A stretch of 64,000 bases of DNA from Picosynechococcus sp. PCC 7117 (lineage in GTDB: Bacteria > Cyanobacteriota > Cyanobacteriia > Cyanobacteriales > MRBY01), in assembly GCF_001693275.1 (NCBI RefSeq), contig NZ_CP016477.1:1054001-1118000 (forward strand), given 5' to 3'. Both the position numbers and the translations under genes were made by a program. The notes under the pieces are model-generated. The model was given only the letters and a program-made list of their open reading frames with translations, was not told where the DNA came from and ran no database searches. Of this stretch, positions 1-64,000 are shown piece by piece (position 1 is the first letter of the stretch; the number at the start of each line of letters is the position of its first letter).

Positions 1-389
1 TCGTTAATTAAATATTCAAAGTTCTTCTGCTCTCCTATCTTGCTACACATTAATTCTAGGGCAGCATTTGTAGTGTGTCTATCCACTTCGGAACAGGCTT
101 TTTGGATAATGTGTGTCAAGAAAAATTCGCACTCTATTGGAGGTGATCCGAGAGCTATGACTGGCTTGAGTTGATTTTGCCGTGCTCTTTTAACAAACTG
201 CCAAGCTAATTTTGCATTAACTGATTTATCGACTCTGTACTGAAGCTCATCAAATGATAAGTATCTTCCCTTAGAATCAACTGGAGAATTTAATTCTAAG
301 TATTGTTCAATTTTATGTGGTGATTTTTTTAAAAACTCGTGAAGTAGCTTTCTTTGCTCTTTTTCTGAAGGAGGAGTCGTAATTTTCAT
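1..389 (-). CDS. Fic-family-like protein, N-terminal part (cut by window edge)
   Basis: An open frame of 129 codons starts at an ATG at 389 and runs off the left edge without a stop, so only the N-terminus is visible. The segment with GRYLSFDEL near residue 45, followed by a helix with LAWQFVKRAR, resembles the region that precedes the catalytic domain in some Fic (AMP-transferring) proteins. The catalytic HPFxxGNG motif would lie outside the window, so the call rests on weak N-terminal similarity only. The region is AT-rich and has no GCGATCGC site, unlike the next gene, which suggests acquired DNA. It is divergent from the chelatase gene at 503. It could equally be an unrelated regulator. 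Confidence 0.4.
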   Translation of the reverse strand, partial: MKITTPPSEKEQRKLLHEFLKKSPHKIEQYLELNSPVDSKGRYLSFDELQYRVDKSVNAKLAWQFVKRARQNQLKPVIALGSPPIECEFFLTHIIQKACSEVDRHTTNAALELMCSKIGEQKNFEYLIN

Positions 390-502
390 AAAATTATCCT
401 ACTTTTTATTTCATTTTGACTTATTTTTGAGATAAAGACCAGGAAATAGGCCCAGAAAAAGTTGCTAAGATCGCAGTGTAACGGAAAGTAAAGGCCGCTC
501 CC

Positions 503-3500
503 ATGAAGCGCATTGTGATCATCACCGGGTTTGAAGCGTTTAATGCCAGCTTGTATCGGGATGCTGCCCAAAAGGCGATCGCCCGTTGTCCCGACCTGGA
601 AGTATTGACCTTTAATGATCGGGATTTGGTCAGTCAACCGGAGGCCGTGGCCCAAGCTTTACAGGGGGCCGATGTTTTTTTCGCCAGTCTGATTTTTGAC
701 TATGACCAGGTGATTTGGCTGCGGGAACGGGTCGAAAATATTCCGGTACGCTTAGTTTTTGAGTCGGCCCTGGAGCTGATGGCCTTGACTCGGTTGGGCA
801 AGTTTGTCATTGGCGAGCAACCCAAGGGAATGCCGAAACCGATTAAATTTATCCTGAGCAAATTTACCAACAGCAAGGAAGAAGATAAGCTCGCTGGCTA
901 CCTAAGTTTCCTCAAGACCGGGCCGAAGCTGCTGAAATATATTCCCGCGAAAAAAGTTCAGGATCTGCGCAATTGGCTGATTATCTACGGTTACTGGAAC
1001 GCCGGCGGGACGGATAATGTGGCGGCCATGTGTTGGGCGATCGCCGAAAATTACTTGGGTCTCAATATTGGAGAATTGCCCGCTGTGGTGGAAACGCCGA
1101 ATCTGGGCCTGCTCCATCCCGACCATGATGGCTATTTTCTCAGTCCTCAGGCTTACCTCGATTGGCATCGCCACACCTTTCCAGAGCAAAAATTAAACCC
1201 CGTCATTGCCGTCCTCCTCTACCGCAAGCACGTTATCACTAAACAGCCTTACATTCCTCAACTGATTCGCAAATTTGAAGCTGATGGGTTGGTGCCCCTG
1301 CCGATTTTTATCAATGGTGTCGAAGCCCATGTGATCGTTCGGGATTGGCTCACCACCGACTACGAACAGCACCAAAGGCTCCATGGCCAAGTGGAGATTA
1401 AATCTCTCAAAGCCGATGCGGTAAAGGTTGAAGGCATTGTTTCGACGATTGGTTTTCCCCTGGTGGGTGGCCCGGCAGGTTCCATGGAAGCAGGGCGGCA
1501 GGTGGAGGTGGCGAAAAGTATCTTGAGCGCGAAAAATATTCCCTACCTCGTTGCGGCTCCTCTGTTAATCCAAGACCTCCATTCCTGGACGAGACAAGGG
1601 ATTGGCGGCCTCCAAAGTGTGGTGCTCTATGCCCTGCCAGAACTGGATGGGGCGATTGATACGATTCCCCTCGGTGGCCTCGTCGGGGAAGATATTTACT
1701 TGATCCCCGAACGGATAAAACGACTCACAGGACGGCTAAAAAATTGGATTCGTCTGAAAAATACGGCCCCAGGCGATCGCCAACTGGCTATTTTGCTCTA
1801 CGGCTTTCCACCAGGCTACGGAGCAACGGGAACAGCGGCATTATTAAACGTCCCCAAAAGTTTGGTCAATCTTCTCAAAACGCTCCAGGCTCAGGGTTAC
1901 GACGTGGGGAATTTTCCGGCAGATGGGGAGGAAATCATTCGTTTAGTGAAAGCGGCTGATGAAGCCTACCGCCTTGATCCCGCCTTGGCGCCCCAGCAGA
2001 CCCTGGAAAATATCGATCTCAAAATCATGGATCGTTGGTTGGGTTATCTTCTGACCCAGAAAATTGAAAAGCAGTGGCAAAGTTTAACGAATACGGGTCT
2101 GAAAACCTTTGGGGGCAAATGTCAGGTGGGAGGCGTCCAGTTCGGGAAGGTGTGGATCGGCGTGCAGCCGCCCCTAGGCATTTCTGGTGACCCGATGCGG
2201 TTGATGTTCGAGAAAGATTTAACGCCCCATCCCCAATACGCTGCTTTTTATAAATGGCTCCAAAATGAGTTCCGCGCCGATGCCCTGATTCACTTCGGCA
2301 TGCATGGCACAGTGGAATGGCTGCCCGGTTCGCCCCTGGGGAATACCAGTTATTCTTGGCCGGATATTTTGTTGGGAAATCTGCCAAATTTATATATTTA
2401 TGCGGCGAATAATCCTTCAGAATCAATTTTGGCGAAACGACGCGGCTACGGCACTCTGATTTCCCACAATGTGCCCCCCTATGGTCGGGCCGGTTTATAC
2501 AAAGAACTGTTGGTGCTGCGGGATTTGATTGGGGAATATCGCGAAGATCCAGAGAAAAATGACGCTCTCCGCCCGGACATTATCCAAAAAATCATTGATC
2601 TGGGCCTGCCGGAAGATTGTCCGTTTACAGTAGGCCAGGAGCAGGGGATCGAATTTACTGTTACAAATGCCCCCTTATTCAGCAAAACCGCCCTCCAAAA
2701 CTATTTCGTCCAAATTTATGAATACCTACAAACCCTAGAACAACGGCTGTTTTCCTCTGGTCTCCATGTCCTGGGGGAAAAACCTAGTCCCAAAATTATC
2801 CAAAGTTACCTCGCGGCCTATTTTGGCGATCGCCTTTCGGCAAATATTCTTACCAAGGTCGCCCAGGGAGAGCCTGAAATTACCTGCGACCAACCGGAAC
2901 TCCTGGCAGAAGCGCGGGAAATTGGCGATCGCCTTTTGCAAACGGACGACGAAATTACGAACCTGCTCAAGGGTTTGAACGGCGAATATATTCCCCCGGC
3001 CCCTGGGGGCGATCTGCTGCGGGATGGCCTGGGAGTTTTACCCACCGGACGCAATATCCATGCCCTCGATCCCTACCGGATGCCTTCCCCGGCAGCCTAT
3101 GCTCGCGGTCGGGAAATTGGCAAAAAAATCATCCAGCAACACCTTGAGGAAACGGGCAATTATCCAGAGACGGTGGCAGTGATGCTCTGGGGTTTGGATG
3201 CCATTAAAACGAAGGGAGAATCTTTGGGGATTCTGCTGGAATTGGTGGGGGCAGAACCGATTAAGGAAGGGACGGGGCGCATTGTCCGCTATGAATTATT
3301 GCCCCTGGCAGTCGTCGGCCATCCCCGCATCGATATTTTGGCGAATCTGTCGGGCATTTTCCGGGATAGTTTTGTCAACATCATTGAACTACTCGATGAT
3401 TTGTTCCACCGGGCCGCCACCGTAGACGAAGATCCTGCCCGAAATTTTATCCGCAAGCACAGTCTCGAACTCCAGGCCGAGGGGGTTAAAAATACCACCG

Positions 3501-4219
3501 CCCGCCTCTTCTCCAATCCTGCTGGGGATTTTGGCTCCCTGGTGAATGATCAAATCGTCGAAGGCAACTGGGACAACAGCGATGAACTGGCGAAAACCTG
3601 GGAAGGCCGCAATCAATACAGTTATGGCCGCAACGATAAGGGTCAGGCACGCCCGGAGGTCTTGAAAAAATTACTCCAAACAGGCGATCGCCTGGTGCAG
3701 GAAATTGACTCGGTGGAATATGGCCTGACAGATATCCAGGAATACTACGCCAACACTGGGGGACTAAAAAAAGCGGCGGAAAATGCCAGCGGTAAAACCG
3801 TTACAGCTAGCTTTGTGGAAAGTTTCTCGAAGGACACAACGCCCCGAAAATTAGAATCGGTGCTGCGCATGGAATACCGCTCTAAACTGCTCAACCCCAA
3901 GTGGGCTGAGGCAATGGCCGATCAGGGGTCTGGGGGAGCCTATGAAATTTCCCAGCGAATGACAGCTTTAATCGGTTGGGGCGGTACAGTCGATTTCCAG
4001 GATCAATGGGTCTATGACCAAGCCGCAGAGACCTATGCCCTCGATGCAGCCATGGCGCAAAAATTGCGAGATGCAAACCCTGAAGCTTTTCGGAATATTG
4101 TTGGGCGGATGTTGGAAGCCCATGGGCGCGGTTTCTGGGAAGCTTCCGATGAAAAATTGCAAAAACTAAGTGATCTTTATGACCTTACGGACGATGTTTT
4201 GGAGGGAATTACAGTCTAA
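503..4219 (+). CDS. ChlH/CobN-family metal chelatase large subunit (paralogue of ChlH)
   Basis: The product has 1238 residues and is collinear with the ChlH protein encoded at 23650-27645. Shared blocks include the HFGxHG motif (here HFGMHGTVEWLPG), NNPSES-AKRRGYG, the GPGGD-type segment (PAPGGDLLRDG) and a C-terminal E-HGRGFWEAS block. Family members bind the porphyrin or corrin substrate and insert Mg2+ or Co2+ with an AAA+ motor (ChlI/ChlD or CobS/CobT). It lacks the first roughly 35 residues and several insertions of true ChlH. It is closer to ChlH than to proteobacterial CobN, because it keeps NNPSE. From memory, similar cyanobacterial proteins (for example Synechocystis slr1211) are labelled CobN. 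The ATG at 503 follows a GGAAAGTAAAGG stretch. Family membership is certain; the metal is not. Confidence 0.85.
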   Translation: MKRIVIITGFEAFNASLYRDAAQKAIARCPDLEVLTFNDRDLVSQPEAVAQALQGADVFFASLIFDYDQVIWLRERVENIPVRLVFESALELMALTRLGKFVIGEQPKGMPKPIKFILSKFTNSKEEDKLAGYLSFLKTGPKLLKYIPAKKVQDLRNWLIIYGYWNAGGTDNVAAMCWAIAENYLGLNIGELPAVVETPNLGLLHPDHDGYFLSPQAYLDWHRHTFPEQKLNPVIAVLLYRKHVITKQPYIPQLIRKFEADGLVPLPIFINGVEAHVIVRDWLTTDYEQHQRLHGQVEIKSLKADAVKVEGIVSTIGFPLVGGPAGSMEAGRQVEVAKSILSAKNIPYLVAAPLLIQDLHSWTRQGIGGLQSVVLYALPELDGAIDTIPLGGLVGEDIYLIPERIKRLTGRLKNWIRLKNTAPGDRQLAILLYGFPPGYGATGTAALLNVPKSLVNLLKTLQAQGYDVGNFPADGEEIIRLVKAADEAYRLDPALAPQQTLENIDLKIMDRWLGYLLTQKIEKQWQSLTNTGLKTFGGKCQVGGVQFGKVWIGVQPPLGISGDPMRLMFEKDLTPHPQYAAFYKWLQNEFRADALIHFGMHGTVEWLPGSPLGNTSYSWPDILLGNLPNLYIYAANNPSESILAKRRGYGTLISHNVPPYGRAGLYKELLVLRDLIGEYREDPEKNDALRPDIIQKIIDLGLPEDCPFTVGQEQGIEFTVTNAPLFSKTALQNYFVQIYEYLQTLEQRLFSSGLHVLGEKPSPKIIQSYLAAYFGDRLSANILTKVAQGEPEITCDQPELLAEAREIGDRLLQTDDEITNLLKGLNGEYIPPAPGGDLLRDGLGVLPTGRNIHALDPYRMPSPAAYARGREIGKKIIQQHLEETGNYPETVAVMLWGLDAIKTKGESLGILLELVGAEPIKEGTGRIVRYELLPLAVVGHPRIDILANLSGIFRDSFVNIIELLDDLFHRAATVDEDPARNFIRKHSLELQAEGVKNTTARLFSNPAGDFGSLVNDQIVEGNWDNSDELAKTWEGRNQYSYGRNDKGQARPEVLKKLLQTGDRLVQEIDSVEYGLTDIQEYYANTGGLKKAAENASGKTVTASFVESFSKDTTPRKLESVLRMEYRSKLLNPKWAEAMADQGSGGAYEISQRMTALIGWGGTVDFQDQWVYDQAAETYALDAAMAQKLRDANPEAFRNIVGRMLEAHGRGFWEASDEKLQKLSDLYDLTDDVLEGITV

Positions 4220-4467
4220 ATTATTTCCCTTCACCAAATATTGGCAAGGCACTAATTTCAAAAAAAAACACACCCTTCGGCATTTTTAATTTGTTAAAAA
4301 ATATATGGCCATACAGATAAGCATAGATATGCCATGATTGCACTTTTAGCTGAGTCTTTTATAAAAAAAACAAAAGATTTTCATCATAAGACAATTTTCG
4401 CTACTACCATTAATAATTAACATCTTCGGTGACTTGATGGCAGCTCATTATTGTATGGGTAAGATCT

Positions 4468-5433
4468 ATGCATGAATATTTAATTTATATCCACGGCGTT
4501 TCACCAGAAAATAATCCAGATCAAACTGAAACTTACGATCAGCTCCATAAAGGTGTTGGGAAAGTCAGCACAAATTTCCCCAATCGTTCAGACTGGGAAA
4601 AAGCAAAACGTTGTGACATAAAATGGGGATCAGAGCAAAGTCCTGTTCTAGAAGGCGACTATTTGTTGGCAAAGGCGCAGGATGAATTAGCAAAGAAGTT
4701 ACTCGGCCACATACAACAGACTTCGGACTGGACAATCAATCCTGCTCGGTTACTTCTCTCCACATTGAGAGAACTGATGATTCGGGGCTTTTCAGATATG
4801 TTTTATTATGTTTCCCAAGATGGGAAAAGAAGTATTCGGAGAAGTGTTTCATCTCAGATTATTCAATGTATTCAAGAGCCTTTAGAAAAAAATGAACCTA
4901 TATCGTTAACTTTTTTAGGGCATAGTGCTGGTTCAGTGATTGCCTTTGATTTCCTTTTTTATCTTTTTGCGTCCCAGTCTATTCTGAGTAATAAAGACCA
5001 TGATTTTATCGAGGTTGGCAATGAGGATAGTTCGGAAGTCAATCATATCCTGCAAGATTTTGAAAAGCTACGAAAATTAGCAGACAATAAAAGACTCCGA
5101 GTGCGTCGCTTATTTACTTTTGGTTCTCCTATTTCAATGCTGGCTTTTCGCAGTAATGCCGTTCTAGATATTCTTGCTCAAGGAAATGCGTTAAATTTCC
5201 ATGATTATGGTTTGGCAGACAATCCGGAAGTATTTGGCCAATCTTTGAATGGAGCACGATGGATTAATTTTTGGGATAAGGATGATATTATTGCTTGGCC
5301 AGTCGAGGGTTTGATGCAAGAATCTAGTGCCATTAAAGATATATATGTAGATATAGGAGATCATATTTCTACTGTTCATAATCTCTATTGGAATAGTAAA
5401 AAAGTCCATGAAGAGATTGCAGCATTATGGTGA
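4468..5433 (+). CDS. Alpha/beta-hydrolase-like protein of unknown substrate
   Basis: This 321-residue protein begins with a beta-strand and an oxyanion-type segment (YLIYIHGVSP). It carries a nucleophile elbow LGHSAGSVIAFDFL with Ser153 as the probable catalytic serine, then a conserved TFGSPISM block near residue 216 and late Asp and His residues (DKDD near 270, GDH near 294) that could complete a triad. This is the layout of lipase or serine-esterase folds; no signal peptide is seen. The gene is AT-rich, has no GCGATCGC site, and stands alone between unrelated genes, so it may be acquired. I do not recognise a named family and cannot give a substrate. Confidence 0.75.
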   Translation: MHEYLIYIHGVSPENNPDQTETYDQLHKGVGKVSTNFPNRSDWEKAKRCDIKWGSEQSPVLEGDYLLAKAQDELAKKLLGHIQQTSDWTINPARLLLSTLRELMIRGFSDMFYYVSQDGKRSIRRSVSSQIIQCIQEPLEKNEPISLTFLGHSAGSVIAFDFLFYLFASQSILSNKDHDFIEVGNEDSSEVNHILQDFEKLRKLADNKRLRVRRLFTFGSPISMLAFRSNAVLDILAQGNALNFHDYGLADNPEVFGQSLNGARWINFWDKDDIIAWPVEGLMQESSAIKDIYVDIGDHISTVHNLYWNSKKVHEEIAALW

Positions 5434-5519
5434 AAAATCATTAGTGTGTGCTTCTGGCAAGCCATCTAAATCAAGCCATGTAAATATTTCAGCGATAAAG
5501 TTAAAATAAATGACTCTTT

Positions 5520-6656
5520 CTATGGATAGTTTCGGATAGCGATCGCCCCATTTTGACCACCAAACCCAAAGCTGAAACAGAGAGCATTTTGGAGTGGAGT
5601 ATTCTGGGCTTTTGTGACGAAATTTAAGTCAAATTCTGGCTGAGCTAAGCCCACACAGGGAAAAAGCCGTTGATCTCGCAACATTAACAGCGAGAACGCC
5701 ACCCCCAAAGCTCCCGATGCGCCGAGGGTGTGGCCCGTTGCCCCTTTACTACCGCTGACAAAAGGACGGTGGGGAAATAGCGTTTCGATCATCGTTGCTT
5801 CGGCTTGATCATTTAAACGGGTACTGGTGCCATGGGGATGAATATGATCTATGTCTTCGGGTTCCAGGCCAGCCCGCTCTAAACATTGGGCGATCGCCTT
5901 CATTGCGACCTGATAATTACCTTGGGGCGCGCTCATGTGGTGGGCATCACAGGTAAAACTCCAGCCGAGGATTTCGCCGTAGATTTTGGCGTTTCGTTGC
6001 TGGGCTGATTCTAGGGTTTCGAGCAGAAAGATCGCCCCCCCTTCCCCTAAAACCAGTCCTTCCCGCCGTTGGTCAAAGGGAAAACAGCCCGTCGTCGCCA
6101 ACGCCCCCATTTTCTGGAACCCCGTAATGCTTAAAGGTGTGACGGGAGATTCCACTGCTCCGGCTAACACCTGTGGGCGATCGCCCCGTTGCAAAAGTTC
6201 AAAGCCCTGGGAGATCGCCCATAATCCGGTGGTACAAGCCCCCATCGGTGCTAAAACTGGCCCTTGGGAGCCAACTTGCTGGGCCGTGGCGATCGCCAAT
6301 TGGTTGGGTAAATAAGTTAACCAATTCTCTAATCCTCTCTGATGTCCTTGTTGGTCGTCATACCGCAGCTTTTCCCACTGCCCCTGAAAGCCCCGACTAG
6401 AGCCGATCACAATCCCACAATGTTCTAAAGGCGGTTCTAGGCCAGCATCTACGAGGGTTGCCTCAACGAGCGATCGCCGCAGAATTTCTAAATCCACAGG
6501 CGCTTTCCCCAACATCGCCACCGGAATAACGGGTAAATCCCGAAACGGTTGCCGCAATTGGATCGCGCTTTCTCCCCGTTGTAATTTTTGCCAAGCCTGG
6601 TGGCGATCGCCCAGGGCACAGCGTAAACCCAGGCCCGTTATCACTACCCGCACCAT
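5520..6656 (-). CDS. Beta-ketoacyl-ACP synthase (KAS II-like, second copy)
   Basis: The 378-residue product is a thiolase-fold condensing enzyme. The full Cys-His-His triad is visible: Cys141 in MGACTTG, His275 in HPHGTST and His309 in GATGHTLGASG. Such enzymes condense malonyl-ACP with an acyl-ACP. It is about 40 residues shorter than the FabF encoded at 33718-34974 and only moderately similar, so it is a paralogue. The glycine-rich C-terminus (FSFGFGGQN) is intact. It stands alone, divergent from the antiporter gene, with no acyl carrier protein beside it. A role in a special acyl chain, such as a lipid or secondary metabolite, is possible but not shown. Confidence 0.88.
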   Translation of the reverse strand: MVRVVITGLGLRCALGDRHQAWQKLQRGESAIQLRQPFRDLPVIPVAMLGKAPVDLEILRRSLVEATLVDAGLEPPLEHCGIVIGSSRGFQGQWEKLRYDDQQGHQRGLENWLTYLPNQLAIATAQQVGSQGPVLAPMGACTTGLWAISQGFELLQRGDRPQVLAGAVESPVTPLSITGFQKMGALATTGCFPFDQRREGLVLGEGGAIFLLETLESAQQRNAKIYGEILGWSFTCDAHHMSAPQGNYQVAMKAIAQCLERAGLEPEDIDHIHPHGTSTRLNDQAEATMIETLFPHRPFVSGSKGATGHTLGASGALGVAFSLLMLRDQRLFPCVGLAQPEFDLNFVTKAQNTPLQNALCFSFGFGGQNGAIAIRNYP

Positions 6657-6770
6657 ATCAATATCCCGTCACTAAGCATCAAAAATTTTGCGTCAGCCTG
6701 TCGATTTCTGGCGATCGCCGTTACCGTAGGATGTTGCAACCGATTATTCTCACCAAGGAAACTTACCACC

Positions 6771-8393
6771 GTGCCCAATCCTCCCCTGATCATTGTGCGC
6801 CACATCTTCCTGTTCGGACAAGCGGTTTCTTTGCCGGCCAATGCCTTTACCGGATTGGTGAATACTTTAATTCTGTTGCTGTTGGTGGCGACGGTCGTGG
6901 CACTGGTGACCCGCTGGCTGAGGATTCCCTACGTGATTGGTCTGGTGTTGGCAGGGTTGTTGATCCCCAAACAAATTCTCTCCGATGCCATTGGCTTGAA
7001 TCCTGAGGTCATTCTCAATTTATTCTTGCCGATTTTGATCTTTGAGGCGGCGATCAATACCGATATTAGTCGTTTGCGGAGCACCATTAAACCAATCGCC
7101 CTTTTAGCGGGGCCTGGGGTGCTTTTGGCGGCGACGATCACCGCTTTTTTCCTGAAGGTCAGCTTAGATTTAGCTTGGCTAACGGCCTGTGCGGTGGGCG
7201 TTATTCTCACGATTACAGATACAGTGTCGGTGATTGCGGCGTTTCGGACGGTGCCAGTACCGGGGCGACTGGCGACCATTGTGGAAGGGGAAAGTTTGTT
7301 TAACGATGGGATCGCCCTTGTTCTACTGAATATTGTGACCACCATTCATCTGCAAGGTTCGTTTAGCGTTGGGGAAGGGGTTGAGCAAATTTTAATTGCC
7401 TTTGTGGGGGGTGGTTTGCTAGGCCTGGGTCTGGGTTATTTGTGCATTGGCCTGTTCCGGCAATTGGATGATCCCCTCAGTAATATTTTGTTGACGGTGG
7501 CGGTCTCCCTGGGTACGTTTCAAATTGGTCAAGCCTTGGGGGTTTCTAGTGCGATCGCCGTGTTGATCGCGGGTCTTTTGATCGGCAACGTGGCGCTGCG
7601 AGAATGCTCCGGTTCCGTAACGATTACGCTCCTGAATTTCTGGGAATATGCAGGTTTTGGGGTGAATACTTTTATTTTTCTGTTCGTGGGGATTGAGGTC
7701 GCCCCTTTATCGTTGTTACAGACAATTCCGGCGGCTTTACTGGCGGTGGTGGCCTATCAAGTGGGGCGAATTTGTTCGATTTATCCTCTGCTGTCGGTGC
7801 TGAAGTTTTTCGACCGCCCCTTGCCCCTCCGCTGGCAGCACGTACTCATTTTCGGTAATGTGAAAGGCTCTTTGTCCATGGCCCTCGCCCTCGGCTTGCC
7901 TTTAACCCTCCAGGGGCGATCGCAGGTGATTACCCTCGTGTTTAGTACCGTCTTAGTTTCCCTGATTGGTCAAGGTTTGAGCTTGCCTTGGTTTGTGAAA
8001 AAGCTCCAACTCGCCAAGCCTTCCCCCGTCCGCCAACACCTCGAAAATTTGCAACTTAATCTAATCGCCGCCAAATCTGCCCAGGAGGAACTGAAGGAAC
8101 TGTTACAGAGTGGCAGTTTGCCAAAATTCCTCTACGAAGAACTCTTTGCCAGCTACCAGGCCCGCATTGCCAACGCCGAGGAAGAGTTACGGGGGCTTTA
8201 TAATCAGCGCCTCACCCAAAAACTGAGCCAGTTTGAAAACCAAGCTTATTTAGAAGGCTTGCGCCATCGCCTCTTTCTCGCGGAAAAAAGTGCCATTAAC
8301 GAAGCGATTCTCAAGGGCTTAATCAGTGATGAGACGGCTCGGCCCTATCTACAAGAGTTGAACCAAAAAATTCTGGCGCTCCGGGATCCCTAA
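6771..8393 (+). CDS. CPA1-type Na+/H+ antiporter with cytoplasmic tail
   Basis: The 540-residue product has about 12 hydrophobic segments over residues 20-410, then a hydrophilic helical tail of about 130 residues. Diagnostic features are ITDTVSVIAAF, which stands where many relatives have a T-D-P motif, and EGESLFNDGIALVL, whose Asn-Asp pair lies in the ion-binding site of the CPA1/NhaP family. It would exchange Na+ or K+ for protons across the inner or thylakoid membrane. The start is taken as GTG at 6771; a later start before the first membrane helix is possible. Its TAA overlaps the TAG of the convergent TrkA-N gene by two bases. Confidence 0.88.
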   Translation: MPNPPLIIVRHIFLFGQAVSLPANAFTGLVNTLILLLLVATVVALVTRWLRIPYVIGLVLAGLLIPKQILSDAIGLNPEVILNLFLPILIFEAAINTDISRLRSTIKPIALLAGPGVLLAATITAFFLKVSLDLAWLTACAVGVILTITDTVSVIAAFRTVPVPGRLATIVEGESLFNDGIALVLLNIVTTIHLQGSFSVGEGVEQILIAFVGGGLLGLGLGYLCIGLFRQLDDPLSNILLTVAVSLGTFQIGQALGVSSAIAVLIAGLLIGNVALRECSGSVTITLLNFWEYAGFGVNTFIFLFVGIEVAPLSLLQTIPAALLAVVAYQVGRICSIYPLLSVLKFFDRPLPLRWQHVLIFGNVKGSLSMALALGLPLTLQGRSQVITLVFSTVLVSLIGQGLSLPWFVKKLQLAKPSPVRQHLENLQLNLIAAKSAQEELKELLQSGSLPKFLYEELFASYQARIANAEEELRGLYNQRLTQKLSQFENQAYLEGLRHRLFLAEKSAINEAILKGLISDETARPYLQELNQKILALRDP

Positions 8394-9070
8394 ACAACAC
8401 ACAACCCCATAAAGTCCACCAACTGGTGTACCAGTTCTGGTTTGGTGACAGCCAGGATCGTCGAACCGCTCTCTAGGAGGGTGCTGCCATTGGGGATTTG
8501 TAATTCTTCGTGGGGGTGCGCTTGGTAGCCGATTACTAATGTCCCGGCAGGAAACCGATGATCCTGGGCTAATTCCGCGACGCTCCGGCCAACAATGGCG
8601 CAATTTTCAGGAATCGAGAGCTTTAAAACTTCGATTTGCCCCTGTTCAAAATGCATCATTGCATCGACTTCAGGATATTCAATGGCATTAACCACGCGAT
8701 TGAGGGCCAGTTCTGTGGTGCTGATAATGTGGGTTGCCCCCGCGAGTTTGTAGGGCTCGATAAAGTCGCGATCGCGCATCCGAACAATGATTTGCGGGAC
8801 ACCATAGTGTTTGCAGAGAGTCACCAAGGCGAGATTGAGGGCATCGTCCCGGAGCGTGGCAATCACGGCGTTGGCTTTGCGGATGCCAGCTTCGATGAGG
8901 ACACTGGTTTTAACGGCACTTCCTTCAAAGGCCATGACACCAATTTTTTCGCGGGCATCCTGACAGGCGGCCGGATCGGTATCAATGATCGCGACGGTGT
9001 GGTTCATTCGTTGGAGGGTTTTGGCGAGATCTCGTCCCATCATCCCGGCACCACCGATTAAAACGTACAT
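8390..9070 (-). CDS. TrkA-N/TrkA-C (RCK) NAD-binding regulatory protein
   Basis: The protein has 226 residues from the ATG at 9070, which is preceded by a good AAGGAG ribosome site; a longer reading into the recQ gene is unlikely. The N-terminus MYVLIGGAGMMGR has the glycine-rich Rossmann signature, followed by an acidic residue at the end of strand 2 (VAIIDTD). Residues around 140-220 form a TrkA-C-like domain. Such subunits bind NAD(H) or nucleotides and gate K+ uptake systems or channels. No Trk membrane subunit is adjacent, but the gene lies 49 bp downstream of recQ on the same strand and tail-to-tail with a CPA1 antiporter. Confidence 0.85.
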   Translation of the reverse strand: MYVLIGGAGMMGRDLAKTLQRMNHTVAIIDTDPAACQDAREKIGVMAFEGSAVKTSVLIEAGIRKANAVIATLRDDALNLALVTLCKHYGVPQIIVRMRDRDFIEPYKLAGATHIISTTELALNRVVNAIEYPEVDAMMHFEQGQIEVLKLSIPENCAIVGRSVAELAQDHRFPAGTLVIGYQAHPHEELQIPNGSTLLESGSTILAVTKPELVHQLVDFMGLCVV

Positions 9071-9119
9071 GGGGTTTCTCCTTGGTAACTGGAAAAAAGG
9101 CGATCGCCTTTCGCTTTGA

Positions 9120-10565
9120 TCATGAAGAGTTCTGACAGCGATCGCAATGGCCACAGCGGAAGTCTTTGGCCTGGTCATGGAAACCAAAACTGTCGATTAA
9201 AAATTGCCAGCGGCAGGTTTTTTGTCGCCAAAAGGTTTGTAGCTGGCGAACAGCGTGGATTTGTTGCTGTTTCAGAAGCGTGAAGGCTTTCGGATCTAAG
9301 GTTGGCTGACGTTCGTAGGTAAACGGATCCCGCCAGCAGAGTTGCCCGGTGCTGTGTAAAATCCCTAGGCTTAATTCTGCTTGGTGATCGAGTTCTAAAA
9401 TGCTGCCCTGGAGAGGAAGGGTCTGGGCCAATTTTGCGGCGTGGCGGATCTGCTTTTGGAGATTTTGTTGAAAAAAGCGCGTGCGGTTTTTATCCTCCGG
9501 GTTTAAAAGGCCCGTGGGTTCGCTGATCAAACTTAGGGCTGTGCTTTTTTTTCCATCACGACCGGCGCGACCAATTTCCTGGAGATATTCCGCCAGAAGA
9601 CTAGGGGGATGGTAGTGAAGAATCCAGCGCACATCAGCTTTATCAATGCCCATCCCAAAGGCATTAGTACAAACGACAAATTGTAAGCGCCCCGTTTGCC
9701 AATCTTTTTCCTGTTGGCGGCGATCGCCTGGACTAAGACCCGCATGGTAGGCCGCTGTCTGATAATTTTGTTGCCCCAGGGTCATGGCTAGGGTTTCCGC
9801 CTCCCGCCGCGACCGGACGTAAATCAACCCCGACGCCTTGGCATTGGTTTGTAGCAATCGGTGCAACTGGTCTCGTTTGCCCTTGGGACTCCAAACGGTG
9901 CGGCTTGCTAAATGTAAATTCGGGCGATAGGGACTCTCGACAAATTTTTTGGGACTCTTGAGCTGGAGGGTTTGGCTGATACTTTTCTGGGCTTGGGGAT
10001 CAGCGGTGGCCGTAAAGGCGGCGATCGCCATTTTTGTGCCCTTGGGTTTGTGGCGTAGTAAGGCGGGACGCACAGCCCCTAAGCGTCGGTAGGCCGGACG
10101 AAAGGTATCCCCCCACTGCACCAAACAATGGGCTTCATCGAGGATTAAACCATTCACCTTGAGCTGGGGTTGAATCAGTATTTCCCAAACCGGGGGACTT
10201 AAAAGGGTTTCTGGCGATAGATACAGCAAGCGCAACTGGTTTTTGGCTACTGCCTGCAGGGTTTGCCACCGCTCTAATTTTGACAACTGACTGTGGAGGA
10301 GTCGGGCCGGGAGGCGTTTTGCCTGGAGAGTTTGCACCTGATTTTCCATGAGAGCGACCAAGGGAGAAACCACCAGGGTCAGACCCGTTTGTAAAATAGC
10401 TGGCAGTTGAAAACAAATGGATTTACCGCCACCGGTGGGCATGATAATCAAAGCATCCTGTCCGGCGAGTAAACTGCGGATAATCTGATCCTGGGGTGGC
10501 CGAAAGTCATCGTAGCCCCAAATTTGTTGGAAGGTGTGCTGTACCTGCGCCCAAGTCTGTGTCAT
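9120..10565 (-). CDS. recQ: RecQ-type ATP-dependent DNA helicase (short form)
   Basis: The 481-residue superfamily 2 helicase shows Walker A MPTGGGKS (residues 42-49), DEAH box DEAHCLVQWG (143-152), and the RecQ motif VI region with QEIGRAGRDG. The C-terminus carries a four-cysteine zinc site (C-x16-C-x2-C-x2-C) in its last 30 residues. No winged-helix or HRDC domain follows, so this is a short RecQ; the family normally reaches about 600 residues or more. RecQ enzymes unwind DNA 3'-5' in recombination and fork repair. It begins 92 bp from the divergent purU gene. Confidence 0.9.
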   Translation of the reverse strand: MTQTWAQVQHTFQQIWGYDDFRPPQDQIIRSLLAGQDALIIMPTGGGKSICFQLPAILQTGLTLVVSPLVALMENQVQTLQAKRLPARLLHSQLSKLERWQTLQAVAKNQLRLLYLSPETLLSPPVWEILIQPQLKVNGLILDEAHCLVQWGDTFRPAYRRLGAVRPALLRHKPKGTKMAIAAFTATADPQAQKSISQTLQLKSPKKFVESPYRPNLHLASRTVWSPKGKRDQLHRLLQTNAKASGLIYVRSRREAETLAMTLGQQNYQTAAYHAGLSPGDRRQQEKDWQTGRLQFVVCTNAFGMGIDKADVRWILHYHPPSLLAEYLQEIGRAGRDGKKSTALSLISEPTGLLNPEDKNRTRFFQQNLQKQIRHAAKLAQTLPLQGSILELDHQAELSLGILHSTGQLCWRDPFTYERQPTLDPKAFTLLKQQQIHAVRQLQTFWRQKTCRWQFLIDSFGFHDQAKDFRCGHCDRCQNSS

Positions 10566-10657
10566 TTTTTCGTGAGTTTCTTGCTACACCGTTCATTTTC
10601 AAGGCGAAACCCGTACAATAATGGAGTTTTGCGAACCTTTAAGAATCTACAAAAGCA

Positions 10658-11506
10658 ATGCCCACTGCTACTCTGCTAGTGTCCTGTCCGGATCAACAAG
10701 GTCTGGTTGCGAAAATTGCCAACTTTATCTATGCCAATGGCGGCAATATTATCCACGCCGATCAGCATACGGATCTTAGCGTTGGTTTATTTCTGACGCG
10801 CATCGAGTGGGAGCTAGACGGATTCAACCTGCCACGGGAGGTCATTGAACCTGCTTTCGGGGCGATCGCCAAACCGTTGGGGGCAACCTACAGCCTACAT
10901 TTTTCTGACCAGGTTCCCCGGCTGGCCATTTGGGTCACAAAACAGGATCACTGTTTGCTGGATCTGCTCTGGCGACAACAAGCTAAAGAACTCAAGGCAG
11001 AAATTCCCCTCATTATTAGCAATCACCAGGAACTAGAGGCGATCGCCCAACAATTTAAGATTGATTTTCACCATATCCCGATCACCAAAGCCACCAAAGC
11101 AGAACAAGAAGCAAAACAATTGGCCCTGTTGCAGGAATACAACATCGATCTGGTGATCCTCGCCAAATATATGCAGGTGCTTAGTCCAGATTTTCTCGGC
11201 CAGTTTAACCAGGTGATCAATATCCACCATTCCTTTTTACCAGCTTTTGCAGGGGCGAAACCCTACCACCGCGCCTACGACCGAGGCGTAAAAATCATTG
11301 GTGCCACGGCCCACTACGTCACCCAGGATCTCGACGAAGGGCCGATTATCGAACAGGATGTGGTGCGGGTCAGCCACCGGGATGACGTGAAAGATCTAAT
11401 TCGCAAAGGCAAAGATTTAGAACGTATCGTCTTATCCCGCGCCGTCCGCCTCCATCTACAAAATCGCGTTTTAGTTTACGGCAACCGCACCGCCGTCTTC
11501 GCCTAA
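10658..11506 (+). CDS. purU: Formyltetrahydrofolate deformylase
   Basis: The 282-residue protein has an N-terminal ACT domain (residues 1-80, LLVSCPDQQGLVAKI) and a formyl-transferase catalytic domain with the INIHHSFLPAF motif near residue 190 and a late Asp in the GATAHYVTQDLDEGPII block. It hydrolyses 10-formyl-tetrahydrofolate to formate and tetrahydrofolate, balancing one-carbon pools; the ACT domain in relatives senses glycine or methionine. The length equals that of the family. It is convergent with tsaD, the two genes being separated only by a palindromic repeat. Confidence 0.95.
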   Translation: MPTATLLVSCPDQQGLVAKIANFIYANGGNIIHADQHTDLSVGLFLTRIEWELDGFNLPREVIEPAFGAIAKPLGATYSLHFSDQVPRLAIWVTKQDHCLLDLLWRQQAKELKAEIPLIISNHQELEAIAQQFKIDFHHIPITKATKAEQEAKQLALLQEYNIDLVILAKYMQVLSPDFLGQFNQVINIHHSFLPAFAGAKPYHRAYDRGVKIIGATAHYVTQDLDEGPIIEQDVVRVSHRDDVKDLIRKGKDLERIVLSRAVRLHLQNRVLVYGNRTAVFA

Positions 11507-11509
11507 AAT

Positions 11510-11612
11510 CCTCCCTTGAGGGAGGTGGTCGATAGACCGGAGGGTGTATGTCCTTTAAGGGAGATGGTGCAGCTTAAGATTTCCCCTTAAGGGGAACTAG
11601 AGGGGTGTATAG
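11510..11612. repeat. Structured palindromic repeat between convergent purU and tsaD
   Basis: From 11510 to 11540 there are two tandem hairpins: CCTCCCT-TG-AGGGAGG (7 bp) and GGTC-GATA-GACC. A second related unit follows at 11580-11612, with a perfect palindrome TTCCCCTTAAGGGGAA (11581-11596) and the same AGGGGTGTAT flank. The first unit aligns with the repeat at 43685-43730, and the stem bases differ in a paired way. The second unit overlaps the end of tsaD and encodes its last residues. It lies in a convergent gap, where it could end transcription both ways, although there is no T-run. Confidence 0.7.
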
Positions 11613-12641
11613 AGTTTGCACTTGGGTAATCGGCAACCGGGAGGCCACAGGCAAATCTAGCCGGGAGCGATCGCCTTTCTGGAAATGTTCCGCCGCCGCA
11701 CAGGCAATCATCGCCGCATTATCCGTACAGAACTTAAGGGGCGGGAAATAAACCTGAATTCCTGCTGCCGCTGCCGCTGCCGTCAAAATTTCTCGTAAAC
11801 CACTGTTTGCTGCCACACCACCACCGACCACAATGGTTTGCAGTTGGCGATCGCCTGCACACCGTACCGCCCGTTTCGTTAAAGCCTGGGCAACGGTGTA
11901 TTGAAAGCTGGCCGCAATATCTGCTACAGGCACGGCTTTCCCCTGGGTTTCAAATTGCTGCACCAAACGCAGCACCGCCGTTTTTAGACCACTAAAACTG
12001 CAATCGTAGGGATGGTAACCCCCGCCCGGTAAGGAAATTCTTCCCTCTGGCAACTTAAAGGCTTGGGGATCTCCTGCTTTAGCCAGACGATCAATCACTG
12101 GCCCCCCCGGATAACCCACCTTCAGCAACCGTGCCACCTTATCAAAGGCTTCTCCAGCCGCATCATCACGGGTTTCCCCCAACAGTTCATATTCCCCACA
12201 ACCGCGCACCTCAATGAAGCTCGTGTGCCCCCCGGAAACCAAGAGACAGAGAAAAGGCGGCTCTAACTCCGGTTGACTGAGGTAGCTGGCATAAATGTGT
12301 CCCTCTAGGTGATGAACGCCAATAAAAGGCTTGTTATGCACCATCGCTAACGTTTTTCCGGCGGCCGCTCCCACCAACAAAGCCCCCACTAAGCCCGGCG
12401 CACAGGTCGTGGCGATCGCCTCAATTTCAGACCAGTCCAACCCCGACTGCTCAAAGGCCGTGTCAATACAAGCATTGATACTTTCTAAATGGTGCCGCGA
12501 TGCTACCTCTGGCACAACGCCACCAAATTCCCGATGAATGTCGATTTGTGAAGCAACCACATTGCCAAGAACTTTACGATTATTAACAATTGCAACGGCA
12601 GTTTCATCACAACTTGTTTCGATTGCTAAAACAATGCTCAT
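11574..12641 (-). CDS. tsaD: tRNA N6-adenosine threonylcarbamoyltransferase
   Basis: The 355-residue ASKHA-fold protein starts with the typical MSIVLAIETSCDETAVAIV segment and keeps the metal-binding HHLEGHIYA motif near residue 112 and GGGVAANSGLR near 270. TsaD transfers the threonylcarbamoyl group onto A37 of tRNAs reading ANN codons, working with TsaB, TsaC and TsaE, none of which is nearby. The last residues (about TPLVPLKGKS) are encoded within a palindromic repeat, so the C-terminal tail probably came from repeat insertion. A good SD is not obvious, but the start matches the family exactly. Confidence 0.95.
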   Translation of the reverse strand: MSIVLAIETSCDETAVAIVNNRKVLGNVVASQIDIHREFGGVVPEVASRHHLESINACIDTAFEQSGLDWSEIEAIATTCAPGLVGALLVGAAAGKTLAMVHNKPFIGVHHLEGHIYASYLSQPELEPPFLCLLVSGGHTSFIEVRGCGEYELLGETRDDAAGEAFDKVARLLKVGYPGGPVIDRLAKAGDPQAFKLPEGRISLPGGGYHPYDCSFSGLKTAVLRLVQQFETQGKAVPVADIAASFQYTVAQALTKRAVRCAGDRQLQTIVVGGGVAANSGLREILTAAAAAAGIQVYFPPLKFCTDNAAMIACAAAEHFQKGDRSRLDLPVASRLPITQVQTLYTPLVPLKGKS

Positions 12642-12728
12642 ATATCGGTATAACTTAGATTTAAGTTAACAACTTTAACCTTTTTTGCCTTTACTCGATA
12701 CGCTGGTCACAGTAATATTGCTTCCAAA

Positions 12729-12757
12729 GTACAAATGGATTGGCGTATCTTTTGTAC
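12729..12757 (+). promoter_or_regulatory. Inverted repeat upstream of psaF
   Basis: GTACAAA at 12729-12735 and TTTGTAC at 12751-12757 are perfect 7-base inverted arms with a 15-base spacer, 40 bp before the psaF ATG. The position suits an operator or a 5'-UTR hairpin for a light-regulated photosystem gene. I did not find a clear RpaB HLR1 direct repeat here. Function is inference from position. Confidence 0.35.
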
Positions 12758-12796
12758 AAAAAACTTAATTATTTTGTAACAAAAGGAAACAAACTT

Positions 12797-13306
12797 ATGC
12801 AACGTTTCGTAGCTGTTGTTTGCGCCTTTGCTCTCTCTTTAACTTTGTGGCTGGGTTTTGCTTCCCCCGTGAAAGCAGATTCTTTGTCTCACTTAACCCC
12901 CTGTAGTGAGTCCGCCGCTTATAAACAAAGAGCAAAGAACTTCCGCAACACCACCGCAGACCCGAACTCCGGTCAAAACCGTGCCGCTGCTTACTCTGAA
13001 GCCCTCTGTGGCCCCGAAGGTTTGCCCCACCTCATCGTGGACGGCCGTCTTGATCATGCCGGTGAATTTTTAATTCCAAGTATTCTCTTTCTCTACATTG
13101 CTGGTTGGATCGGCTGGGCTGGTCGCGCTTATCTGATCGCAGTCCGTGATGAAAAAGATGCGGCAATGCAAGAAGTCATCATCAATGTCCCCCGGGCATT
13201 TAGTTTGATGTTGGCTGGTTTTGCTTGGCCTTTGGCTGCTCTGAAAGAATTTACTTCCGGTGAGCTAGTCGTGAAGGATGCGGATGTCCCCATCTCTCCT
13301 CGCTAG
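12797..13306 (+). CDS. psaF: Photosystem I subunit III (PsaF)
   Basis: The ATG at 12797 is preceded by AAGGAAAC and starts a 169-residue protein with a classic signal peptide (hydrophobic core residues 5-20, cleavage near VKA-D), so a longer upstream reading is rejected. The mature part has the PsaF features [15 protein letters not shown], a Cys pair, one main membrane span (residues 93-115) and the C-terminal [11 protein letters not shown] segment. PsaF is a lumen-facing subunit of photosystem I on the plastocyanin/cytochrome c6 side, and contacts PsaJ. It is followed after 43 bp by psaJ, the usual cyanobacterial psaFJ operon. Confidence 0.97.
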
Positions 13307-13349
13307 GTTTTCATTTTTAAGTATTTATCATTCTTTTTGGAGTAAATAA

Positions 13350-13463
13350 ATGGATAAGTTCTTATCTTCTGCGCCGGTGTTGTTGACCGCAATGATGGTT
13401 TTTACGGCCGGACTACTAATTGAGTTCAACCGTTTCTTCCCTGATCTTTTATTCCACCCGTAG
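13350..13463 (+). CDS. psaJ: Photosystem I subunit IX (PsaJ)
   Basis: A 37-residue one-helix membrane protein ([19 protein letters not shown] onward, ending [11 protein letters not shown]) is encoded right after psaF, with TTTTTGGAGT as ribosome site. PsaJ stabilises PsaF in photosystem I and helps bind peripheral chlorophyll and carotenoid. Length and the ending [10 protein letters not shown] are typical of PsaJ. The gene is short enough to be missed by length-filtered gene finding. Confidence 0.96.
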
Positions 13464-13515
13464 GTTTAAATAAAACATCACTGGGATTTTGGTTTTAATA
13501 ATCTAATAAAACAAC

Positions 13516-13544
13516 AGCACTGGGAATAGTCTCAGTGCTTTTTT
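13516..13544 (+). terminator. Rho-independent terminator of psaFJ
   Basis: A 7-bp stem (AGCACTG / CAGTGCT) with a 10-base loop is followed by a T-run, 53 bp after the psaJ stop. The remaining 279 bp to plsY (13545-13823) hold no gene or motif that I can recognise. Confidence 0.85.
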
Positions 13545-13823
13545 AATTGGTTCGACTTGATTTTTTTTGACTTTGTAGCGGCAGAAAGGCAATCAAGGAA
13601 ATTGACCCGAATCGAATTAGAAGAAAGCCGTCATTTTGACTCTTTTGTGAAAAGATCATGCCCATAAACAAAGACTACAAAACCTTGAAATCATCAAATA
13701 TTTTGCCTTTTCAATAAAGCGGCACCTTCACAAATTAGACCGGAAAAGTTAATCAAAAATGCAGACAACCCTTTCCCGATCTCCGCAAACAGAGTTTGAT
13801 TTTTTGGGCATTAATTTCAAAAT

Positions 13824-14471
13824 TTAGTTTGTCGCTTTAGCCCCGATTTTAGGTTCGGTACCAGCGATGATTCTTTGGATATTACTGCGATGGCGCACAA
13901 TGACATAAATACCAGCGATCGCCCCAAAGAGGATGTAGGGGAGGGGCTGCTGTAAAACAATCATCAAAAGCATCACGGCGATCGCCCCACTGATCGAACT
14001 CAGGGAAACGATTTGGGTTAAAGTAATTGCCGCTGCAAAGGTAACGATAGTGCCCAGAGCAACCCAAGGAGCCATGATCAAAAGGACACCGATGCTGGTA
14101 GCAACGGATTTGCCGCCGTTAAAGCCGATGAAAATAGATTTGCTGTGGCCCAAGACAGCGGCGATCGCCACGGCCATGGTGAGCCAATATTGGTCATAGT
14201 TGGCAGGAAAGGCAATCCATTCAGGGTGGGTATAAAGCAGCTTGAAAAATAAAATCGCCGCAACGCCCTTGAGCGCATCGAAGAGCAACACCGTGATCCC
14301 CGCTTTTTTACCGAGGGTTCTGAGGACGTTGGTCGCCCCTGTGGAACGGGAACCATAATCGCGGATATCAATTCCCTTGAGCCACTTGCCAGCTAGGTAG
14401 CCCGTGGGAATAGCGCCCAATAAATAGGCCACTCCGATGCAAAAGGGGGCGATCGCCAACGAAAGATTCAT
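13824..14471 (-). CDS. plsY: Glycerol-3-phosphate acyltransferase PlsY
   Basis: This 215-residue integral membrane protein has about five to six hydrophobic helices. The three PlsY motifs are visible: GAIPTGYLAGKW-x-KGIDIRDYGSRSTGATN near residue 19-49, GHSKSIFIGFNGGKSVATSIG near 113-133, and a C-terminal VIVRHRSNIQRII-GTEPKIG block. PlsY uses acyl-phosphate to acylate glycerol-3-phosphate, the first step of phospholipid synthesis, at the cytoplasmic membrane. It is followed upstream on the same strand by the DUF3086 gene, 37 bp away, so the two may be co-transcribed. Confidence 0.95.
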   Translation of the reverse strand: MNLSLAIAPFCIGVAYLLGAIPTGYLAGKWLKGIDIRDYGSRSTGATNVLRTLGKKAGITVLLFDALKGVAAILFFKLLYTHPEWIAFPANYDQYWLTMAVAIAAVLGHSKSIFIGFNGGKSVATSIGVLLIMAPWVALGTIVTFAAAITLTQIVSLSSISGAIAVMLLMIVLQQPLPYILFGAIAGIYVIVRHRSNIQRIIAGTEPKIGAKATN

Positions 14472-14508
14472 AACCCATTACTCCGATGCAGAAAACACGT
14501 GCGAAAAC

Positions 14509-15642
14509 TTAGAAAAAGTAAGAAGAATCGGACTGGGGTTCCGGCGCAAATGCAAGCCACAACGGGTATTGCAGCAACGACAGATTAATATTGTCCTCAG
14601 CCTCATCAATAATGATTAGCGGTAGTCTATCATCTTCTACGAGTCGATCCGCCTTTTGGACGAGGGCATCGGGACTTTCAAATAAAATGACCCCAGAGTT
14701 TGGCCCGAAGTCACTGCGGGAGATGCCTAAACAGTCCTGTAAGCCCCGCCGCCATTCGCCGAGCCGTTCTGGCGTATTTGCCAAAATCAAGGCCCGGAGG
14801 CGATCGCCATAGAGACTGTAGAGCACCGATAAACTGGCCGAAGCCACAAGAATATTTTGCAGACGGCTACCCATACTCCGGATTGCGCCCCGTCCACCTT
14901 GGTCAAAGAACCATTTTTTCACCCGTTCGCTATGGATTGGCTCGAAGGTGCGGCGCAGTTGCCAAGGGGGGCCATAGTAGTCCGGCGACATTCGGTATTG
15001 ATCCAGCATTTCCTGGATTCGACGCGCCTTAGCGGCAAAACTTTGCTCCGAAAACTGGGGCGGGGTTAATTTTTGAGGAGGAGGCTCCGGGGTCGGTACT
15101 GGTGACGGTGCCGCAGACCAATCTTGATCAAAGCTGGGTAAGTCTAACTGCTCGGCGGCGATCGCCAAATCCTGCAAGCTCCCGATGAGATAGTCCTTAA
15201 ACCCTTGCACCCGCACGGCAATTTCTTGGGATGTACCCGCAAAGGTGGTGCGCATTTCCTCACGGATTTTGTCCCGACGTCGCTCCAATTGGGCAACAGA
15301 TTTTTGCAGGCTTGCTTGTCTGTCTTCGAGGGTTTGGAGTCCTGTGGCCATCAACCGTTCTAGTTGAGCTTGGAGATCTCCCGTTTCCGTTTGTAAGAGG
15401 GCCGCTTTTTCTGCCTTAAGTTCGGCAATCTCTGCCAGAAGCGCTGCTTTCTCTGCCTGTAATTTTTCTAAGTCCGTGCTGTCTGTCGTGGTCTCTGGGG
15501 TCTGGTCAGGCGCAGGAGTTGAAGCACTGGCATCAGTCTCGATACCACTCGCTTCAGAGGGCAAATTTAATGGTTCTTTGGGAGTGGGTTGCAGATCTAA
15601 TTTGGGTCGGTCTTGTTGGTCTTGTTGGGGGTCTGAACTCAT
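14509..15642 (-). CDS. DUF3086 family cyanobacterial protein
   Basis: The 377-residue protein has an acidic, Pro/Thr-rich N-terminus (1-55), a long coiled coil with repeated LQAEKAALLAEIAELKAEK units (about 57-135), a Pro-rich linker near 180-200, and a globular C-terminal domain (205-370) that fits the cyanobacterial DUF3086 family. It has no signal peptide. Function is unknown. The gene lies between plsY and a DUF3119 gene, all on the same strand, an arrangement that I recall from other cyanobacteria and that hints at a membrane- or lipid-linked role. Confidence 0.75.
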   Translation of the reverse strand: MSSDPQQDQQDRPKLDLQPTPKEPLNLPSEASGIETDASASTPAPDQTPETTTDSTDLEKLQAEKAALLAEIAELKAEKAALLQTETGDLQAQLERLMATGLQTLEDRQASLQKSVAQLERRRDKIREEMRTTFAGTSQEIAVRVQGFKDYLIGSLQDLAIAAEQLDLPSFDQDWSAAPSPVPTPEPPPQKLTPPQFSEQSFAAKARRIQEMLDQYRMSPDYYGPPWQLRRTFEPIHSERVKKWFFDQGGRGAIRSMGSRLQNILVASASLSVLYSLYGDRLRALILANTPERLGEWRRGLQDCLGISRSDFGPNSGVILFESPDALVQKADRLVEDDRLPLIIIDEAEDNINLSLLQYPLWLAFAPEPQSDSSYFF

Positions 15643-15704
15643 AAAAGTTTGTCCTTAGGGGCAACGGGTGACAACGCAGGGGAAAGCGTCATTAATGAAG
15701 GGTT

Positions 15705-16109
15705 TTAGTCTTGGCGGGGGCAGCGCGCTTCGAGAACCTGCTGGAGGGTGCGGGGGTCAAAAATAATCGGTAAAAAATGAATGCTATTGATTTCTTTAAA
15801 GTAAAACAGGATGGGAACCCTTGTCCAAAAGATGCGCCAATTTTGCCATTCGCGATAGGGGAAACGCCGAATGCGATCACCGCTGCGATAAACATCTAAA
15901 TCCGTGGCGGTGAATTCTAGTCGCAGGGTTACTGCTTGAAAAAGTAAAAATAGACCAAATAACGAGGCGATCGCCCCCACCCAAATTTGCCAGAGGGCTA
16001 GGGGAATCCCGCTAATAATCAGCACCAGGGGAATATTATAGCTAGGCCGTAATTCCACCGTTGGCGGCAGTTGATCGCTGAGCTGAGGGGACGGAGAAGC
16101 AGAAGTCAT
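15705..16109 (-). CDS. DUF3119 family small membrane protein
   Basis: The product has 134 residues, with a Pro-rich N-terminus, two adjacent hydrophobic helices (about residues 27-62) and a soluble beta-rich C-terminus with YREWQNWRIFWTRVPILFYF. This is the layout of the cyanobacterial and chloroplast DUF3119 family and resembles PH-like membrane proteins. Function is unknown. It is 62 bp upstream of the DUF3086 gene and probably in one transcript with it and plsY. Confidence 0.7.
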   Translation of the reverse strand: MTSASPSPQLSDQLPPTVELRPSYNIPLVLIISGIPLALWQIWVGAIASLFGLFLLFQAVTLRLEFTATDLDVYRSGDRIRRFPYREWQNWRIFWTRVPILFYFKEINSIHFLPIIFDPRTLQQVLEARCPRQD

Positions 16110-16294
16110 TGCTTGCTGTGCGGGTTTTAGGGTGAGCAGGGGTGAATTCCAATTTTAACGCCAAGCCTTTCCCCATTAAAGATTTTCTGATTTGAAGCAC
16201 AAAAATAAAGAATTTGACGCGAAACCCAGAAAATTACCGGCCTTTCTGGAAAAAAACTCTTACGATAGGGAGATGCTTTTCTCAGATTCTCCCA

Positions 16295-19200
16295 ATGTTT
16301 TCTAAGCTCTTCATCAAGAAGCCTATTTTTGCCCTGGTTTGTGGTGTGATCATTTTACTGGTCGGTCTCATTACGATTCCCAGCCTCCCGGTTGCCCAGT
16401 TTCCCCAAATTAGTCCCACCCAAATCAGCATCACCGCCAGCTACACCGGGGCCAGTGCTGAAGTAGTAGAGCAAACCGTTACCAATATCCTTGAAGCAGA
16501 ACTCAACGGGATCGAAGGTCTCAGATATCTTTCCTCCACCAGTAGTAACGACGGTCTGAGCACCATTGTGGCCACCTTTGATGCGAGTCGTAATGAAGAT
16601 CTTGCCGCCGTCGATATCCAAAACCGACTTGCCGCCGTCACCTCACAACTGCCCGCAGAAGTCCAGCGAAACGGAGTCCGGGTGGCGAAAAGCAGCAATA
16701 ACATTGTCCTTGGGGTGGGTTTGTACTCCGAGGCGGGCGAATATGACGATGTCTTTCTCAGTAACTATGCCGATAATTATCTGCTCGATGCCCTCCGCAA
16801 ACTAGAGGGGGTCGGTAATGTCCAAATTTTTGGGGAACGTCGCTATGCGATGCGGGTCTGGCTTGATCCCAATCGTCTGGCGGCCCGTCGCCTCATCCCC
16901 CAGGACGTAGTCGCCGCAATCCAAGAACAAAATCGCCTGGTGGGGGCTGGACAGTTGGGCCAATCCCCTGCCCCCGCCGGACAACAGTATCAGTTTGACT
17001 TAGAAATTCAAGGGGGACGCCTGGGAACAGTACCAGAGTTTGAAGAACTGGTTCTCAAGGTTGATGAGCAGGGTCAGATTATCAAACTGCGGGATGTGGG
17101 CCGCGTTGAGCTAGGGGCCGAGAGCTACAACACCACTGTCCGCTACCGAGGCAACCAGGCTGTCGGGATTGGGATCTTCCAGCGGCCGGGGAGTAATGCC
17201 CTGGATGTGGCAAATCGCGTCATTGCGGAGATGGAAGTCCTTTCGGAACAGTTTCCGCCTGGGTTGGATTATCGGATTGCTTTTAATACAACCGATTATG
17301 TGGCGGCATCGATGCGGGAAGTGGTGATCACCCTCATCACGGCGATTGCCTTAGTGATTTTTGTGATTTTCCTTTTTCTCCAAGATTGGCGTACAACCCT
17401 CGTGCCGACCTTGACGATTCCCATTGCCTTGATTGGGACGTTTATTTTCATTAAACTCTTCAATTTTTCGATTAACAGTCTGACCCTCTTTGGTTTGACC
17501 CTCGCGACGGGTCTAGTGGTCGATGATGCGATTGTGGTCGTCGAAGACATTGCCCGGCTCATCCACGAGAAAGGCATGGCCCCAAAACAGGCGGCGATCG
17601 CCGCGATGCAAGAGTTGACCGGAGCCGTCATTGCTACCTCCTTGGTGTTGATGGCTGTGTTTATTCCGGTGGCTTTTTTCCCAGGGACGACGGGGGCTTT
17701 GTATCAGCAGTTTGCCCTCACCATTGCCTTCTCTATCGCGATTTCGACCTTTATTGCCCTGAGCCTAACGCCTTCCCTCGCTGGGGTTTTGTTGCGCGAT
17801 CGCCCCGAACCCACCAGTGCTTTGGGAAAAGTCTTTAACCAATTCAATCGCTTTCAAAATTGGCTCCGTCGCCGCTACCAAAAAATTCTTTTCCAACTGA
17901 CCCGCATGAAATATGCCGTGGTGAGTCTTTTTACTGTCCTGCTGGTGATAACCGCCTGGCTTTACCAAATTGTCCCCGGCGCCTTTGTGCCCGAAGAAGA
18001 CCAGGGCTACATCATCACCCTTGTCCAGGCCCCCCAGGGGGTTTCAATGCAGTTCACCGATGCTGTGATGGCGCAGGTCGAAGCAGAACTCCTCAAAATC
18101 CCCGAAATTGACGGCACCTTTGCCATTAGTGGCTTTAGTTTTGGGGGCGGTAGTCAAGCCAATTCTGGTGTTATTTTTTGTCCCCTGAAACCTTGGTCAG
18201 AGCGGACTCGACCTGAACAAACAGCCCAAGGGATCATCGGTCGCCTATTTCCGACCTTTGCGCAAATTACTGAAGCCCGTGTCTTTCCTGTGAATCCACC
18301 GCCGATTCAAGGTCTCAGTAACTTTGGTGGTTTCCAGTTCCAACTCCAAGACCGCAGTGGACGCGCTGCCATCCAGGATTTGGTGGGAGCCATGGGACAA
18401 CTGCTAGGTGCTGCGAACCAAGATCCCGCCCTCCAAGGGGTGTTTAGTACCTATGCCGCCAATAATCCCAAATATGACCTTGAGATTAAACGGGATTTTG
18501 CAAAGGCAAAAAATATCAATATTGCCCAGGTCTATGGCACCTTACAAACGGCCTTTGGGTCTACCTATGTCAATGACTTTGATTTGGGTCAGGATAATTA
18601 TCGGGTCTATGTTCAAATGGATGGCCTATTTCGGGATAATCCGGCGGATATTGGTCAGGTTTATACCCGTTCCGACACAGGCGAAATGGTTTCCCTGGGG
18701 CAGTTATTCACCGTCACACCCGGCTCTGGGGCACAAACCATTAACCACTACAATCTGTTGCGTTCCATTGAAATTAATGGTTCTGCGGCTCCGGGGGTCA
18801 GTTCTGGTGAAGCTTTACAAACGATGGAACGCATCGCCCAGCAAACGTTACCCCGCAGTTTTGGTTATGAGTGGGCGGGTACAGCCTTAGAGGAAATTGA
18901 GTCTGGCGGCCAAGCACCGATTATCTTTGGTTTGGGGCTGGTCTTTGTCTTTTTGGTTCTAGCCGCGCAATACGAAAATTTCTTGGATCCGGCGATTATT
19001 TTACTTTCGGTACCGTTAGCGATCTGTGGTGCTTTGACGGCATTGGTACTTAGGGGCTTCCCTAATGATGTGTATTGCCAGGTGGGTCTGGTGATGTTGA
19101 TTGGTTTGGCGAGTAAAAATGCGATCTTGATTGTGGAATTTGCAAACCATTTGCGTGGCGAAGGGCTATCAATTACCAAAGCCGCCATTGAGGCCGCGCG

Positions 19201-19435
19201 GGAACGACTCCGACCAATTTTGATGACAGCGATCTCGACCTTATCGGGGATCTTTCCCTTAACATTGGCAACGGGGGCCGGGGCCGCCAGTCGTCAGTCT
19301 TTGGGGACGACGGTCTTTGGGGGAATGCTAGTGGCGACTTTGTTGAGTTTGTTTGTGGTGCCGATTTTGTATATTTTGGTGACTTACCTGAGTGAATCTT
19401 TATTGGGTCACCGACTGTCAAAGGATGAGGTATAG
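16295..19435 (+). CDS. RND-family multidrug efflux transporter (AcrB/HAE1 type)
   Basis: The 1046-residue protein starts at ATG 16295 (MFSKLFIKKPIFALVCGV), the usual beginning of AcrB-like pumps; an upstream in-frame extension lacks family support. It has TM1 at residues 10-28, a large periplasmic loop, then TM2-6 with the proton-relay pair in GLVVDDAIVVVEDI near residue 408, a second periplasmic loop, and a matching C-terminal membrane half. Such pumps trade protons for export of drugs or lipophiles across the periplasm. No membrane-fusion protein or TolC gene is adjacent, so its partners lie elsewhere. A GerMN lipoprotein gene follows after 22 bp. Confidence 0.9.
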   Translation: MFSKLFIKKPIFALVCGVIILLVGLITIPSLPVAQFPQISPTQISITASYTGASAEVVEQTVTNILEAELNGIEGLRYLSSTSSNDGLSTIVATFDASRNEDLAAVDIQNRLAAVTSQLPAEVQRNGVRVAKSSNNIVLGVGLYSEAGEYDDVFLSNYADNYLLDALRKLEGVGNVQIFGERRYAMRVWLDPNRLAARRLIPQDVVAAIQEQNRLVGAGQLGQSPAPAGQQYQFDLEIQGGRLGTVPEFEELVLKVDEQGQIIKLRDVGRVELGAESYNTTVRYRGNQAVGIGIFQRPGSNALDVANRVIAEMEVLSEQFPPGLDYRIAFNTTDYVAASMREVVITLITAIALVIFVIFLFLQDWRTTLVPTLTIPIALIGTFIFIKLFNFSINSLTLFGLTLATGLVVDDAIVVVEDIARLIHEKGMAPKQAAIAAMQELTGAVIATSLVLMAVFIPVAFFPGTTGALYQQFALTIAFSIAISTFIALSLTPSLAGVLLRDRPEPTSALGKVFNQFNRFQNWLRRRYQKILFQLTRMKYAVVSLFTVLLVITAWLYQIVPGAFVPEEDQGYIITLVQAPQGVSMQFTDAVMAQVEAELLKIPEIDGTFAISGFSFGGGSQANSGVIFCPLKPWSERTRPEQTAQGIIGRLFPTFAQITEARVFPVNPPPIQGLSNFGGFQFQLQDRSGRAAIQDLVGAMGQLLGAANQDPALQGVFSTYAANNPKYDLEIKRDFAKAKNINIAQVYGTLQTAFGSTYVNDFDLGQDNYRVYVQMDGLFRDNPADIGQVYTRSDTGEMVSLGQLFTVTPGSGAQTINHYNLLRSIEINGSAAPGVSSGEALQTMERIAQQTLPRSFGYEWAGTALEEIESGGQAPIIFGLGLVFVFLVLAAQYENFLDPAIILLSVPLAICGALTALVLRGFPNDVYCQVGLVMLIGLASKNAILIVEFANHLRGEGLSITKAAIEAARERLRPILMTAISTLSGIFPLTLATGAGAASRQSLGTTVFGGMLVATLLSLFVVPILYILVTYLSESLLGHRLSKDEV

Positions 19436-19457
19436 GATTTTGCTCTGTAAGTTTGCA

Positions 19458-20093
19458 ATGGTAAAACAAATGATCTGGACACGACGCGTTTGGCAAGGGT
19501 TGGGTACAGTGGCTTTGGCGATCGCCTTCACGACCGCTTGCACCGAGGTTCCCAATGGAGATAATCAGCCCCCGGTGGTGAATGAACAGCCTCCCACTGA
19601 GAATAATCAGCCCCCAGACGGCGAAGATCCCACCGACAATAATCCAGATTCAAATCCTGGGGAAACGACGCCCCAGCCGACGGTTTATTGGCTTAAAGAT
19701 GAAGGCGATCGCCTGGCTTTGGCTCCCGTCGAAGTGACCCCCACCGCAGAAACGCCCACAGGCCAACTCGAAAGCCTCTTTACCCAATTGCTCACAGAAA
19801 CCCCAGGGGATGGCCTCAGTAGCACAATTCCCCCCGGTACCGAACTGTTAAGCCTGATTATCCAAGGGGATGGTATCGTGGTGAATCTGTCCGAAGAATT
19901 CCAGTTTGGCGGCGGCAGTGCCTCGATGATTGGTCGCGTTGCCCAGGTGCTCTATACGGCCACTAGCCTTGATCCCACCGCCGGAGTCTGGTTCCAAATC
20001 GAAGGGGAACCTTTGGAAGTGCTGGGGGGCGAGGGGCTAGAAATTGCCCAGCCCATGACCCGCGACATTTTCACAACGGACTTTGATCTTTAA
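19458..20093 (+). CDS. GerMN-domain lipoprotein
   Basis: The 211-residue product has a lipoprotein signal (residues 5-26, lipobox-like FTTAC with the acylated Cys followed by TEVPNG), a low-complexity Pro/Asn/Glu-rich linker (30-75) and a C-terminal GerMN domain with GDGIVVNLSEEFQFGGGSASM. GerMN domains are found in spore germination proteins and, in non-sporulating bacteria, in cell-envelope lipoproteins thought to bind peptidoglycan. The start could also be the ATG at 19470. It is 22 bp from the RND gene and may be co-transcribed; a functional link is unproven. Confidence 0.8.
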   Translation: MVKQMIWTRRVWQGLGTVALAIAFTTACTEVPNGDNQPPVVNEQPPTENNQPPDGEDPTDNNPDSNPGETTPQPTVYWLKDEGDRLALAPVEVTPTAETPTGQLESLFTQLLTETPGDGLSSTIPPGTELLSLIIQGDGIVVNLSEEFQFGGGSASMIGRVAQVLYTATSLDPTAGVWFQIEGEPLEVLGGEGLEIAQPMTRDIFTTDFDL

Positions 20094-20105
20094 TTAGCCT
20101 CTCAA

Positions 20106-21404
20106 TTAGCCCATTTCAAAGATGAGGCTGACCTTTTCGCCCCGGCCAAAATCGAGGCGATCGCCGTTTTGCAGCAGATGTTTTTCCTTGGGTTCCAACA
20201 AAGTGCCATTGAGGTAAGTGCCGTTGGAACTCCCCACATCCAGGATGTAATACTCAAAACCATTATCACTCCACAAATTTGCGTGGAGTCGGGAGACAAC
20301 ATCGCTATTGGGCAACGGCGATAAATCAACTTCCGGCGGATATTGGGGATTCGGTTTACCAATGTGGACAATGGAAACCTTCGGGATCGCCAGCACCGTA
20401 TCCGTTTGCACATGGCGAAATTGGGGTTGGGGTAGCTGTAGGGTCGTCGCCCCGGCGTCGGTAGGGACTGGCTCTGGTGGTGCGACCGTCCCAGGGAGTA
20501 AACCCATTTCTGTTTGTACGTCCTGGTAAGCCCGTTTAATCAGGTGGGTCGCCACCGTTTGAATGCCGGTATGGGTAAAGTAATTGGTGGTTTGATCCAA
20601 AAAAGCAGCCACTAAATCGAGATTGTCGTCGGCAAATTCAATAAATCGCCCCAACTGACTAAATACAGAGCTACGGGACACACCGGTTTTCGCGATCCAG
20701 TTTTGCATCCAGCCCCGCACAGCCTCGAAATTTTCGCTTAAAAAGCCCAGCTTGGAAGCGGTATCTTCCCCTGGCAGAGCCGAACCAAGTACCGTATAAC
20801 CGCTATTATTTTGCACTTCGGTTTGATCGACCTGGCCAATGATGCTGTGGACTTTTTCGAGGAAATCCGGCCCCAGGGGTAAAAGGCCATCAACACAAAC
20901 AAGGGTTCCCATGCGCACCAGGGCGGCACCCCGATAGTTTTCTTGGAGGGCCTGGGCGAGAACCTGGGGGTTTGCCTGGGGGAGGCCGTTTAGTTTGCAG
21001 TAGGCGATCGCCTCGACGGAAATTTTCAGCACGAGATCGATGGTTTGGCTGGTGTCGGCCTTGGGGGTCAATTTACTGAGAAAGCCCAAAAGACCGATTT
21101 TTTCGCCAATTTTGTCGGCGAGGGCGGCAGTCCCCAGGGCCGTGTCAGCTCGATCGACGGTTTGGTACAGAAACACCGCACTCTGGTAACCGTTTTTTGG
21201 GTCATCGTAGAGGGCGATCGCCTTGTCCCGAATTCGTTGCAATACCTCTGGATTGGTCTCTTGGGTAATTTGGCGGATTGCATCGTCAAATCCCCGAAAA
21301 TTTATCCATTCCCCTGGAAATAGGGTATCGAGAGCCGTCAAAACTTTTGTGGTGATGTTGTTTTCCGGCAGATTATCAACAAGGGTGACAATGGATTTGG
21401 CCAT
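20106..21404 (-). CDS. FHA-domain protein with uncharacterised N-terminal region
   Basis: The 432-residue protein starts at ATG 21404 (MAKSIVTLVDNLP); a 17-residue longer form is possible. The N-terminal 300 residues are mostly helical, with no domain that I recognise. A Pro-rich linker leads to a C-terminal forkhead-associated domain (about 340-430) with the key loops SRLHANL and GSSNGTYLNG, which bind phosphothreonine peptides. FHA proteins usually act in Ser/Thr-kinase signalling. It is convergent with the GerMN gene, 12 bp apart. Confidence 0.8.
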   Translation of the reverse strand: MAKSIVTLVDNLPENNITTKVLTALDTLFPGEWINFRGFDDAIRQITQETNPEVLQRIRDKAIALYDDPKNGYQSAVFLYQTVDRADTALGTAALADKIGEKIGLLGFLSKLTPKADTSQTIDLVLKISVEAIAYCKLNGLPQANPQVLAQALQENYRGAALVRMGTLVCVDGLLPLGPDFLEKVHSIIGQVDQTEVQNNSGYTVLGSALPGEDTASKLGFLSENFEAVRGWMQNWIAKTGVSRSSVFSQLGRFIEFADDNLDLVAAFLDQTTNYFTHTGIQTVATHLIKRAYQDVQTEMGLLPGTVAPPEPVPTDAGATTLQLPQPQFRHVQTDTVLAIPKVSIVHIGKPNPQYPPEVDLSPLPNSDVVSRLHANLWSDNGFEYYILDVGSSNGTYLNGTLLEPKEKHLLQNGDRLDFGRGEKVSLIFEMG

Positions 21405-21606
21405 GACGCTCAGCTTCTCCAGGATGGCAGAGGGTTTTGTTGCCCATCGTAGCACCCTATTTGACGACGGTTCACAGTGGTGAATAAAAGATTATTAAGG
21501 CGATCGCCCGTCTCTCATTCCAGTAATAATTTTTCGGCGATCGCAATAAAATTCCTGCTTTACTCAATTAGTATTTGAGTATTTTCTGAACTGATTTGAA
21601 TATCAT

Positions 21607-21885
21607 CTAACTCAACTCTTTTAATGAAGCTTCAATTAATTCTTTACTGACGCCATGACGTTTAAGGCTTTCAATCAAAGCAGTAAGAGAATGATTTTCT
21701 AACTTCTCTAAATCAGCACGGAGTCCCTGCCCAATATAAGCGCGCACCAAAGGTTGATAACCAGAAAAACCCAGTAAAGGCGCGATACGCTTTAGGTCAT
21801 CAATTACATCCTCTGGCATCCGCATCGTAATTGTTGTCATCGGACGATCTTTATCTAGCCGTTTTTTAAGGTCTTTAAACTTCAT
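21607..21885 (-). CDS. BrnA/CopG-like antitoxin
   Basis: The 92-residue protein from ATG 21885 (MKFKDLKKRL) contains TTITMRMPEDVIDDLKRIA, a ribbon-helix-helix-like segment, then a helical tail, matching CopG-type antitoxins of BrnT/BrnA pairs. Such antitoxins bind the toxin and repress their own promoter. It overlaps the end of the BrnT-like remnant by 11 bp, the usual toxin-first order. A start three codons earlier (21894) is also open. The surrounding DNA is AT-rich. Confidence 0.7.
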   Translation of the reverse strand: MKFKDLKKRLDKDRPMTTITMRMPEDVIDDLKRIAPLLGFSGYQPLVRAYIGQGLRADLEKLENHSLTALIESLKRHGVSKELIEASLKELS

Positions 21886-22117
21886 ATAACTCACGCTCCT
21901 GTCGTGTTGCTTGACGGGCAGAAATAATCCGAATTATTTCGTCCTCTCTTTCGATATAGACTACAAAAAGCAATCTCCAATTTTGATCAAAGCCAATAAC
22001 AGCATCACGATCTTCATCATTACGGCTCCCATCGACAAGCACTAGGAAAGGATCAAAAAATACCTCTGTCGCTTGCTGAAAGACAATGCCGTTCAGCGTA
22101 TAAAAAATATTCCTACT
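21875..22117 (-). pseudogene. N-terminally truncated BrnT-like toxin
   Basis: Reading leftward from 22117, the frame encodes NGIVFQQATEVFFDPF, then RNDEDRDAVIGFD, LLFVVYIERED and IIRIISARQATRQERELYE before a TAA at 21875. These are the central strands and the C-terminal ISARxATxxERxxYE signature of the BrnT ribonuclease toxin. The first about 20 residues (normally an FEWD-x-KA-x2-N-x2-KHG segment) are missing: an in-frame TAA lies at 22118-22120 and no ATG, GTG or TTG precedes the conserved core. Either the toxin is broken, or it starts at a rare codon such as ATT at 22108. Its end overlaps the antitoxin start. Confidence 0.65.
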
Positions 22118-22201
22118 TTATAAACCAATTATTATTACAGCCTGTTATGGCTTTTATTAGAATTTTCAGATAAGGTTAAGATGTCTGGAAAATATTTTTT
22201 G

Positions 22202-22912
22202 TTAGTTCTTTATGCCCAAATTTAAAGTAGTTTGTTTGCAGTTATAGGGAGAAGACTCTTCCAATGAATCTTGCATTGTCATTTTAATGAAGGATTCCTG
22301 TGACGCAAGAGCATTATCTAGTTCGTTTAGTTTCAAAAGAGAAACTAAGATCGCACAGCTCCGTGCTTGGCAATTTACAGATTTTTTTGGATTAAACTCT
22401 ATATCCGTAAAGCCTTTGTACTGATATAAGTGACGAATCAAAAAATCCTGGTATGGCTGAAGCGCCGAAAGATAAAGCCAATCATAGAAAGATGTCTTAG
22501 GACTAAGAGGCCAATTACTCCCGAAAAAATTAAAACCTACTAACTTTCCAGAAGTTTTCAGTCGACTATCTTTTTTCGCAGTACGACTATCTTTAGTATA
22601 TAAGTCTATGTATGGGCCACCATGCTCGAAGACTTTGCTGCCCTGGTAAGCTGACTCTATGCTGATATCTCCTTCTGGAGTAGCAATCTTAAGATTAAAA
22701 GCGCTAAGACGTTGACCCAGCTTCTCCTCTGACTTCGTAGAAACTTCGAGGATTGGAAATAAGCTCTTACGCTTTGCGGAAGCATGAAGAGCCATAACAT
22801 TTTTTTTCTTTTGAGTAGGTGAAAAACCCGGGTTCCACTCAAAATCGCATTGCATCTCATCGACAAGATGGCTTTTGTTGCTAACGGGTAGATATACTGG
22901 TCGTTTAGCCAT
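22202..22912 (-). CDS. NADAR-domain antitoxin of a DarT1 system
   Basis: The 236-residue protein has the layout of the DarT1-associated NADAR family: N-terminal VYLPV, FEWNPGFSPTQKKKNV (24-39), PILEVSTKS (53-61), LGQRLSAFNL (65-74), SIESAYQGSKVFEHGGPY (84-101) and a late TSFYDWLYLSAL (140-151). NADAR enzymes are known to remove ADP-ribose from guanosine in DNA and so reverse DarT1 toxicity. The start lies 12 bp after the stop of the toxin gene, so the two form one operon. AT-rich sequence and absence of GCGATCGC sites point to acquired DNA. The family assignment is from memory of the motifs; enzymatic activity is inferred. Confidence 0.75.
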   Translation of the reverse strand: MAKRPVYLPVSNKSHLVDEMQCDFEWNPGFSPTQKKKNVMALHASAKRKSLFPILEVSTKSEEKLGQRLSAFNLKIATPEGDISIESAYQGSKVFEHGGPYIDLYTKDSRTAKKDSRLKTSGKLVGFNFFGSNWPLSPKTSFYDWLYLSALQPYQDFLIRHLYQYKGFTDIEFNPKKSVNCQARSCAILVSLLKLNELDNALASQESFIKMTMQDSLEESSPYNCKQTTLNLGIKN

Positions 22913-22924
22913 AATGTTAACAGT

Positions 22925-23479
22925 CTATGTTACGTAGTAGATGATGTAATCAAGAGGTACGGACTTTGGCACAAGAATTTCTGATTTTTTTGCTAAGTTT
23001 CGCCGCTCCCTTACCTTGGGATCGCCCCAGTCTAGCCGAGAATATAGAACCTCAAAGTCAATTTGCTCTGCTGCCTGATTGGCATCAAGTATCGGTACAC
23101 CAGACTTATTTGATACGTCAGCACAATACCGTACTCCAGGAATTTTCAAAACATCAATTTTTATTTTTAGCCATGCCGATGATTTAATGCGTCCATCTTC
23201 AGTTGCACAATAGTGCATTGGATGTTCTTTTAAGAAACAAAGATGAACATATTGATTAAGACCTTTACTCAAATCTGCGTCATGACTCCATTGATTTCCG
23301 CCAGGTGCAGGTACTTGTATACCACGACTCTGTAGTTCAGCATGTGACAACAATCCACCGTTATCTTTGATAGATTGTATATTGGCTTTGTCTGTAAAGT
23401 GCCAAACACTGTCGATATTATATTTTCGTATGATTTCATCCATAATTTTCAAGGCTGACCAGAAAGCATCATTTATCAT
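22925..23479 (-). CDS. DarT1-like DNA ADP-ribosyltransferase toxin
   Basis: The product has 184 residues from ATG 23479; a start at ATG 23443 would give 172 residues and fits the family N-terminus better. Motifs seen are SVWHFTDKANIQSI (His27 in the NAD-binding HFT segment), a Gly-Gly-Leu turn (NGGLLSHAEL), PMHYC near 108, and the C-terminal RRNLAKKSEILVPKSVPLDYI, in which Glu167 is in the place of the catalytic glutamate of DarT enzymes. DarT toxins attach ADP-ribose to bases in single-stranded DNA; DarT1 targets guanosine. It precedes the NADAR gene by 12 bp. It could also be a general DUF4433-type member with another target. Confidence 0.75.
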   Translation of the reverse strand: MINDAFWSALKIMDEIIRKYNIDSVWHFTDKANIQSIKDNGGLLSHAELQSRGIQVPAPGGNQWSHDADLSKGLNQYVHLCFLKEHPMHYCATEDGRIKSSAWLKIKIDVLKIPGVRYCADVSNKSGVPILDANQAAEQIDFEVLYSRLDWGDPKVRERRNLAKKSEILVPKSVPLDYIIYYVT

Positions 23480-23596
23480 TACAACAACTGCTCTGACAAA
23501 TAACTCAGAGTTTGACTATCACGATTCTCCAAATCTCAATTAATAATACCTATAAGATAACCAGTGCGTCTTTACATCGTCAATACAAAATTCGCC

Positions 23597-23621
23597 AAAA
23601 AAAAGGTGGGACGAACCCACC
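23597..23621 (-). terminator. Rho-independent terminator of chlH
   Basis: On the minus strand, GGTGGG / CCCACC forms a 6-bp GC-rich stem with a 5-base loop followed by eight T, 29 bp after the chlH stop. It also separates chlH from the toxin-antitoxin pair. Confidence 0.9.
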
Positions 23622-23649
23622 CAGTCTAGATTAAGTTTGAGTTGATGCT

Positions 23650-26600
23650 TTAGCCATCAATTCCTTCAATACGGTCTTCAACTTCCTGATAAAGCTGTTG
23701 TAAACGCTCAAGGTTTTCATCGCTGGTTTCCCAGTACCCACGTCCATTCACTTCCAGTAACGTGCTGACCATCCGGCGGAAGGAATTGGGGTTCAAATCC
23801 ATCAGACGCTTACACATTTCTTCGTCTTTGATGAAGGTTTCGTTGGTATCTTCATAGACCCAGTTATCTACCGCATCTGCCGTTGCCGACCAACCCATCG
23901 TATTCACCAGGCGCTTAGACAGTTCTCGCACCCCTTCATAACCGTGGGAGAGCATGCCCTCGTACCACTTGGGATTAAGGAGTTTTGTCCGCGCATCAAG
24001 GCGTACCGTTTCAGAGAGAGTCCGTACCTGAGCGTTGGCAGTGGTGGTATCAGCAATATAAGCAGAAGGTTTCTTGCCATCATCCCGCAGAGAAGCAACG
24101 ACCTTGGTCGGATCAGAGTCGAAGTAGTGGGAAACGTCCGTCAAACTGATTTCCGAAGAATCCAGGTTTTGAAAAGTAACATCCGCTTTCTTCAGGGAAG
24201 ATTCAAACACCTTACGGTTTTCGTCCATTACCCCCGGATTATCGGAGTTGAAGGCGAAGGATTTCCGGTTCAGGTACATATCCTGGAGCTCTTTTTCCTC
24301 TTCCCAAGAGCTATTTTCAACGGCGAGGTTCACGTTAGAAGAATAAGAACCAGATGCGTTGGAGAAAATACGGGTTGCCGCTTGGCGAATGTTAATGCCC
24401 ATTTCCTCGGCTTGTTCGAGGGCGTGTTTGCGCACATAGTTCATTTCGAGGGGTTCATTGGCTTCGGCGGCCATTTTCACGGCTTGATCCAAGAGGTTCA
24501 TTTGGTTGATGAACAGGTCACGGAAGACGCCGGAACAGTTGACCACGACATCGATGCGGGGACGACCGAGTTCCTCGAGGGGAATTAATTCCAACTTGTT
24601 GACGCGACCAAGGGCATCGGGGACGGGTCTTGCACCGACCATCCACATGATTTGCGCCAAGGATTCACCGTAGGTTTTGATGTTGTCGGTTCCCCAGAGG
24701 ACGCAAGCGATCGTTTCGGGATATTCGCCGCCGTTGTCGAGCTTTTGTCGCTCAATCAGGCGATCCACCACAACTTTTGCGGATTGGACTGCCGCAAGGG
24801 TCGGGATTGATTGGGGATCGAGGGCGTGAATATTTTTGCCTGTGGGGAGGACATTGGGGTTGCGGATCGGGTCGCCACCGGGGCCGGGAAGGACGTACTC
24901 ACCTTCGAGGGCTTTGAGTAAACCGCCAAGTTCTTTGTCGGCACAAACCTGTTCGAGACAGAATTCAAGGTAATCGAAGAGGGGTTTGAGGAGTTCCTGA
25001 TCGACGTTTTTGTAACCTGCTTCGTGGAGAGCTTCAACCCAAGGGGCTTTTTTGCCCATGTTGAAGAAGTTGAGCTTAGAAACCAGAGACACGCGACCTT
25101 CGGCGTTGACCTGTTCCATCACGAGGGCACGAACGGCGGCACGGGTCGCTTCAGTGATGTCCTGGAGTAAGTTCACATCTTCGAGGATGCCTTGATCACT
25201 GTTGCGATAAACGTCCTCCATGTTGCGCCCGATGCTCTTGGCGATGATCGTGGGGAGGCTCCAAATACCTTCTTCTTCGCGGTCTAGGCTGGCAATGTTC
25301 ACCAGGGTGGCGATCGCCTCTTCGGCGGTGGGAGGCTTACCGATAACATGGAGACCACAGGGGAGCAGACGGGATTCAATCTCCATCAGCTTCCGGTAGA
25401 CAATGCCCACCATGTTGTCTCGCTCATCCTGAGACATTTGGGCCGCATCTGTTTCAGGGATCTCAATATCCTTATCAAGGTTACAGATCCGCGCTTGATC
25501 CATGATCGTATTCACAATTTGCACGCCCCGCGCCCCATCCTTGAGGGTTTGGTAGGAGCCGATCAACTCGCTAAGTTCTTTTAAGCCCTTGTACAGACCC
25601 GCATTTTCTGCCGGGGGAGTCAGGTAGGAAATGGTATTCGCATAACTGCGGCGTTTGGCGATCGTTGCTTCCGAAGGGTTATTGGCGGCGTAGTAATAGA
25701 TGTTGGGAATATTACCGATCAAATTGTCGGGATAGCAATCGCCAGACATCCCCATTTGCTTACCAGGCATAAATTCGAGGGAGCCATGGGTACCGAAGTG
25801 CAGCACCGCATCTGCGCCCCAAACCCGCTCAAGGTAAGTGTAGTAGGCAGCAAAGCCATGGTGAGGACTAGCGGAACGGGAGAACAAGAGGCGCATCGGG
25901 TCGCCTTCGTAGCCAAAGGTGGGCTGGACACCAATAAACAGATTGCCGAAATGCTTCCCATAGATCAGCAGGTTTTGACCGTCGCTGTTGAGTTCACCGG
26001 GAGGCGTACCCCAATTTTCTTCCAGGCGTTTGGAATAGGGGGTCAGTTCTTCATATTCCGGCACACCCATGCGATAGGCGATGTTTAACTCAGGGGAAGC
26101 GTATTGCGCCTGGGCATCATGAATGATCAGCTCTAACAGCTCTTTGGGGGTTTCAGGGATATCTTGAATATCGTAGCCGTTGTCCCGGAGACCCTTCATT
26201 ACTTCATGGATCGAGCCAAAGACATCGAGGTAAGCGGCAGTACCGATATTGCCTTTGTCGGGGGGGAAGCTAAAAATTGTAATGGCGAGTTTTTTCTCTA
26301 GCTTGGGCTTCTTCCGGAGGTTTGTCCATTTCAAAGCACGGGTGGCGATCGCCTCGACGCGATCTTGTAGCGTAATCGCCCGACCTGTAGCCCCGTCACG
26401 ACCAGAAAGAATAATTGGTTCAATTGCCCCATCCAGTTCAGGGATCGCAATTTGGAGCGCCACTTGGATCGGGTGCAGACCGAGATCACTCTCTTCCCAC
26501 TCCTCTGTGGTTTGGAAGACCAAGGGCAGCGCCACCATATAGGGACGGTTCAACCGCTTGAGGGACTCAATGGCTTTGGGATGATCCTGACGTGCCGGGC

Positions 26601-27645
26601 CACCGACGAGGGCAAAACCAGTTAGGGAAACCACCGTATCCACCAGAGGTAATTTTTCGACTCCGGCGACCGTATTATCCCAGAAAAATTCATCGACTGG
26701 CTTTGAGAAATCGAGACCCCCGGCAAAGATGGGGATCACCTTTGCGCCGCGATATTCCAACTCCTGGAGCATGGCGACGTAGTGGGCATCATCTCCGGTG
26801 ACGAGGTGTGTCCGTTGCAGCACGAGGCCAATGCAAGGGGCGAGGGGATCCTTCAGTTCGTCACTAATATCGTCGCGGCCGTTGTACCACTGGAGATATT
26901 CCTTGGTGTCTTCAAACATTTTCGGGGCGAGGGGATGCCAAATGCCCATATCGGGGTAGACTACCGGCTCGGCATAATCGGCCTTATCGAGCTTCTCAGC
27001 CCCCTTGAGGATGTACTTGTCGGTCATCATCAACAGGAAGTTTTCCAAGTTATCGGGGGAACCACCCAACCAGTATTGGAAAGACAACATGAAGTTGCGG
27101 GCATCCTGGGCTTTTTCAACAGGCAAATATTTTAAAACCTTCGGCAATGTCCGGAGCAGCTTGAGCATGGCATCTTGGAAGGAAGCACCGGATTTTTCCT
27201 TCCGCTTTTTCATAAATTCGCCAATAGCACTCTTGGATTGTCCCAACTGTGCCATGGAAAAAGTGCCCATTTTGTTGAGGCGCATCACTTCCGGCATGGA
27301 AGGGAAAACAATCGCCGCATCAAGGTTATCCCGGTGGGGCGTCACAGCTTCAACCACCTTTTGGGCGAGGTCTTCGATGAAGATCAAGGAGGCAATAAAT
27401 AAATTGGCTTGGGCGACTTCCCGTTTGAACTCTTCGTAGTTATCGGGGTCACGCAGTTCTTCAATCAGATAACCACTAATTTCAACCGCAATCTTTGGGT
27501 GGTTCGCGTTAATCGCTTTTACCGCAGCAGAGAGGGCACTCTGGTACTGGGACTCCAACACGACATAGACCACCTTCACTAACGTGCGATTATTGATGTC
27601 ATCTGGTTTGATGTGGCGAATGGCGGACTTGACGTTAGTGAACAT
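23650..27645 (-). CDS. chlH: Magnesium chelatase subunit H
   Basis: The 1331-residue length is as expected for cyanobacterial ChlH. It binds protoporphyrin IX and, with ChlI, ChlD and Gun4, inserts Mg2+ as the first committed step of chlorophyll synthesis. Recognisable segments are [13 protein letters not shown] near residue 86, [13 protein letters not shown] near 650, [38 protein letters not shown] near 960, and [14 protein letters not shown] at the C-terminus. AAGGAG lies 11 bp before the ATG. The 358 bp upstream separate it from a divergent membrane-protein gene and probably hold its promoter. ChlI and ChlD are not in the window. Confidence 0.97.
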
Positions 27646-28003
27646 AAATGGTGAGTCTCCTTTACTTGGACAAGTAGATGGATATTAAAAATTTATAACT
27701 ATTCTCCTGCTCATCATCACATTATATGGAGCAGAAGCTGCTGTTCTGATAGTGAGCAAGCTGAAGGCACTTAAAGAGTTTTAGCAAAAAATGCTGGTTG
27801 GCCTAGGAAAGGCTGGCCATTCTGACACAATTTGATAAACCAAACTTAATTTTTTGTCATATTCCTTGACATTTGTAGTGCCCATTGGAGAAAAGCTGAT
27901 TTGTCGTCCACCTGACGCATCGGGCCGCTTTACTTTCAGGGGGCACCGTGGGATATTCAGGGCATTGTGCTGTTGTTCGTTTAAGTCTTGGAGCGACGGA
28001 AAA
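27646..28003. other. Intergenic region between divergent chlH and membrane-protein gene
   Basis: This 358-bp stretch must carry the promoters of both divergent genes. It has an SD (AAGGAG) for chlH and a GGAGCGACGG site before the ATG at 28004. I see no hairpin or known operator. An in-frame extension of the rightward gene back to 27854 lacks protein-like composition and is rejected. Confidence 0.5.
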
Positions 28004-28588
28004 ATGTTGTTTGAGCCTTATTTTTGGTTGCATGTTGCGGGCTTGGCTTTGCTGCCTTTGATCTGGTCTTTGTTGGCGATCGCCTTGGCGATTGGCATCC
28101 CGTTTCCCGTGGCCAATATTGAATTGGGCTTAATTGTGCTCCTGGGGGGAGTCCCGGTGTGGCTCCTGCAAATCCTGCGGCCTTGGCAACCCTTCAGTCT
28201 CTTTGTGTTTCAAATTCCGCCAGAACGCCTTGATGAACGGCAACGGCAAATTTTACGGCTCGTGCAGGGAACCCGGCAGCCAATTTTAAATGTCCTGGGG
28301 GCGATCGCCATGGTGATTTTGCTGTGGCAGGTGGCCCATTATGCACCCCTTGCAGTGGGACTGACGGCGGGTCTCCCCCAATGGCATATTCTGGGCTTAT
28401 TCGCCGCAATCCTGCTGTTCTTCTTGGGGAATATTCTGTTACAAATTCCCTTGACCCTTTTGCCGACACTCTTTATTTCTGAAACAACGGCCCAGGCCAT
28501 TGATCCCCATCCCACCGTGAGTATCCGGCGCGATTTTGCCTGTTGGGGCTTACCGTTGGGGCAACTGTTTCCCCCGAAACGCGCCTAG
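28004..28588 (+). CDS. Conserved cyanobacterial multi-pass membrane protein
   Basis: The 194-residue protein starts at ATG 28004 after GGAGCGACGG. It begins MLFEPYFWLHVAGLALLPLI and has four to five hydrophobic helices (about 8-28, 37-57, 98-118, 128-152) with a short loop PPERLDERQRQILRL between helices 2 and 3. The start resembles a cyanobacterial family named low-complexity-tail membrane proteins, although no long low-complexity tail is present here. Function is unknown. It is convergent with the DUF3370 gene, 38 bp apart. Confidence 0.7.
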   Translation: MLFEPYFWLHVAGLALLPLIWSLLAIALAIGIPFPVANIELGLIVLLGGVPVWLLQILRPWQPFSLFVFQIPPERLDERQRQILRLVQGTRQPILNVLGAIAMVILLWQVAHYAPLAVGLTAGLPQWHILGLFAAILLFFLGNILLQIPLTLLPTLFISETTAQAIDPHPTVSIRRDFACWGLPLGQLFPPKRA

Positions 28589-28626
28589 GGCGATCGCTAC
28601 ATTCTTTTAAGAATATCCAACAATAT

Positions 28627-30114
28627 TTAACGCTCTTCTGGGGCGAGGGTTCTCACGGTAATCACCTGGGGAGGCGTTGCGTCGGGGGGATAGAAAAAGT
28701 CAATTTCGGCGGTGCGACTTGTGCCAGGGGGAATTTCCAGGGTGGCAAGGGGTTCTGAGCGTTGGCCCCGATGTTGTACTAGGTGGACATAGCGGGTAAT
28801 CTGGCGTCGATATTCATTGGGATAGTTGATGCGGACAGTGCCTCGATAGAAAACACGGTTGGGGGGCGATTCAAAAAAGGAAAGGCGATCGCTATGGAGA
28901 TCATCTTTAATCGGCGTTTGAAACGTTAGCGACGTCCACTGATATTCATCGCTCGTATTTTCAAGGGGGAAAGTCAGTTTGTAATGCACTAAATAGTTAC
29001 CATGGCCCTGGAGCGCGGTATCAGGGTAACGGGTGAGCATGGGGGCGCTTTGGACTTGGTCGGTGCCGAAGGTGCCGGTGCTGGTGGTGCTAATGGGGAA
29101 AGAAATCGCTTCGCCGGGGGCGGGGATTGCTAAACTCTCTGCGTCTGGATCGGTGACGGTGGCTTCCCACTGACTACCGACGGAAATACCTGCAACCCGA
29201 CCATAAATAATGCGACCAGGATCTTTACTGGGAACTGGGGGCAGATCCCGGGGTTCTACAAGCTGACCTTGGGTGAGGAGCGATCGCCATTCATTGAGGC
29301 TGGGGGGACGGGAGCGGACAGCTTTTCCTTCGACAATACTGCCATTATTGCTAATACTGCTGGTGGCAATTTCTTCGCGGACTTCATATTTCGCTAAATT
29401 TGCCAAGTAAACGCTACCATCCGTTTCCACTTGTAAGTAGGTAGAGCGAGCACCGCTAACCGGGATCGGGAGATTCACCAAAACCACGGTGCTATAGGGG
29501 GGAATACGTAGAATCTCTGGGAATTGCGTTTGGCTTTTGCCCCGGAGGGTATCGCTCACCAGTCGGGAGCCAGGGCCGGAATAAACATGACCCTGGGGAT
29601 CTTCAACGAAGGGCAATAGTTCGCGGAAGGGGGCATCTTTACTATTGAGGTAACTAATGCCTTGGAGAATTTTGAGGGTGCGGGGACTTCCAGTCGGATT
29701 GTTGACCAACAAGCCTTGGTACAGGGTGCGCTGCTCCGTGGCGGGACGGGAAATGTGGTGGGTAAAAATATCAAAGCGTCCTTCGAGGGGGGTTTCGAGG
29801 TGGGCGATCGCCTGGCTTTTTCCTGCCTTTGGGAAGGTCGATAATAAAATGCCTTCCTGGGCAATGACTTCAGGGCTGTTGCTGTTAAAGACCGGAATTT
29901 CATTGAGACTCCCCGGCAAAGGGCGCACCTCTTGGGGTTCCGTCACGATGGCCGCCGGCGATCGCCCCACAGAAGACCCCTGATCTTCCCCTGGTTGTGG
30001 TACTTGGTGGGGGAGTAACTCTTCCTTCGACCTGTTCTCTTGGGCCACCAATAAAGGGGCAGATTCCTGGGCAATGAGCAAAGAAGCAAACAGGTCAAAC
30101 ATGGACTCTATCAA
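28627..30114 (-). CDS. DUF3370 family protein
   Basis: The 495-residue protein begins with a short hydrophobic N-terminus (MFDLFASLLIAQ) that may act as an export signal, then a variable Pro/Glu-rich stretch. From residue 60 it shows the DUF3370 pattern: EVRPLPGSLNEIPVFNSNSP, EGILLSTFPKAG, GRFDIFTHHISRP, LYQGLLVNNP and YLNSKDAPFRELLP. The family is found mainly in cyanobacteria and is predicted to be periplasmic or surface-located, with unknown role. The ATG at 30102 is an alternative start. Confidence 0.8.
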   Translation of the reverse strand: MIESMFDLFASLLIAQESAPLLVAQENRSKEELLPHQVPQPGEDQGSSVGRSPAAIVTEPQEVRPLPGSLNEIPVFNSNSPEVIAQEGILLSTFPKAGKSQAIAHLETPLEGRFDIFTHHISRPATEQRTLYQGLLVNNPTGSPRTLKILQGISYLNSKDAPFRELLPFVEDPQGHVYSGPGSRLVSDTLRGKSQTQFPEILRIPPYSTVVLVNLPIPVSGARSTYLQVETDGSVYLANLAKYEVREEIATSSISNNGSIVEGKAVRSRPPSLNEWRSLLTQGQLVEPRDLPPVPSKDPGRIIYGRVAGISVGSQWEATVTDPDAESLAIPAPGEAISFPISTTSTGTFGTDQVQSAPMLTRYPDTALQGHGNYLVHYKLTFPLENTSDEYQWTSLTFQTPIKDDLHSDRLSFFESPPNRVFYRGTVRINYPNEYRRQITRYVHLVQHRGQRSEPLATLEIPPGTSRTAEIDFFYPPDATPPQVITVRTLAPEER

Positions 30115-30313
30115 AAAAAGTAAATTTAGAATAAACCAAAGTGCAGTGGCACTGAATCATTATCGCGGCTCTAAGTTCCCGATGCGCGGTGATCAATCAG
30201 TGGTCAAGGGGCACAATTTCAGACAAAACCGTAACTTCTTTGGCATGATGGGCTAGGGATTTTAATTGCTAAATAGTTGCTAAAACTCTCCACTTTAATC
30301 AGACTAGACCACA

Positions 30314-31450
30314 ATGTTGAGAATTTTAAGGGTATTTTCACTATTAGATCGCTACATTATGGCGCAACTTGTGGGACCTTTCCTGTTTGGGTTAGGAATT
30401 TTCACGAGTTTGGGCCTCACCATCGGCGTTCTCTTTGAGGTAATGCGCAACGTGGTCGCCAATGAAATCACCTGGGCGATCGCCTTCCAAATTCTCGCTC
30501 TCCGTCTCCCAGAATTTCTCGTCCTCGGCCTCCCTATGGCAACCCTACTGGGTACCCTCACCGCCTACAGTAGTTTGTCTTCCTTTAGTGAAATTATCGC
30601 CTTACGGAGCGTTGGTTTGCCCCCTTTACGGCTGATATTGCCCGGTCTGCTTCTGGGGTTACTGATTACGGGCATCACCTTTGGCCTCAACGATTGGATT
30701 GTCCCCCAGACCACGAAACAAGCCAGCACCATTGCCAACATTGCTCAGGGTGAAGCAACCATTGACTACCAAGAAAAAAATATCATCTACCCCGAATATC
30801 AACGGGTAAAAACGGCCACTGGTAACCGTGAAATCCTCAAAACCCTCTTTTATGCCGAGACCTTCGATGGCACCCAAATGAACAATCTCACCATCCTCGA
30901 TCGAGCTGCCGTCGATACCCAAAGAATTATCACGGCTGCCGCCGCCCAGTGGAATGCCAATGAACAGGGTTGGCTGGTGCAGGATGGCAGTATTTATCAA
31001 ATTGGGGCCAATGGTTCCTTTAGTGATATTGAGCAGTTTGAAACTAACTTTTTAAATCTGTCTGATGCCCCTTTGATCCTTGCGACCCGCTGTCAACGTC
31101 CCAGTGAAATGACCCTCCAAGTCATTGATGTTTGTTTAGAAAGCCTCAAGTTAAGTCGTAATGAAAGGCGGATCCGGACGCTCCAGGTGAGAAAACAAGA
31201 AAAATTTTCCGTCCCCTTTGTCTGCATTGTCTTTGCGATGGTCGGCTCGGCCATTGGTCTGCGCCCGCAAAACTCAAGCCGAGCGACCAGTGTTGGCCTA
31301 TCGGTGGCCATCGTTTTTGCCTACTATCTCATTTCTGTGATTTCCAGTTCCATGGGCGTCTGGGGAACGATTACGCCGTTTATGGGGACGTGGTTTCCCA
31401 ATCTCCTGGGGTTAGTGGCCGCAGGGACAATTCTCTGGCGGACAGGCTAG
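30314..31450 (+). CDS. LptF/LptG-family (YjgP/YjgQ) permease
   Basis: The 378-residue membrane protein begins LLDRYIMAQLVGPFLFGLGIF, typical of LptF/G, with three helices in the first 130 residues, a large periplasmic beta-jellyroll (about 135-280), and three helices at the C-terminus. LptF/G with the ATPase LptB extract lipopolysaccharide from the inner membrane and pass it to LptC/A. In cyanobacteria a single LptF/G-like gene is often found, possibly acting as a homodimer. No lptB, lptA or lptC is adjacent. It is convergent with tkt. Confidence 0.88.
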   Translation: MLRILRVFSLLDRYIMAQLVGPFLFGLGIFTSLGLTIGVLFEVMRNVVANEITWAIAFQILALRLPEFLVLGLPMATLLGTLTAYSSLSSFSEIIALRSVGLPPLRLILPGLLLGLLITGITFGLNDWIVPQTTKQASTIANIAQGEATIDYQEKNIIYPEYQRVKTATGNREILKTLFYAETFDGTQMNNLTILDRAAVDTQRIITAAAAQWNANEQGWLVQDGSIYQIGANGSFSDIEQFETNFLNLSDAPLILATRCQRPSEMTLQVIDVCLESLKLSRNERRIRTLQVRKQEKFSVPFVCIVFAMVGSAIGLRPQNSSRATSVGLSVAIVFAYYLISVISSSMGVWGTITPFMGTWFPNLLGLVAAGTILWRTG

Positions 31451-31467
31451 GCAATATTGTCACAAAC

Positions 31468-31496
31468 AAAAAAGAGGTAGGGGATAAACCTACCTC
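31468..31496 (-). terminator. Terminator of transketolase gene (possibly bidirectional)
   Basis: GAGGTAGG / CCTACCTC forms a perfect 8-bp stem with a 7-base loop; six T follow on the minus strand, 47 bp after the tkt stop. On the plus strand the hairpin lies 23 bp after the permease stop but lacks a T-run. Confidence 0.9.
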
Positions 31497-31543
31497 CAAA
31501 ACGTTTTACTGAAAAGAATCAGTCTATGACCAGACCCAAGGTT

Positions 31544-33550
31544 TTAACCTAGTACTGTCTCAGCGGTTTTAACAACGTTGTCCACGGTGAAACCAAATTT
31601 CTCCATGACCACACCACCAGGAGCGGAAGCACCGTAGGTGTCAATGCCGATGACAGCGCCTTCAAAGCCAACGTACTTGTACCAGCTCATGGTGGCACCA
31701 GCCTCCACGGCAACCCGTTTGGTTACAGCTTTCGGCAGGACGGACTCTTGGTAGGCGGCATCTTGCTCTTCAAAGCGTTCCACACAGGGCATGGAAACAA
31801 CACGGACATTTTTACCGTTTGCCCGGAGTGCTTTTGCTGCTTCGACACAAAGATGCACTTCACTCCCTGTACCAATCAAAATCAGATCAGGGGTGCCTTC
31901 GCTATCGGAAAGGATGTAGCCACCTTTTTCAGCATTTTCGATGGAACTGCCTTCGAGGTTGGGGAGACCTTGGCGGGTGAGGGCTAATAGGGTCGGCGTT
32001 GTCGCACTTTCCACAGCAACTTTATAGGCACCGGAGGTTTCGTTGGTATCTGCCGGACGATAAACATAGAGGTTCGGCATCGCCCGCAGAGAAGCAACAT
32101 GCTCGATCGGTTGGTGGGTGGGGCCGTCTTCTCCAAGGGCAATGGAGTCGTGGGTCATTACCCAAATGACCCGTGCTTCGGACAGGGCCGATAAACGGAT
32201 GGAATTCCGCATGTAGTCGGAGAACACAAGGAAAGTGGCTCCGTAGGGGATTAAACCTGTACCGTGGAGGGCGATGCCATTACAGATCGCGCCCATGGCG
32301 TGTTCCCGGACGCCGAAGTGGACATTGCGGTTTTCGTAGGCACCTTTTTGGAAATCGCCAGAAACGTGGATTTCTGTCAGGTTGGAGTGAGTCAAGTCCG
32401 CAGAACCACCGATCAATTCTGGCAATACCGGGGCGATCGCATTCAGGGTTACTTCGGAGTGCTTACGGGTCGCAAGACCTTTATCGGCGGGCGTTGCGGT
32501 GGGTAAAGCGTCAGCCCAGTTTGCGGGGGGCTTCCCAGAAAGAATCCGCTCTAATTCTGCAGCCTCCTCGGCATATTTTGTTTTGTAAGTGGCCCATACT
32601 TGGTTCCACTCTGCTTCGGCGCTGGCACCCCGTTCAACGGCTTTCCGGAAATGGTTGAGGGCATCTTCAGGCACTTCAAAAGGCCCATAGTTCCATTCGA
32701 GGGATTTACGGGTCAGTTCAATTTCGTCGGCACCGAGGGCTGCCCCGTGTACCCCAGCGGTATCTGCTTTGTTGGGGGAACCGTAACCAATGGTCGTTGT
32801 GATTTTGATCAAAGAGGGCTTGTCAGTCACTGCCTTAGCCGCTTCAATGGCTTTGGCGATCGCCTCAATGTCATTGTTGCCATCTTCTACATGGAGCACG
32901 TGCCAACCGTAGGACTCATAACGCTTACACACATCTTCGGTAAAAGCAATGTCCGTGGAGCCGTCGATGGAAATATGGTTGTCGTCGTAGAGGGCAATTA
33001 ATTTGCCCAGACCCCAGTGACCCGCAATGGATGCCGCTTCCCCGGAGATTCCTTCCATGTTGCAACCATCACCCATGATCACATAGGTGTAATGGTCAAA
33101 AATTTTGGCATCGGGCTTGTTGTAGCGGGCTGCGAGGTGTGCTTCCGCGAGGGCGAGGCCGACGGCATTGGCGATCCCTTGGCCGAGGGGGCCAGTGGTT
33201 ACTTCTACACCAGGGGTCTCGAAGTTCTCAGGGTGACCAGGGGTCTTCGATTTCCATTGACGAAATTGCTTGATGTCTTCGAGGGAAACACTGTCATAGC
33301 CAGCCAAGTACATCAAGGCATACTGCAGCATCGAACCGTGACCCGCTGACAAAACAAAGCGATCGCGGTTAACCCATTTCGGATTTTTGGGGTTGAACCG
33401 CATAAATTTGTCCCAGAGGGTGTAGGCCATGGGAGCGGCGCCCATCGGTAAACCGGGGTGACCAGATTTTGCCTTCTCGACGCCATCAATTGCTAAAAAG
33501 CGAATTGCATTAATACAAAGCTGATCTATAGATTGGGTTGCAACGGTCAT
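31544..33550 (-). CDS. tkt: Transketolase
   Basis: The 668-residue product equals the family length. It shows the thiamine-diphosphate motif [23 protein letters not shown] near 156-176, the N-terminal [15 protein letters not shown] block, HSNLTEI in the second domain, and [20 protein letters not shown] near 467. The enzyme moves two-carbon units between sugar phosphates in the Calvin-Benson cycle and the pentose phosphate pathway, hence high expression in a cyanobacterium. It is monocistronic with its own terminator. Confidence 0.97.
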
Positions 33551-33717
33551 AGTGAAAATTTCTGACAGTAAACGACAAATAAAGAAAAACTATAGGGAGT
33601 TGTTAGACCATCAAGAAGCGCAAATTGCCCTCCTCAAAATCCCCCCCATCATCCCACTGTTAGGATCACTGGGCAAGAATGATTCTGTCAAATCGCTAAC
33701 ATTTACTCGGACTAAAT

Positions 33718-34974
33718 TTATTCCGGGCGATATTTCTTAAACGCAAGGGTAACGTTATGGCCGCCAAATCCAAAAGAGTTAGAAAGGGCAACTTCAACTG
33801 GGTGTTCGCGGCTTTCGTTGGGAACGTAATCTAAATCGCAACCTTCCTGGGGATTTTCGAGGTTGATCGTCGGCGGAACGCGATCATTGGCGATCGCCAT
33901 CACTGTGGCCACCGCCTCAATGCCCCCAGAGCCACCCAAGAGGTGACCGGTCATAGATTTTGTCGAACTCACTAAAATTTTGTAAGCCTGGTCACCGAGG
34001 GCTTTTTTAATGGCTTTCGTTTCTGTGATGTCATTGGCTGGAGTGCTGGTGCCGTGGGCATTTACGTAGTTCACTTGGTTCGGAGCCAAGCCGCCATCCT
34101 TGAGCGCCAATTCAATCGCCCGGGTTGCCCCAGCGCCATCGGGGGTCGGTGCCGTCATGTGGTAAGCATCGCAGGTCATGCCATAACCAACGATTTCCCC
34201 GTAGATTTTTGCCCCCCGTGCCAGGGCATGCTCTAGCTCTTCCAGGATTAAAATGCCCGCCCCTTCACCCATCACAAAGCCATCGCGATCTTGATCAAAA
34301 GGACGACAAGCGTGTTTCGGATCATCATTACGGGTCGATAACGCCCGGGCCGAGGCAAATCCCGCAAAACTGAGGGGGGTTACAGCTGCCTCGGTGCCCC
34401 CAGAAATCATCGCTTTCGCGTAACCCTGTTGAACGAGTCGGAAAGCTTCCCCAACCGCATTGGAACCTGCGGCACAGGCCGTCACAGTACAGCTATTGGG
34501 GCCTTGGGCACCGGTATGGATCGCCGTCAATCCCGCCGCCATATTAGCAATCATCATCGGAATCATGAAGGGGCTACAGCGGCTGGGGCCTTTCTCCAGG
34601 TAAATTTCCTGCTGGTCTTCCATCACCTTAATCCCGCCGACGCCAGTGCCGATCATTACGCCGATATCAGGGGCATTGTCAGCATTGATCTCTAGGCCAG
34701 CATCGGCGAGGGCTTGTTTACTGGCAGCTACAGCGAACTGGGAGAACCGATCCATGCGTTTCGCTTCTTTTTTCGGGATGAATGCGAGGGGATCAAAGCC
34801 TTTTACTTCACCTGCAATGCGACAGGCATGTTGGGAAGCGTCAAATGCGGTCACGAGGTCAATGCCATTGCGACCGGTCATGAGTCCTTCCCAATACTCC
34901 TCTAGGGTATTACCAATCGGGGTGATCGCACCTAAACCGGTGATTACAACGCGATACGGAGATGAGTGTGCCAT
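33718..34974 (-). CDS. fabF: 3-oxoacyl-[ACP] synthase II
   Basis: From ATG 34974 (MAHSSPYRVVITGLGAITPIG) the protein has 418 residues, the usual FabF length; a 20-residue longer form from 35034 is open but lacks family support. The triad is visible: Cys in TACAAGSNAVGEA, His in NAHGTSTPANDI and His in SMTGHLLGGSGG. FabF condenses malonyl-ACP with acyl-ACP and controls C16 to C18 elongation. It lies directly downstream of acpP, the common fabF-acpP pair. Confidence 0.96.
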   Translation of the reverse strand: MAHSSPYRVVITGLGAITPIGNTLEEYWEGLMTGRNGIDLVTAFDASQHACRIAGEVKGFDPLAFIPKKEAKRMDRFSQFAVAASKQALADAGLEINADNAPDIGVMIGTGVGGIKVMEDQQEIYLEKGPSRCSPFMIPMMIANMAAGLTAIHTGAQGPNSCTVTACAAGSNAVGEAFRLVQQGYAKAMISGGTEAAVTPLSFAGFASARALSTRNDDPKHACRPFDQDRDGFVMGEGAGILILEELEHALARGAKIYGEIVGYGMTCDAYHMTAPTPDGAGATRAIELALKDGGLAPNQVNYVNAHGTSTPANDITETKAIKKALGDQAYKILVSSTKSMTGHLLGGSGGIEAVATVMAIANDRVPPTINLENPQEGCDLDYVPNESREHPVEVALSNSFGFGGHNVTLAFKKYRPE

Positions 34975-35123
34975 GGCTGATTTGAGTGGTTTTGCAGTGG
35001 GAAAAAAGGCTTGTGCATCCAAAGGAAGCGACAATCAATCATAAAAACTAGCGAGAAAGCCGCGATAACTTTTGGAAGTTCGCAGCTCTGGAAGTTGAGG
35101 TTAAACTGACTAGACTAAATGGC

Positions 35124-35369
35124 TTAGTTGACGCCAGTTTTTTCAGCGATGATGTTAACTGCTTCTCCCACCGTAGTGATTTTTTCAGCAACATCGTCGG
35201 GAATATCGATATCAAATTCCTCTTCGAAGGCCATGACCAGCTCGACTGTGTCAAGGGAGTCTGCATCAAGGTCACTGATGAAGTTTGATTCGGGGCTTAC
35301 GGAGTCAGCATCGACATCCAGCTGATCAACGATAATATTTTTAATTTTGTCAAAAATTTCCTGGTTCAT
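35124..35369 (-). CDS. acpP: Acyl carrier protein
   Basis: The 81-residue acidic protein has the phosphopantetheine attachment site [12 protein letters not shown] with Ser38 and the typical four-helix composition. It carries acyl chains in fatty-acid synthesis. fabF follows 149 bp downstream on the same strand. It is divergent from gatA; the 248 bp between them (35370-35617) must hold both promoters. Confidence 0.97.
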
Positions 35370-35617
35370 TGATGATTCCTAAAAATCTACCTGAGCGGTT
35401 CCCATACTTTGTTAAAGAATATGAGCGCTCATAAATTTAGCATTTTGTTGTGCTGACTAAAAATAGACTTATTAAATTAACATAAGCTGGAGTTTATTGT
35501 ATCGGATGCTGGTTCCCTTCCGAGGCGATCGCCGCAAAAATAATTTTTTAGAGATGATTGTCAGGGAGGAAGGCAAGTGGATAAACTGATTGGGGTATTT
35601 CAGAGAATATATAAAGC

Positions 35618-37075
35618 ATGTCAGCCATCCGCACGCTACACCAACAACTCATTTCAAAGGAACGTACTGCTGTCGAAATTTTGACGGAAACGTTTGCTCA
35701 TATCGAAGCGGTGGAACCCAAGGTTAAAGCGTTTTTGACCCTGACTAAGGAGCAGGCCTTGGCCCAGGCGGCACAAGTGGATGCAAAAATTGCAGCGGGG
35801 GAAACCATTAGCCTCCTAGAAGGCATTCCCATTGCGATTAAGGATAATCTCTGTACGAAAGGCATTCAGACGACCTGTGCTTCGCGCATCCTCGAAGGCT
35901 TTGTGCCGACCTACGAATCGACAGTCACCCAGAAGTTGCAGGAAGCTGGGGCGATCATGGTGGGCAAAACCAATTTGGATGAGTTTGCCATGGGGAGTTC
36001 AACGGAAAATTCTGGCTATCAAGTGACGGGCAACCCTTGGGATGTGACGCGGGTACCGGGGGGATCCTCCGGGGGGTCAGCGGCGGCAGTGGCAGCGGGA
36101 GAAGCGCCGATCGCCCTGGGTTCAGATACTGGTGGCTCGATTCGACAACCGGCGTCTCTATGCGGGGTTGTGGGCCTTAAACCGACCTATGGTCTGGTGT
36201 CTCGTTTTGGCTTGGTGGCCTATGCGTCTTCTCTGGATCAAATTGGCCCCTTTGCGCGGACGGTGGAAGATACAGCAATTCTTTTAGAGGCGATCGCCGG
36301 CCATGATCCCAAAGATTCCACCAGTTTAGATGTAGATATTCCCCAGTATAGTCAGTTACTCCAGCCGGAACTCCCCAAGGATAAGCCCCTCAAAATTGGC
36401 ATCATCCAGGAAACCTTCGGAGAAGGGCTCGATCCAGAAGTGGCTGAAGCGGTTCAAAAGGCGATCGCCCAATTCCAAGAGCTTGGTGCCGAAGTCGAAA
36501 CCATTTCCTGTCCCCGCTTCCGTTACGGCTTACCCGCCTACTACATCATTGCCCCGTCCGAAGCCTCTGCAAATTTGGCCCGTTACGATGCCGTCAAATA
36601 TGGCACCCGTAATGCTGCAGCCGATAACCTTGTTGATATGTACACCCAAACCCGGGCCGCTGGTTTTGGCCCCGAGGTAAAGCGCCGGATTATGCTCGGC
36701 ACCTATACCCTCTCCGCTGGTTACTATGATGCCTACTACCTCAAAGCCCAGAAAGTACGCACTTTAATTAAAGAAGACTTCGATCAAGCCTTTGCCAAAG
36801 TGGACGTGCTCATTTGTCCCACTTCCCCCAGCACCGCTTTCAAAGCCGGCGAAAAAACCGACGATCCCCTCAGCATGTATCTCTCTGACTTGATGACTAT
36901 TCCTGTCAATTTGGCAGGTCTGCCGGCCCTGAGTCTTCCCTGTGGCTTTGATGCCCAAGGACTCCCCATCGGGATGCAACTGATCGGCAATGTTCTCCGA
37001 GAGGATCTCTTACTCCAGGTGGCCCATGTCTATGAACAGGCAACGGCTTGGCACCAGAAAGAACCCCAGCTATAA
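35618..37075 (+). CDS. gatA: Glutamyl-tRNA(Gln) amidotransferase subunit A
   Basis: The 485-residue amidase-signature enzyme has the Ser-Ser-Lys triad: Lys75 in PIAIKDNLC, Ser150 in [14 protein letters not shown] and Ser174 in [11 protein letters not shown]. GatA releases ammonia from glutamine, and the GatCAB complex uses it to convert Glu-tRNA(Gln) to Gln-tRNA(Gln), the normal route in cyanobacteria. GatB and GatC are not adjacent. A terminator follows. Confidence 0.97.
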
Positions 37076-37120
37076 AAAAAGCCCTTACACAAAACAAATT
37101 TAACAAATTCAACTTATCAG

Positions 37121-37151
37121 TCCCCCTCAATCACTGCAGGGGGATTTTTTT
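37121..37151 (+). terminator. Rho-independent terminator of gatA
   Basis: TCCCCCT / AGGGGGA makes a perfect 7-bp stem with a 10-base loop followed by seven T. Confidence 0.9.
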
Positions 37152-37191
37152 ATGCCGTAAATGCCGCAGCAGAGCCCCAATCATCAAGATC

Positions 37192-37220
37192 AAAAAAAAG
37201 CGAACAGATAACCTGTCCGC
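37192..37220 (-). terminator. Rho-independent terminator of the rplJ-rplL group
   Basis: On the minus strand GCGGACAG / CTGTTCGC pairs over 8 bp (one G-U) with a 5-base loop and then eight T, 64 bp after the rplL stop. It shows that rpoB/rpoC do not follow rplL in this genome region, unlike in many bacteria. Confidence 0.88.
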
Positions 37221-37283
37221 TAATCAATCAACTAAATATTAATTGAATCTATACTTATCTAACAATAAGCAAGTTGATATAAA

Positions 37284-37670
37284 TTACTTAACGCTTGCTT
37301 TTGCACCAGCATCTTCAAGTTGCTTCTTGATGGCTTCAGCATCTTCTTTGCCAGTGCCTTCTTTGATGGGCTTAGGCGCAGATTCAACCATTTCTTTGGC
37401 TTCCTTAAGACCGAGGCCAGTGATGCCACGAACAACCTTAAGAACGGCGATTTTCTTGTCAGCGGGAACTTCATCGAGAATAACGTCAAATTCAGTCTTC
37501 TCTTCAACTTCCTCAGCAGCAGCAGCACCGGGGGCAGCCATTACCATGCCACCAACGGGAGCAGCAGCGCTAACGCCAAAGGTTTCTTCGATTTGCTTAA
37601 CTAATTCAGCTGCTTCGAGCAGGGTTAGAGATTGCAACTTCTCCAAAATTTCATCGGTAGTAGCAGACAT
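37284..37670 (-). CDS. rplL: 50S ribosomal protein L7/L12
   Basis: The 128-residue acidic protein has an N-terminal dimerisation helix pair (1-35), an Ala/Gly-rich hinge (36-55) and the C-terminal domain that recruits elongation factors ([24 protein letters not shown] near 75-98). It forms the mobile stalk on L10. The usual rplJ-rplL order is kept, 87 bp apart, with an AAGGAG-like site before the ATG. Confidence 0.97.
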
Positions 37671-37757
37671 TTAATCTATCTCCTTAGTGAATAAAAATTA
37701 CGTTTAGAACAACGAGAAAGTTAGGCCGCAATGATAGAAATCACGCGACGTTGAGAG

Positions 37758-38285
37758 TTAGGCTGCTTCTTTTTCGGAAACAGCTTTGATGGCTCTGGCC
37801 AAAGAACCCGGTACTTCGTTGATGCCGATGGCGATTTTTGCAGTAACTGCATTGATCGCACCTGCAATCTGACCGTAAAGTTGGTCTTTGGTGGGCAGAT
37901 CACCGAGGGCTTCGATTTGGTCGCTGGTTAAAGCTTGACCTTCCATAACGCCGCCACGAAGTTCGGTTTTCTTCGTTGCTTTGCGGAATTCTTTGTAAGC
38001 TTTAACGGCGGAAGCAACATCTTCTCCAGCAATTAAAAATGCGGAGGAATCTTTTAAGAGAGATTGCACAGGTTGCCACGTTTCGTCACCATCAACGGCA
38101 ATATGCATCAGCGTATTTTTCGCAATTTTGCAATATGCCCCGGCAGGACGAAGGCGGTTACGCAAATCAGTGATTTCCGCAACGGTTAAACCCTTGTAAT
38201 CAATCACAAAAGTAAGTTGTGCATCCTTGAGCAAATCCTTGATCTCAGCAACCAATTCTTGCTTATCTGCTAGCGATTTTCCCAT
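37758..38285 (-). CDS. rplJ: 50S ribosomal protein L10
   Basis: The 175-residue protein begins MGKSLADKQELVAEI and has the 23S-binding N-domain (GLTVAEITDLRNRLRPAGAYC-KNTL) and a C-terminal helix that holds L7/L12 dimers. An almost ideal AAGGAGGTGAG ribosome site precedes the ATG. A hairpin with T-run lies in its leader, suggesting autoregulated attenuation. Confidence 0.96.
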   Translation of the reverse strand: MGKSLADKQELVAEIKDLLKDAQLTFVIDYKGLTVAEITDLRNRLRPAGAYCKIAKNTLMHIAVDGDETWQPVQSLLKDSSAFLIAGEDVASAVKAYKEFRKATKKTELRGGVMEGQALTSDQIEALGDLPTKDQLYGQIAGAINAVTAKIAIGINEVPGSLARAIKAVSEKEAA

Positions 38286-38330
38286 TCTGTTCTCACCTCC
38301 TTTTTGGGGAAAGGTTATTAAAGTAGGGAC

Positions 38331-38362
38331 AAAAAATAGACCCCAGCGACAATGCCAGGGTC
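38331..38362 (-). promoter_or_regulatory. Terminator-like hairpin in the L10 leader
   Basis: On the minus strand GACCCTGGC / GCTGGGGTC pairs over 9 bp with two G-U pairs and a 6-base loop, followed by TTTTTT, about 45 bp before the rplJ start and 136 bp after the rplA stop. The site fits an attenuator or partial terminator that uncouples rplJL from rplKA, as in L10-controlled leaders. Another perfect hairpin (TTCCAAG / CTTGGAA) lies at about 38377-38394. Confidence 0.6.
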
Positions 38363-38497
38363 ACGCTCTTCTTCCAAGCAAACTTGGAAAAAACTTGTTT
38401 AGTCTTGTAGCGTTTTACCTCGGCAGGATATTAAGCGATCGCCCCTGCTGTCTCTGGCATGAATACAAATCTATTTAATTGTTTTGCCTAAGAAGAC

Positions 38498-39214
38498 CTA
38501 GGCTTTTTCTTCAATGGAAAGATCCCGGAGGGCGTTGATATCCACCTGGATCGAAGGTCCCATGGAAGCAGACACATAAATGCTCCGCCAGTAACGACCT
38601 TTGGCCCCAGAAGGACGGTTCCGGTCGATGGTTTCCTGAAGAGCCTTTAAGTTTACCAGAAGATCTTCCGCAGCGAAAGAGGATTTACCAAAAAGCACGT
38701 GGACAATCCCTGCACGGTCAGCCCGGAACTCTTGTTTCCCTGCTTTAAAGGCGGCGATCGCCGTGGCAACATCCGTCGTCACAGTGCCACCCTTGGGCGA
38801 AGGCATCAAACCACGGGGGCCAAGCTGACGACCCAAACGAGCGACCTTCGGCATCATATCGGGCGTTGCGATCAAGACTTCAAAGTCCATCATGCCCTTC
38901 TGGATATCTTCAATGAGTTCCTCAGAACCAACGAGATCTGCTCCGGACTCTTCCGCAACCTTTACCTGTTCACCGCTAGTAATGACGGCGACCCGCACAG
39001 ACTGACCTGTGCCTTTCGGAAAAGCAACGGTCGTTCTCAACTGCTGATCCGTGTATTTCGGATCAATCCCTAAACGGATGTGAGCCTCAGCCGTTTCATC
39101 AAACTTAGCTGTGGCAGTTTCTTTCAAAAGGGTCAAAGCTTCTAGAGGCTCATAGGCTCTATCTTCAACCTTTTCAAGCGCCTCACGAAGCCGACGAGAT
39201 AATTTTTTTGCCAT
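38498..39214 (-). CDS. rplA: 50S ribosomal protein L1
   Basis: The 238-residue protein has the L1 signature [23 protein letters not shown] (first half) and [26 protein letters not shown] near 117-142. L1 forms the stalk that guides release of deacylated tRNA from the E site and often represses its own operon. It lies 91 bp after rplK. Confidence 0.97.
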
Positions 39215-39305
39215 ACTTACTCCTTGGGTACATAACGAGACACACGCCTCTCCCCAAACATAAAGATTAAAAACTTAACTGTTGTATCCAGTTTCCAAGC
39301 AGTTA

Positions 39306-39731
39306 CTAATCCGTAACTGTAATGCCCATATTCCGCGCTGTACCGGCAACAATATTCATTGCTGCTTCGATATCGTTCGCATTCAAATCAGGCATTTTAG
39401 TTTGGGCGATTTCCTGCAATTGAGCCCGGGAGATAGAACCCGCCTTCTGCTTATTAGGCTGGGCAGAACCTTTCTCAACCCCAGCTGCCTTACGAATCAA
39501 GACAGAAGCGGGGGGCGTTTTCAGGATAAAGGTGAAACTCCGGTCTTCATATACCGAGATTTCTACAGGAATAATCATGCCTGCCTGGTCAGAAGTCTTC
39601 GCGTTGTACTCCTTACAGAAGGCCATGATGTTAACCCCATGCTGACCCAGGGCTGGCCCAACAGGAGGTGCAGGGTTGGCCTTACCCGCAGGCAAGGCTA
39701 ATTTAATTACCGTAACAACTTTTTTTGCCAT
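39306..39731 (-). CDS. rplK: 50S ribosomal protein L11
   Basis: The 141-residue protein has the N-terminal [27 protein letters not shown] segment that binds the GTPase-associated centre of 23S rRNA, and the C-terminal [26 protein letters not shown]. It starts two bases after the nusG stop, so the two are translationally close. Confidence 0.97.
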
Positions 39732-39733
39732 CG

Positions 39734-40336
39734 CTAGCTCTGTTTTTCCACTTGAGTAAATTCAAGTTCTACTGGCGTATCTCGACCAAAGATCGACAAT
39801 AGAGCTTTCAGTTTGCTGCGCTCAGGGCTGACTTCAATGATCTCGCCTTCAAAATCCTTAAAAGGACCAGAAAGCACAAGAATTTTGTCGCCAATGGCCA
39901 TATCGACTTTAACAGTCGGTTCAACAACCTGAGCTTGTTTAAAGATGCGCTCTACTTCAGACTTACTGAGAGGCACGGGTTTAACATGGCCCCGTCCCCG
40001 ACCGTAGCTACGCTTCTGTTCGGCCCCAACAAAATTAATCACATGGGGCGTATTTTTGATAACCTGCCAAGCTTCATCATCTAGGGTCATCTGAATCAAG
40101 ACATAACCAGGAAAAACTTTTTCTTCTCCATGTTGCCGACTGCCATCCTTACGGATTTTGACGGTTGGGGTTTGGGGAATCTGAACCTGAAAGATCCGAT
40201 CCGCCACATCGAGAGTATGAATCCGTTGTTCAAGGTTTGCTTTGACTCTTTGTTCGCACCCAGATGCAACTTGGACGGCATACCAACGCGGTTTGGGTCC
40301 AGCTTGCGTTCCTGTGTATTCTTCTGAATGTTCCAT
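39734..40336 (-). CDS. nusG: Transcription elongation/antitermination factor NusG
   Basis: The 200-residue protein has the NGN domain ([19 protein letters not shown] near 18-36, FPGYVLIQM near 72) and a C-terminal KOW domain ([19 protein letters not shown]). NusG binds RNA polymerase and couples it to the ribosome or Rho. It follows secE by 18 bp and precedes rplK, the standard order. Confidence 0.97.
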
Positions 40337-40354
40337 AGAAAGTTAAAGAGTCTT

Positions 40355-40582
40355 TTAAAATACAGCACCTGAAACGAAAATGAAGAGATTGTCCACGACG
40401 TAGATAACAGTCGCAACAAGAATCACCATCAAAATGACAGCGGCAGATTCACTAATGAGCTGCTGGCGAGAGGGCCAAACAACCTTAGCTAGTTCTTCTT
40501 TTGTTTCATTGGCGTATTTCGTAACATCGAAACCTTCGGGCTTATTGGCTTCAGTCTCGACGGTCTTCTTTGTTTTGGCCAC
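40355..40582 (-). CDS. secE: Preprotein translocase subunit SecE
   Basis: The start is set at GTG 40582 because GGGAGGAG sits about 8 bases upstream; a reading from ATG 40612 would place that site inside the gene. The 75-residue product has a hydrophilic N-terminus, the conserved KEELAKVVWPSRQQL amphipathic segment and one membrane helix (AAVILMVILVATVIYVV). SecE clamps SecY in the translocon. tRNA-Trp lies 61 bp upstream. Confidence 0.93.
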   Translation of the reverse strand: MAKTKKTVETEANKPEGFDVTKYANETKEELAKVVWPSRQQLISESAAVILMVILVATVIYVVDNLFIFVSGAVF

Positions 40583-40643
40583 AATCAGAAACTCCTCCCA
40601 GAGCCACTGCAATACTTCAACTAAAGTTTAATGTAAATTGAAA

Positions 40644-40716
40644 CGCGCCCTGGAGGACTCGAACCCCCGACATCAGGTTTTGGAGACCTGCGTTCTACCA
40701 ACTGAACTAAGGACGC
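40644..40716 (-). tRNA. trnW: tRNA-Trp (anticodon CCA)
   Basis: The minus strand folds as a 73-nt cloverleaf: acceptor GCGTCCT / AGGGCGC with discriminator G, D-arm TTAGTTCAGTTGGTAGAA, anticodon loop CTCCAAA with CCA, and T-arm GGGGGTTCGAGTCCTCC. The 3' CCA is not encoded. It lies between rplS and secE on the same strand, the common place for tRNA-Trp upstream of secE. Confidence 0.96.
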
Positions 40717-40811
40717 TTGGGTACTTGCTCTTAACAAGCCTTAGCAATCTTAGCACAGGTGGCAGGCTTTGTGCAAAACATTTTGAGCGAATCAAATGGA
40801 TTACAAAAAGC

Positions 40812-41174
40812 CTAGATCGGGCGATCGAAACGTTGCTTGATCCGAGTTGCCTTACCAACGCGATCGCGCAAGTAATACAGTTTAGCCCGGCGGACTTTAC
40901 CACGACGGATAACTTTGATGTTATCAACGAGGGGAGAGTGCAACAGGAAGACCCGTTCAACACCAATCCCTTGGAAAATTTTACGCACAGTGATGGTTTC
41001 GTTAATCCCACCATTGCGCATGGCAATAACGGTACCTTCGTAGGGCTGAACCCGTTCTTTGGTACCTTCTTTGATTTTGACTCCGACTCGAACGGTGTCG
41101 CCCACGTGGATGGTCGGGAGATCATCCTTGAGCTGTTCCGCTTCGATGGAGCGAATGATTGCTTCAGCGTTCAT
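40812..41174 (-). CDS. rplS: 50S ribosomal protein L19
   Basis: The 120-residue basic protein contains the L19 blocks [24 protein letters not shown] and [22 protein letters not shown]19 sits at the 30S-50S interface. It lies upstream of tRNA-Trp and secE on the same strand and may be co-transcribed with them. Confidence 0.97.
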
Positions 41175-41271
41175 GGTTTTTCAAAAAACTCACAATTTAT
41201 CAGTATATGTACAATACAACTTAAAGTCAAAATAAAACTCAGTTCCCTAAATTTAAAAGCTTAATAACTTC

Positions 41272-41300
41272 AAAAAAAAGTGAGCCGAAATCGACCCACT
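41272..41300 (-). terminator. Rho-independent terminator of the porin gene
   Basis: On the minus strand GTGGGTCG / CGGCTCAC pairs over 8 bp with two G-U pairs, then eight T, 48 bp after the porin stop. Confidence 0.8.
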
Positions 41301-41347
41301 CTAAATACTCTTAGTTGTGAAGAACAACAATTCTCGGAAATCTCAAT

Positions 41348-42931
41348 TTAAAAACTAAATCTAGTCCGAATTGCACCCACCACAATGGTGTCATTATTAT
41401 CGTTATTGTTGGGGTTGAAAATGACATAAGCACCAGGAGTAATAGTGATATTGTCGTTCAACTTATAACGATACTGGAGCTCAGCAAGGTAAGAAGTGTC
41501 ATCATTTTCACCAAGCGCATCAACGCCACTAGCGCTAGTTACCTTAGGCGGTTGACCGAAGATGAAGCCAAGAACGTTGCCATCGCCACCGACATCGAGG
41601 AGAGCCGCATTAACAGCCCAGTTCCAGATGTCTGCCTCGCCATCTCCTAATTCAAAGTCGGCTTTGGTGTAGCCAACCCAACCAGCAAGATTAAAACGAG
41701 AGCCGACCATCCAACTACCTTCGATACCAAAGTTGTTAGCAGTTGTGGCTTCATTCCCAAAGGGACGTCTTGGTAGACCATCAATGGTGCTAGCACTAAG
41801 GTTAACAGACCCAGATTTCTGATATGTGTTGGTGTAGGTGAGAGCCAGATCAATCTTGTCGGTGGGAGAGAATGCTAGCTGAGCCCCGGTAACATAGCTA
41901 CCGTTGAAAAGGCCATTCTTTTCTTCAGGATTATTGACGTCGCCATCGTCGGCCAAATAAATACCGGAGAGAGTAAATCTATCACTGAGATTGTAGTTGA
42001 AACCGACACCAGCACCGTCAGAACCACGTAAAGTGAGCGGGTTACGGCGGCCAAAACGAGACAAAGCACCATCACCACTGCTTTCAAAATAAGGGTTAGT
42101 CGCGGTAAAGACATCATCGATACCCATGCCAATGGCACCTACGTAACCACGGGCTCTGGAACCGACAGGGAACCGATAATACAACTTAGAAATTTCGACA
42201 TCATTCCCGTTATCACCGTCAAAACCAAGACGAGCAGTACGAGTTCCAGTCGCATCATTTAACTCAGCAACATTACCAGCTTCCAAACGAGTACGGAGGC
42301 GGTCTCTGCCAGTGAAGCTAGTGTCGAGATTTAGACGAACACGGTTGCTGAAAGTAATTTGATCATCAATGTCTTCGCCATCACTGTCAGCTTTCTCTTC
42401 ACCGAAGGCACCAACAAGGTTAAAGAGCACTTCCCCACCGAGTTTGGTGGTAGTGGAGAATTGGTTGTCTTCGAGAAATTCAACGCGGCCTTCGAGGTCA
42501 TCAACGCGAGCACCGAGGGTCGCAAGTTCGGCCTCAAATTCGTTTACGAGACGACGGAGTGCAGCGAGATCTTCGGGGGTTACTTCAGAAGTACCACTTT
42601 GAATCATCCGCTCGATTTGCTGTAAACAAGCGTTTAGGCCAGCAGCAAATTCATAACGGCTGAGGGGACGGCTACCACGGAAAGTGCCATCGGGATAACC
42701 AACGATACAGTTGTAGTTTTCGACTAGGTTGCGCAGTGCGTCAAAGGCCCAGTCAGAAGGAGAAACATCGCTGAGTTGGAAAACGCTATTAACCTGAGCG
42801 ATGTCGTCTTGGCTATAGCTGTTGATTTGATCGAGAAGTTCAGTGTTGGCTTGGGCAGTGCCAGAAAAAGCTACGGTTGCACCTAGGGCAACGGAAGCGC
42901 CACTGAGAAAAGTTCTCACTGTTTTAGACAT
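41348..42931 (-). CDS. SLH-domain OprB-type outer-membrane porin
   Basis: The start is ATG 42931 (MSKTVRTFLSGASVALG), which gives a clean signal peptide ending near AQA; a longer form would bury it. The 527-residue protein then has one SLH-like domain (DVSPSDWAFDALRNLVENYNCIVGYPDGTFRG, about 55-90), a coiled coil (LAALRRLVNEFEAELATLGARVDDLEGRVEFLE, 123-158) and a beta-barrel ending in the aromatic RTRFSF. This is the main cyanobacterial porin type, anchored to peptidoglycan by SLH; some members are linked to iron uptake. The substrate is not shown. Confidence 0.9.
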   Translation of the reverse strand: MSKTVRTFLSGASVALGATVAFSGTAQANTELLDQINSYSQDDIAQVNSVFQLSDVSPSDWAFDALRNLVENYNCIVGYPDGTFRGSRPLSRYEFAAGLNACLQQIERMIQSGTSEVTPEDLAALRRLVNEFEAELATLGARVDDLEGRVEFLEDNQFSTTTKLGGEVLFNLVGAFGEEKADSDGEDIDDQITFSNRVRLNLDTSFTGRDRLRTRLEAGNVAELNDATGTRTARLGFDGDNGNDVEISKLYYRFPVGSRARGYVGAIGMGIDDVFTATNPYFESSGDGALSRFGRRNPLTLRGSDGAGVGFNYNLSDRFTLSGIYLADDGDVNNPEEKNGLFNGSYVTGAQLAFSPTDKIDLALTYTNTYQKSGSVNLSASTIDGLPRRPFGNEATTANNFGIEGSWMVGSRFNLAGWVGYTKADFELGDGEADIWNWAVNAALLDVGGDGNVLGFIFGQPPKVTSASGVDALGENDDTSYLAELQYRYKLNDNITITPGAYVIFNPNNNDNNDTIVVGAIRTRFSF

Positions 42932-43345
42932 ATTCGATTGAACCTCACACCTGAGATATTTTTTGACTTTGAGCTTGGGCATTTATGTTATTGATAAGCA
43001 TGTTTTATTACTGCAAATCATTTTCAAAACGCCGCTTAGCAGTATAGCACCAGAAATTCACAACTTTCAATATCTGTAAAGTTGGATACGGGCTAGTTTA
43101 TAGTTTGATGCACCTCTAGTGAACCAAAGGAGGATTAATATCGCCTTGATGTTGGATTAATGGCAGGTTAAAGATCCAAGAATAGACGGATAGTGGTGTG
43201 TTGGAAATGTGACAAAAAAGTTGACATAAACACAAAAGCGGTTAAGAAAATGCGTAAAGAGGCTTTCTAGGGGGGATTCTCTCGCTACAGTGAAATTATT
43301 GGCAGAGGCGACAGGCGATCGCCCCAGGCCATGTAATTTTAGACA
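42932..43345. other. Intergenic region upstream of the porin gene
   Basis: These 414 bp separate the divergent porin and the small ABM-like gene and must hold the promoters of both. A TTGACA lies at 43221-43226, without a convincing -10 box. An AAGGAGGATTAAT stretch near 43128 leads to no open frame of useful length. Nothing else is recognisable. Confidence 0.4.
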
Positions 43346-43684
43346 ATGGGAAATTCAACTATGCAAGGACTTAACGACTGTCTCCGCCATAAGGTTGCGT
43401 ATGTGGCGATCGGTGAATTTAAACCTGGACGGTTTGCCCAGGCCCAAACCCTTTATGAAAAAATTGTGTCCAGCTATTCAGAGGGATTCCAAGGGGCTTT
43501 TTTGCTGCAAAAAATGGGGCCAAACAGTGATCAAGGCATTGCGATGATCCTTTGGGACAATATTGAAGATATGGATAAAAATCAGACGGAACTCAGCCAA
43601 AAAATTATGGCGGAAATGAATCCTCTCTTTGCAGAACCGCCAGAAACAGATTTTTATCAGGTTTGCAGTGAGGTTCAACCATAG
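43346..43684 (+). CDS. Small ABM-like (dimeric alpha/beta barrel) protein, hypothetical
   Basis: The 112-residue product, or 107 residues from ATG 43361, has the pattern VAYVAIGEFKPGRFAQAQTLYEKIVSSY, GFQGAFLLQKM and GIAMILWDNIEDM. This fits the ferredoxin-like fold of antibiotic-biosynthesis-monooxygenase-type proteins, which often act as heme-degrading or quinone-oxidising enzymes, or have unknown roles. No catalytic residues can be named. It is convergent with prfA across a structured repeat. Confidence 0.6.
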   Translation: MGNSTMQGLNDCLRHKVAYVAIGEFKPGRFAQAQTLYEKIVSSYSEGFQGAFLLQKMGPNSDQGIAMILWDNIEDMDKNQTELSQKIMAEMNPLFAEPPETDFYQVCSEVQP

Positions 43685-43730
43685 GGAAGGAACCCCTTCC
43701 GGCCTGCGGCCACCTTCCCCAGGGAAGGAT
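43685..43730. repeat. Structured palindromic repeat between convergent genes
   Basis: On the plus strand GGCC-TGC-GGCC (43701-43711) and CCTTCCC-CA-GGGAAGG (43713-43728) form two tandem hairpins, with further complementary arms at GGAAGG-AACC-CCTTCC (43685-43700). It aligns with the 11510-11540 repeat in reverse orientation, with base changes on both sides of each stem. It occupies the whole gap from the stop of the small ABM-like gene to within 3 bp of the prfA stop. Confidence 0.75.
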
Positions 43731-43733
43731 TTA

Positions 43734-44825
43734 TTAGCTTTCGGCGGCGAGTTGTTCGAGTTGAGCCTGTTGGTCTTGGGAGATGCAAGCCTGGAGCATA
43801 TCCTCAATATCTCCTTCTAGGGCCGGGGCTAAGGAAAAGTTTTGGCCTAGGCGGTGATCTGTGACGCGATTATCTTTGTAATTGTAGGTGCGAATTTTTT
43901 CAGAACGGGCGCCGGTACCCACCTGGGATTTACGCATGGAACTGACTTCCTCTTGCTGCCGCTGGAGTTCCATTTCATAGAGCTTTGCCCGGAGAATTTG
44001 CATTGCCCGCTCTCGGTTCTGTAATTGCGATCGCTCTTCTGTACAAAAGACGCGGATTCCCGTCGGTTTGTGGAACAGGTCAACGGCCGTTTCTACTTTG
44101 TTGACGTTCTGGCCCCCAGCACCGCCAGAACGGGCGGTGGTCATCTCAATGTCCTTAGGATCAATTTCGACTTCGACATCATCAACTTCTGGCATCACAG
44201 CAATGGTTGCTGTGGAGGTGTGAACCCGCCCCCCAGCTTCGGTAACAGGTACCCGCTGGACTCGGTGGACGCCAGCTTCATACTTTAATTTGCTGTAAAC
44301 TTGTTCCCCTTGAATTTCTAGGATGACGGCCTTGAAGCCCCCCATGTCGGCGGCCGATTCACTCAGGAGTTTCACCCGCCAGTTTTGACCTTCGGCATAG
44401 CGAGAATACATGCGGAGCAGATCCCCAGCCCAAATGCTTGCCTCATCGCCCCCTGTTCCGGCGCGAATTTCTAACATGATGTTCTTTTCGTCGTTGGGAT
44501 CTTTGGGTAACAGCAGAATCTTCAGACGATTTTCGAGGGTATCAATGGTATTTTCGAGTTCCTCGACTTCTAAATCCGCCATTTCCTTCATTTCGGGATC
44601 TCCGGCGGATTCTTTGAGAATTTCTTTGGCACCCCGGAGTTCTTCTTGTGCTTCTTTCCACTGATTGAAGGTATTTACTGTTTCTTCGAGGGAGGAGCGA
44701 ATTTTTGCCACCCGTTGTAGCTCATCGGGGTTCGTCGCAATGTCGGGATCGGCCAGGCGTCGGGTCATTTCCTGGAAGGTTTGTTCGACGGACTTTAGTT
44801 TATCGAGTAAGTATGCTTCAGCCAT
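43734..44825 (-). CDS. prfA: Peptide chain release factor 1
   Basis: The 363-residue protein has the codon-recognition tripeptide PVT in [15 protein letters not shown], typical of RF1 (UAA/UAG), and the GGQ motif in [11 protein letters not shown] that triggers peptide release. The length is normal. It is the last gene of the long ribosomal run on this strand, but a terminator separates it from rpmE, so it may use its own promoter. Confidence 0.97.
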
Positions 44826-44870
44826 AATGCACAGAACGTTTTTACGCTAGGGGAAGGAAAGAGATCCCTA

Positions 44871-44905
44871 AAAAACAAAGGAACCCAGCAGGGGGCTGCC
44901 GGGTT
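44871..44905 (-). terminator. Terminator after rpmE
   Basis: On the minus strand AACCCGGCAG / CTGCTGGGTT pairs over 10 bp with one G-U and a 4-base loop, followed by CCTTTGTTTTT, 21 bp after the rpmE stop. The T-rich tail is interrupted, so termination may be partial. Confidence 0.75.
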
Positions 44906-44925
44906 GGGAAAACTCAAGGAAATAC

Positions 44926-45156
44926 CTATTTCTGGTCGTCGGAATTGTTGCTGAGCATACCGTACTTCCGGAGGAAACGGTCTACACGACCTTCGGTATC
45001 GATAATCTTTTGAGTTCCGGTGTAGAAGGGGTGGTTACCAGACCAAATTTCAACGTTGATTTCAGGTTGGGTAGAACCAATCGTCATCACAACTTCACCG
45101 TTACAGATGACTTTGGCGTCTGGGTACCATTCGGGATGAATATCAGCTTTGGGCAT
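44926..45156 (-). CDS. rpmE: 50S ribosomal protein L31
   Basis: The 76-residue protein has the L31 core PEWYPDAKVICNGEVV and SGNHPFYTGTQKIIDTEGRVDRFLRKYG. Zinc-type L31 has several cysteines including CHPF; here that reads NHPF and only one Cys remains, so it is a zinc-independent (C-minus) form. L31 bridges the subunits. It lies 86 bp after rpsI. Confidence 0.95.
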   Translation of the reverse strand: MPKADIHPEWYPDAKVICNGEVVMTIGSTQPEINVEIWSGNHPFYTGTQKIIDTEGRVDRFLRKYGMLSNNSDDQK

Positions 45157-45242
45157 GGGAATTATTCTCTAATCAATTTAGTTTAATAAAATGCATAAAG
45201 GCGATCGCCACAGTAGCCATAACGAACGCCAGACCAAATAAA

Positions 45243-45656
45243 TTAACGCTTGGAGAACTGAGGTGCTTTGCGGGCCTTGTGTAAACCGTACTTTTTCCGT
45301 TCCTTACAGCGGGGGTCACGGGTCAAATAGCCTTCAATTTTTAAAGGCTGGCGGTTGTCTGGATCCAATTCACACAGCGCACGAGCAACACCCAGCTTCA
45401 CGGCATCTGCTTGACCAGTCAAGCCACCACCATGGGCATTCACAAGAATGTCATACTCGCTTTCTAGGCCCAGGGTTTCCAGGGGAGACTTTAGCACCGC
45501 AAGGTAACCAGGAATCCGGTTGAAATAATCTTCCCCGGAGCGGTTGTTAACAACAACTTTGCCAGAACCAGGTACAAGGCGTACCCGGGCAATGGATGCC
45601 TTACGACGACCTGTTCCCCAGTAAATAGGGCGATCTTGAGTAGCAGTTGCGTTCAT
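45243..45656 (-). CDS. rpsI: 30S ribosomal protein S9
   Basis: The 137-residue basic protein has [19 protein letters not shown] at the N-terminus and ends in SKR, the tail that touches P-site tRNA. Its ATG overlaps the rplM stop by one base (TAATG), so translation is coupled. Confidence 0.97.
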
Positions 45657-46111
45657 TAGTTATCTCCTCCGGGAATAGTATTGATGGTCAGAACTTCGGG
45701 TTGTTGGGCGGCATGGGGATGTTCAGTCCCAGCATAGACCTTTAGCTTGGTGAACAGACGACGACCGAGGGCATTTTTCGGCAGCATTCCTTTCACTGCT
45801 TTTTCGATAATGCGCTCAGGAATCCGGTCTTGCAGCTGATTAAAGGTTTCAACTTTCATCCCACCAGGACGACCGGAGTGACGACGGTAAAGCTTTTGCT
45901 CAGGCTTGCGACCCGTCACAACCACTTTTTCGGCATTCACGACAATCACAAAATCCCCAGTATCCATGTGGGGAGTGTATTCTGCTTTGTTTTTGCCCCG
46001 GAGTACTTTGGCAACTTCGCTGGCTAAACGACCCAAGCGTTGGTCAGCAGCATCGACCACGTACCATTTCTGGTCGAGGGTTTCTTGTTTCGGTAAAGGT
46101 GTCTTAATCAT
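45656..46111 (-). CDS. rplM: 50S ribosomal protein L13
   Basis: The 151-residue protein has [21 protein letters not shown] at the N-terminus and the [11 protein letters not shown] and [21 protein letters not shown] segments. L13 is an early 50S assembly protein. The rplM-rpsI pair is conserved in bacteria. Confidence 0.97.
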
Positions 46112-46147
46112 AAAATTTTTGCGCTAGATGACGCATAAGGAATTCAA

Positions 46148-46972
46148 CTAATGAGTTAGTAGAAAAGTTGGCTGGGTATCAAACCAAATATGGGGTGGAA
46201 ACAAAGGCTCAGGATAACCAACCCTAAGTAAACATAAGCCTTTTGCTGGGGCTGAATATTTTACAAGGTGTCGCTTCTCATTTTTCCAAATATCTTGGAA
46301 TTGCGCTAAAGAAAGTTTACCTTGTCCAATGTCCACTAGCATCCCGACCAGTAGGCGAACCATCCCATACAAAAACCCATTGGCTTGAATTTCTATATGA
46401 ATAAAGGAGCCTCGACGGGAACATTCTGCTGCCTGTACATTGACCCATGCATGGGATCGCTTGGAACCAGTCCGTTGAAAAGCAGCGAGGTGATGTTCAC
46501 CCAATAAGGGCGTCAGGGCTGCTTGGATGAGAGTCTCATCGAGGAGGGCTTGGTAATAATGCCAAGCATAGGGCTGAATGAACAGGTTTGGGGTTGGGTG
46601 GGTATAGATGGTGTATCGATACCGCCGCCATTGGGCAGAAAATTGTGCGTGCCAATCCTGGGGAACTTCGCAAGCACCACGGATATTGATATCGGGTGGC
46701 AGGCGATCGTTGAGGATTTTGGCCCATTTATAACCAGGGATTAGGCTTTCACATTCAAAGTGGGCGAATTGTCCGGCGGCATGGACACCACTATCGGTTC
46801 GGCCGGCACCATGAATTGTGATTTTTTGGCCGACAACGGTGGAGATTGTCTCTTCAATGACGGCTTGCACTGTTCTTTCTGCTGTTTGCCGTTGCCAACC
46901 ACAAAAGTGAGTGCCGATATATTGGATGACCAACGCGATGCGTTTTCTGGGGTTGGCTTGGGACATGGGCAT
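46148..46972 (-). CDS. truA: tRNA pseudouridine synthase A
   Basis: The 274-residue enzyme has the catalytic Asp in GAGRTDSGVHAAGQ (near residue 60) and GFLYGMVRLLVGMLVDIGQGK near 200. It isomerises uridines 38-40 in tRNA anticodon arms. It sits between rplQ and rplM, the usual order. ATG 46966 is an alternative start. Confidence 0.96.
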   Translation of the reverse strand: MPMSQANPRKRIALVIQYIGTHFCGWQRQTAERTVQAVIEETISTVVGQKITIHGAGRTDSGVHAAGQFAHFECESLIPGYKWAKILNDRLPPDINIRGACEVPQDWHAQFSAQWRRYRYTIYTHPTPNLFIQPYAWHYYQALLDETLIQAALTPLLGEHHLAAFQRTGSKRSHAWVNVQAAECSRRGSFIHIEIQANGFLYGMVRLLVGMLVDIGQGKLSLAQFQDIWKNEKRHLVKYSAPAKGLCLLRVGYPEPLFPPHIWFDTQPTFLLTH

Positions 46973-46996
46973 GGACAGTTGGCAGATTAGTCTGGG

Positions 46997-47347
46997 TTAG
47001 ACTAATTCGATAATTGCCATTTCTGCGTTGTCACCGCGACGACGAACGGTGCGCACAACGCGGCTATAACCCCCTTGGCGATCGCCATAGCGATCTTTTG
47101 CTTGGGCGAACAGGGCATGGACAAGATCTTTGTCGTACATATAGCCCAAAGCCCGACGACGGGCAGCCAAGGAACCATCTTTTGCCAAGGTGATCATGCG
47201 ATCCACTTCAGAACGAACCGCCTTAGCCCGCGCTTTGGTGGTTTTTACTTGGCCATGGCGAATCAGTTGAGTGGTGAGGGCACGTAAGAGGGCCTTCCGT
47301 TGATCCGCCGGTCTCCCCAATTCGGGAACGCGACAACCGTGACGCAT
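46997..47347 (-). CDS. rplQ: 50S ribosomal protein L17
   Basis: The 116-residue basic protein has [36 protein letters not shown] and ends [13 protein letters not shown]17 lies near the exit tunnel. It follows rpoA by 60 bp, as in most bacteria. Confidence 0.97.
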
Positions 47348-47407
47348 TTTTTCTTCCTCCCTAGGATGTAAACAGTACAGTCAATGAAAAATCAAATAAA
47401 TTTAAAC

Positions 47408-48349
47408 TTACTTCGCCGTTTTTTCTTCCGGTAAAGTAATGCCTAAACGGGTTTTGAGGGCGTCGATCACTTCTTCAGCTGATTTTTGACCAAAGTTTTT
47501 GATTTCTAGCAAATCTTCTTGGCTATAGTCTAAAAGATCAGCGACAGAGTTGATTTGCGCCCGCTTGAGACAGTTGTAAGCCCGTACCGATAGCTGTAAT
47601 TCTTCGATGGGAATTTGGCTAGTGGGGTCTTCGTCCTCTTGCAACTCATCTTGGATGGCTTCGAGGGTGAGATCCTTGAGGGGATTAAACAGTTCAACGG
47701 CGATCGCCGCTGCCTGGGATAATGCTTCCTCTGGCTTAATACTGCCGTTTGTCCAGATTTCGAGAGTTAGGCGATCGCGAACCGCGTCTCCCTCACTATG
47801 GATACTATCGACGCTATAGTTCACCTTAGTGACTGGCATGAACACCGCATCAATCTGTAGAAAATCTAAAGCAGTGGCTTCGTCCCGATTCCGCTGAACG
47901 GCGCGATAGCTTTTCCCCTTCTCGATCCGAAACTCCATTTCCAGCTTTGCACCATCAGCGAGGGTCGCAATATACTGGGTCGGGTCTACGACCTCCACCT
48001 CAGAAGGCAGATCAAACTGAGCCGCAGTCACCTGACCAGGGCCAGTGGCTGTTAAGCGGCCAATCTGGGGCTGATGGGTGTAGCTCTTGAGAATGATTTC
48101 CTTCATATTGAGGATAATCTCAAGGGCATCTTCCCGCACACCAGGGATCGTCGCGAACTCATGGTTCACGCCACCAATCCGCAGCGCTGTTACGGCGGTT
48201 CCTTCTAAGTTAGACAGTAGAATTCGTCTGAGGGAATTGCCGAGGGTTGTTCCTTGACCCCGCTCTAGGGGTTCAAAGACAAACTTGCTATATTGACTTT
48301 GATTTTTGTGTGTTTTGCTTTCTACACACTCGATTTGAAACTGTGTCAC
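47408..48349 (-). CDS. rpoA: RNA polymerase alpha subunit
   Basis: The GTG at 48349 (read as MTQFQIECVES) gives 313 residues, matching cyanobacterial RpoA, and is preceded by GGGAGATCAG; a 19-residue longer reading is rejected. The N-terminal dimerisation domain has LERGQGTTLGNSLRRILLSNLEG. The C-terminal domain (LSVRAYNCLKRAQINSVADLL and DALKTRLGI) contacts UP elements and activators. Confidence 0.96.
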   Translation of the reverse strand: MTQFQIECVESKTHKNQSQYSKFVFEPLERGQGTTLGNSLRRILLSNLEGTAVTALRIGGVNHEFATIPGVREDALEIILNMKEIILKSYTHQPQIGRLTATGPGQVTAAQFDLPSEVEVVDPTQYIATLADGAKLEMEFRIEKGKSYRAVQRNRDEATALDFLQIDAVFMPVTKVNYSVDSIHSEGDAVRDRLTLEIWTNGSIKPEEALSQAAAIAVELFNPLKDLTLEAIQDELQEDEDPTSQIPIEELQLSVRAYNCLKRAQINSVADLLDYSQEDLLEIKNFGQKSAEEVIDALKTRLGITLPEEKTAK

Positions 48350-48462
48350 GCTTTTTCTGATCTCCCGTTTTTCGCGATCTGAGCCAGGCACCAAGCCTTC
48401 AGACAAGATGGATATTTACTTGGACTGATTTTCTTGTTGTCAAGAATTCAGTCGCAGAGGAT

Positions 48463-48852
48463 TTATACCCGTCTACGCTTGGGCGGACGACAACCATTGT
48501 GGGGAATGGGGGTAACATCGCGAATCAAGGTAATCTCCAAACCAGCGGCTTGTAGAGCACGAATCGCAGTTTCACGACCCGCACCGGGGCCACTCACCAT
48601 CACTTCAATTTGGCGCATTCCTTGTTCCATTGCGCGGCGAGCTGCGTTATCAGCGGCAGTTTGGGCAGCAAAGGGAGTCCCTTTTTTGGCCCCTTTAAAA
48701 CCACTTGCACCGGCAGAAGACCAGGACACGGCATCGCCTTTGGTATCGGAGATGGTAACGATTGTGTTGTTAAAGGTGGATTGAATGTGGGCAACACCGT
48801 TGGGGATATTCTTTTTAACCTTCTTAGGGCTGCCTTTCTTTTGTCGTGCCAT
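48463..48852 (-). CDS. rpsK: 30S ribosomal protein S11
   Basis: The 129-residue protein has [27 protein letters not shown] and ends with [21 protein letters not shown]11 is in the platform, near the mRNA exit. It lies between rpsM and rpoA. Confidence 0.97.
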
Positions 48853-48911
48853 AATTTTAATCTGTAGAAGATAGGATAAATGCGTAGCTTTGTGAGGTAA
48901 AACTCAAGGGA

Positions 48912-49289
48912 TTAACGCGGTGCTTTCTTCTTACCGGCAACAGTGACGCGACGACCACGGCGGGTGCGGGCATTGGTCCGGGTTCTTTGACCACGTACGG
49001 GCAAACCTTGGCGATGACGACGGCCCCGGTAGGTGCCGATGTCCACCAGACGCTTGATGTTCATGGACTCTAGACGTCTGAGATCCCCTTCAACTTGGTA
49101 GTTATCGGTAACGTAAGACCGGAGCTTAAGAGCATCTTCGTCAGATAGATCCCTTACTCTGGTGTCGGGGTTTACCCCGGTGTTTGCGATGATCTCCTGG
49201 GCTCTTGATAAACCAATGCCATACACATAGGTCAGGGCAATTTCAATGCGTTTATCGCGGGGAAGATCAACACCTGCAATTCGTGCCAC
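48912..49289 (-). CDS. rpsM: 30S ribosomal protein S13
   Basis: The 125-residue basic protein has [26 protein letters not shown] and [24 protein letters not shown]13 is in the head and forms intersubunit bridges. It follows rpmJ. Confidence 0.97.
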
Positions 49290-49363
49290 GATTTTTTCTC
49301 CCTAAATGAACAATTTCAATAATTTATAAGTTACGGAATAAATGCCTCAGCGACTTCTACGAT

Positions 49364-49477
49364 TTACCCTTGACGTTGCTTGTGCTTGGGATTGGCGCAG
49401 ATCACCATGACACGACCGCGACGGCGTATCACGCGACATTTATCACACATTTTTTTGACGGATGCTCGAACTTTCAT
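49364..49477 (-). CDS. rpmJ: 50S ribosomal protein L36
   Basis: A 37-residue protein, [20 protein letters not shown] then [17 protein letters not shown]. Cys11, Cys14, Cys27 and His32 form the zinc site, so this is the zinc-type L36. It lies between infA and rpsM, its normal place; it is short enough to be missed by length filters. Confidence 0.96.
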
Positions 49478-49615
49478 AGGTTTTCAGGTTAGATTTAGCA
49501 ATTTTCTATATATTGATTCTGCTATGAACCGATTGGCGATTAGCACAAAACTCCGCAAGCTTATCATCATAGCAAGTTTTTTTGCTATTGAATATAAGAA
49601 ACGGATGGGATTGGC

Positions 49616-49840
49616 TTATTTTTTTCGGAGTCGGTAGGTGATCCGCCCTTTGGTTAAGTCGTAGGGGGTCAGTTCTACTTTGACGCGATCGCCCGGTAAA
49701 ATTTTGATGTAATTCCGGCGAATTTTGCCCGAGATGTGGGCAAGCACATTAAAGCCATTGTCCAAGTCAACCCGGAACATAGCGTTGGGAAGGGACTCGG
49801 TGACGGTACCTTCCATTTCAATTAGATCTTGTTTAGACAA
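49616..49840 (-). CDS. infA: Translation initiation factor IF-1
   Basis: The 74-residue S1-type OB-fold protein has [21 protein letters not shown] and [24 protein letters not shown]-1 blocks the A site during initiation. It lies between adk and rpmJ. Confidence 0.97.
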
Positions 49841-49895
49841 AACAAATAGATCTCCTAATAAATTTCATCAATCGGCATCGAATTCTAACCAGGAG

Positions 49896-50459
49896 TTATG
49901 AAGCGATCGCCTGCTCTAGGGCGGCGGTAACTTCTTCGAGGGAGCGATCGCCATCGACGGATTTCAGAGAACCCTGTTTTTGGTAGAAGTCAATAACTGG
50001 GGCTGTTTGCTCCCGGTAAACTTCTAAACGACGCCGAATGGTCTCCTGGTTGTCATCTTTTCTGCCACGACTTAGTAAGCGTTCTACCAATGTGGCATCG
50101 GGAACTTCCAAGTTAAGGGCAACGTCACATTGCTGCTTCAGCTCGGTGAGTAAGGTGTTGAGGAACTCGGCTTGGCTCACATTGCGCGGGAAACCATCCA
50201 AAATCCAGCCTTGCTGGGCATCCTGCTCCTGTAGTCTTTCGCGAATTAAATTCAGAATCAGACTATCGGGCACTAATTCACCACGATCCACAAATCCCTG
50301 GGCCTGTTGGCCAAGTTCTGTTTGATTGGCGATCGCCGCCCGGAGAATTTCGCCAGTAGAAATGTGGGGGATTCCACAAGACTCTGCCAAAACCTGAGCT
50401 TGAGTGCCCTTTCCAGCCCCTGGGGGCCCCAAAAAAATCAACCTTACTCCCTGAGCCAT
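49896..50459 (-). CDS. adk: Adenylate kinase
   Basis: The start is ATG 50459 ([20 protein letters not shown]), preceded by GAGG; an ATG at 50480 is also open. The 187-residue enzyme has P-loop [12 protein letters not shown]-binding HISTGEILR and [10 protein letters not shown]. The LID is short ([17 protein letters not shown]), without zinc cysteines. It catalyses AMP + ATP = 2 ADP. It follows secY. Confidence 0.95.
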
Positions 50460-50544
50460 AACGCCTCTATTCCCATCCAAATTGCTTACTAAATCAACAA
50501 AGAGTTTAGATATTCCAGCTAATATCTAAACCCTGCTAAAAACA

Positions 50545-51864
50545 CTATTGTTTAACCATGCCTTCATAACGCTGGGAAATAACATAGGTTTGAATTTGCT
50601 TGGCTGTGTCAATCGCAACCCCCACCAAGATGAGTAGGGAAGTGGCCCCAAAACCCCGTAGAGTTGTGACCCCCGTTGCCCCTTCCACAAAAGTAGGAAC
50701 CGTTGCGACTAAGCCAAGGAAAATTGCCCCCAATAGGGTCAAACGATTGATCACTTTTTCGAGGTATTCACTCGTGGCCCGACCAGGACGAATGCCAGGA
50801 ATACTAGACCCCATCTTTTTCAAGTTCTGGGCCATATCTACCGGATTCACGATCAAAGACGCGTAGAAATAGCTGAAAAAGAGAATCAAAGCGAGATAGA
50901 CCAACACATAAGGAATTCTGCCCGGTTGTAGCAGTGTCGAAATTGTGGCGATCGCTTGACCAAAGAACCCTTCCCCTGAGCCAGCCAGACCCGCCAAAGA
51001 AGAAGGCAGCACCAGAACAGCAGAAGCGAAAATAATCGGCATTACCCCACCCTGATTGAGTCGTAGGGGCAAGTAGCTTGTGCGTTCCCGATAGAGCTTA
51101 CGACCCACCTGACGACGGGCAGAAACAATCGGAATCCGGCGTGTCCCTTCCTGCACAAACACAATCCCGACAATCATGATCAGAAAAACGACCAGCAGCA
51201 AAATGACTTTAGCAATCACTGCTCGACCACCAGTCTGGGCAAATTCAATAGTATTGCCTAAAGTTCTTGGTAATACGGCCACAATGTTGACGAAAATCAA
51301 CAGAGAAGCCCCATTGCCTAAACCTTTTTCGGTAATCAACTCAGAAATCCACATCACAAAGACAGAACCTGCCGTCAGTGCTAATGTGGTTTCCAACACG
51401 AAAGTAAAACCAGGATCTAAAGCATAGGGGCGCAGAATTTGCAGCGTAATCCCAAAACTTTGTAAAGCCGCCCAGCCCACCGTCACATAACGGATAATCT
51501 GGGAAATTTTACGACGCCCAGCCTCACCATCATTCTTTTGCATGTCTTCAAGGGCAGGAATTGCTGCCGTCATGAGCTGCATAATAATTGAGGCATTGAT
51601 GTAGGGAAGGATCCCTAGGGCAAAAATGCCGACAGCGGAAAGACCACCACCGGCAAATACATCTAGAAAGCCCAAGAGAGGAGAATTTTGGATCCCCTCA
51701 CTTAGGGCCACCCGGTCAATGCCGGGGATTGGAATAAAAACGCCAAACCGAACAAGAACCAAAAGACCAAGGGTGACAAGCAGACGACCCCGAAGGCCAG
51801 CGGCTTGTGCCATTTGCATAAAGGTTTCCTGGGCGGTTGGTGTTTTTTCGCGACTGACAACCAT
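50545..51864 (-). CDS. secY: Preprotein translocase subunit SecY
   Basis: The 439-residue protein has ten membrane helices and the typical segments RFGVFIPIPGID near residue 40, SPLLGFLDVFAGG, NGASLLIFVNI and the cytoplasmic loop VQEGTRRIPIVSARR near 230. SecY is the pore of the Sec translocon in the plasma and thylakoid membranes. It lies between rplO and adk. Confidence 0.97.
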   Translation of the reverse strand: MVVSREKTPTAQETFMQMAQAAGLRGRLLVTLGLLVLVRFGVFIPIPGIDRVALSEGIQNSPLLGFLDVFAGGGLSAVGIFALGILPYINASIIMQLMTAAIPALEDMQKNDGEAGRRKISQIIRYVTVGWAALQSFGITLQILRPYALDPGFTFVLETTLALTAGSVFVMWISELITEKGLGNGASLLIFVNIVAVLPRTLGNTIEFAQTGGRAVIAKVILLLVVFLIMIVGIVFVQEGTRRIPIVSARRQVGRKLYRERTSYLPLRLNQGGVMPIIFASAVLVLPSSLAGLAGSGEGFFGQAIATISTLLQPGRIPYVLVYLALILFFSYFYASLIVNPVDMAQNLKKMGSSIPGIRPGRATSEYLEKVINRLTLLGAIFLGLVATVPTFVEGATGVTTLRGFGATSLLILVGVAIDTAKQIQTYVISQRYEGMVKQ

Positions 51865-51961
51865 AGTGATGTTCTCTTCGGGAGTTTACGTAATGAACAG
51901 TTCTAAGAAGTATTAAGCAACCTTGATAAATTCTAACTTAGTGCTTTGTTCCCGAATTTTT

Positions 51962-52402
51962 CTAGGCTTCACAACTGCCGCCAGCCGCCTCGATTTTTGC
52001 TTTAGCGCCGTTAGAAAACGCCGCTGCAGTTACTTTGAGAGCAACGGACAATTCACCATCACCAAGAACCTTGAGGGGGCCATCGTTGGTGGTGACAATG
52101 CCTGCTGCCATTAAGCTTTCAAGGGTAACTTCTGTGTTGGCTGGCAGGTCAGCTAATTGGCCAACATTCACAATGGTGAAGTTTTTCGGATTCACGATGG
52201 TGAAGTGCTTTAGCTTCGGTACACGGCGGTAAAGGGGCATTTGTCCCCCTTCAAATCCAGCTTTTGTACCAGTACCAGAACGGGATTTTTGACCCCGCAT
52301 GCCGAAGCCACAGCTTGCGCCTTGGCCAGCAGCAATGCCACGGCCGACACGGCGACGACGCTTCTTTGACCCCGCTTTGGGGGATAGATTGGATAACTTC
52401 AT
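51962..52402 (-). CDS. rplO: 50S ribosomal protein L15
   Basis: The 146-residue basic protein begins [20 protein letters not shown] and has [20 protein letters not shown]15 is a late-assembly 50S protein. It directly follows rpsE with no rpmD (L30) between, as in other cyanobacteria. Confidence 0.97.
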
Positions 52403-52453
52403 GGTTTTTTTGAGTAAACGTTTTACTAATGTCCTTAGCCCGCCAAATTAGGG

Positions 52454-52975
52454 TTAGGCATAGATCCGTTCGATAGAAACGCCACGCTCTTGGGCAACGG
52501 AGGAGAAACTCCGGAGGTTACCCAATGCATCAACGGTCGCCCGAGCATTGTTCAGGGGGCTACTAGAACCCAATTGTTTGGCGAGAATATTTTTCACACC
52601 AGCGAGTTCGAGTACAGTCCGCACAGCACCACCAGCAATTACACCGGTACCGGGAGCAGCGGGACGCATCATGACTTTTGCGCCACCCGCAACGCCATTG
52701 ATCCGGTGGGTAATGGTGTTGGTTTTTGTTAAAGGAACATCGACAACGTGTTTTTTCGCATCGGAGACACCTTTGCGAACAGCACCAATGACATCTCCTG
52801 CTTTACCGACGCCAACGCCGACCTTTCCGGTCTCATTGCCAATGACAACAATGGCGCGAAAACTGAGTTTCTTACCACCCTTGACAACTTTGCTGACGCG
52901 ACGGATTTGGATCACACGCTCTTGCCAGTTTGTTTCTTTTTCTTTGTTCTTTGATGATTTACGACGCTTTGCCAT
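52454..52975 (-). CDS. rpsE: 30S ribosomal protein S5
   Basis: The 173-residue protein has the double-stranded-RNA-binding domain ([36 protein letters not shown]) and a C-terminal [21 protein letters not shown] block. S5 affects decoding accuracy and mRNA entry. Confidence 0.97.
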
Positions 52976-53005
52976 AATTATTTTCCTAATGATTTCATCA
53001 ACAGC

Positions 53006-53368
53006 TTAAAAGTCCAGACCGGCTTCTCTAGCGGCATCTGCTAAGGCTTTGACACGACCATGATAAAGGTTACCGCCGCGATCAAAGACGACTTTGGTAA
53101 TGCCTTTTTCGAGGGCGCGCTTGGCAATGAGATTACCGACTGCAGTGGAAGCTGAGATGTTACCACCGGATGCGAGTTCGCCCTTGAGATCTTTGTCTAG
53201 GGTAGAAGCAGCCACTAGGGTATGTTGCTTCTCATCGTCAATCACCTGGGCATAGATATGCTTGTGGGAGCGGAATACTGCTAAACGGGGGCGATCGCCA
53301 GTCCCTTCGACACGACGGCGAATACGGAAATGACGACGCTGCGTGAGTTGTTTGCGAGTTGCTTTCAT
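53006..53368 (-). CDS. rplR: 50S ribosomal protein L18
   Basis: The 120-residue basic protein has [28 protein letters not shown] and ends [18 protein letters not shown]18 binds 5S rRNA. It starts two bases after the rplF stop. Confidence 0.97.
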
Positions 53369-53370
53369 CT

Positions 53371-53913
53371 CTACTTCTTACCTGCCTTACCAGCTTTACG
53401 TCTGATGTATTCACCTTGGTAACGGATCCCTTTACCTTTGTAGGGTTCAGGAGGTCTGACAGCACGAACTTTAGCAGCCGTGTTACCCACAACCTCTTTA
53501 TCAATACCAGAGATGATCACTTGAGTATTTTTTTCACCCATAGCCGCAGTCACGCCTTCAGGCATTTGCATTTCTACAGGCTTACTGTAGCCCACATTAA
53601 GGGTGAGCTTATTTCCCTGTACCTGGGCCCGATAACCAACACCGATAATTTCGAGTTGTTTAGAGTAACCCTGGGAAACGCCTGCAATCATGTTAGCCAC
53701 AAGGGTGCGGCACAAGCCATGACGTTCGCGGGCCGTCCGAGAGTTATCCACGGGGGAAACAACAACGGTGTTGTCTTCTTGGGTGACAGTTACTTTTTCG
53801 GGTAATGTCCGCTCAAGGGAACCTTTCGGGCCCTTAACCGCAACATTGGCACCATTGAGGGTAACGGTCACTTTGTCGGGGATGGGAATTGGTTTTTTAC
53901 CAATACGAGACAT
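53371..53913 (-). CDS. rplF: 50S ribosomal protein L6
   Basis: The start is ATG 53913 ([15 protein letters not shown]), with AGGAGA 8 bases upstream. The 180-residue protein has two L6 domains, with [21 protein letters not shown] and the terminal [23 protein letters not shown]6 sits near the sarcin-ricin loop. Confidence 0.97.
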
Positions 53914-53946
53914 TCGTTTTTCTCCTGATATCAACTTCAGCCACGA

Positions 53947-54348
53947 TTACCAGACGTAGCAAAGAATTTCACCACCAATACCTTCTTTACGGGCTTGGCG
54001 ATCTGTCATCACGCCTTTGGAAGTTGAAATAATCGCAATTCCAATCCCACCGAGCACGCGAGGCAAGTCTTTGTGGTTACTGTATACCCGAAGCCCCGGC
54101 TTACTTACCCGTTGAAGTTTTTGGATAATCGGTTGACGATTACGACCTTTGTACTTCAGGGAAATAACAAGGTGTTTTTCAATCCCTTCACCTGCTTCGG
54201 TGTAGTTGTCAATGAAACCTTCGTCCTTCAGCACTTCAGCAATGCTCCGGGTCATGCGAGTCATCGGGACTTTTGTGTTGTCATGCTGCACCATGCACGC
54301 ATTACGGATGCGGGTGAGCATATCGGAAATGGTATCGTTAGCCGCCAT
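53947..54348 (-). CDS. rpsH: 30S ribosomal protein S8
   Basis: The 133-residue protein has [19 protein letters not shown] and the C-terminal [28 protein letters not shown]8 binds the central domain of 16S rRNA and in E. coli represses the spc operon. It follows rplE directly: rpsN (S14) is absent from this place. Confidence 0.97.
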
Positions 54349-54373
54349 TATTACCTTTAATCTCTCCTAAGAT

Positions 54374-54919
54374 TTAGCTTTCACGGAAGGGCATACCCAT
54401 TTCTCTCAGCAGCGCACGACCTTCTTCATCGGTTCTCGCGGTGGTGATGATGGAAATGTCCATTCCTCGGATTTGATCAATGGAATCGTAGTCAATTTCA
54501 GGGAAAATCAGTTGCTCACGAATCCCTAAGCTGTAGTTGCCACGTCCATCGAAACTTTTAGGGCTGATGCCACGGAAGTCGCGGATGCGGGGCAGGGCTA
54601 AGCTGATGAGACGATCCAAAAAGGAATACATTTTTTCGGAGCGCAGCGTCACCATCACGCCGACGGGCATCCCTTCACGAATCTTGAAGCCGGCGATCGC
54701 CTTTTTCGCACGGGTGATTACGGGGCGTTGACCAGTGATGGTTGAAAGTTCCTTAATGGAAGACTCCATTGCCTTGGCATTAGAAGAAGCTTCTCCGAGA
54801 CCCCGGTTCACTGAAATTTTGACAAGCTTGGGCACTTCATGGACATTGCTGTACCCAAACTGCTCCGTTAATTTAGGAACAATATTGTCTTGATAAAGGG
54901 TTTTGAGTCTTTGAGACAT
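54374..54919 (-). CDS. rplE: 50S ribosomal protein L5
   Basis: The 181-residue protein has [41 protein letters not shown] and [20 protein letters not shown]5 binds 5S rRNA and P-site tRNA. Confidence 0.97.
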
Positions 54920-54993
54920 AGATTTTACGTTTAACCTCCCTGGGCTTGGTCAGGGAAAAACTAAATGTAGATAAAAATTTCAAGAAAAGCCGA

Positions 54994-55344
54994 TTAGTCG
55001 ATCACTTCACCGGTTTTCTTTAATACACGCACTTTACGGCCATCTTCAGTCAGCTGGTAGCCAATGCGACTAGCGACTTTTTCCTTTTCGGAATAGTGCA
55101 TCACATTGGAGCTGTGGATCGGTGCTTCAAAGGTTTGAATCTGACCCGACTCACCTTCCTGTTGAGGCTTGACATGCTTGGTGCGGATATTGACATCCTT
55201 GACTACGACTTTGCTGGATTTGGGCAGAGTTTTAATGACTTCGCCTACTTTGCCTTTGTCGCGACCAGAAATGACTTGAACCGTATCACCCGTTTTCACA
55301 TGCATTTTGTGACGTGTGGGGGTGGAACTTTTGCGTCCTGCCAT
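54994..55344 (-). CDS. rplX: 50S ribosomal protein L24
   Basis: The 116-residue protein has the KOW motif [22 protein letters not shown] and [20 protein letters not shown]24 starts 50S assembly. The last base of the rplN stop is two bases before its ATG. Confidence 0.97.
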
Positions 55345-55346
55345 GG

Positions 55347-55715
55347 TTAGATGACCTCCGGTGCAAGGGAAACAATTTTGGTGAAGTTTTTATCCCGTAA
55401 CTCACGGGCGACGGGACCAAAAACACGAGTGCCTTTCGGATTGCCTTCTGCATTGATAATGACAGCGGCATTGTCATCGAAACGAATACTCATACCGCTA
55501 GCACGGCGGAGTGGTTGACGCGTCCGCACGATAACGGCTCGAACGACATCAGATTTTTTGACACCCATGTTGGGAATTGCTTCTTTAACAACAGCGATGA
55601 TTTGATCGCCGATGCCACCATAACGACAATTCCCTGTACTCAGAACCCGTAAGCACATCAGTTTACGAGCACCGCTATTATCGGCAACATTAAGATAGGT
55701 TTGTTGTTGAATCAC
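55347..55715 (-). CDS. rplN: 50S ribosomal protein L14
   Basis: The GTG at 55715 (read [20 protein letters not shown]) gives 122 residues, the standard L14 length; a 13-residue longer reading is rejected. It also has [31 protein letters not shown]14 lies at the subunit interface. Confidence 0.96.
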
Positions 55716-55767
55716 GGCTTTACGGTAAGGGTAAAGAAAATAGATTAGGGTCAACAGTTAGTAAAAA

Positions 55768-56007
55768 CTATTGGTTGAGGATTTCGGCAATAGTCCAGCG
55801 CTTGGTTTTGCTGGTGGGAGGAGTTTCGCGAATACGAACGCGATCACCAACTTTGCACTTATTTTCCTCGTCGTGGGCTTTAAAACGCTTGGTCTTAACC
55901 ACGATTTTTTTGTATTTCGGGTGGGGAGAGCGGTTTTCCACAGCCACAATCACGGTTTTATCCATCTTGTCGCTGACGACCATTCCCACTCTTTCTTTCG
56001 TAGCCAT
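55768..56007 (-). CDS. rpsQ: 30S ribosomal protein S17
   Basis: The 79-residue OB-fold protein has [21 protein letters not shown] and [20 protein letters not shown]17 is a primary 16S rRNA binder. Confidence 0.97.
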
Positions 56008-56028
56008 ACGAGATTCTGTCTCCTACTT

Positions 56029-56235
56029 TTACTGAGCTTGGAGTTGTCTTTGGCGCTCGACTGTCATCAACTGGGCGAGACGGTGACGAGCATGCTTGAT
56101 CTCATGGGTTTTCTCCAGGCGACCAGTACCTTGTTGGAGACGGAGGTCAAACAATTGTTTCTTGACGGCAACGATTTCGTCAGCAAGCTCTTGGTCATTG
56201 AGTTTGCGAGCATCTTCAATCTTGGGTAAAGGCAT
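56029..56235 (-). CDS. rpmC: 50S ribosomal protein L29
   Basis: The 68-residue helical protein has LNDQELADEIVAVKKQLFDLRLQ and THEIKHARHRLAQLMTV. L29 is next to the exit tunnel, where trigger factor and SRP dock. Confidence 0.96.
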   Translation of the reverse strand: MPLPKIEDARKLNDQELADEIVAVKKQLFDLRLQQGTGRLEKTHEIKHARHRLAQLMTVERQRQLQAQ

Positions 56236-56238
56236 GAT

Positions 56239-56658
56239 TTAGATATACTCCTCGTTGCGGGTGATGAACTTGGTTTTAATCGGCAGCTTTTGGGCCGCAA
56301 GGCGCATGGCTTCACGGGCGATCGGCTCAGCGACACCATTCATCTCAAACATGATCCGACCGGGTTTAACCACAGCAACCCAGAATTCAGGGTTACCTTT
56401 ACCAGAACCCATACGGGTTTCTGCCGGACGCATGGTGATGGGCTTATCGGGGAAAATTCGGATCCAAATCTTACCACCTCGCTTGATGTAACGGGTCATC
56501 GCACGACGGGCGGCTTCAATTTGACGGGCGGTAATCCAACTGGGTTCAACGGCTTGGAGCGCGTAGTCACCAAATTGAATGTTGTTGCCGCGATACGCCA
56601 TTCCCCGCATGCGACCGCGATGCTGCTTCCGGAATTTTGTACGTTTTGGACTTAGCAT
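56239..56658 (-). CDS. rplP: 50S ribosomal protein L16
   Basis: The 139-residue protein begins [19 protein letters not shown] and has [20 protein letters not shown] and [24 protein letters not shown]16 contacts A-site tRNA. It starts three bases before rpmC begins. Confidence 0.97.
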
Positions 56659-56716
56659 TGTTTCCTAAAGGGTAAACAGTGAGGGTAGAAAATTAAATTG
56701 CCAGTAGTTGGGCAAT

Positions 56717-57439
56717 TTATTGTTCGCTACGGTCTTCAAACTGCTGACGTCGGGATTTACGACGGGGCAGAGGGGCAGCATTAGCGGCAGAAGTTTCTTC
56801 TTGACCCGGAATAATTTCGCCTTTGAAGATCCAAACTTTAATCCCAAGAATTCCGTAAATGGTTTGGGCAGTTTTGTAAGAGTAGTCGATGTCAGCGCGG
56901 AGTGTGTGTAGGGGAACACGTCCTTCACGTACCCACTCTGTCCGGGCAATTTCTGCACCGTTTAAGCGACCACTTACTTGGATTTTGATCCCTTGAACTT
57001 CCGCTCTTTGGGCCCGTTGAACGGCTTGGCGAACAACCCGACGGAAGGATACCCGTCGCTCAAGTTGCTGAACGATATATTCAGCGATGAGGGCGGCGTC
57101 GGCGTCAACGCGGTTAACTTCGACAACGTTGATGCGGATTTGGCGCTGATCGCCAAGGACATCCTGGAGACCCGTTCTGAGGGCTTCGATGCCAGAACCA
57201 CCACGGCCAACGACAACACCGGGCCGGGCAGTGTGAATCTCTAGGTCAACTTGATCGGCTTTACGCTCGATCAAAACTTTGGAGATACCAGCATTATTGA
57301 GGTTTGCATCAATGTGCTGGCGGATTTTGTAGTCTTCCTGCACGAGGGCAGGGTATTGTTTGGGGTCGGCGTACCAACGGGAGAGGTGCTCTTTTGTAAT
57401 CCCCAAACGGAAACCAACTGGATGAATTTTCTGTCCCAC
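56717..57439 (-). CDS. rpsC: 30S ribosomal protein S3
   Basis: The 240-residue protein begins [20 protein letters not shown], has a KH domain ([18 protein letters not shown]) and a C-terminal domain with [31 protein letters not shown]3 lines the mRNA entry. Confidence 0.97.
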
Positions 57440-57484
57440 GGTTTGTTCCTTTTGATGTTTACGATCTACGACAGGTTAGGAGTA

Positions 57485-57844
57485 CTATTCGGCAGCACCA
57501 GGGGCCACAGCAACGGTGATGTGACAGGTGGGCTTACGAATTTGATAAGCACGTCCTTGGGCCCGGGGGCGGAACCGCTTCAACACGGGGCCAGCATCAG
57601 CAAAGGCTGCACTAACAACGAGATCGGCGGGGTCTAACCCTTCGTTATGTTCCGCATTAGCAACGGCAGATCGTAAAACCTTCAGTACAGGTTCACAAGC
57701 GCGATAGGGCATAAATTCGAGAATGATCAAGGCTTCGCGGTAGCTACGGCCACGAATCTGATCGAGGACTCGTCTGACCTTGATCGGAGACATCCGAATA
57801 TAGCGGGCGATCGCCTTGACTTCAGTTTGAGTATCGATAGTCAT
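57485..57844 (-). CDS. rplV: 50S ribosomal protein L22
   Basis: The 119-residue protein has [21 protein letters not shown] and [21 protein letters not shown], the loop that reaches into the exit tunnel. Confidence 0.97.
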
Positions 57845-57859
57845 TGTTTTCTTTAACCC

Positions 57860-58138
57860 TTATCGACGTGCTTTCTTATCACTCTTGGCATGGCCCTTGA
57901 AGGTCCGTGTGGGGGCAAATTCTCCCAGCTTGTGACCTACCATTTGCTCAGACACAAAAACAGGCACATGTTGGCGACCGTTGTGAACGGCGATCGTGTG
58001 ACCCACCATCTGAGGCAAAATTGTCGATGCCCGTGACCAAGTTTTAATCACTTGTTTATCACCGGAAGCATTAAGCTTCTCGATTTTTTTTAGGAGGCTG
58101 TCCGCAATGAACGGACCCTTTTTCAGTGAACGACCCAT
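57860..58138 (-). CDS. rpsS: 30S ribosomal protein S19
   Basis: The 92-residue protein begins [20 protein letters not shown] and has [37 protein letters not shown]19 is in the head with S13. Confidence 0.97.
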
Positions 58139-58174
58139 AGTTTCTTACAGCGTGTAATGAACAAAAATAGATAA

Positions 58175-59002
58175 TTAACGGCGACGGCGCACAATCAAAG
58201 AGCTACTTTGCTTCTTCTTCTTGCGAGTCTTCTTACCGAGGGCAGGTTTACCCCAAGGCGTCACAGGACCACTGCGACCAATGGGTGCTCTACCCTCACC
58301 ACCACCATGGGGGTGATCTACCGGGTTCATAACACTACCGCGGACTTGGGGCCGACGTCCCAGGTGACGGGTTCTCCCCGCTTTCCCAAGCTTCAGGTTC
58401 CGAGCTTCGGCGTTGCCCACTTTGCCAATGGTGGCGTAGCACTCTTTGCGAACCATCCGGACTTCCTTGGAAGGCAGCTTGATGGTGACATAATCACCTT
58501 CTTTAGCGACCAATTGGGCAAAAGCACCCGCAGAACGAACCATCTGGCCACCACGACCAGCGTAAAGCTCGATATTGTGGATTTCAGTACCAAGGGGGAT
58601 TTTGTAGAGCGGTAAAGCATTGCCGATTTCGTAGGGCGCTTCTTCCCCAGCGATAATCGTGTCACCGACGCCAAGGCCAGCTGGTTGCAGGATATAGCGT
58701 TTTTCGCCATCTTCGTACTGCACCAGGGCGATGCGAGCATTCCGGTTTGGATCGTACTCAATCGCAATCACCTGGGCGGTCATATCCCGCTTGTCGCGGC
58801 GAAAATCGATCAGACGATAAAGGCGCTTGTGGCCACCACCCCGGTGACGACAAGTGATCACACCACGGTTGTTACGGCCTTTTTTGCGGTGTTTGTATTT
58901 GGTAAGAGATTTTTCCGGTTTGGATTTGGTAATCTCCGAAAAGTCAGAGACCGTAGCCTGACGAGTTCCCGGAGTATATGGTCTAAATGAACGAATACCC
59001 AT
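58175..59002 (-). CDS. rplB: 50S ribosomal protein L2
   Basis: The 275-residue protein has [21 protein letters not shown] and the C-terminal [33 protein letters not shown] block with the conserved His needed for peptidyl transfer support. Confidence 0.97.
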
Positions 59003-59024
59003 GATTTATTCAAGTGAATGACGA

Positions 59025-59348
59025 CTATACTTCTGGGAACAATGTGATTGTATCCCCTTCTGCCAAGGTGATGACTGCCCGCTTGTACTGGGGTTTGAAG
59101 CCCATAAAGCGACCGACGCGCTTTTTCTTGCGGGGTGGCCGACTGGTGTTGACCTTAACAACTTTGACTTCAAACAGAGTTTCAATGGCTGCTTTGATGT
59201 CGGTTTTTGTTGCTTTGAGGGCAACATCAAACACATATTTGTTGTCTTCAAGCAGAATTGTCGCCTTTTCACTAACAATGGGCTTGAGAATTAGATCAGC
59301 GAGGTCACGGGTTGGCACCCGGCTCGCGGTAGGCATTCTACTAGTCAT
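59025..59348 (-). CDS. rplW: 50S ribosomal protein L23
   Basis: The 107-residue protein has [30 protein letters not shown] and the basic loop [15 protein letters not shown]23 is the exit-tunnel docking site for SRP and trigger factor. Its ATG overlaps the end of rplD by 8 bases; ATG 59336 is an alternative start. Confidence 0.96.
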
Positions 59349-59973
59349 TGTAAACCTCCTGGATTTTAGCCAGTGCTTCGGAGGTGACTACGATTTTGCC
59401 AGCGTTAAGAATATCAAAAATATTCAAACCATCGGCAGGAACCATTTTCACAGAAGCAATGTTGCGGGCAGAGAGATATACGTTGTCAGTCATCTCAGCA
59501 AGTACAAGGAGTACTTTTTCTCCGGATGCGACGCCCCAGCGGGTCATGGCATTGACCAACTCTTTGGTTTTGGGAGCGGCAAATTGCTCGGCAAAGTTTT
59601 CAACGACGATGAGATCTCCGTTCCGGCTGTGGAAAGCGGTACGAAGTGCTAAACGACGCTCTTTGCGGTTCATTTTAAGGTTGTACTCTTTGGGTTTGGG
59701 GCCAAAGATGACACCGCCACCTTTCCATAATGGGGAACGGATTGAACCAGCTCTTGCCCGGCCAGTTCCTTTTTGACGCCAAGGTTTGCGTCCACCCCCA
59801 CGGACTTCTGCACGGGTTTTCGTGGAAGAAGTTCCCTGACGTGCGTTATTTAGCTGACGTACAAGGGCGCGGTGGACAATATGTGCGGCATTTTCTTCTT
59901 TGGCAACTTTGAAGTCGAGGTTGGCCTGGCCAACTTCTTCTCCTTGCCAATTTTTTACTGCGCAGTTAACCAT
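59341..59973 (-). CDS. rplD: 50S ribosomal protein L4
   Basis: The 210-residue protein has [39 protein letters not shown], the loop that enters the exit tunnel. In E. coli, L4 represses the S10 operon through a leader hairpin; a hairpin leader exists here before rplC. Confidence 0.97.
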
Positions 59974-60073
59974 AGTGATGAAGTATCGGATTATCGGTTA
60001 TCAGCTAATGAAATAAATAAAGCTGTGGTTTTTCGTAAAGGGGTTGCAAATGGCGATCGCCACGCAAGCCCAA

Positions 60074-60715
60074 TTACTTTTGGCCCACAATATTGCTCGG
60101 AGCAATACTTAATAAATTGCCGGCTTTGCCAGGAATTGCACCTTTGATCAGCAATAAATTCTTTTCTTCGTCAACGCGAACAACTTCGAGTTTACGGACG
60201 GTGATCTTGGTTCCACCATAACGACCCGCCATGCGCTTACCGGGATAAACGCGACCGGGAGTCGTCCCTGCGCCGGTAGAACCGGGGAGACGGTGGTTCT
60301 TAGAACCATGGGTCATGTTGCCTCGCTTAAAGTTATGGCGTTTTTGATAACCAGCGAAACCACGACCAATGGTATTTCCAGAAACATCGACAACTTGGCC
60401 GGCCTCAAAAATATTTGCGGTGATCGCTTGGCCAAGTTCATAGCCAGAAACGTCATCGAGGCGATATTCCTTGAGGTGGCGGAGGGGGGCAGCATCTGCT
60501 TTTTTGAGATGCCCCAGTTGAGGCTTCGTTAAGTTCTTTTCCTTAACGTCTCCGTAGCCGATTTGCACGGAGGTGTAGCCATCTGTTTCGGAGGTTTTGA
60601 TTTGGGTGACGGTACAGGGCCCTGCTTGGACAACGGTAACAGGAATCGCAGTTCCAGTTTCGTTATCAAAGATTTGGGTCATACCGAGTTTAGTACCGAG
60701 GATACCGAGTGACAC
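60074..60715 (-). CDS. rplC: 50S ribosomal protein L3
   Basis: The 213-residue protein (GTG start at 60715, [17 protein letters not shown]) has [24 protein letters not shown] and [21 protein letters not shown], the loop near the peptidyl-transferase centre. It is the first gene of the long leftward cluster; rpsJ is not upstream, as is usual for cyanobacteria. Confidence 0.96.
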
Positions 60716-60757
60716 GGAACAGAGACCTCTATCTACTAATAGACAACATTAAAAGGT

Positions 60758-60812
60758 GAGTAGAAATAATATGAACCGCTCCCGAAGGAGTTGTGGTTCT
60801 TGTCTTCTACTC
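60758..60812 (-). promoter_or_regulatory. Nested hairpin in the rplC leader with UUCG tetraloop
   Basis: Three nested stems pair: GAGTAGAA (60758-60765) with TTCTACTC (60805-60812), GAACC (60773-60777) with GGTTC (60795-60799), and CTCC (60779-60782) with GGAG (60787-60790). Read as the rplC transcript the apex is C-UUCG-G, an extra-stable tetraloop. The structure ends 43 bp before the start codon and has no T-run, so it suits a protein-binding leader rather than a terminator. Confidence 0.65.
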
Positions 60813-61307
60813 TTGGATATTCAGAGTGTTTTATGGCTCTGAAAGGTTTTTGCCTACAGGTAGGTGTACTACGTTTTACCCAAGACTTAAAGCGCTTGCT
60901 TCAGTATCTTGCTGTAACTGCAGGAGGGGGGCTGTCGCTTGGGGCGATCGCCTAAAAATTGTGACCGGAAAATGCAGCCTGAGGGAAGCCTGTTTCTGGG
61001 TTGAACCGATGCGACGAACAAGGGGGCAGGGGTTCTATGCTTCGTCAGGAAACTTCGTATAACTGGTTACATTTAGCCACAAGCGAGCATTATAAGCGGA
61101 GAAAGTGAGCCTTGGCAAGGGGCGTATCAGAAAAACATGACAGTTCTTAATTCTTGAGACAGAGATTGACGCTTTGAAGGAGATTTTTGGGAGTTCAAGG
61201 AACCAGGGGCGATCGCCAATGCTGTCTAGGATCGGGGCCAGCATAAAGTGTTACGATTGCCACAGAACGAAGAAAAGTGATCATAAACAAAAGGACAACA
61301 CGCAATA
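60813..61307. other. Rest of the intergenic region between divergent rplC and pnp
   Basis: These 495 bp should hold the promoters of the ribosomal cluster and of pnp. Two GCGATCGC sites are present (about 60943 and 61211). An 89-codon open frame at 60793-61062 has no protein-like features and overlaps the leader hairpin, so I do not call it. No further motif is recognised. Confidence 0.5.
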
Positions 61308-63452
61308 ATGCAAGAACATATTCAGTCGATTTCTTTCGATGGGCGAGAAATTCGACTAAAAACAGGTTTGTTTGCGCCTCAGGCCGGCGGGTCAGTTTTA
61401 ATTGAATCAGGAGATACAGCGGTTTTAGTCAGTGCAACGACAGCCCCTGGCAGACAAGGAATTGACTTTCTACCTTTGCTGGTAGATTACGAAGAACGGT
61501 TATACGCAGCAGGACGAATTCCCGGTGGTTATCTAAGAAGAGAAGGCCGACCCCCAGAACGGGCAACGCTCATTTCGCGCCTCATTGACCGACCGATGCG
61601 CCCGCTATTTCCCCAGTGGTTGCGGGACGATATTCAGATTGTCGCCACAACGCTCTCCCTCGATGAAGAGGTGCCGCCGGATGTTCTCGCTGTGACGGGG
61701 GCTTCTGTGGCCACATTGCTCGCGGGTTTACCTTTCTACGGGCCGATGGCTGCCGTCCGGGTTGGTCTGGTGGGGGATGATTTTATCCTCAATCCCACCT
61801 ACCGAGAAATGATGAATGGGGATTTAGACCTCGTGGTTGCTGGCACCCCCGACGGTGTGATCATGGTTGAGGCCGGAGCCAATCAGTTGCCAGAAGCGGA
61901 CATGATCGAGGCGATTGATTTCGCCTACGAGGCGATCCAAGAGTTGATCGAAGCCCAACGCGCGCTGATGAAGGAACTTGGCGTTGAAATGGTTAGCGCT
62001 GAGCCACCTGCTAAGGATGAGGAACTCGAAAAATTCATTGGCGATCGCGCCACGGACAAGATCAAAAAAGTCTTGAGTCAATTTGATCTCGATAAAAATG
62101 GTCGCGATGCCGCCCTCGATGAAATCAAAGCAACAGAAATCATTGAGGCCATTGAAGCTCTGCCGGAAGATGCACCACTGCGGCTGAAAACCACAGAAGA
62201 ACCCAAGCTCATTGATAACACTTTCAAGGCGCTGACGAAAAAGCTGATGCGGAGCCAAATCGTCGAAGATGGGGTTCGGGTTGATGGTCGTAAATTGGAT
62301 CAAGTGCGCCCCATTTCCTGTCGCACTGCTGTGTTACCGAGAGCCGTCCATGGTAGCGGTTTATTTAACCGAGGTCTGACCCAGGTTTTATCCATTGCCA
62401 CCCTCGGAACGCCCGGTGATGCCCAAGAGATGGACGATTTACATCCCTCCGACGAAAAGCGCTACTTGCACCATTACAATTTCCCCCCCTACTCCGTGGG
62501 TGAAACTCGCCCAATGCGATCGCCTGGCCGTCGGGAGATTGGTCACGGGGCCTTAGCCGAACGCGCCCTTTTACCCGTATTGCCGCCGAAGGATGAATTT
62601 CCCTATGTCATTCGGGTCGTTTCTGAAGTCTTATCTTCCAACGGCTCTACCTCTATGGGCTCTGTCTGTGGCTCTACCCTGGCCTTGATGGACGCTGGGG
62701 TACCCATTGCAAAGCCCGTGAGTGGTGCCGCGATGGGGCTGATCAAAGAAGGAAAAGAAGTCCGTATCCTCACCGATATCCAAGGGATTGAAGACTTCCT
62801 CGGCGACATGGACTTTAAGGTTGCCGGGACAGCTGACGGAATTACCGCCCTCCAGATGGATATGAAGATCACTGGCCTGGCCGTTGAGGTGGTCGCAGAA
62901 GCGATTAAGCAAGCTTTGCCCGCTCGCCTCCATATCCTTGAAAAGATGACCGATGTCATTGCCGAGCCGAAGGAATTGTCCCCAGCCGCTCCCCGTCTGC
63001 TCACCATTAAGATTGATCCTGATTTAATTGGGATGGTCATTGGCCCTGGTGGCAAAACCATTAAAGGGATTACCGAGCAAACCCGTGCCAAGGTGGATAT
63101 TGCCGATGACGGTACCGTAACGATTGCCTCCTCTGAGTCGGAAAATGCCGAGAAAGCCAAGCGCCTAATCGTAAACATGACTCGCAAGCTCAACGAAGGG
63201 GATGTGTATTTCGGTAAAGTCACCCGTATTATTCAAATTGGTGCCTTTGTGGAAATTATGCCGGGGAAAGAGGGCATGATTCACATTTCGCAACTGGCAG
63301 AAGGTCGCGTAGGCAAAGTCGAAGATGAAGTTGCTGTCGGTGATGAAGTAGTGGTTAAAGTGCGCGAAATTGATAATAAAGGACGCATTAATCTCACCCG
63401 CCTAGGGATCCATCCTGATGAAGCAGCCGCCGCTCGGGTTGCTGCTCAATAA
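61308..63452 (+). CDS. pnp: Polyribonucleotide nucleotidyltransferase (PNPase)
   Basis: The 714-residue protein has two RNase PH-like domains (first with [25 protein letters not shown], second with [14 protein letters not shown]), a KH domain ([20 protein letters not shown], near 565-585) and a C-terminal S1 domain ([33 protein letters not shown]). It degrades RNA 3'-5' with phosphate and can add tails; in cyanobacteria it is thought to make heteropolymeric tails. The length is normal. Confidence 0.98.
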
Positions 63453-63499
63453 AAATATAAAACATCACGATTTTTCGGTGTTGTAATTTAATGTAATTT

Positions 63500-63526
63500 C
63501 CCCCAAGTCACTTGGGGGATTTTTTT
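63500..63526 (+). terminator. Rho-independent terminator of pnp
   Basis: CCCCCAAG / CTTGGGGG is a perfect 8-bp stem with a 3-base loop followed by seven T, 47 bp after the pnp stop. Confidence 0.92.
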
Positions 63527-63736
63527 GTTTGGCACCAGAATTTATCGTCGTCAAACGGTCGAAGGAATAGCCTAACTGATCAAATTGTTTCAAGGTAAGA
63601 AATTTTCAACAAAAGATTAAGATTAGACTTTAAGAAACTGTGATTTTCAGGGAAGCTAAATTAGATACAAGCTGGTTTGCTAGAAACTGCCACACTCGAG
63701 GGTAACCATCGCGATCGCTTTAAAGTTATTCAGGGT

Positions 63737-64000
63737 GTGGATCGTCCCCACGCTGCACCTCAATTTTCTCAAACCCCTTTTCAACGGGTGACAACTGGGT
63801 CGATCTTTTTTTCAATCACCATTGTGATTGCGATCTGCGGCTACATGCTGTTCGGTTGGACGGCCCTAGAATCGTTTTATATGGTCGTGATCACGGTGTT
63901 TGGGGTGGGATATGGAGAAGTCAAACCCCTGGAGACGCTGCCGGAAAAACTGTTTACGATTTTTGTCATCTTAGCGGGGACATCAGCGGCCATCATTGAC
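63737..64000 (+). CDS. Potassium channel protein, N-terminal part (cut by window edge)
   Basis: An open frame runs to the right edge. It has a hydrophobic helix (SIFFSITIVIAICGYMLFGW), a pore loop with selectivity filter TVFGVGYGE, then the start of a second helix (FTIFVILAGTSAAIID). This is the two-helix Ion_trans_2 K+ channel type, often followed by a TrkA-N (RCK) domain that would lie outside the window. The start is uncertain: GTG 63737 or TTG 63677; an in-frame TAG lies at 63662-63664. Confidence 0.75.
   Translation, partial: MDRPHAAPQFSQTPFQRVTTGSIFFSITIVIAICGYMLFGWTALESFYMVVITVFGVGYGEVKPLETLPEKLFTIFVILAGTSAAIID

Follow-up and report, generated by a model that had tools for sequence, protein, structure and literature searches.

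The question raised by this locus is what controls the large ribosomal protein operon that begins with rplC in Picosynechococcus sp. PCC 7117, and whether the nested hairpin located shortly before this gene is the site at which a product of the operon is sensed. The operon lies on the minus strand of the window, by which we mean the whole stretch of 64,000 nucleotides analysed, and the features needed at the outset are the following:

60074-60715, minus strand: rplC (uL3), first gene of the S10-spc operon, with a GTG start (NCBIfam TIGR03625).
59341-59973, minus strand: rplD (uL4), whose product was a candidate ligand in the initial annotation (TIGR03953).
53947-54348, minus strand: rpsH (uS8), whose product is the ligand proposed here (NF001109), about 6.4 kb downstream of the leader.
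60726-60730, minus strand: Shine-Dalgarno-like AGAGG of rplC (sequence).
60758-60812, minus strand: the nested hairpin of the initial annotation, a genus-level accessory hairpin with a variable UUCG cap (fold, genus alignment and covariation).

By the gene order of the window, rpsH is found 13 genes after rplC on the same strand. Between rplD and rpsH, rplE was identified by a protein family match, while the other genes carry the names that we take their open reading frame translations to indicate. The polynucleotide phosphorylase gene pnp (61308-63452, plus strand) is divergent from rplC, and the 592-nt gap between the two should carry both promoters.

The hairpin had been described as three nested stems ending in C-UUCG-G, and folding bears this out: folded alone, the minus-strand RNA from 60812 to 60758 forms a first stem of 9 bp (the 8 annotated and a G-U pair that closes them) and further stems of 5 and 4 bp, with the cap C-UUCG-G. 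Its energy is -18.7 kcal/mol, equalled by none of 200 shuffles (z -4.77, for a stretch selected by eye); its 201-nt context gives a z of -2.34, and the complementary plus-strand sequence also folds (z -2.96). The GTG start had been read correctly, and the distance to it is 42 nt (60757-60716) instead of 43. The hairpin is present in all six genomes of the genus, with the innermost stem drawn one pair differently in one of them. In the genus alignment (n=6) its 18 pairs are formed in 108 of 108 cells and four of them are doubly changed, so that the pairing which the initial annotation expected relatives to share is conserved within the genus. This level of covariation is matched by none of 500 shuffles, and slid structures show 0 or 1 double change. 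The UUCG loop occurs in two of the six genomes, the internal-loop strands being better conserved; it is thus the pairing that appears to be selected, and not the cap. The terminator scan of the minus strand, which looks for a G+C-rich stem with a T-run directly after it, gave no hit at the hairpin, in agreement with the annotated lack of a T-run, though a short U-rich tract follows. The immediate neighbourhood of the hairpin includes:

60741-60756, minus strand: U-rich tract CCUUUUAAUGUUGUCU 3' of the hairpin, ending in the UGUUGUCU block common in relatives (sequence, relatives).
60820-60843, minus strand: second hairpin UUCAGAG..CUCUGAA, conserved in the genus (genus alignment and consensus fold).

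The block preceding the start (60726-60750, minus strand) occurs in many relatives as UGUUGUYUAG..AGAGG, in others as GURGUGUGUA..AGGGAGAC; it varies less from genus to genus than the spacer does. By eye, an AGACAA:UUGUCU pairing and a small hairpin at the Shine-Dalgarno sequence can also be drawn in the genus leaders, neither of which we claim.

Outside the genus the picture changes. The hairpin signature GAAGACAAGAACC is carried by 6 of 151 distinct class-wide leaders, which are precisely those of the genus, and by none outside it. Structured spacers at the place of the hairpin are usual across leaders (mean z -1.65, with 52 of 142 below -2). The hairpin is an accessory, local part of a longer leader, and the role of sensor that had been assigned to it finds no support, its sequence being missing beyond the genus and a conserved element being located upstream. 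In the leaders of nearly all relatives, 5' of the variable hairpins, are found GAUACU, a hairpin and UAAGUC, with flanks that pair. In the window this arrangement is composed as follows:

60862-60928, minus strand: S8-site-like element of the rplC leader, an irregular helix P1-P2, a core internal loop and hairpin P3 (R1 match, fold and covariation).
60902-60908, minus strand: core strand 1, GAUACUG; the core matches nowhere else in the window, and the counterpart of A642 is 60905.
60884-60889, minus strand: core strand 2, UAAGUC, counterpart of 16S 594-599 (class-wide alignment, leader pattern).

We take core strand 1 to be the counterpart of 16S positions 639-645 (E. coli numbering), the outer positions being our assumption.

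The rplC loci used for comparison were collected by protein search, 80 of them from named genomes, to which others were added. A first alignment (A2) of 56 sequences was made from the 68 of 109 leaders carrying both GATACT and TAAGTC, after removal of near-copies and one outlier; as both motifs were required, the invariance of the core in A2 is a selection effect, while its flanks were unconstrained. These flanks covary: 79.2% of cells are paired, as compared to 68.3% in shuffled alignments and 52.7% in the best slid version, and the covariation score of 0.395 (0.207 when shuffled) is reached by none of 500 shuffles. Of 100 loci searched with the covariance model R1, 92 match at E<=1 and 77 at the stricter E<=0.001, many of these loci being members of the model. 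In the strain's own genome R1 gives a single match at E<=10, which is the one at 60862-60928 before rplC (41.8 bits, E 9.6e-9). The fold of this element agrees with the model, yet its z against shuffles is only -1.33, and its P1/P2 deviate from the class consensus.

A wider alignment (A4) of 76 matches added the GAAACU and CAAGUC variants. A first pairing of the core, with a 2x1 loop and U23-G53, was rejected, since the GAAAC variants break it and an S8-type pairing fits all 76 sequences. With the S8-type pairing (G-C, A-U, bulge UA, C-G, U-A, bulge A, G-Y) the four core pairs G-C, A-U, C-G and U-A are kept in 76 of the 76 aligned relatives. The pair adjoining the core (columns 20-98 of A4) is A-U in 36, G-C in 33 and G-U in 4 sequences, and unpaired in 3.

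The S8 site of 16S helix 21 is described, in the available text of the structural work, by A595-(A596-U644), (G597-C643)-U641 and the invariant A642, and the E. coli spc mRNA by the triple A+80-(A+81-U+11) (PMC4176348). In the spc DNA of E. coli K-12 we find GCGAAACTG at +4 to +12 and CAAGTC at +79 to +84, and the 16S gene of the strain itself carries CAAGTC ... GGAAACTG at the S8 site (RNA strands CAAGUC / GAAACUG). The leader has the same core nucleotides and pairing as helix 21, whereas the strand order is opposite and the 641 position is U in most leaders and A in the strain's own 16S. With the E. coli spc operator (structure 1S03) it shares the core GANACUG / CAAGUC, the GANACU strand coming first, and the location in an operon encoding S8. 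Three differences separate the two: the operator overlaps the start of rplE, whereas the leader core precedes rplC by 169-193 nt and does not overlap a start codon; the core strands are 66 nt apart in the operator and usually 14-20 nt (quartiles) in cyanobacterial leaders; and the proposed control site stands before the first gene, rplC, 5' of the S10-type genes, instead of at rplE. When run without filters on the E. coli spc operator and on the strain's own rRNA, the covariance model R2 gave no convincing match, so that the likeness to the E. coli operator is one of the core. The element does combine the features by which an S8-binding site is recognised, i.e. an irregular loop, made up of a GANACU strand with the A642 counterpart and an AAG strand, and helices on both sides. 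The core of the leader suggests a class-wide copy of the S8 docking site, with S8 as the candidate ligand, an assignment that draws on independent lines: covariation, which speaks for an RNA structure, a core identical to that of known S8 sites, and rpsH on the same strand.

In order to see how widely the core occurs, the pattern GA[AT]ACT[AG]-N3..60-[CT]AAGTC, derived from the A4 variants, was searched in the 500 nt before rplC. From 185 loci, 2 that were too short and 22 identical copies were excluded, and 151 distinct leaders of the class Cyanobacteriia were counted. The pattern is present in 146 of these, as compared to none of the 151 when reversed and one of the 151 as reverse complement. 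The strict core is missing in five leaders (L118, L136, L143, L156 and L158), two of which (L118 and L143) carry near variants, and it was found in none of ten rplC leaders outside the class. GAAAC, the form of the strain's own 16S, replaces GAUAC in 25 of the 146 leaders. The core with helices on both sides (at least three P3 pairs and the P2 pair adjoining the core) is present in 106 of the 151 leaders; the rest of the same loci (1.37 Mb, both strands) contains nine bare cores, none with both helices. The bare pattern by itself occurs 10 times in the strain's own genome and 45 times in the backwards control.

A class-wide R2 scan with strict filters gave matches in 181 of 388 genomes at E<=0.01, a tally in which the place of the match was not checked and which is below that of the leader scan because the strict filters drop weak matches. 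In the ten genomes in which R2 matches were placed against rplC (G011, G024, G066, G128, G213, G256, G274, G325, G427 and G471) all are upstream and on the same strand. No match to the element was found in the plasmid and phage collections searched. Some individual cases deserve mention. G128 has a second R2 match (C4:49847-49915, E 3.4e-4) off the rplC contig, and two matches are also found in G180 and G317. L032, from a record named Candidatus Gracilibacteria SU_1_2, is a cyanobacterial rplC locus with an S8-type leader and probably reflects a mislabelled or mixed bin. The rplC leader of L131 contains tandem copies of a TTAAGTCAAGCACT-like unit, and L036, L040 and L044 show, by eye, an apparent extra hairpin of the GAGGC..GCCUC type directly 5' of the core.

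For the element to act as RNA it has to be transcribed. The promoter predicted for the operon is:

61089-61118, minus strand: TTGCCA-18-TATAAT (scan and genus), about 280 nt upstream of the hairpin.

TTGC-17/18-TATAAT is present in all five genus rows shown, window included, with TACAAT in one of them. Transcription is expected to start at about 61082, so that the leader would measure about 367 nt. One operon running rpl3-...-rps8-...-rpl15 has been described in Synechocystis 6803, with a start mapped 337 nt before rpl3 (PMC3925133, in the part available). As the element of S. salina (L074), a relative of this strain, is at about -291 to -218, downstream of that start, it would be transcribed. 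Neither the genus-conserved promoter nor the start reported for Synechocystis points to transcription beginning downstream of 60758, and the hairpin is predicted to lie in the rplC transcript, as annotated. Co-transcription of rpsH with rplC is reported, in the sources available, for Synechocystis only; here the two genes share a strand.

We consider it highly probable that the fused S10-spc operon is autoregulated by way of an rplC leader that responds to S8 and copies the helix 21 site, given the sequence, the covariation, the near-universal position before rplC, the identity of the core with S8 sites and the strand of rpsH. An S8-sensing leader is very likely to be common to the class Cyanobacteriia. 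The annotated idea of an autoregulatory leader of a ribosomal protein operon is supported by this long structured leader with an S8-type core and is most likely correct. The ligands then favoured, L3 or L4, are left unsupported by an S8-binding core in 146 of 151 leaders; the alternative that had been added, another product, appears to be the right one, the evidence pointing to S8. Binding of S8, the negative sign of the control and its route are what we infer from sequence comparison.

The proposed mechanism would work as follows. The RNA of 60862-60928 would fold into an irregular helix that mimics helix 21 of 16S rRNA, its strands ordered as in spc. Once the 16S sites are filled, free S8, encoded by rpsH in the same operon, would bind the leader element, and the S8-bound leader would lower expression of the whole fused S10-spc operon. 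The output part probably consists of the genus-specific downstream hairpins and the U-rich tract before the Shine-Dalgarno sequence, and binding of S8 may promote early termination or cleavage of the transcript, or may block translation of rplC. The hairpin at 60758-60812 would be the version of the output hairpin in this genus, and at the U-rich tract (60741-60756) transcripts may end early or be cleaved.

Two sets of observations bear on the choice of route. Terminator-like hairpins between core and start are found in 35 of 146 leaders, as compared to 5-17 in eight shuffled sets; many of them are weak and abut the U-rich UGUUGU block, and none of five genus leaders has one. In Synechocystis the 5' UTR RNA of rpl3, ncl0380, has been reported to go up after UV while the ribosomal cluster goes down (PMC10989929), and a sense RNA of 111 nt, nc26, to end 35 nt before sll1799 (PMC5341163), both according to the sections available. 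Together ncl0380 and nc26 possibly reflect premature ending or cleavage past the downstream hairpins, a translation block being equally possible, and the UV rise of ncl0380 could reflect RNA stability and not S8. The most extended form of the model is put forward tentatively, at somewhat less than an even chance: that in oxygenic cyanobacteria a single S8 operator before rplC governs the fused operon, replacing the E. coli pair of L4 (S10) and S8 (spc), and that S8 binding ends or cuts the transcript at the fast-evolving hairpin and U-rich tract, so that the leader RNA (as ncl0380) is released and the operon silenced.

S8 might instead bind the leader and control only the translation of rplC, without termination or cleavage, the downstream hairpins being insulators or mRNA stabilisers. 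This has a serious chance, though one well short of even. E. coli S8 acts on translation according to the text available of a 2024 review (PMC10931766), and there is no strong T-run 3' of the hairpin; the separate accumulation of the 5' UTR RNA from the operon reported for Synechocystis argues against it, as does the excess of terminator-like hairpins, weakened as this is by the many weak ones, their use of the U-rich block and their lack in the genus. When the leaders were examined for base pairing between the S8 element and the region of ribosome binding, nothing stood out (mean z -0.28, with 11 of 146 below -2).

It is unlikely that the hairpin at 60758-60812 is an independent regulator unrelated to S8, for instance a small RNA in its own right or a target of an RNase or another protein. 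Its conservation and covariation in the genus, the well-kept strands of its internal loop and the 5' UTR fragments reported to accumulate in Synechocystis would all suit such a role, but its sequence is missing outside six genomes, it is part of the same leader as the S8 element, and structured spacers are general.

Control of the kind known from the S10 operon of E. coli, in which L4 (or here L3) would bind the leader at the hairpin, appears very unlikely. The first genes of the operon do likewise encode L3 and L4, and GAUAC has what we take to be a weak resemblance to a segment of 23S domain I. In the available text of a 2005 screen (Axmann 2005, cluster 5), an rplCD leader predicted in marine picocyanobacteria from four genomes is linked to the E. 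coli S10 operon (PMC1242208), with neither structure nor ligand given; it is probably the same leader as the one described here. No L4 or S10 leader family of Rfam 15 was found in the window and eight relatives at the stated E-values, and the hairpin is genus-specific, whereas the class-wide core equals S8 sites. A crude scan of the strain's own rRNA operon for the core in its 2x1-loop form yielded a single match that looks like chance, and no clear 23S counterpart. The E. coli S10 leader, which binds L4, resembles the one described here in leading an operon that begins with S10-cluster genes, and differs in that the S10 gene is not first here, Rfam gives no match and the core fits S8 and not L4. 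That GATACT, which looks like a -10 box, is one, in a conserved transcription start without RNA function, is most improbable and was dropped, since the sequences on either side covary as paired RNA, a distinct promoter with a conserved TATAAT is found about 180 nt farther upstream, and the start reported for Synechocystis at -337 is upstream of the element of its relative.

S8 has been considered as autoregulator of the fused operon before. In Synechocystis its proposed target, offered as a guess in the text available, is the 91-nt rpl5-rps8 spacer (PMC3925133); the place differs from that proposed here, the rplE-rpsH spacer of the present strain being 25 nt long and without the core. According to the sections available of the 2024 review, control of spc by uS8 is known in E. 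coli and Vibrio, and spc-type control outside gammaproteobacteria is unknown, no phylogenetic study having been made (PMC10931766). A text search of a 2020 survey of ribosomal protein leaders shows no mention of cyanobacteria (PMC7247131), and in the open-licence literature searched no paper naming S8 for the rplC leader was found.

S8 feedback by rRNA mimicry, a known principle, is very likely put to use here in a new place and with a larger reach. The leader provides a near-universal candidate site for the whole class, with a named ligand, and the control point would be shifted to the front of the operon. A leader of this kind may also account for the rise of the Synechocystis leader RNA after UV, when the ribosomal cluster declines.
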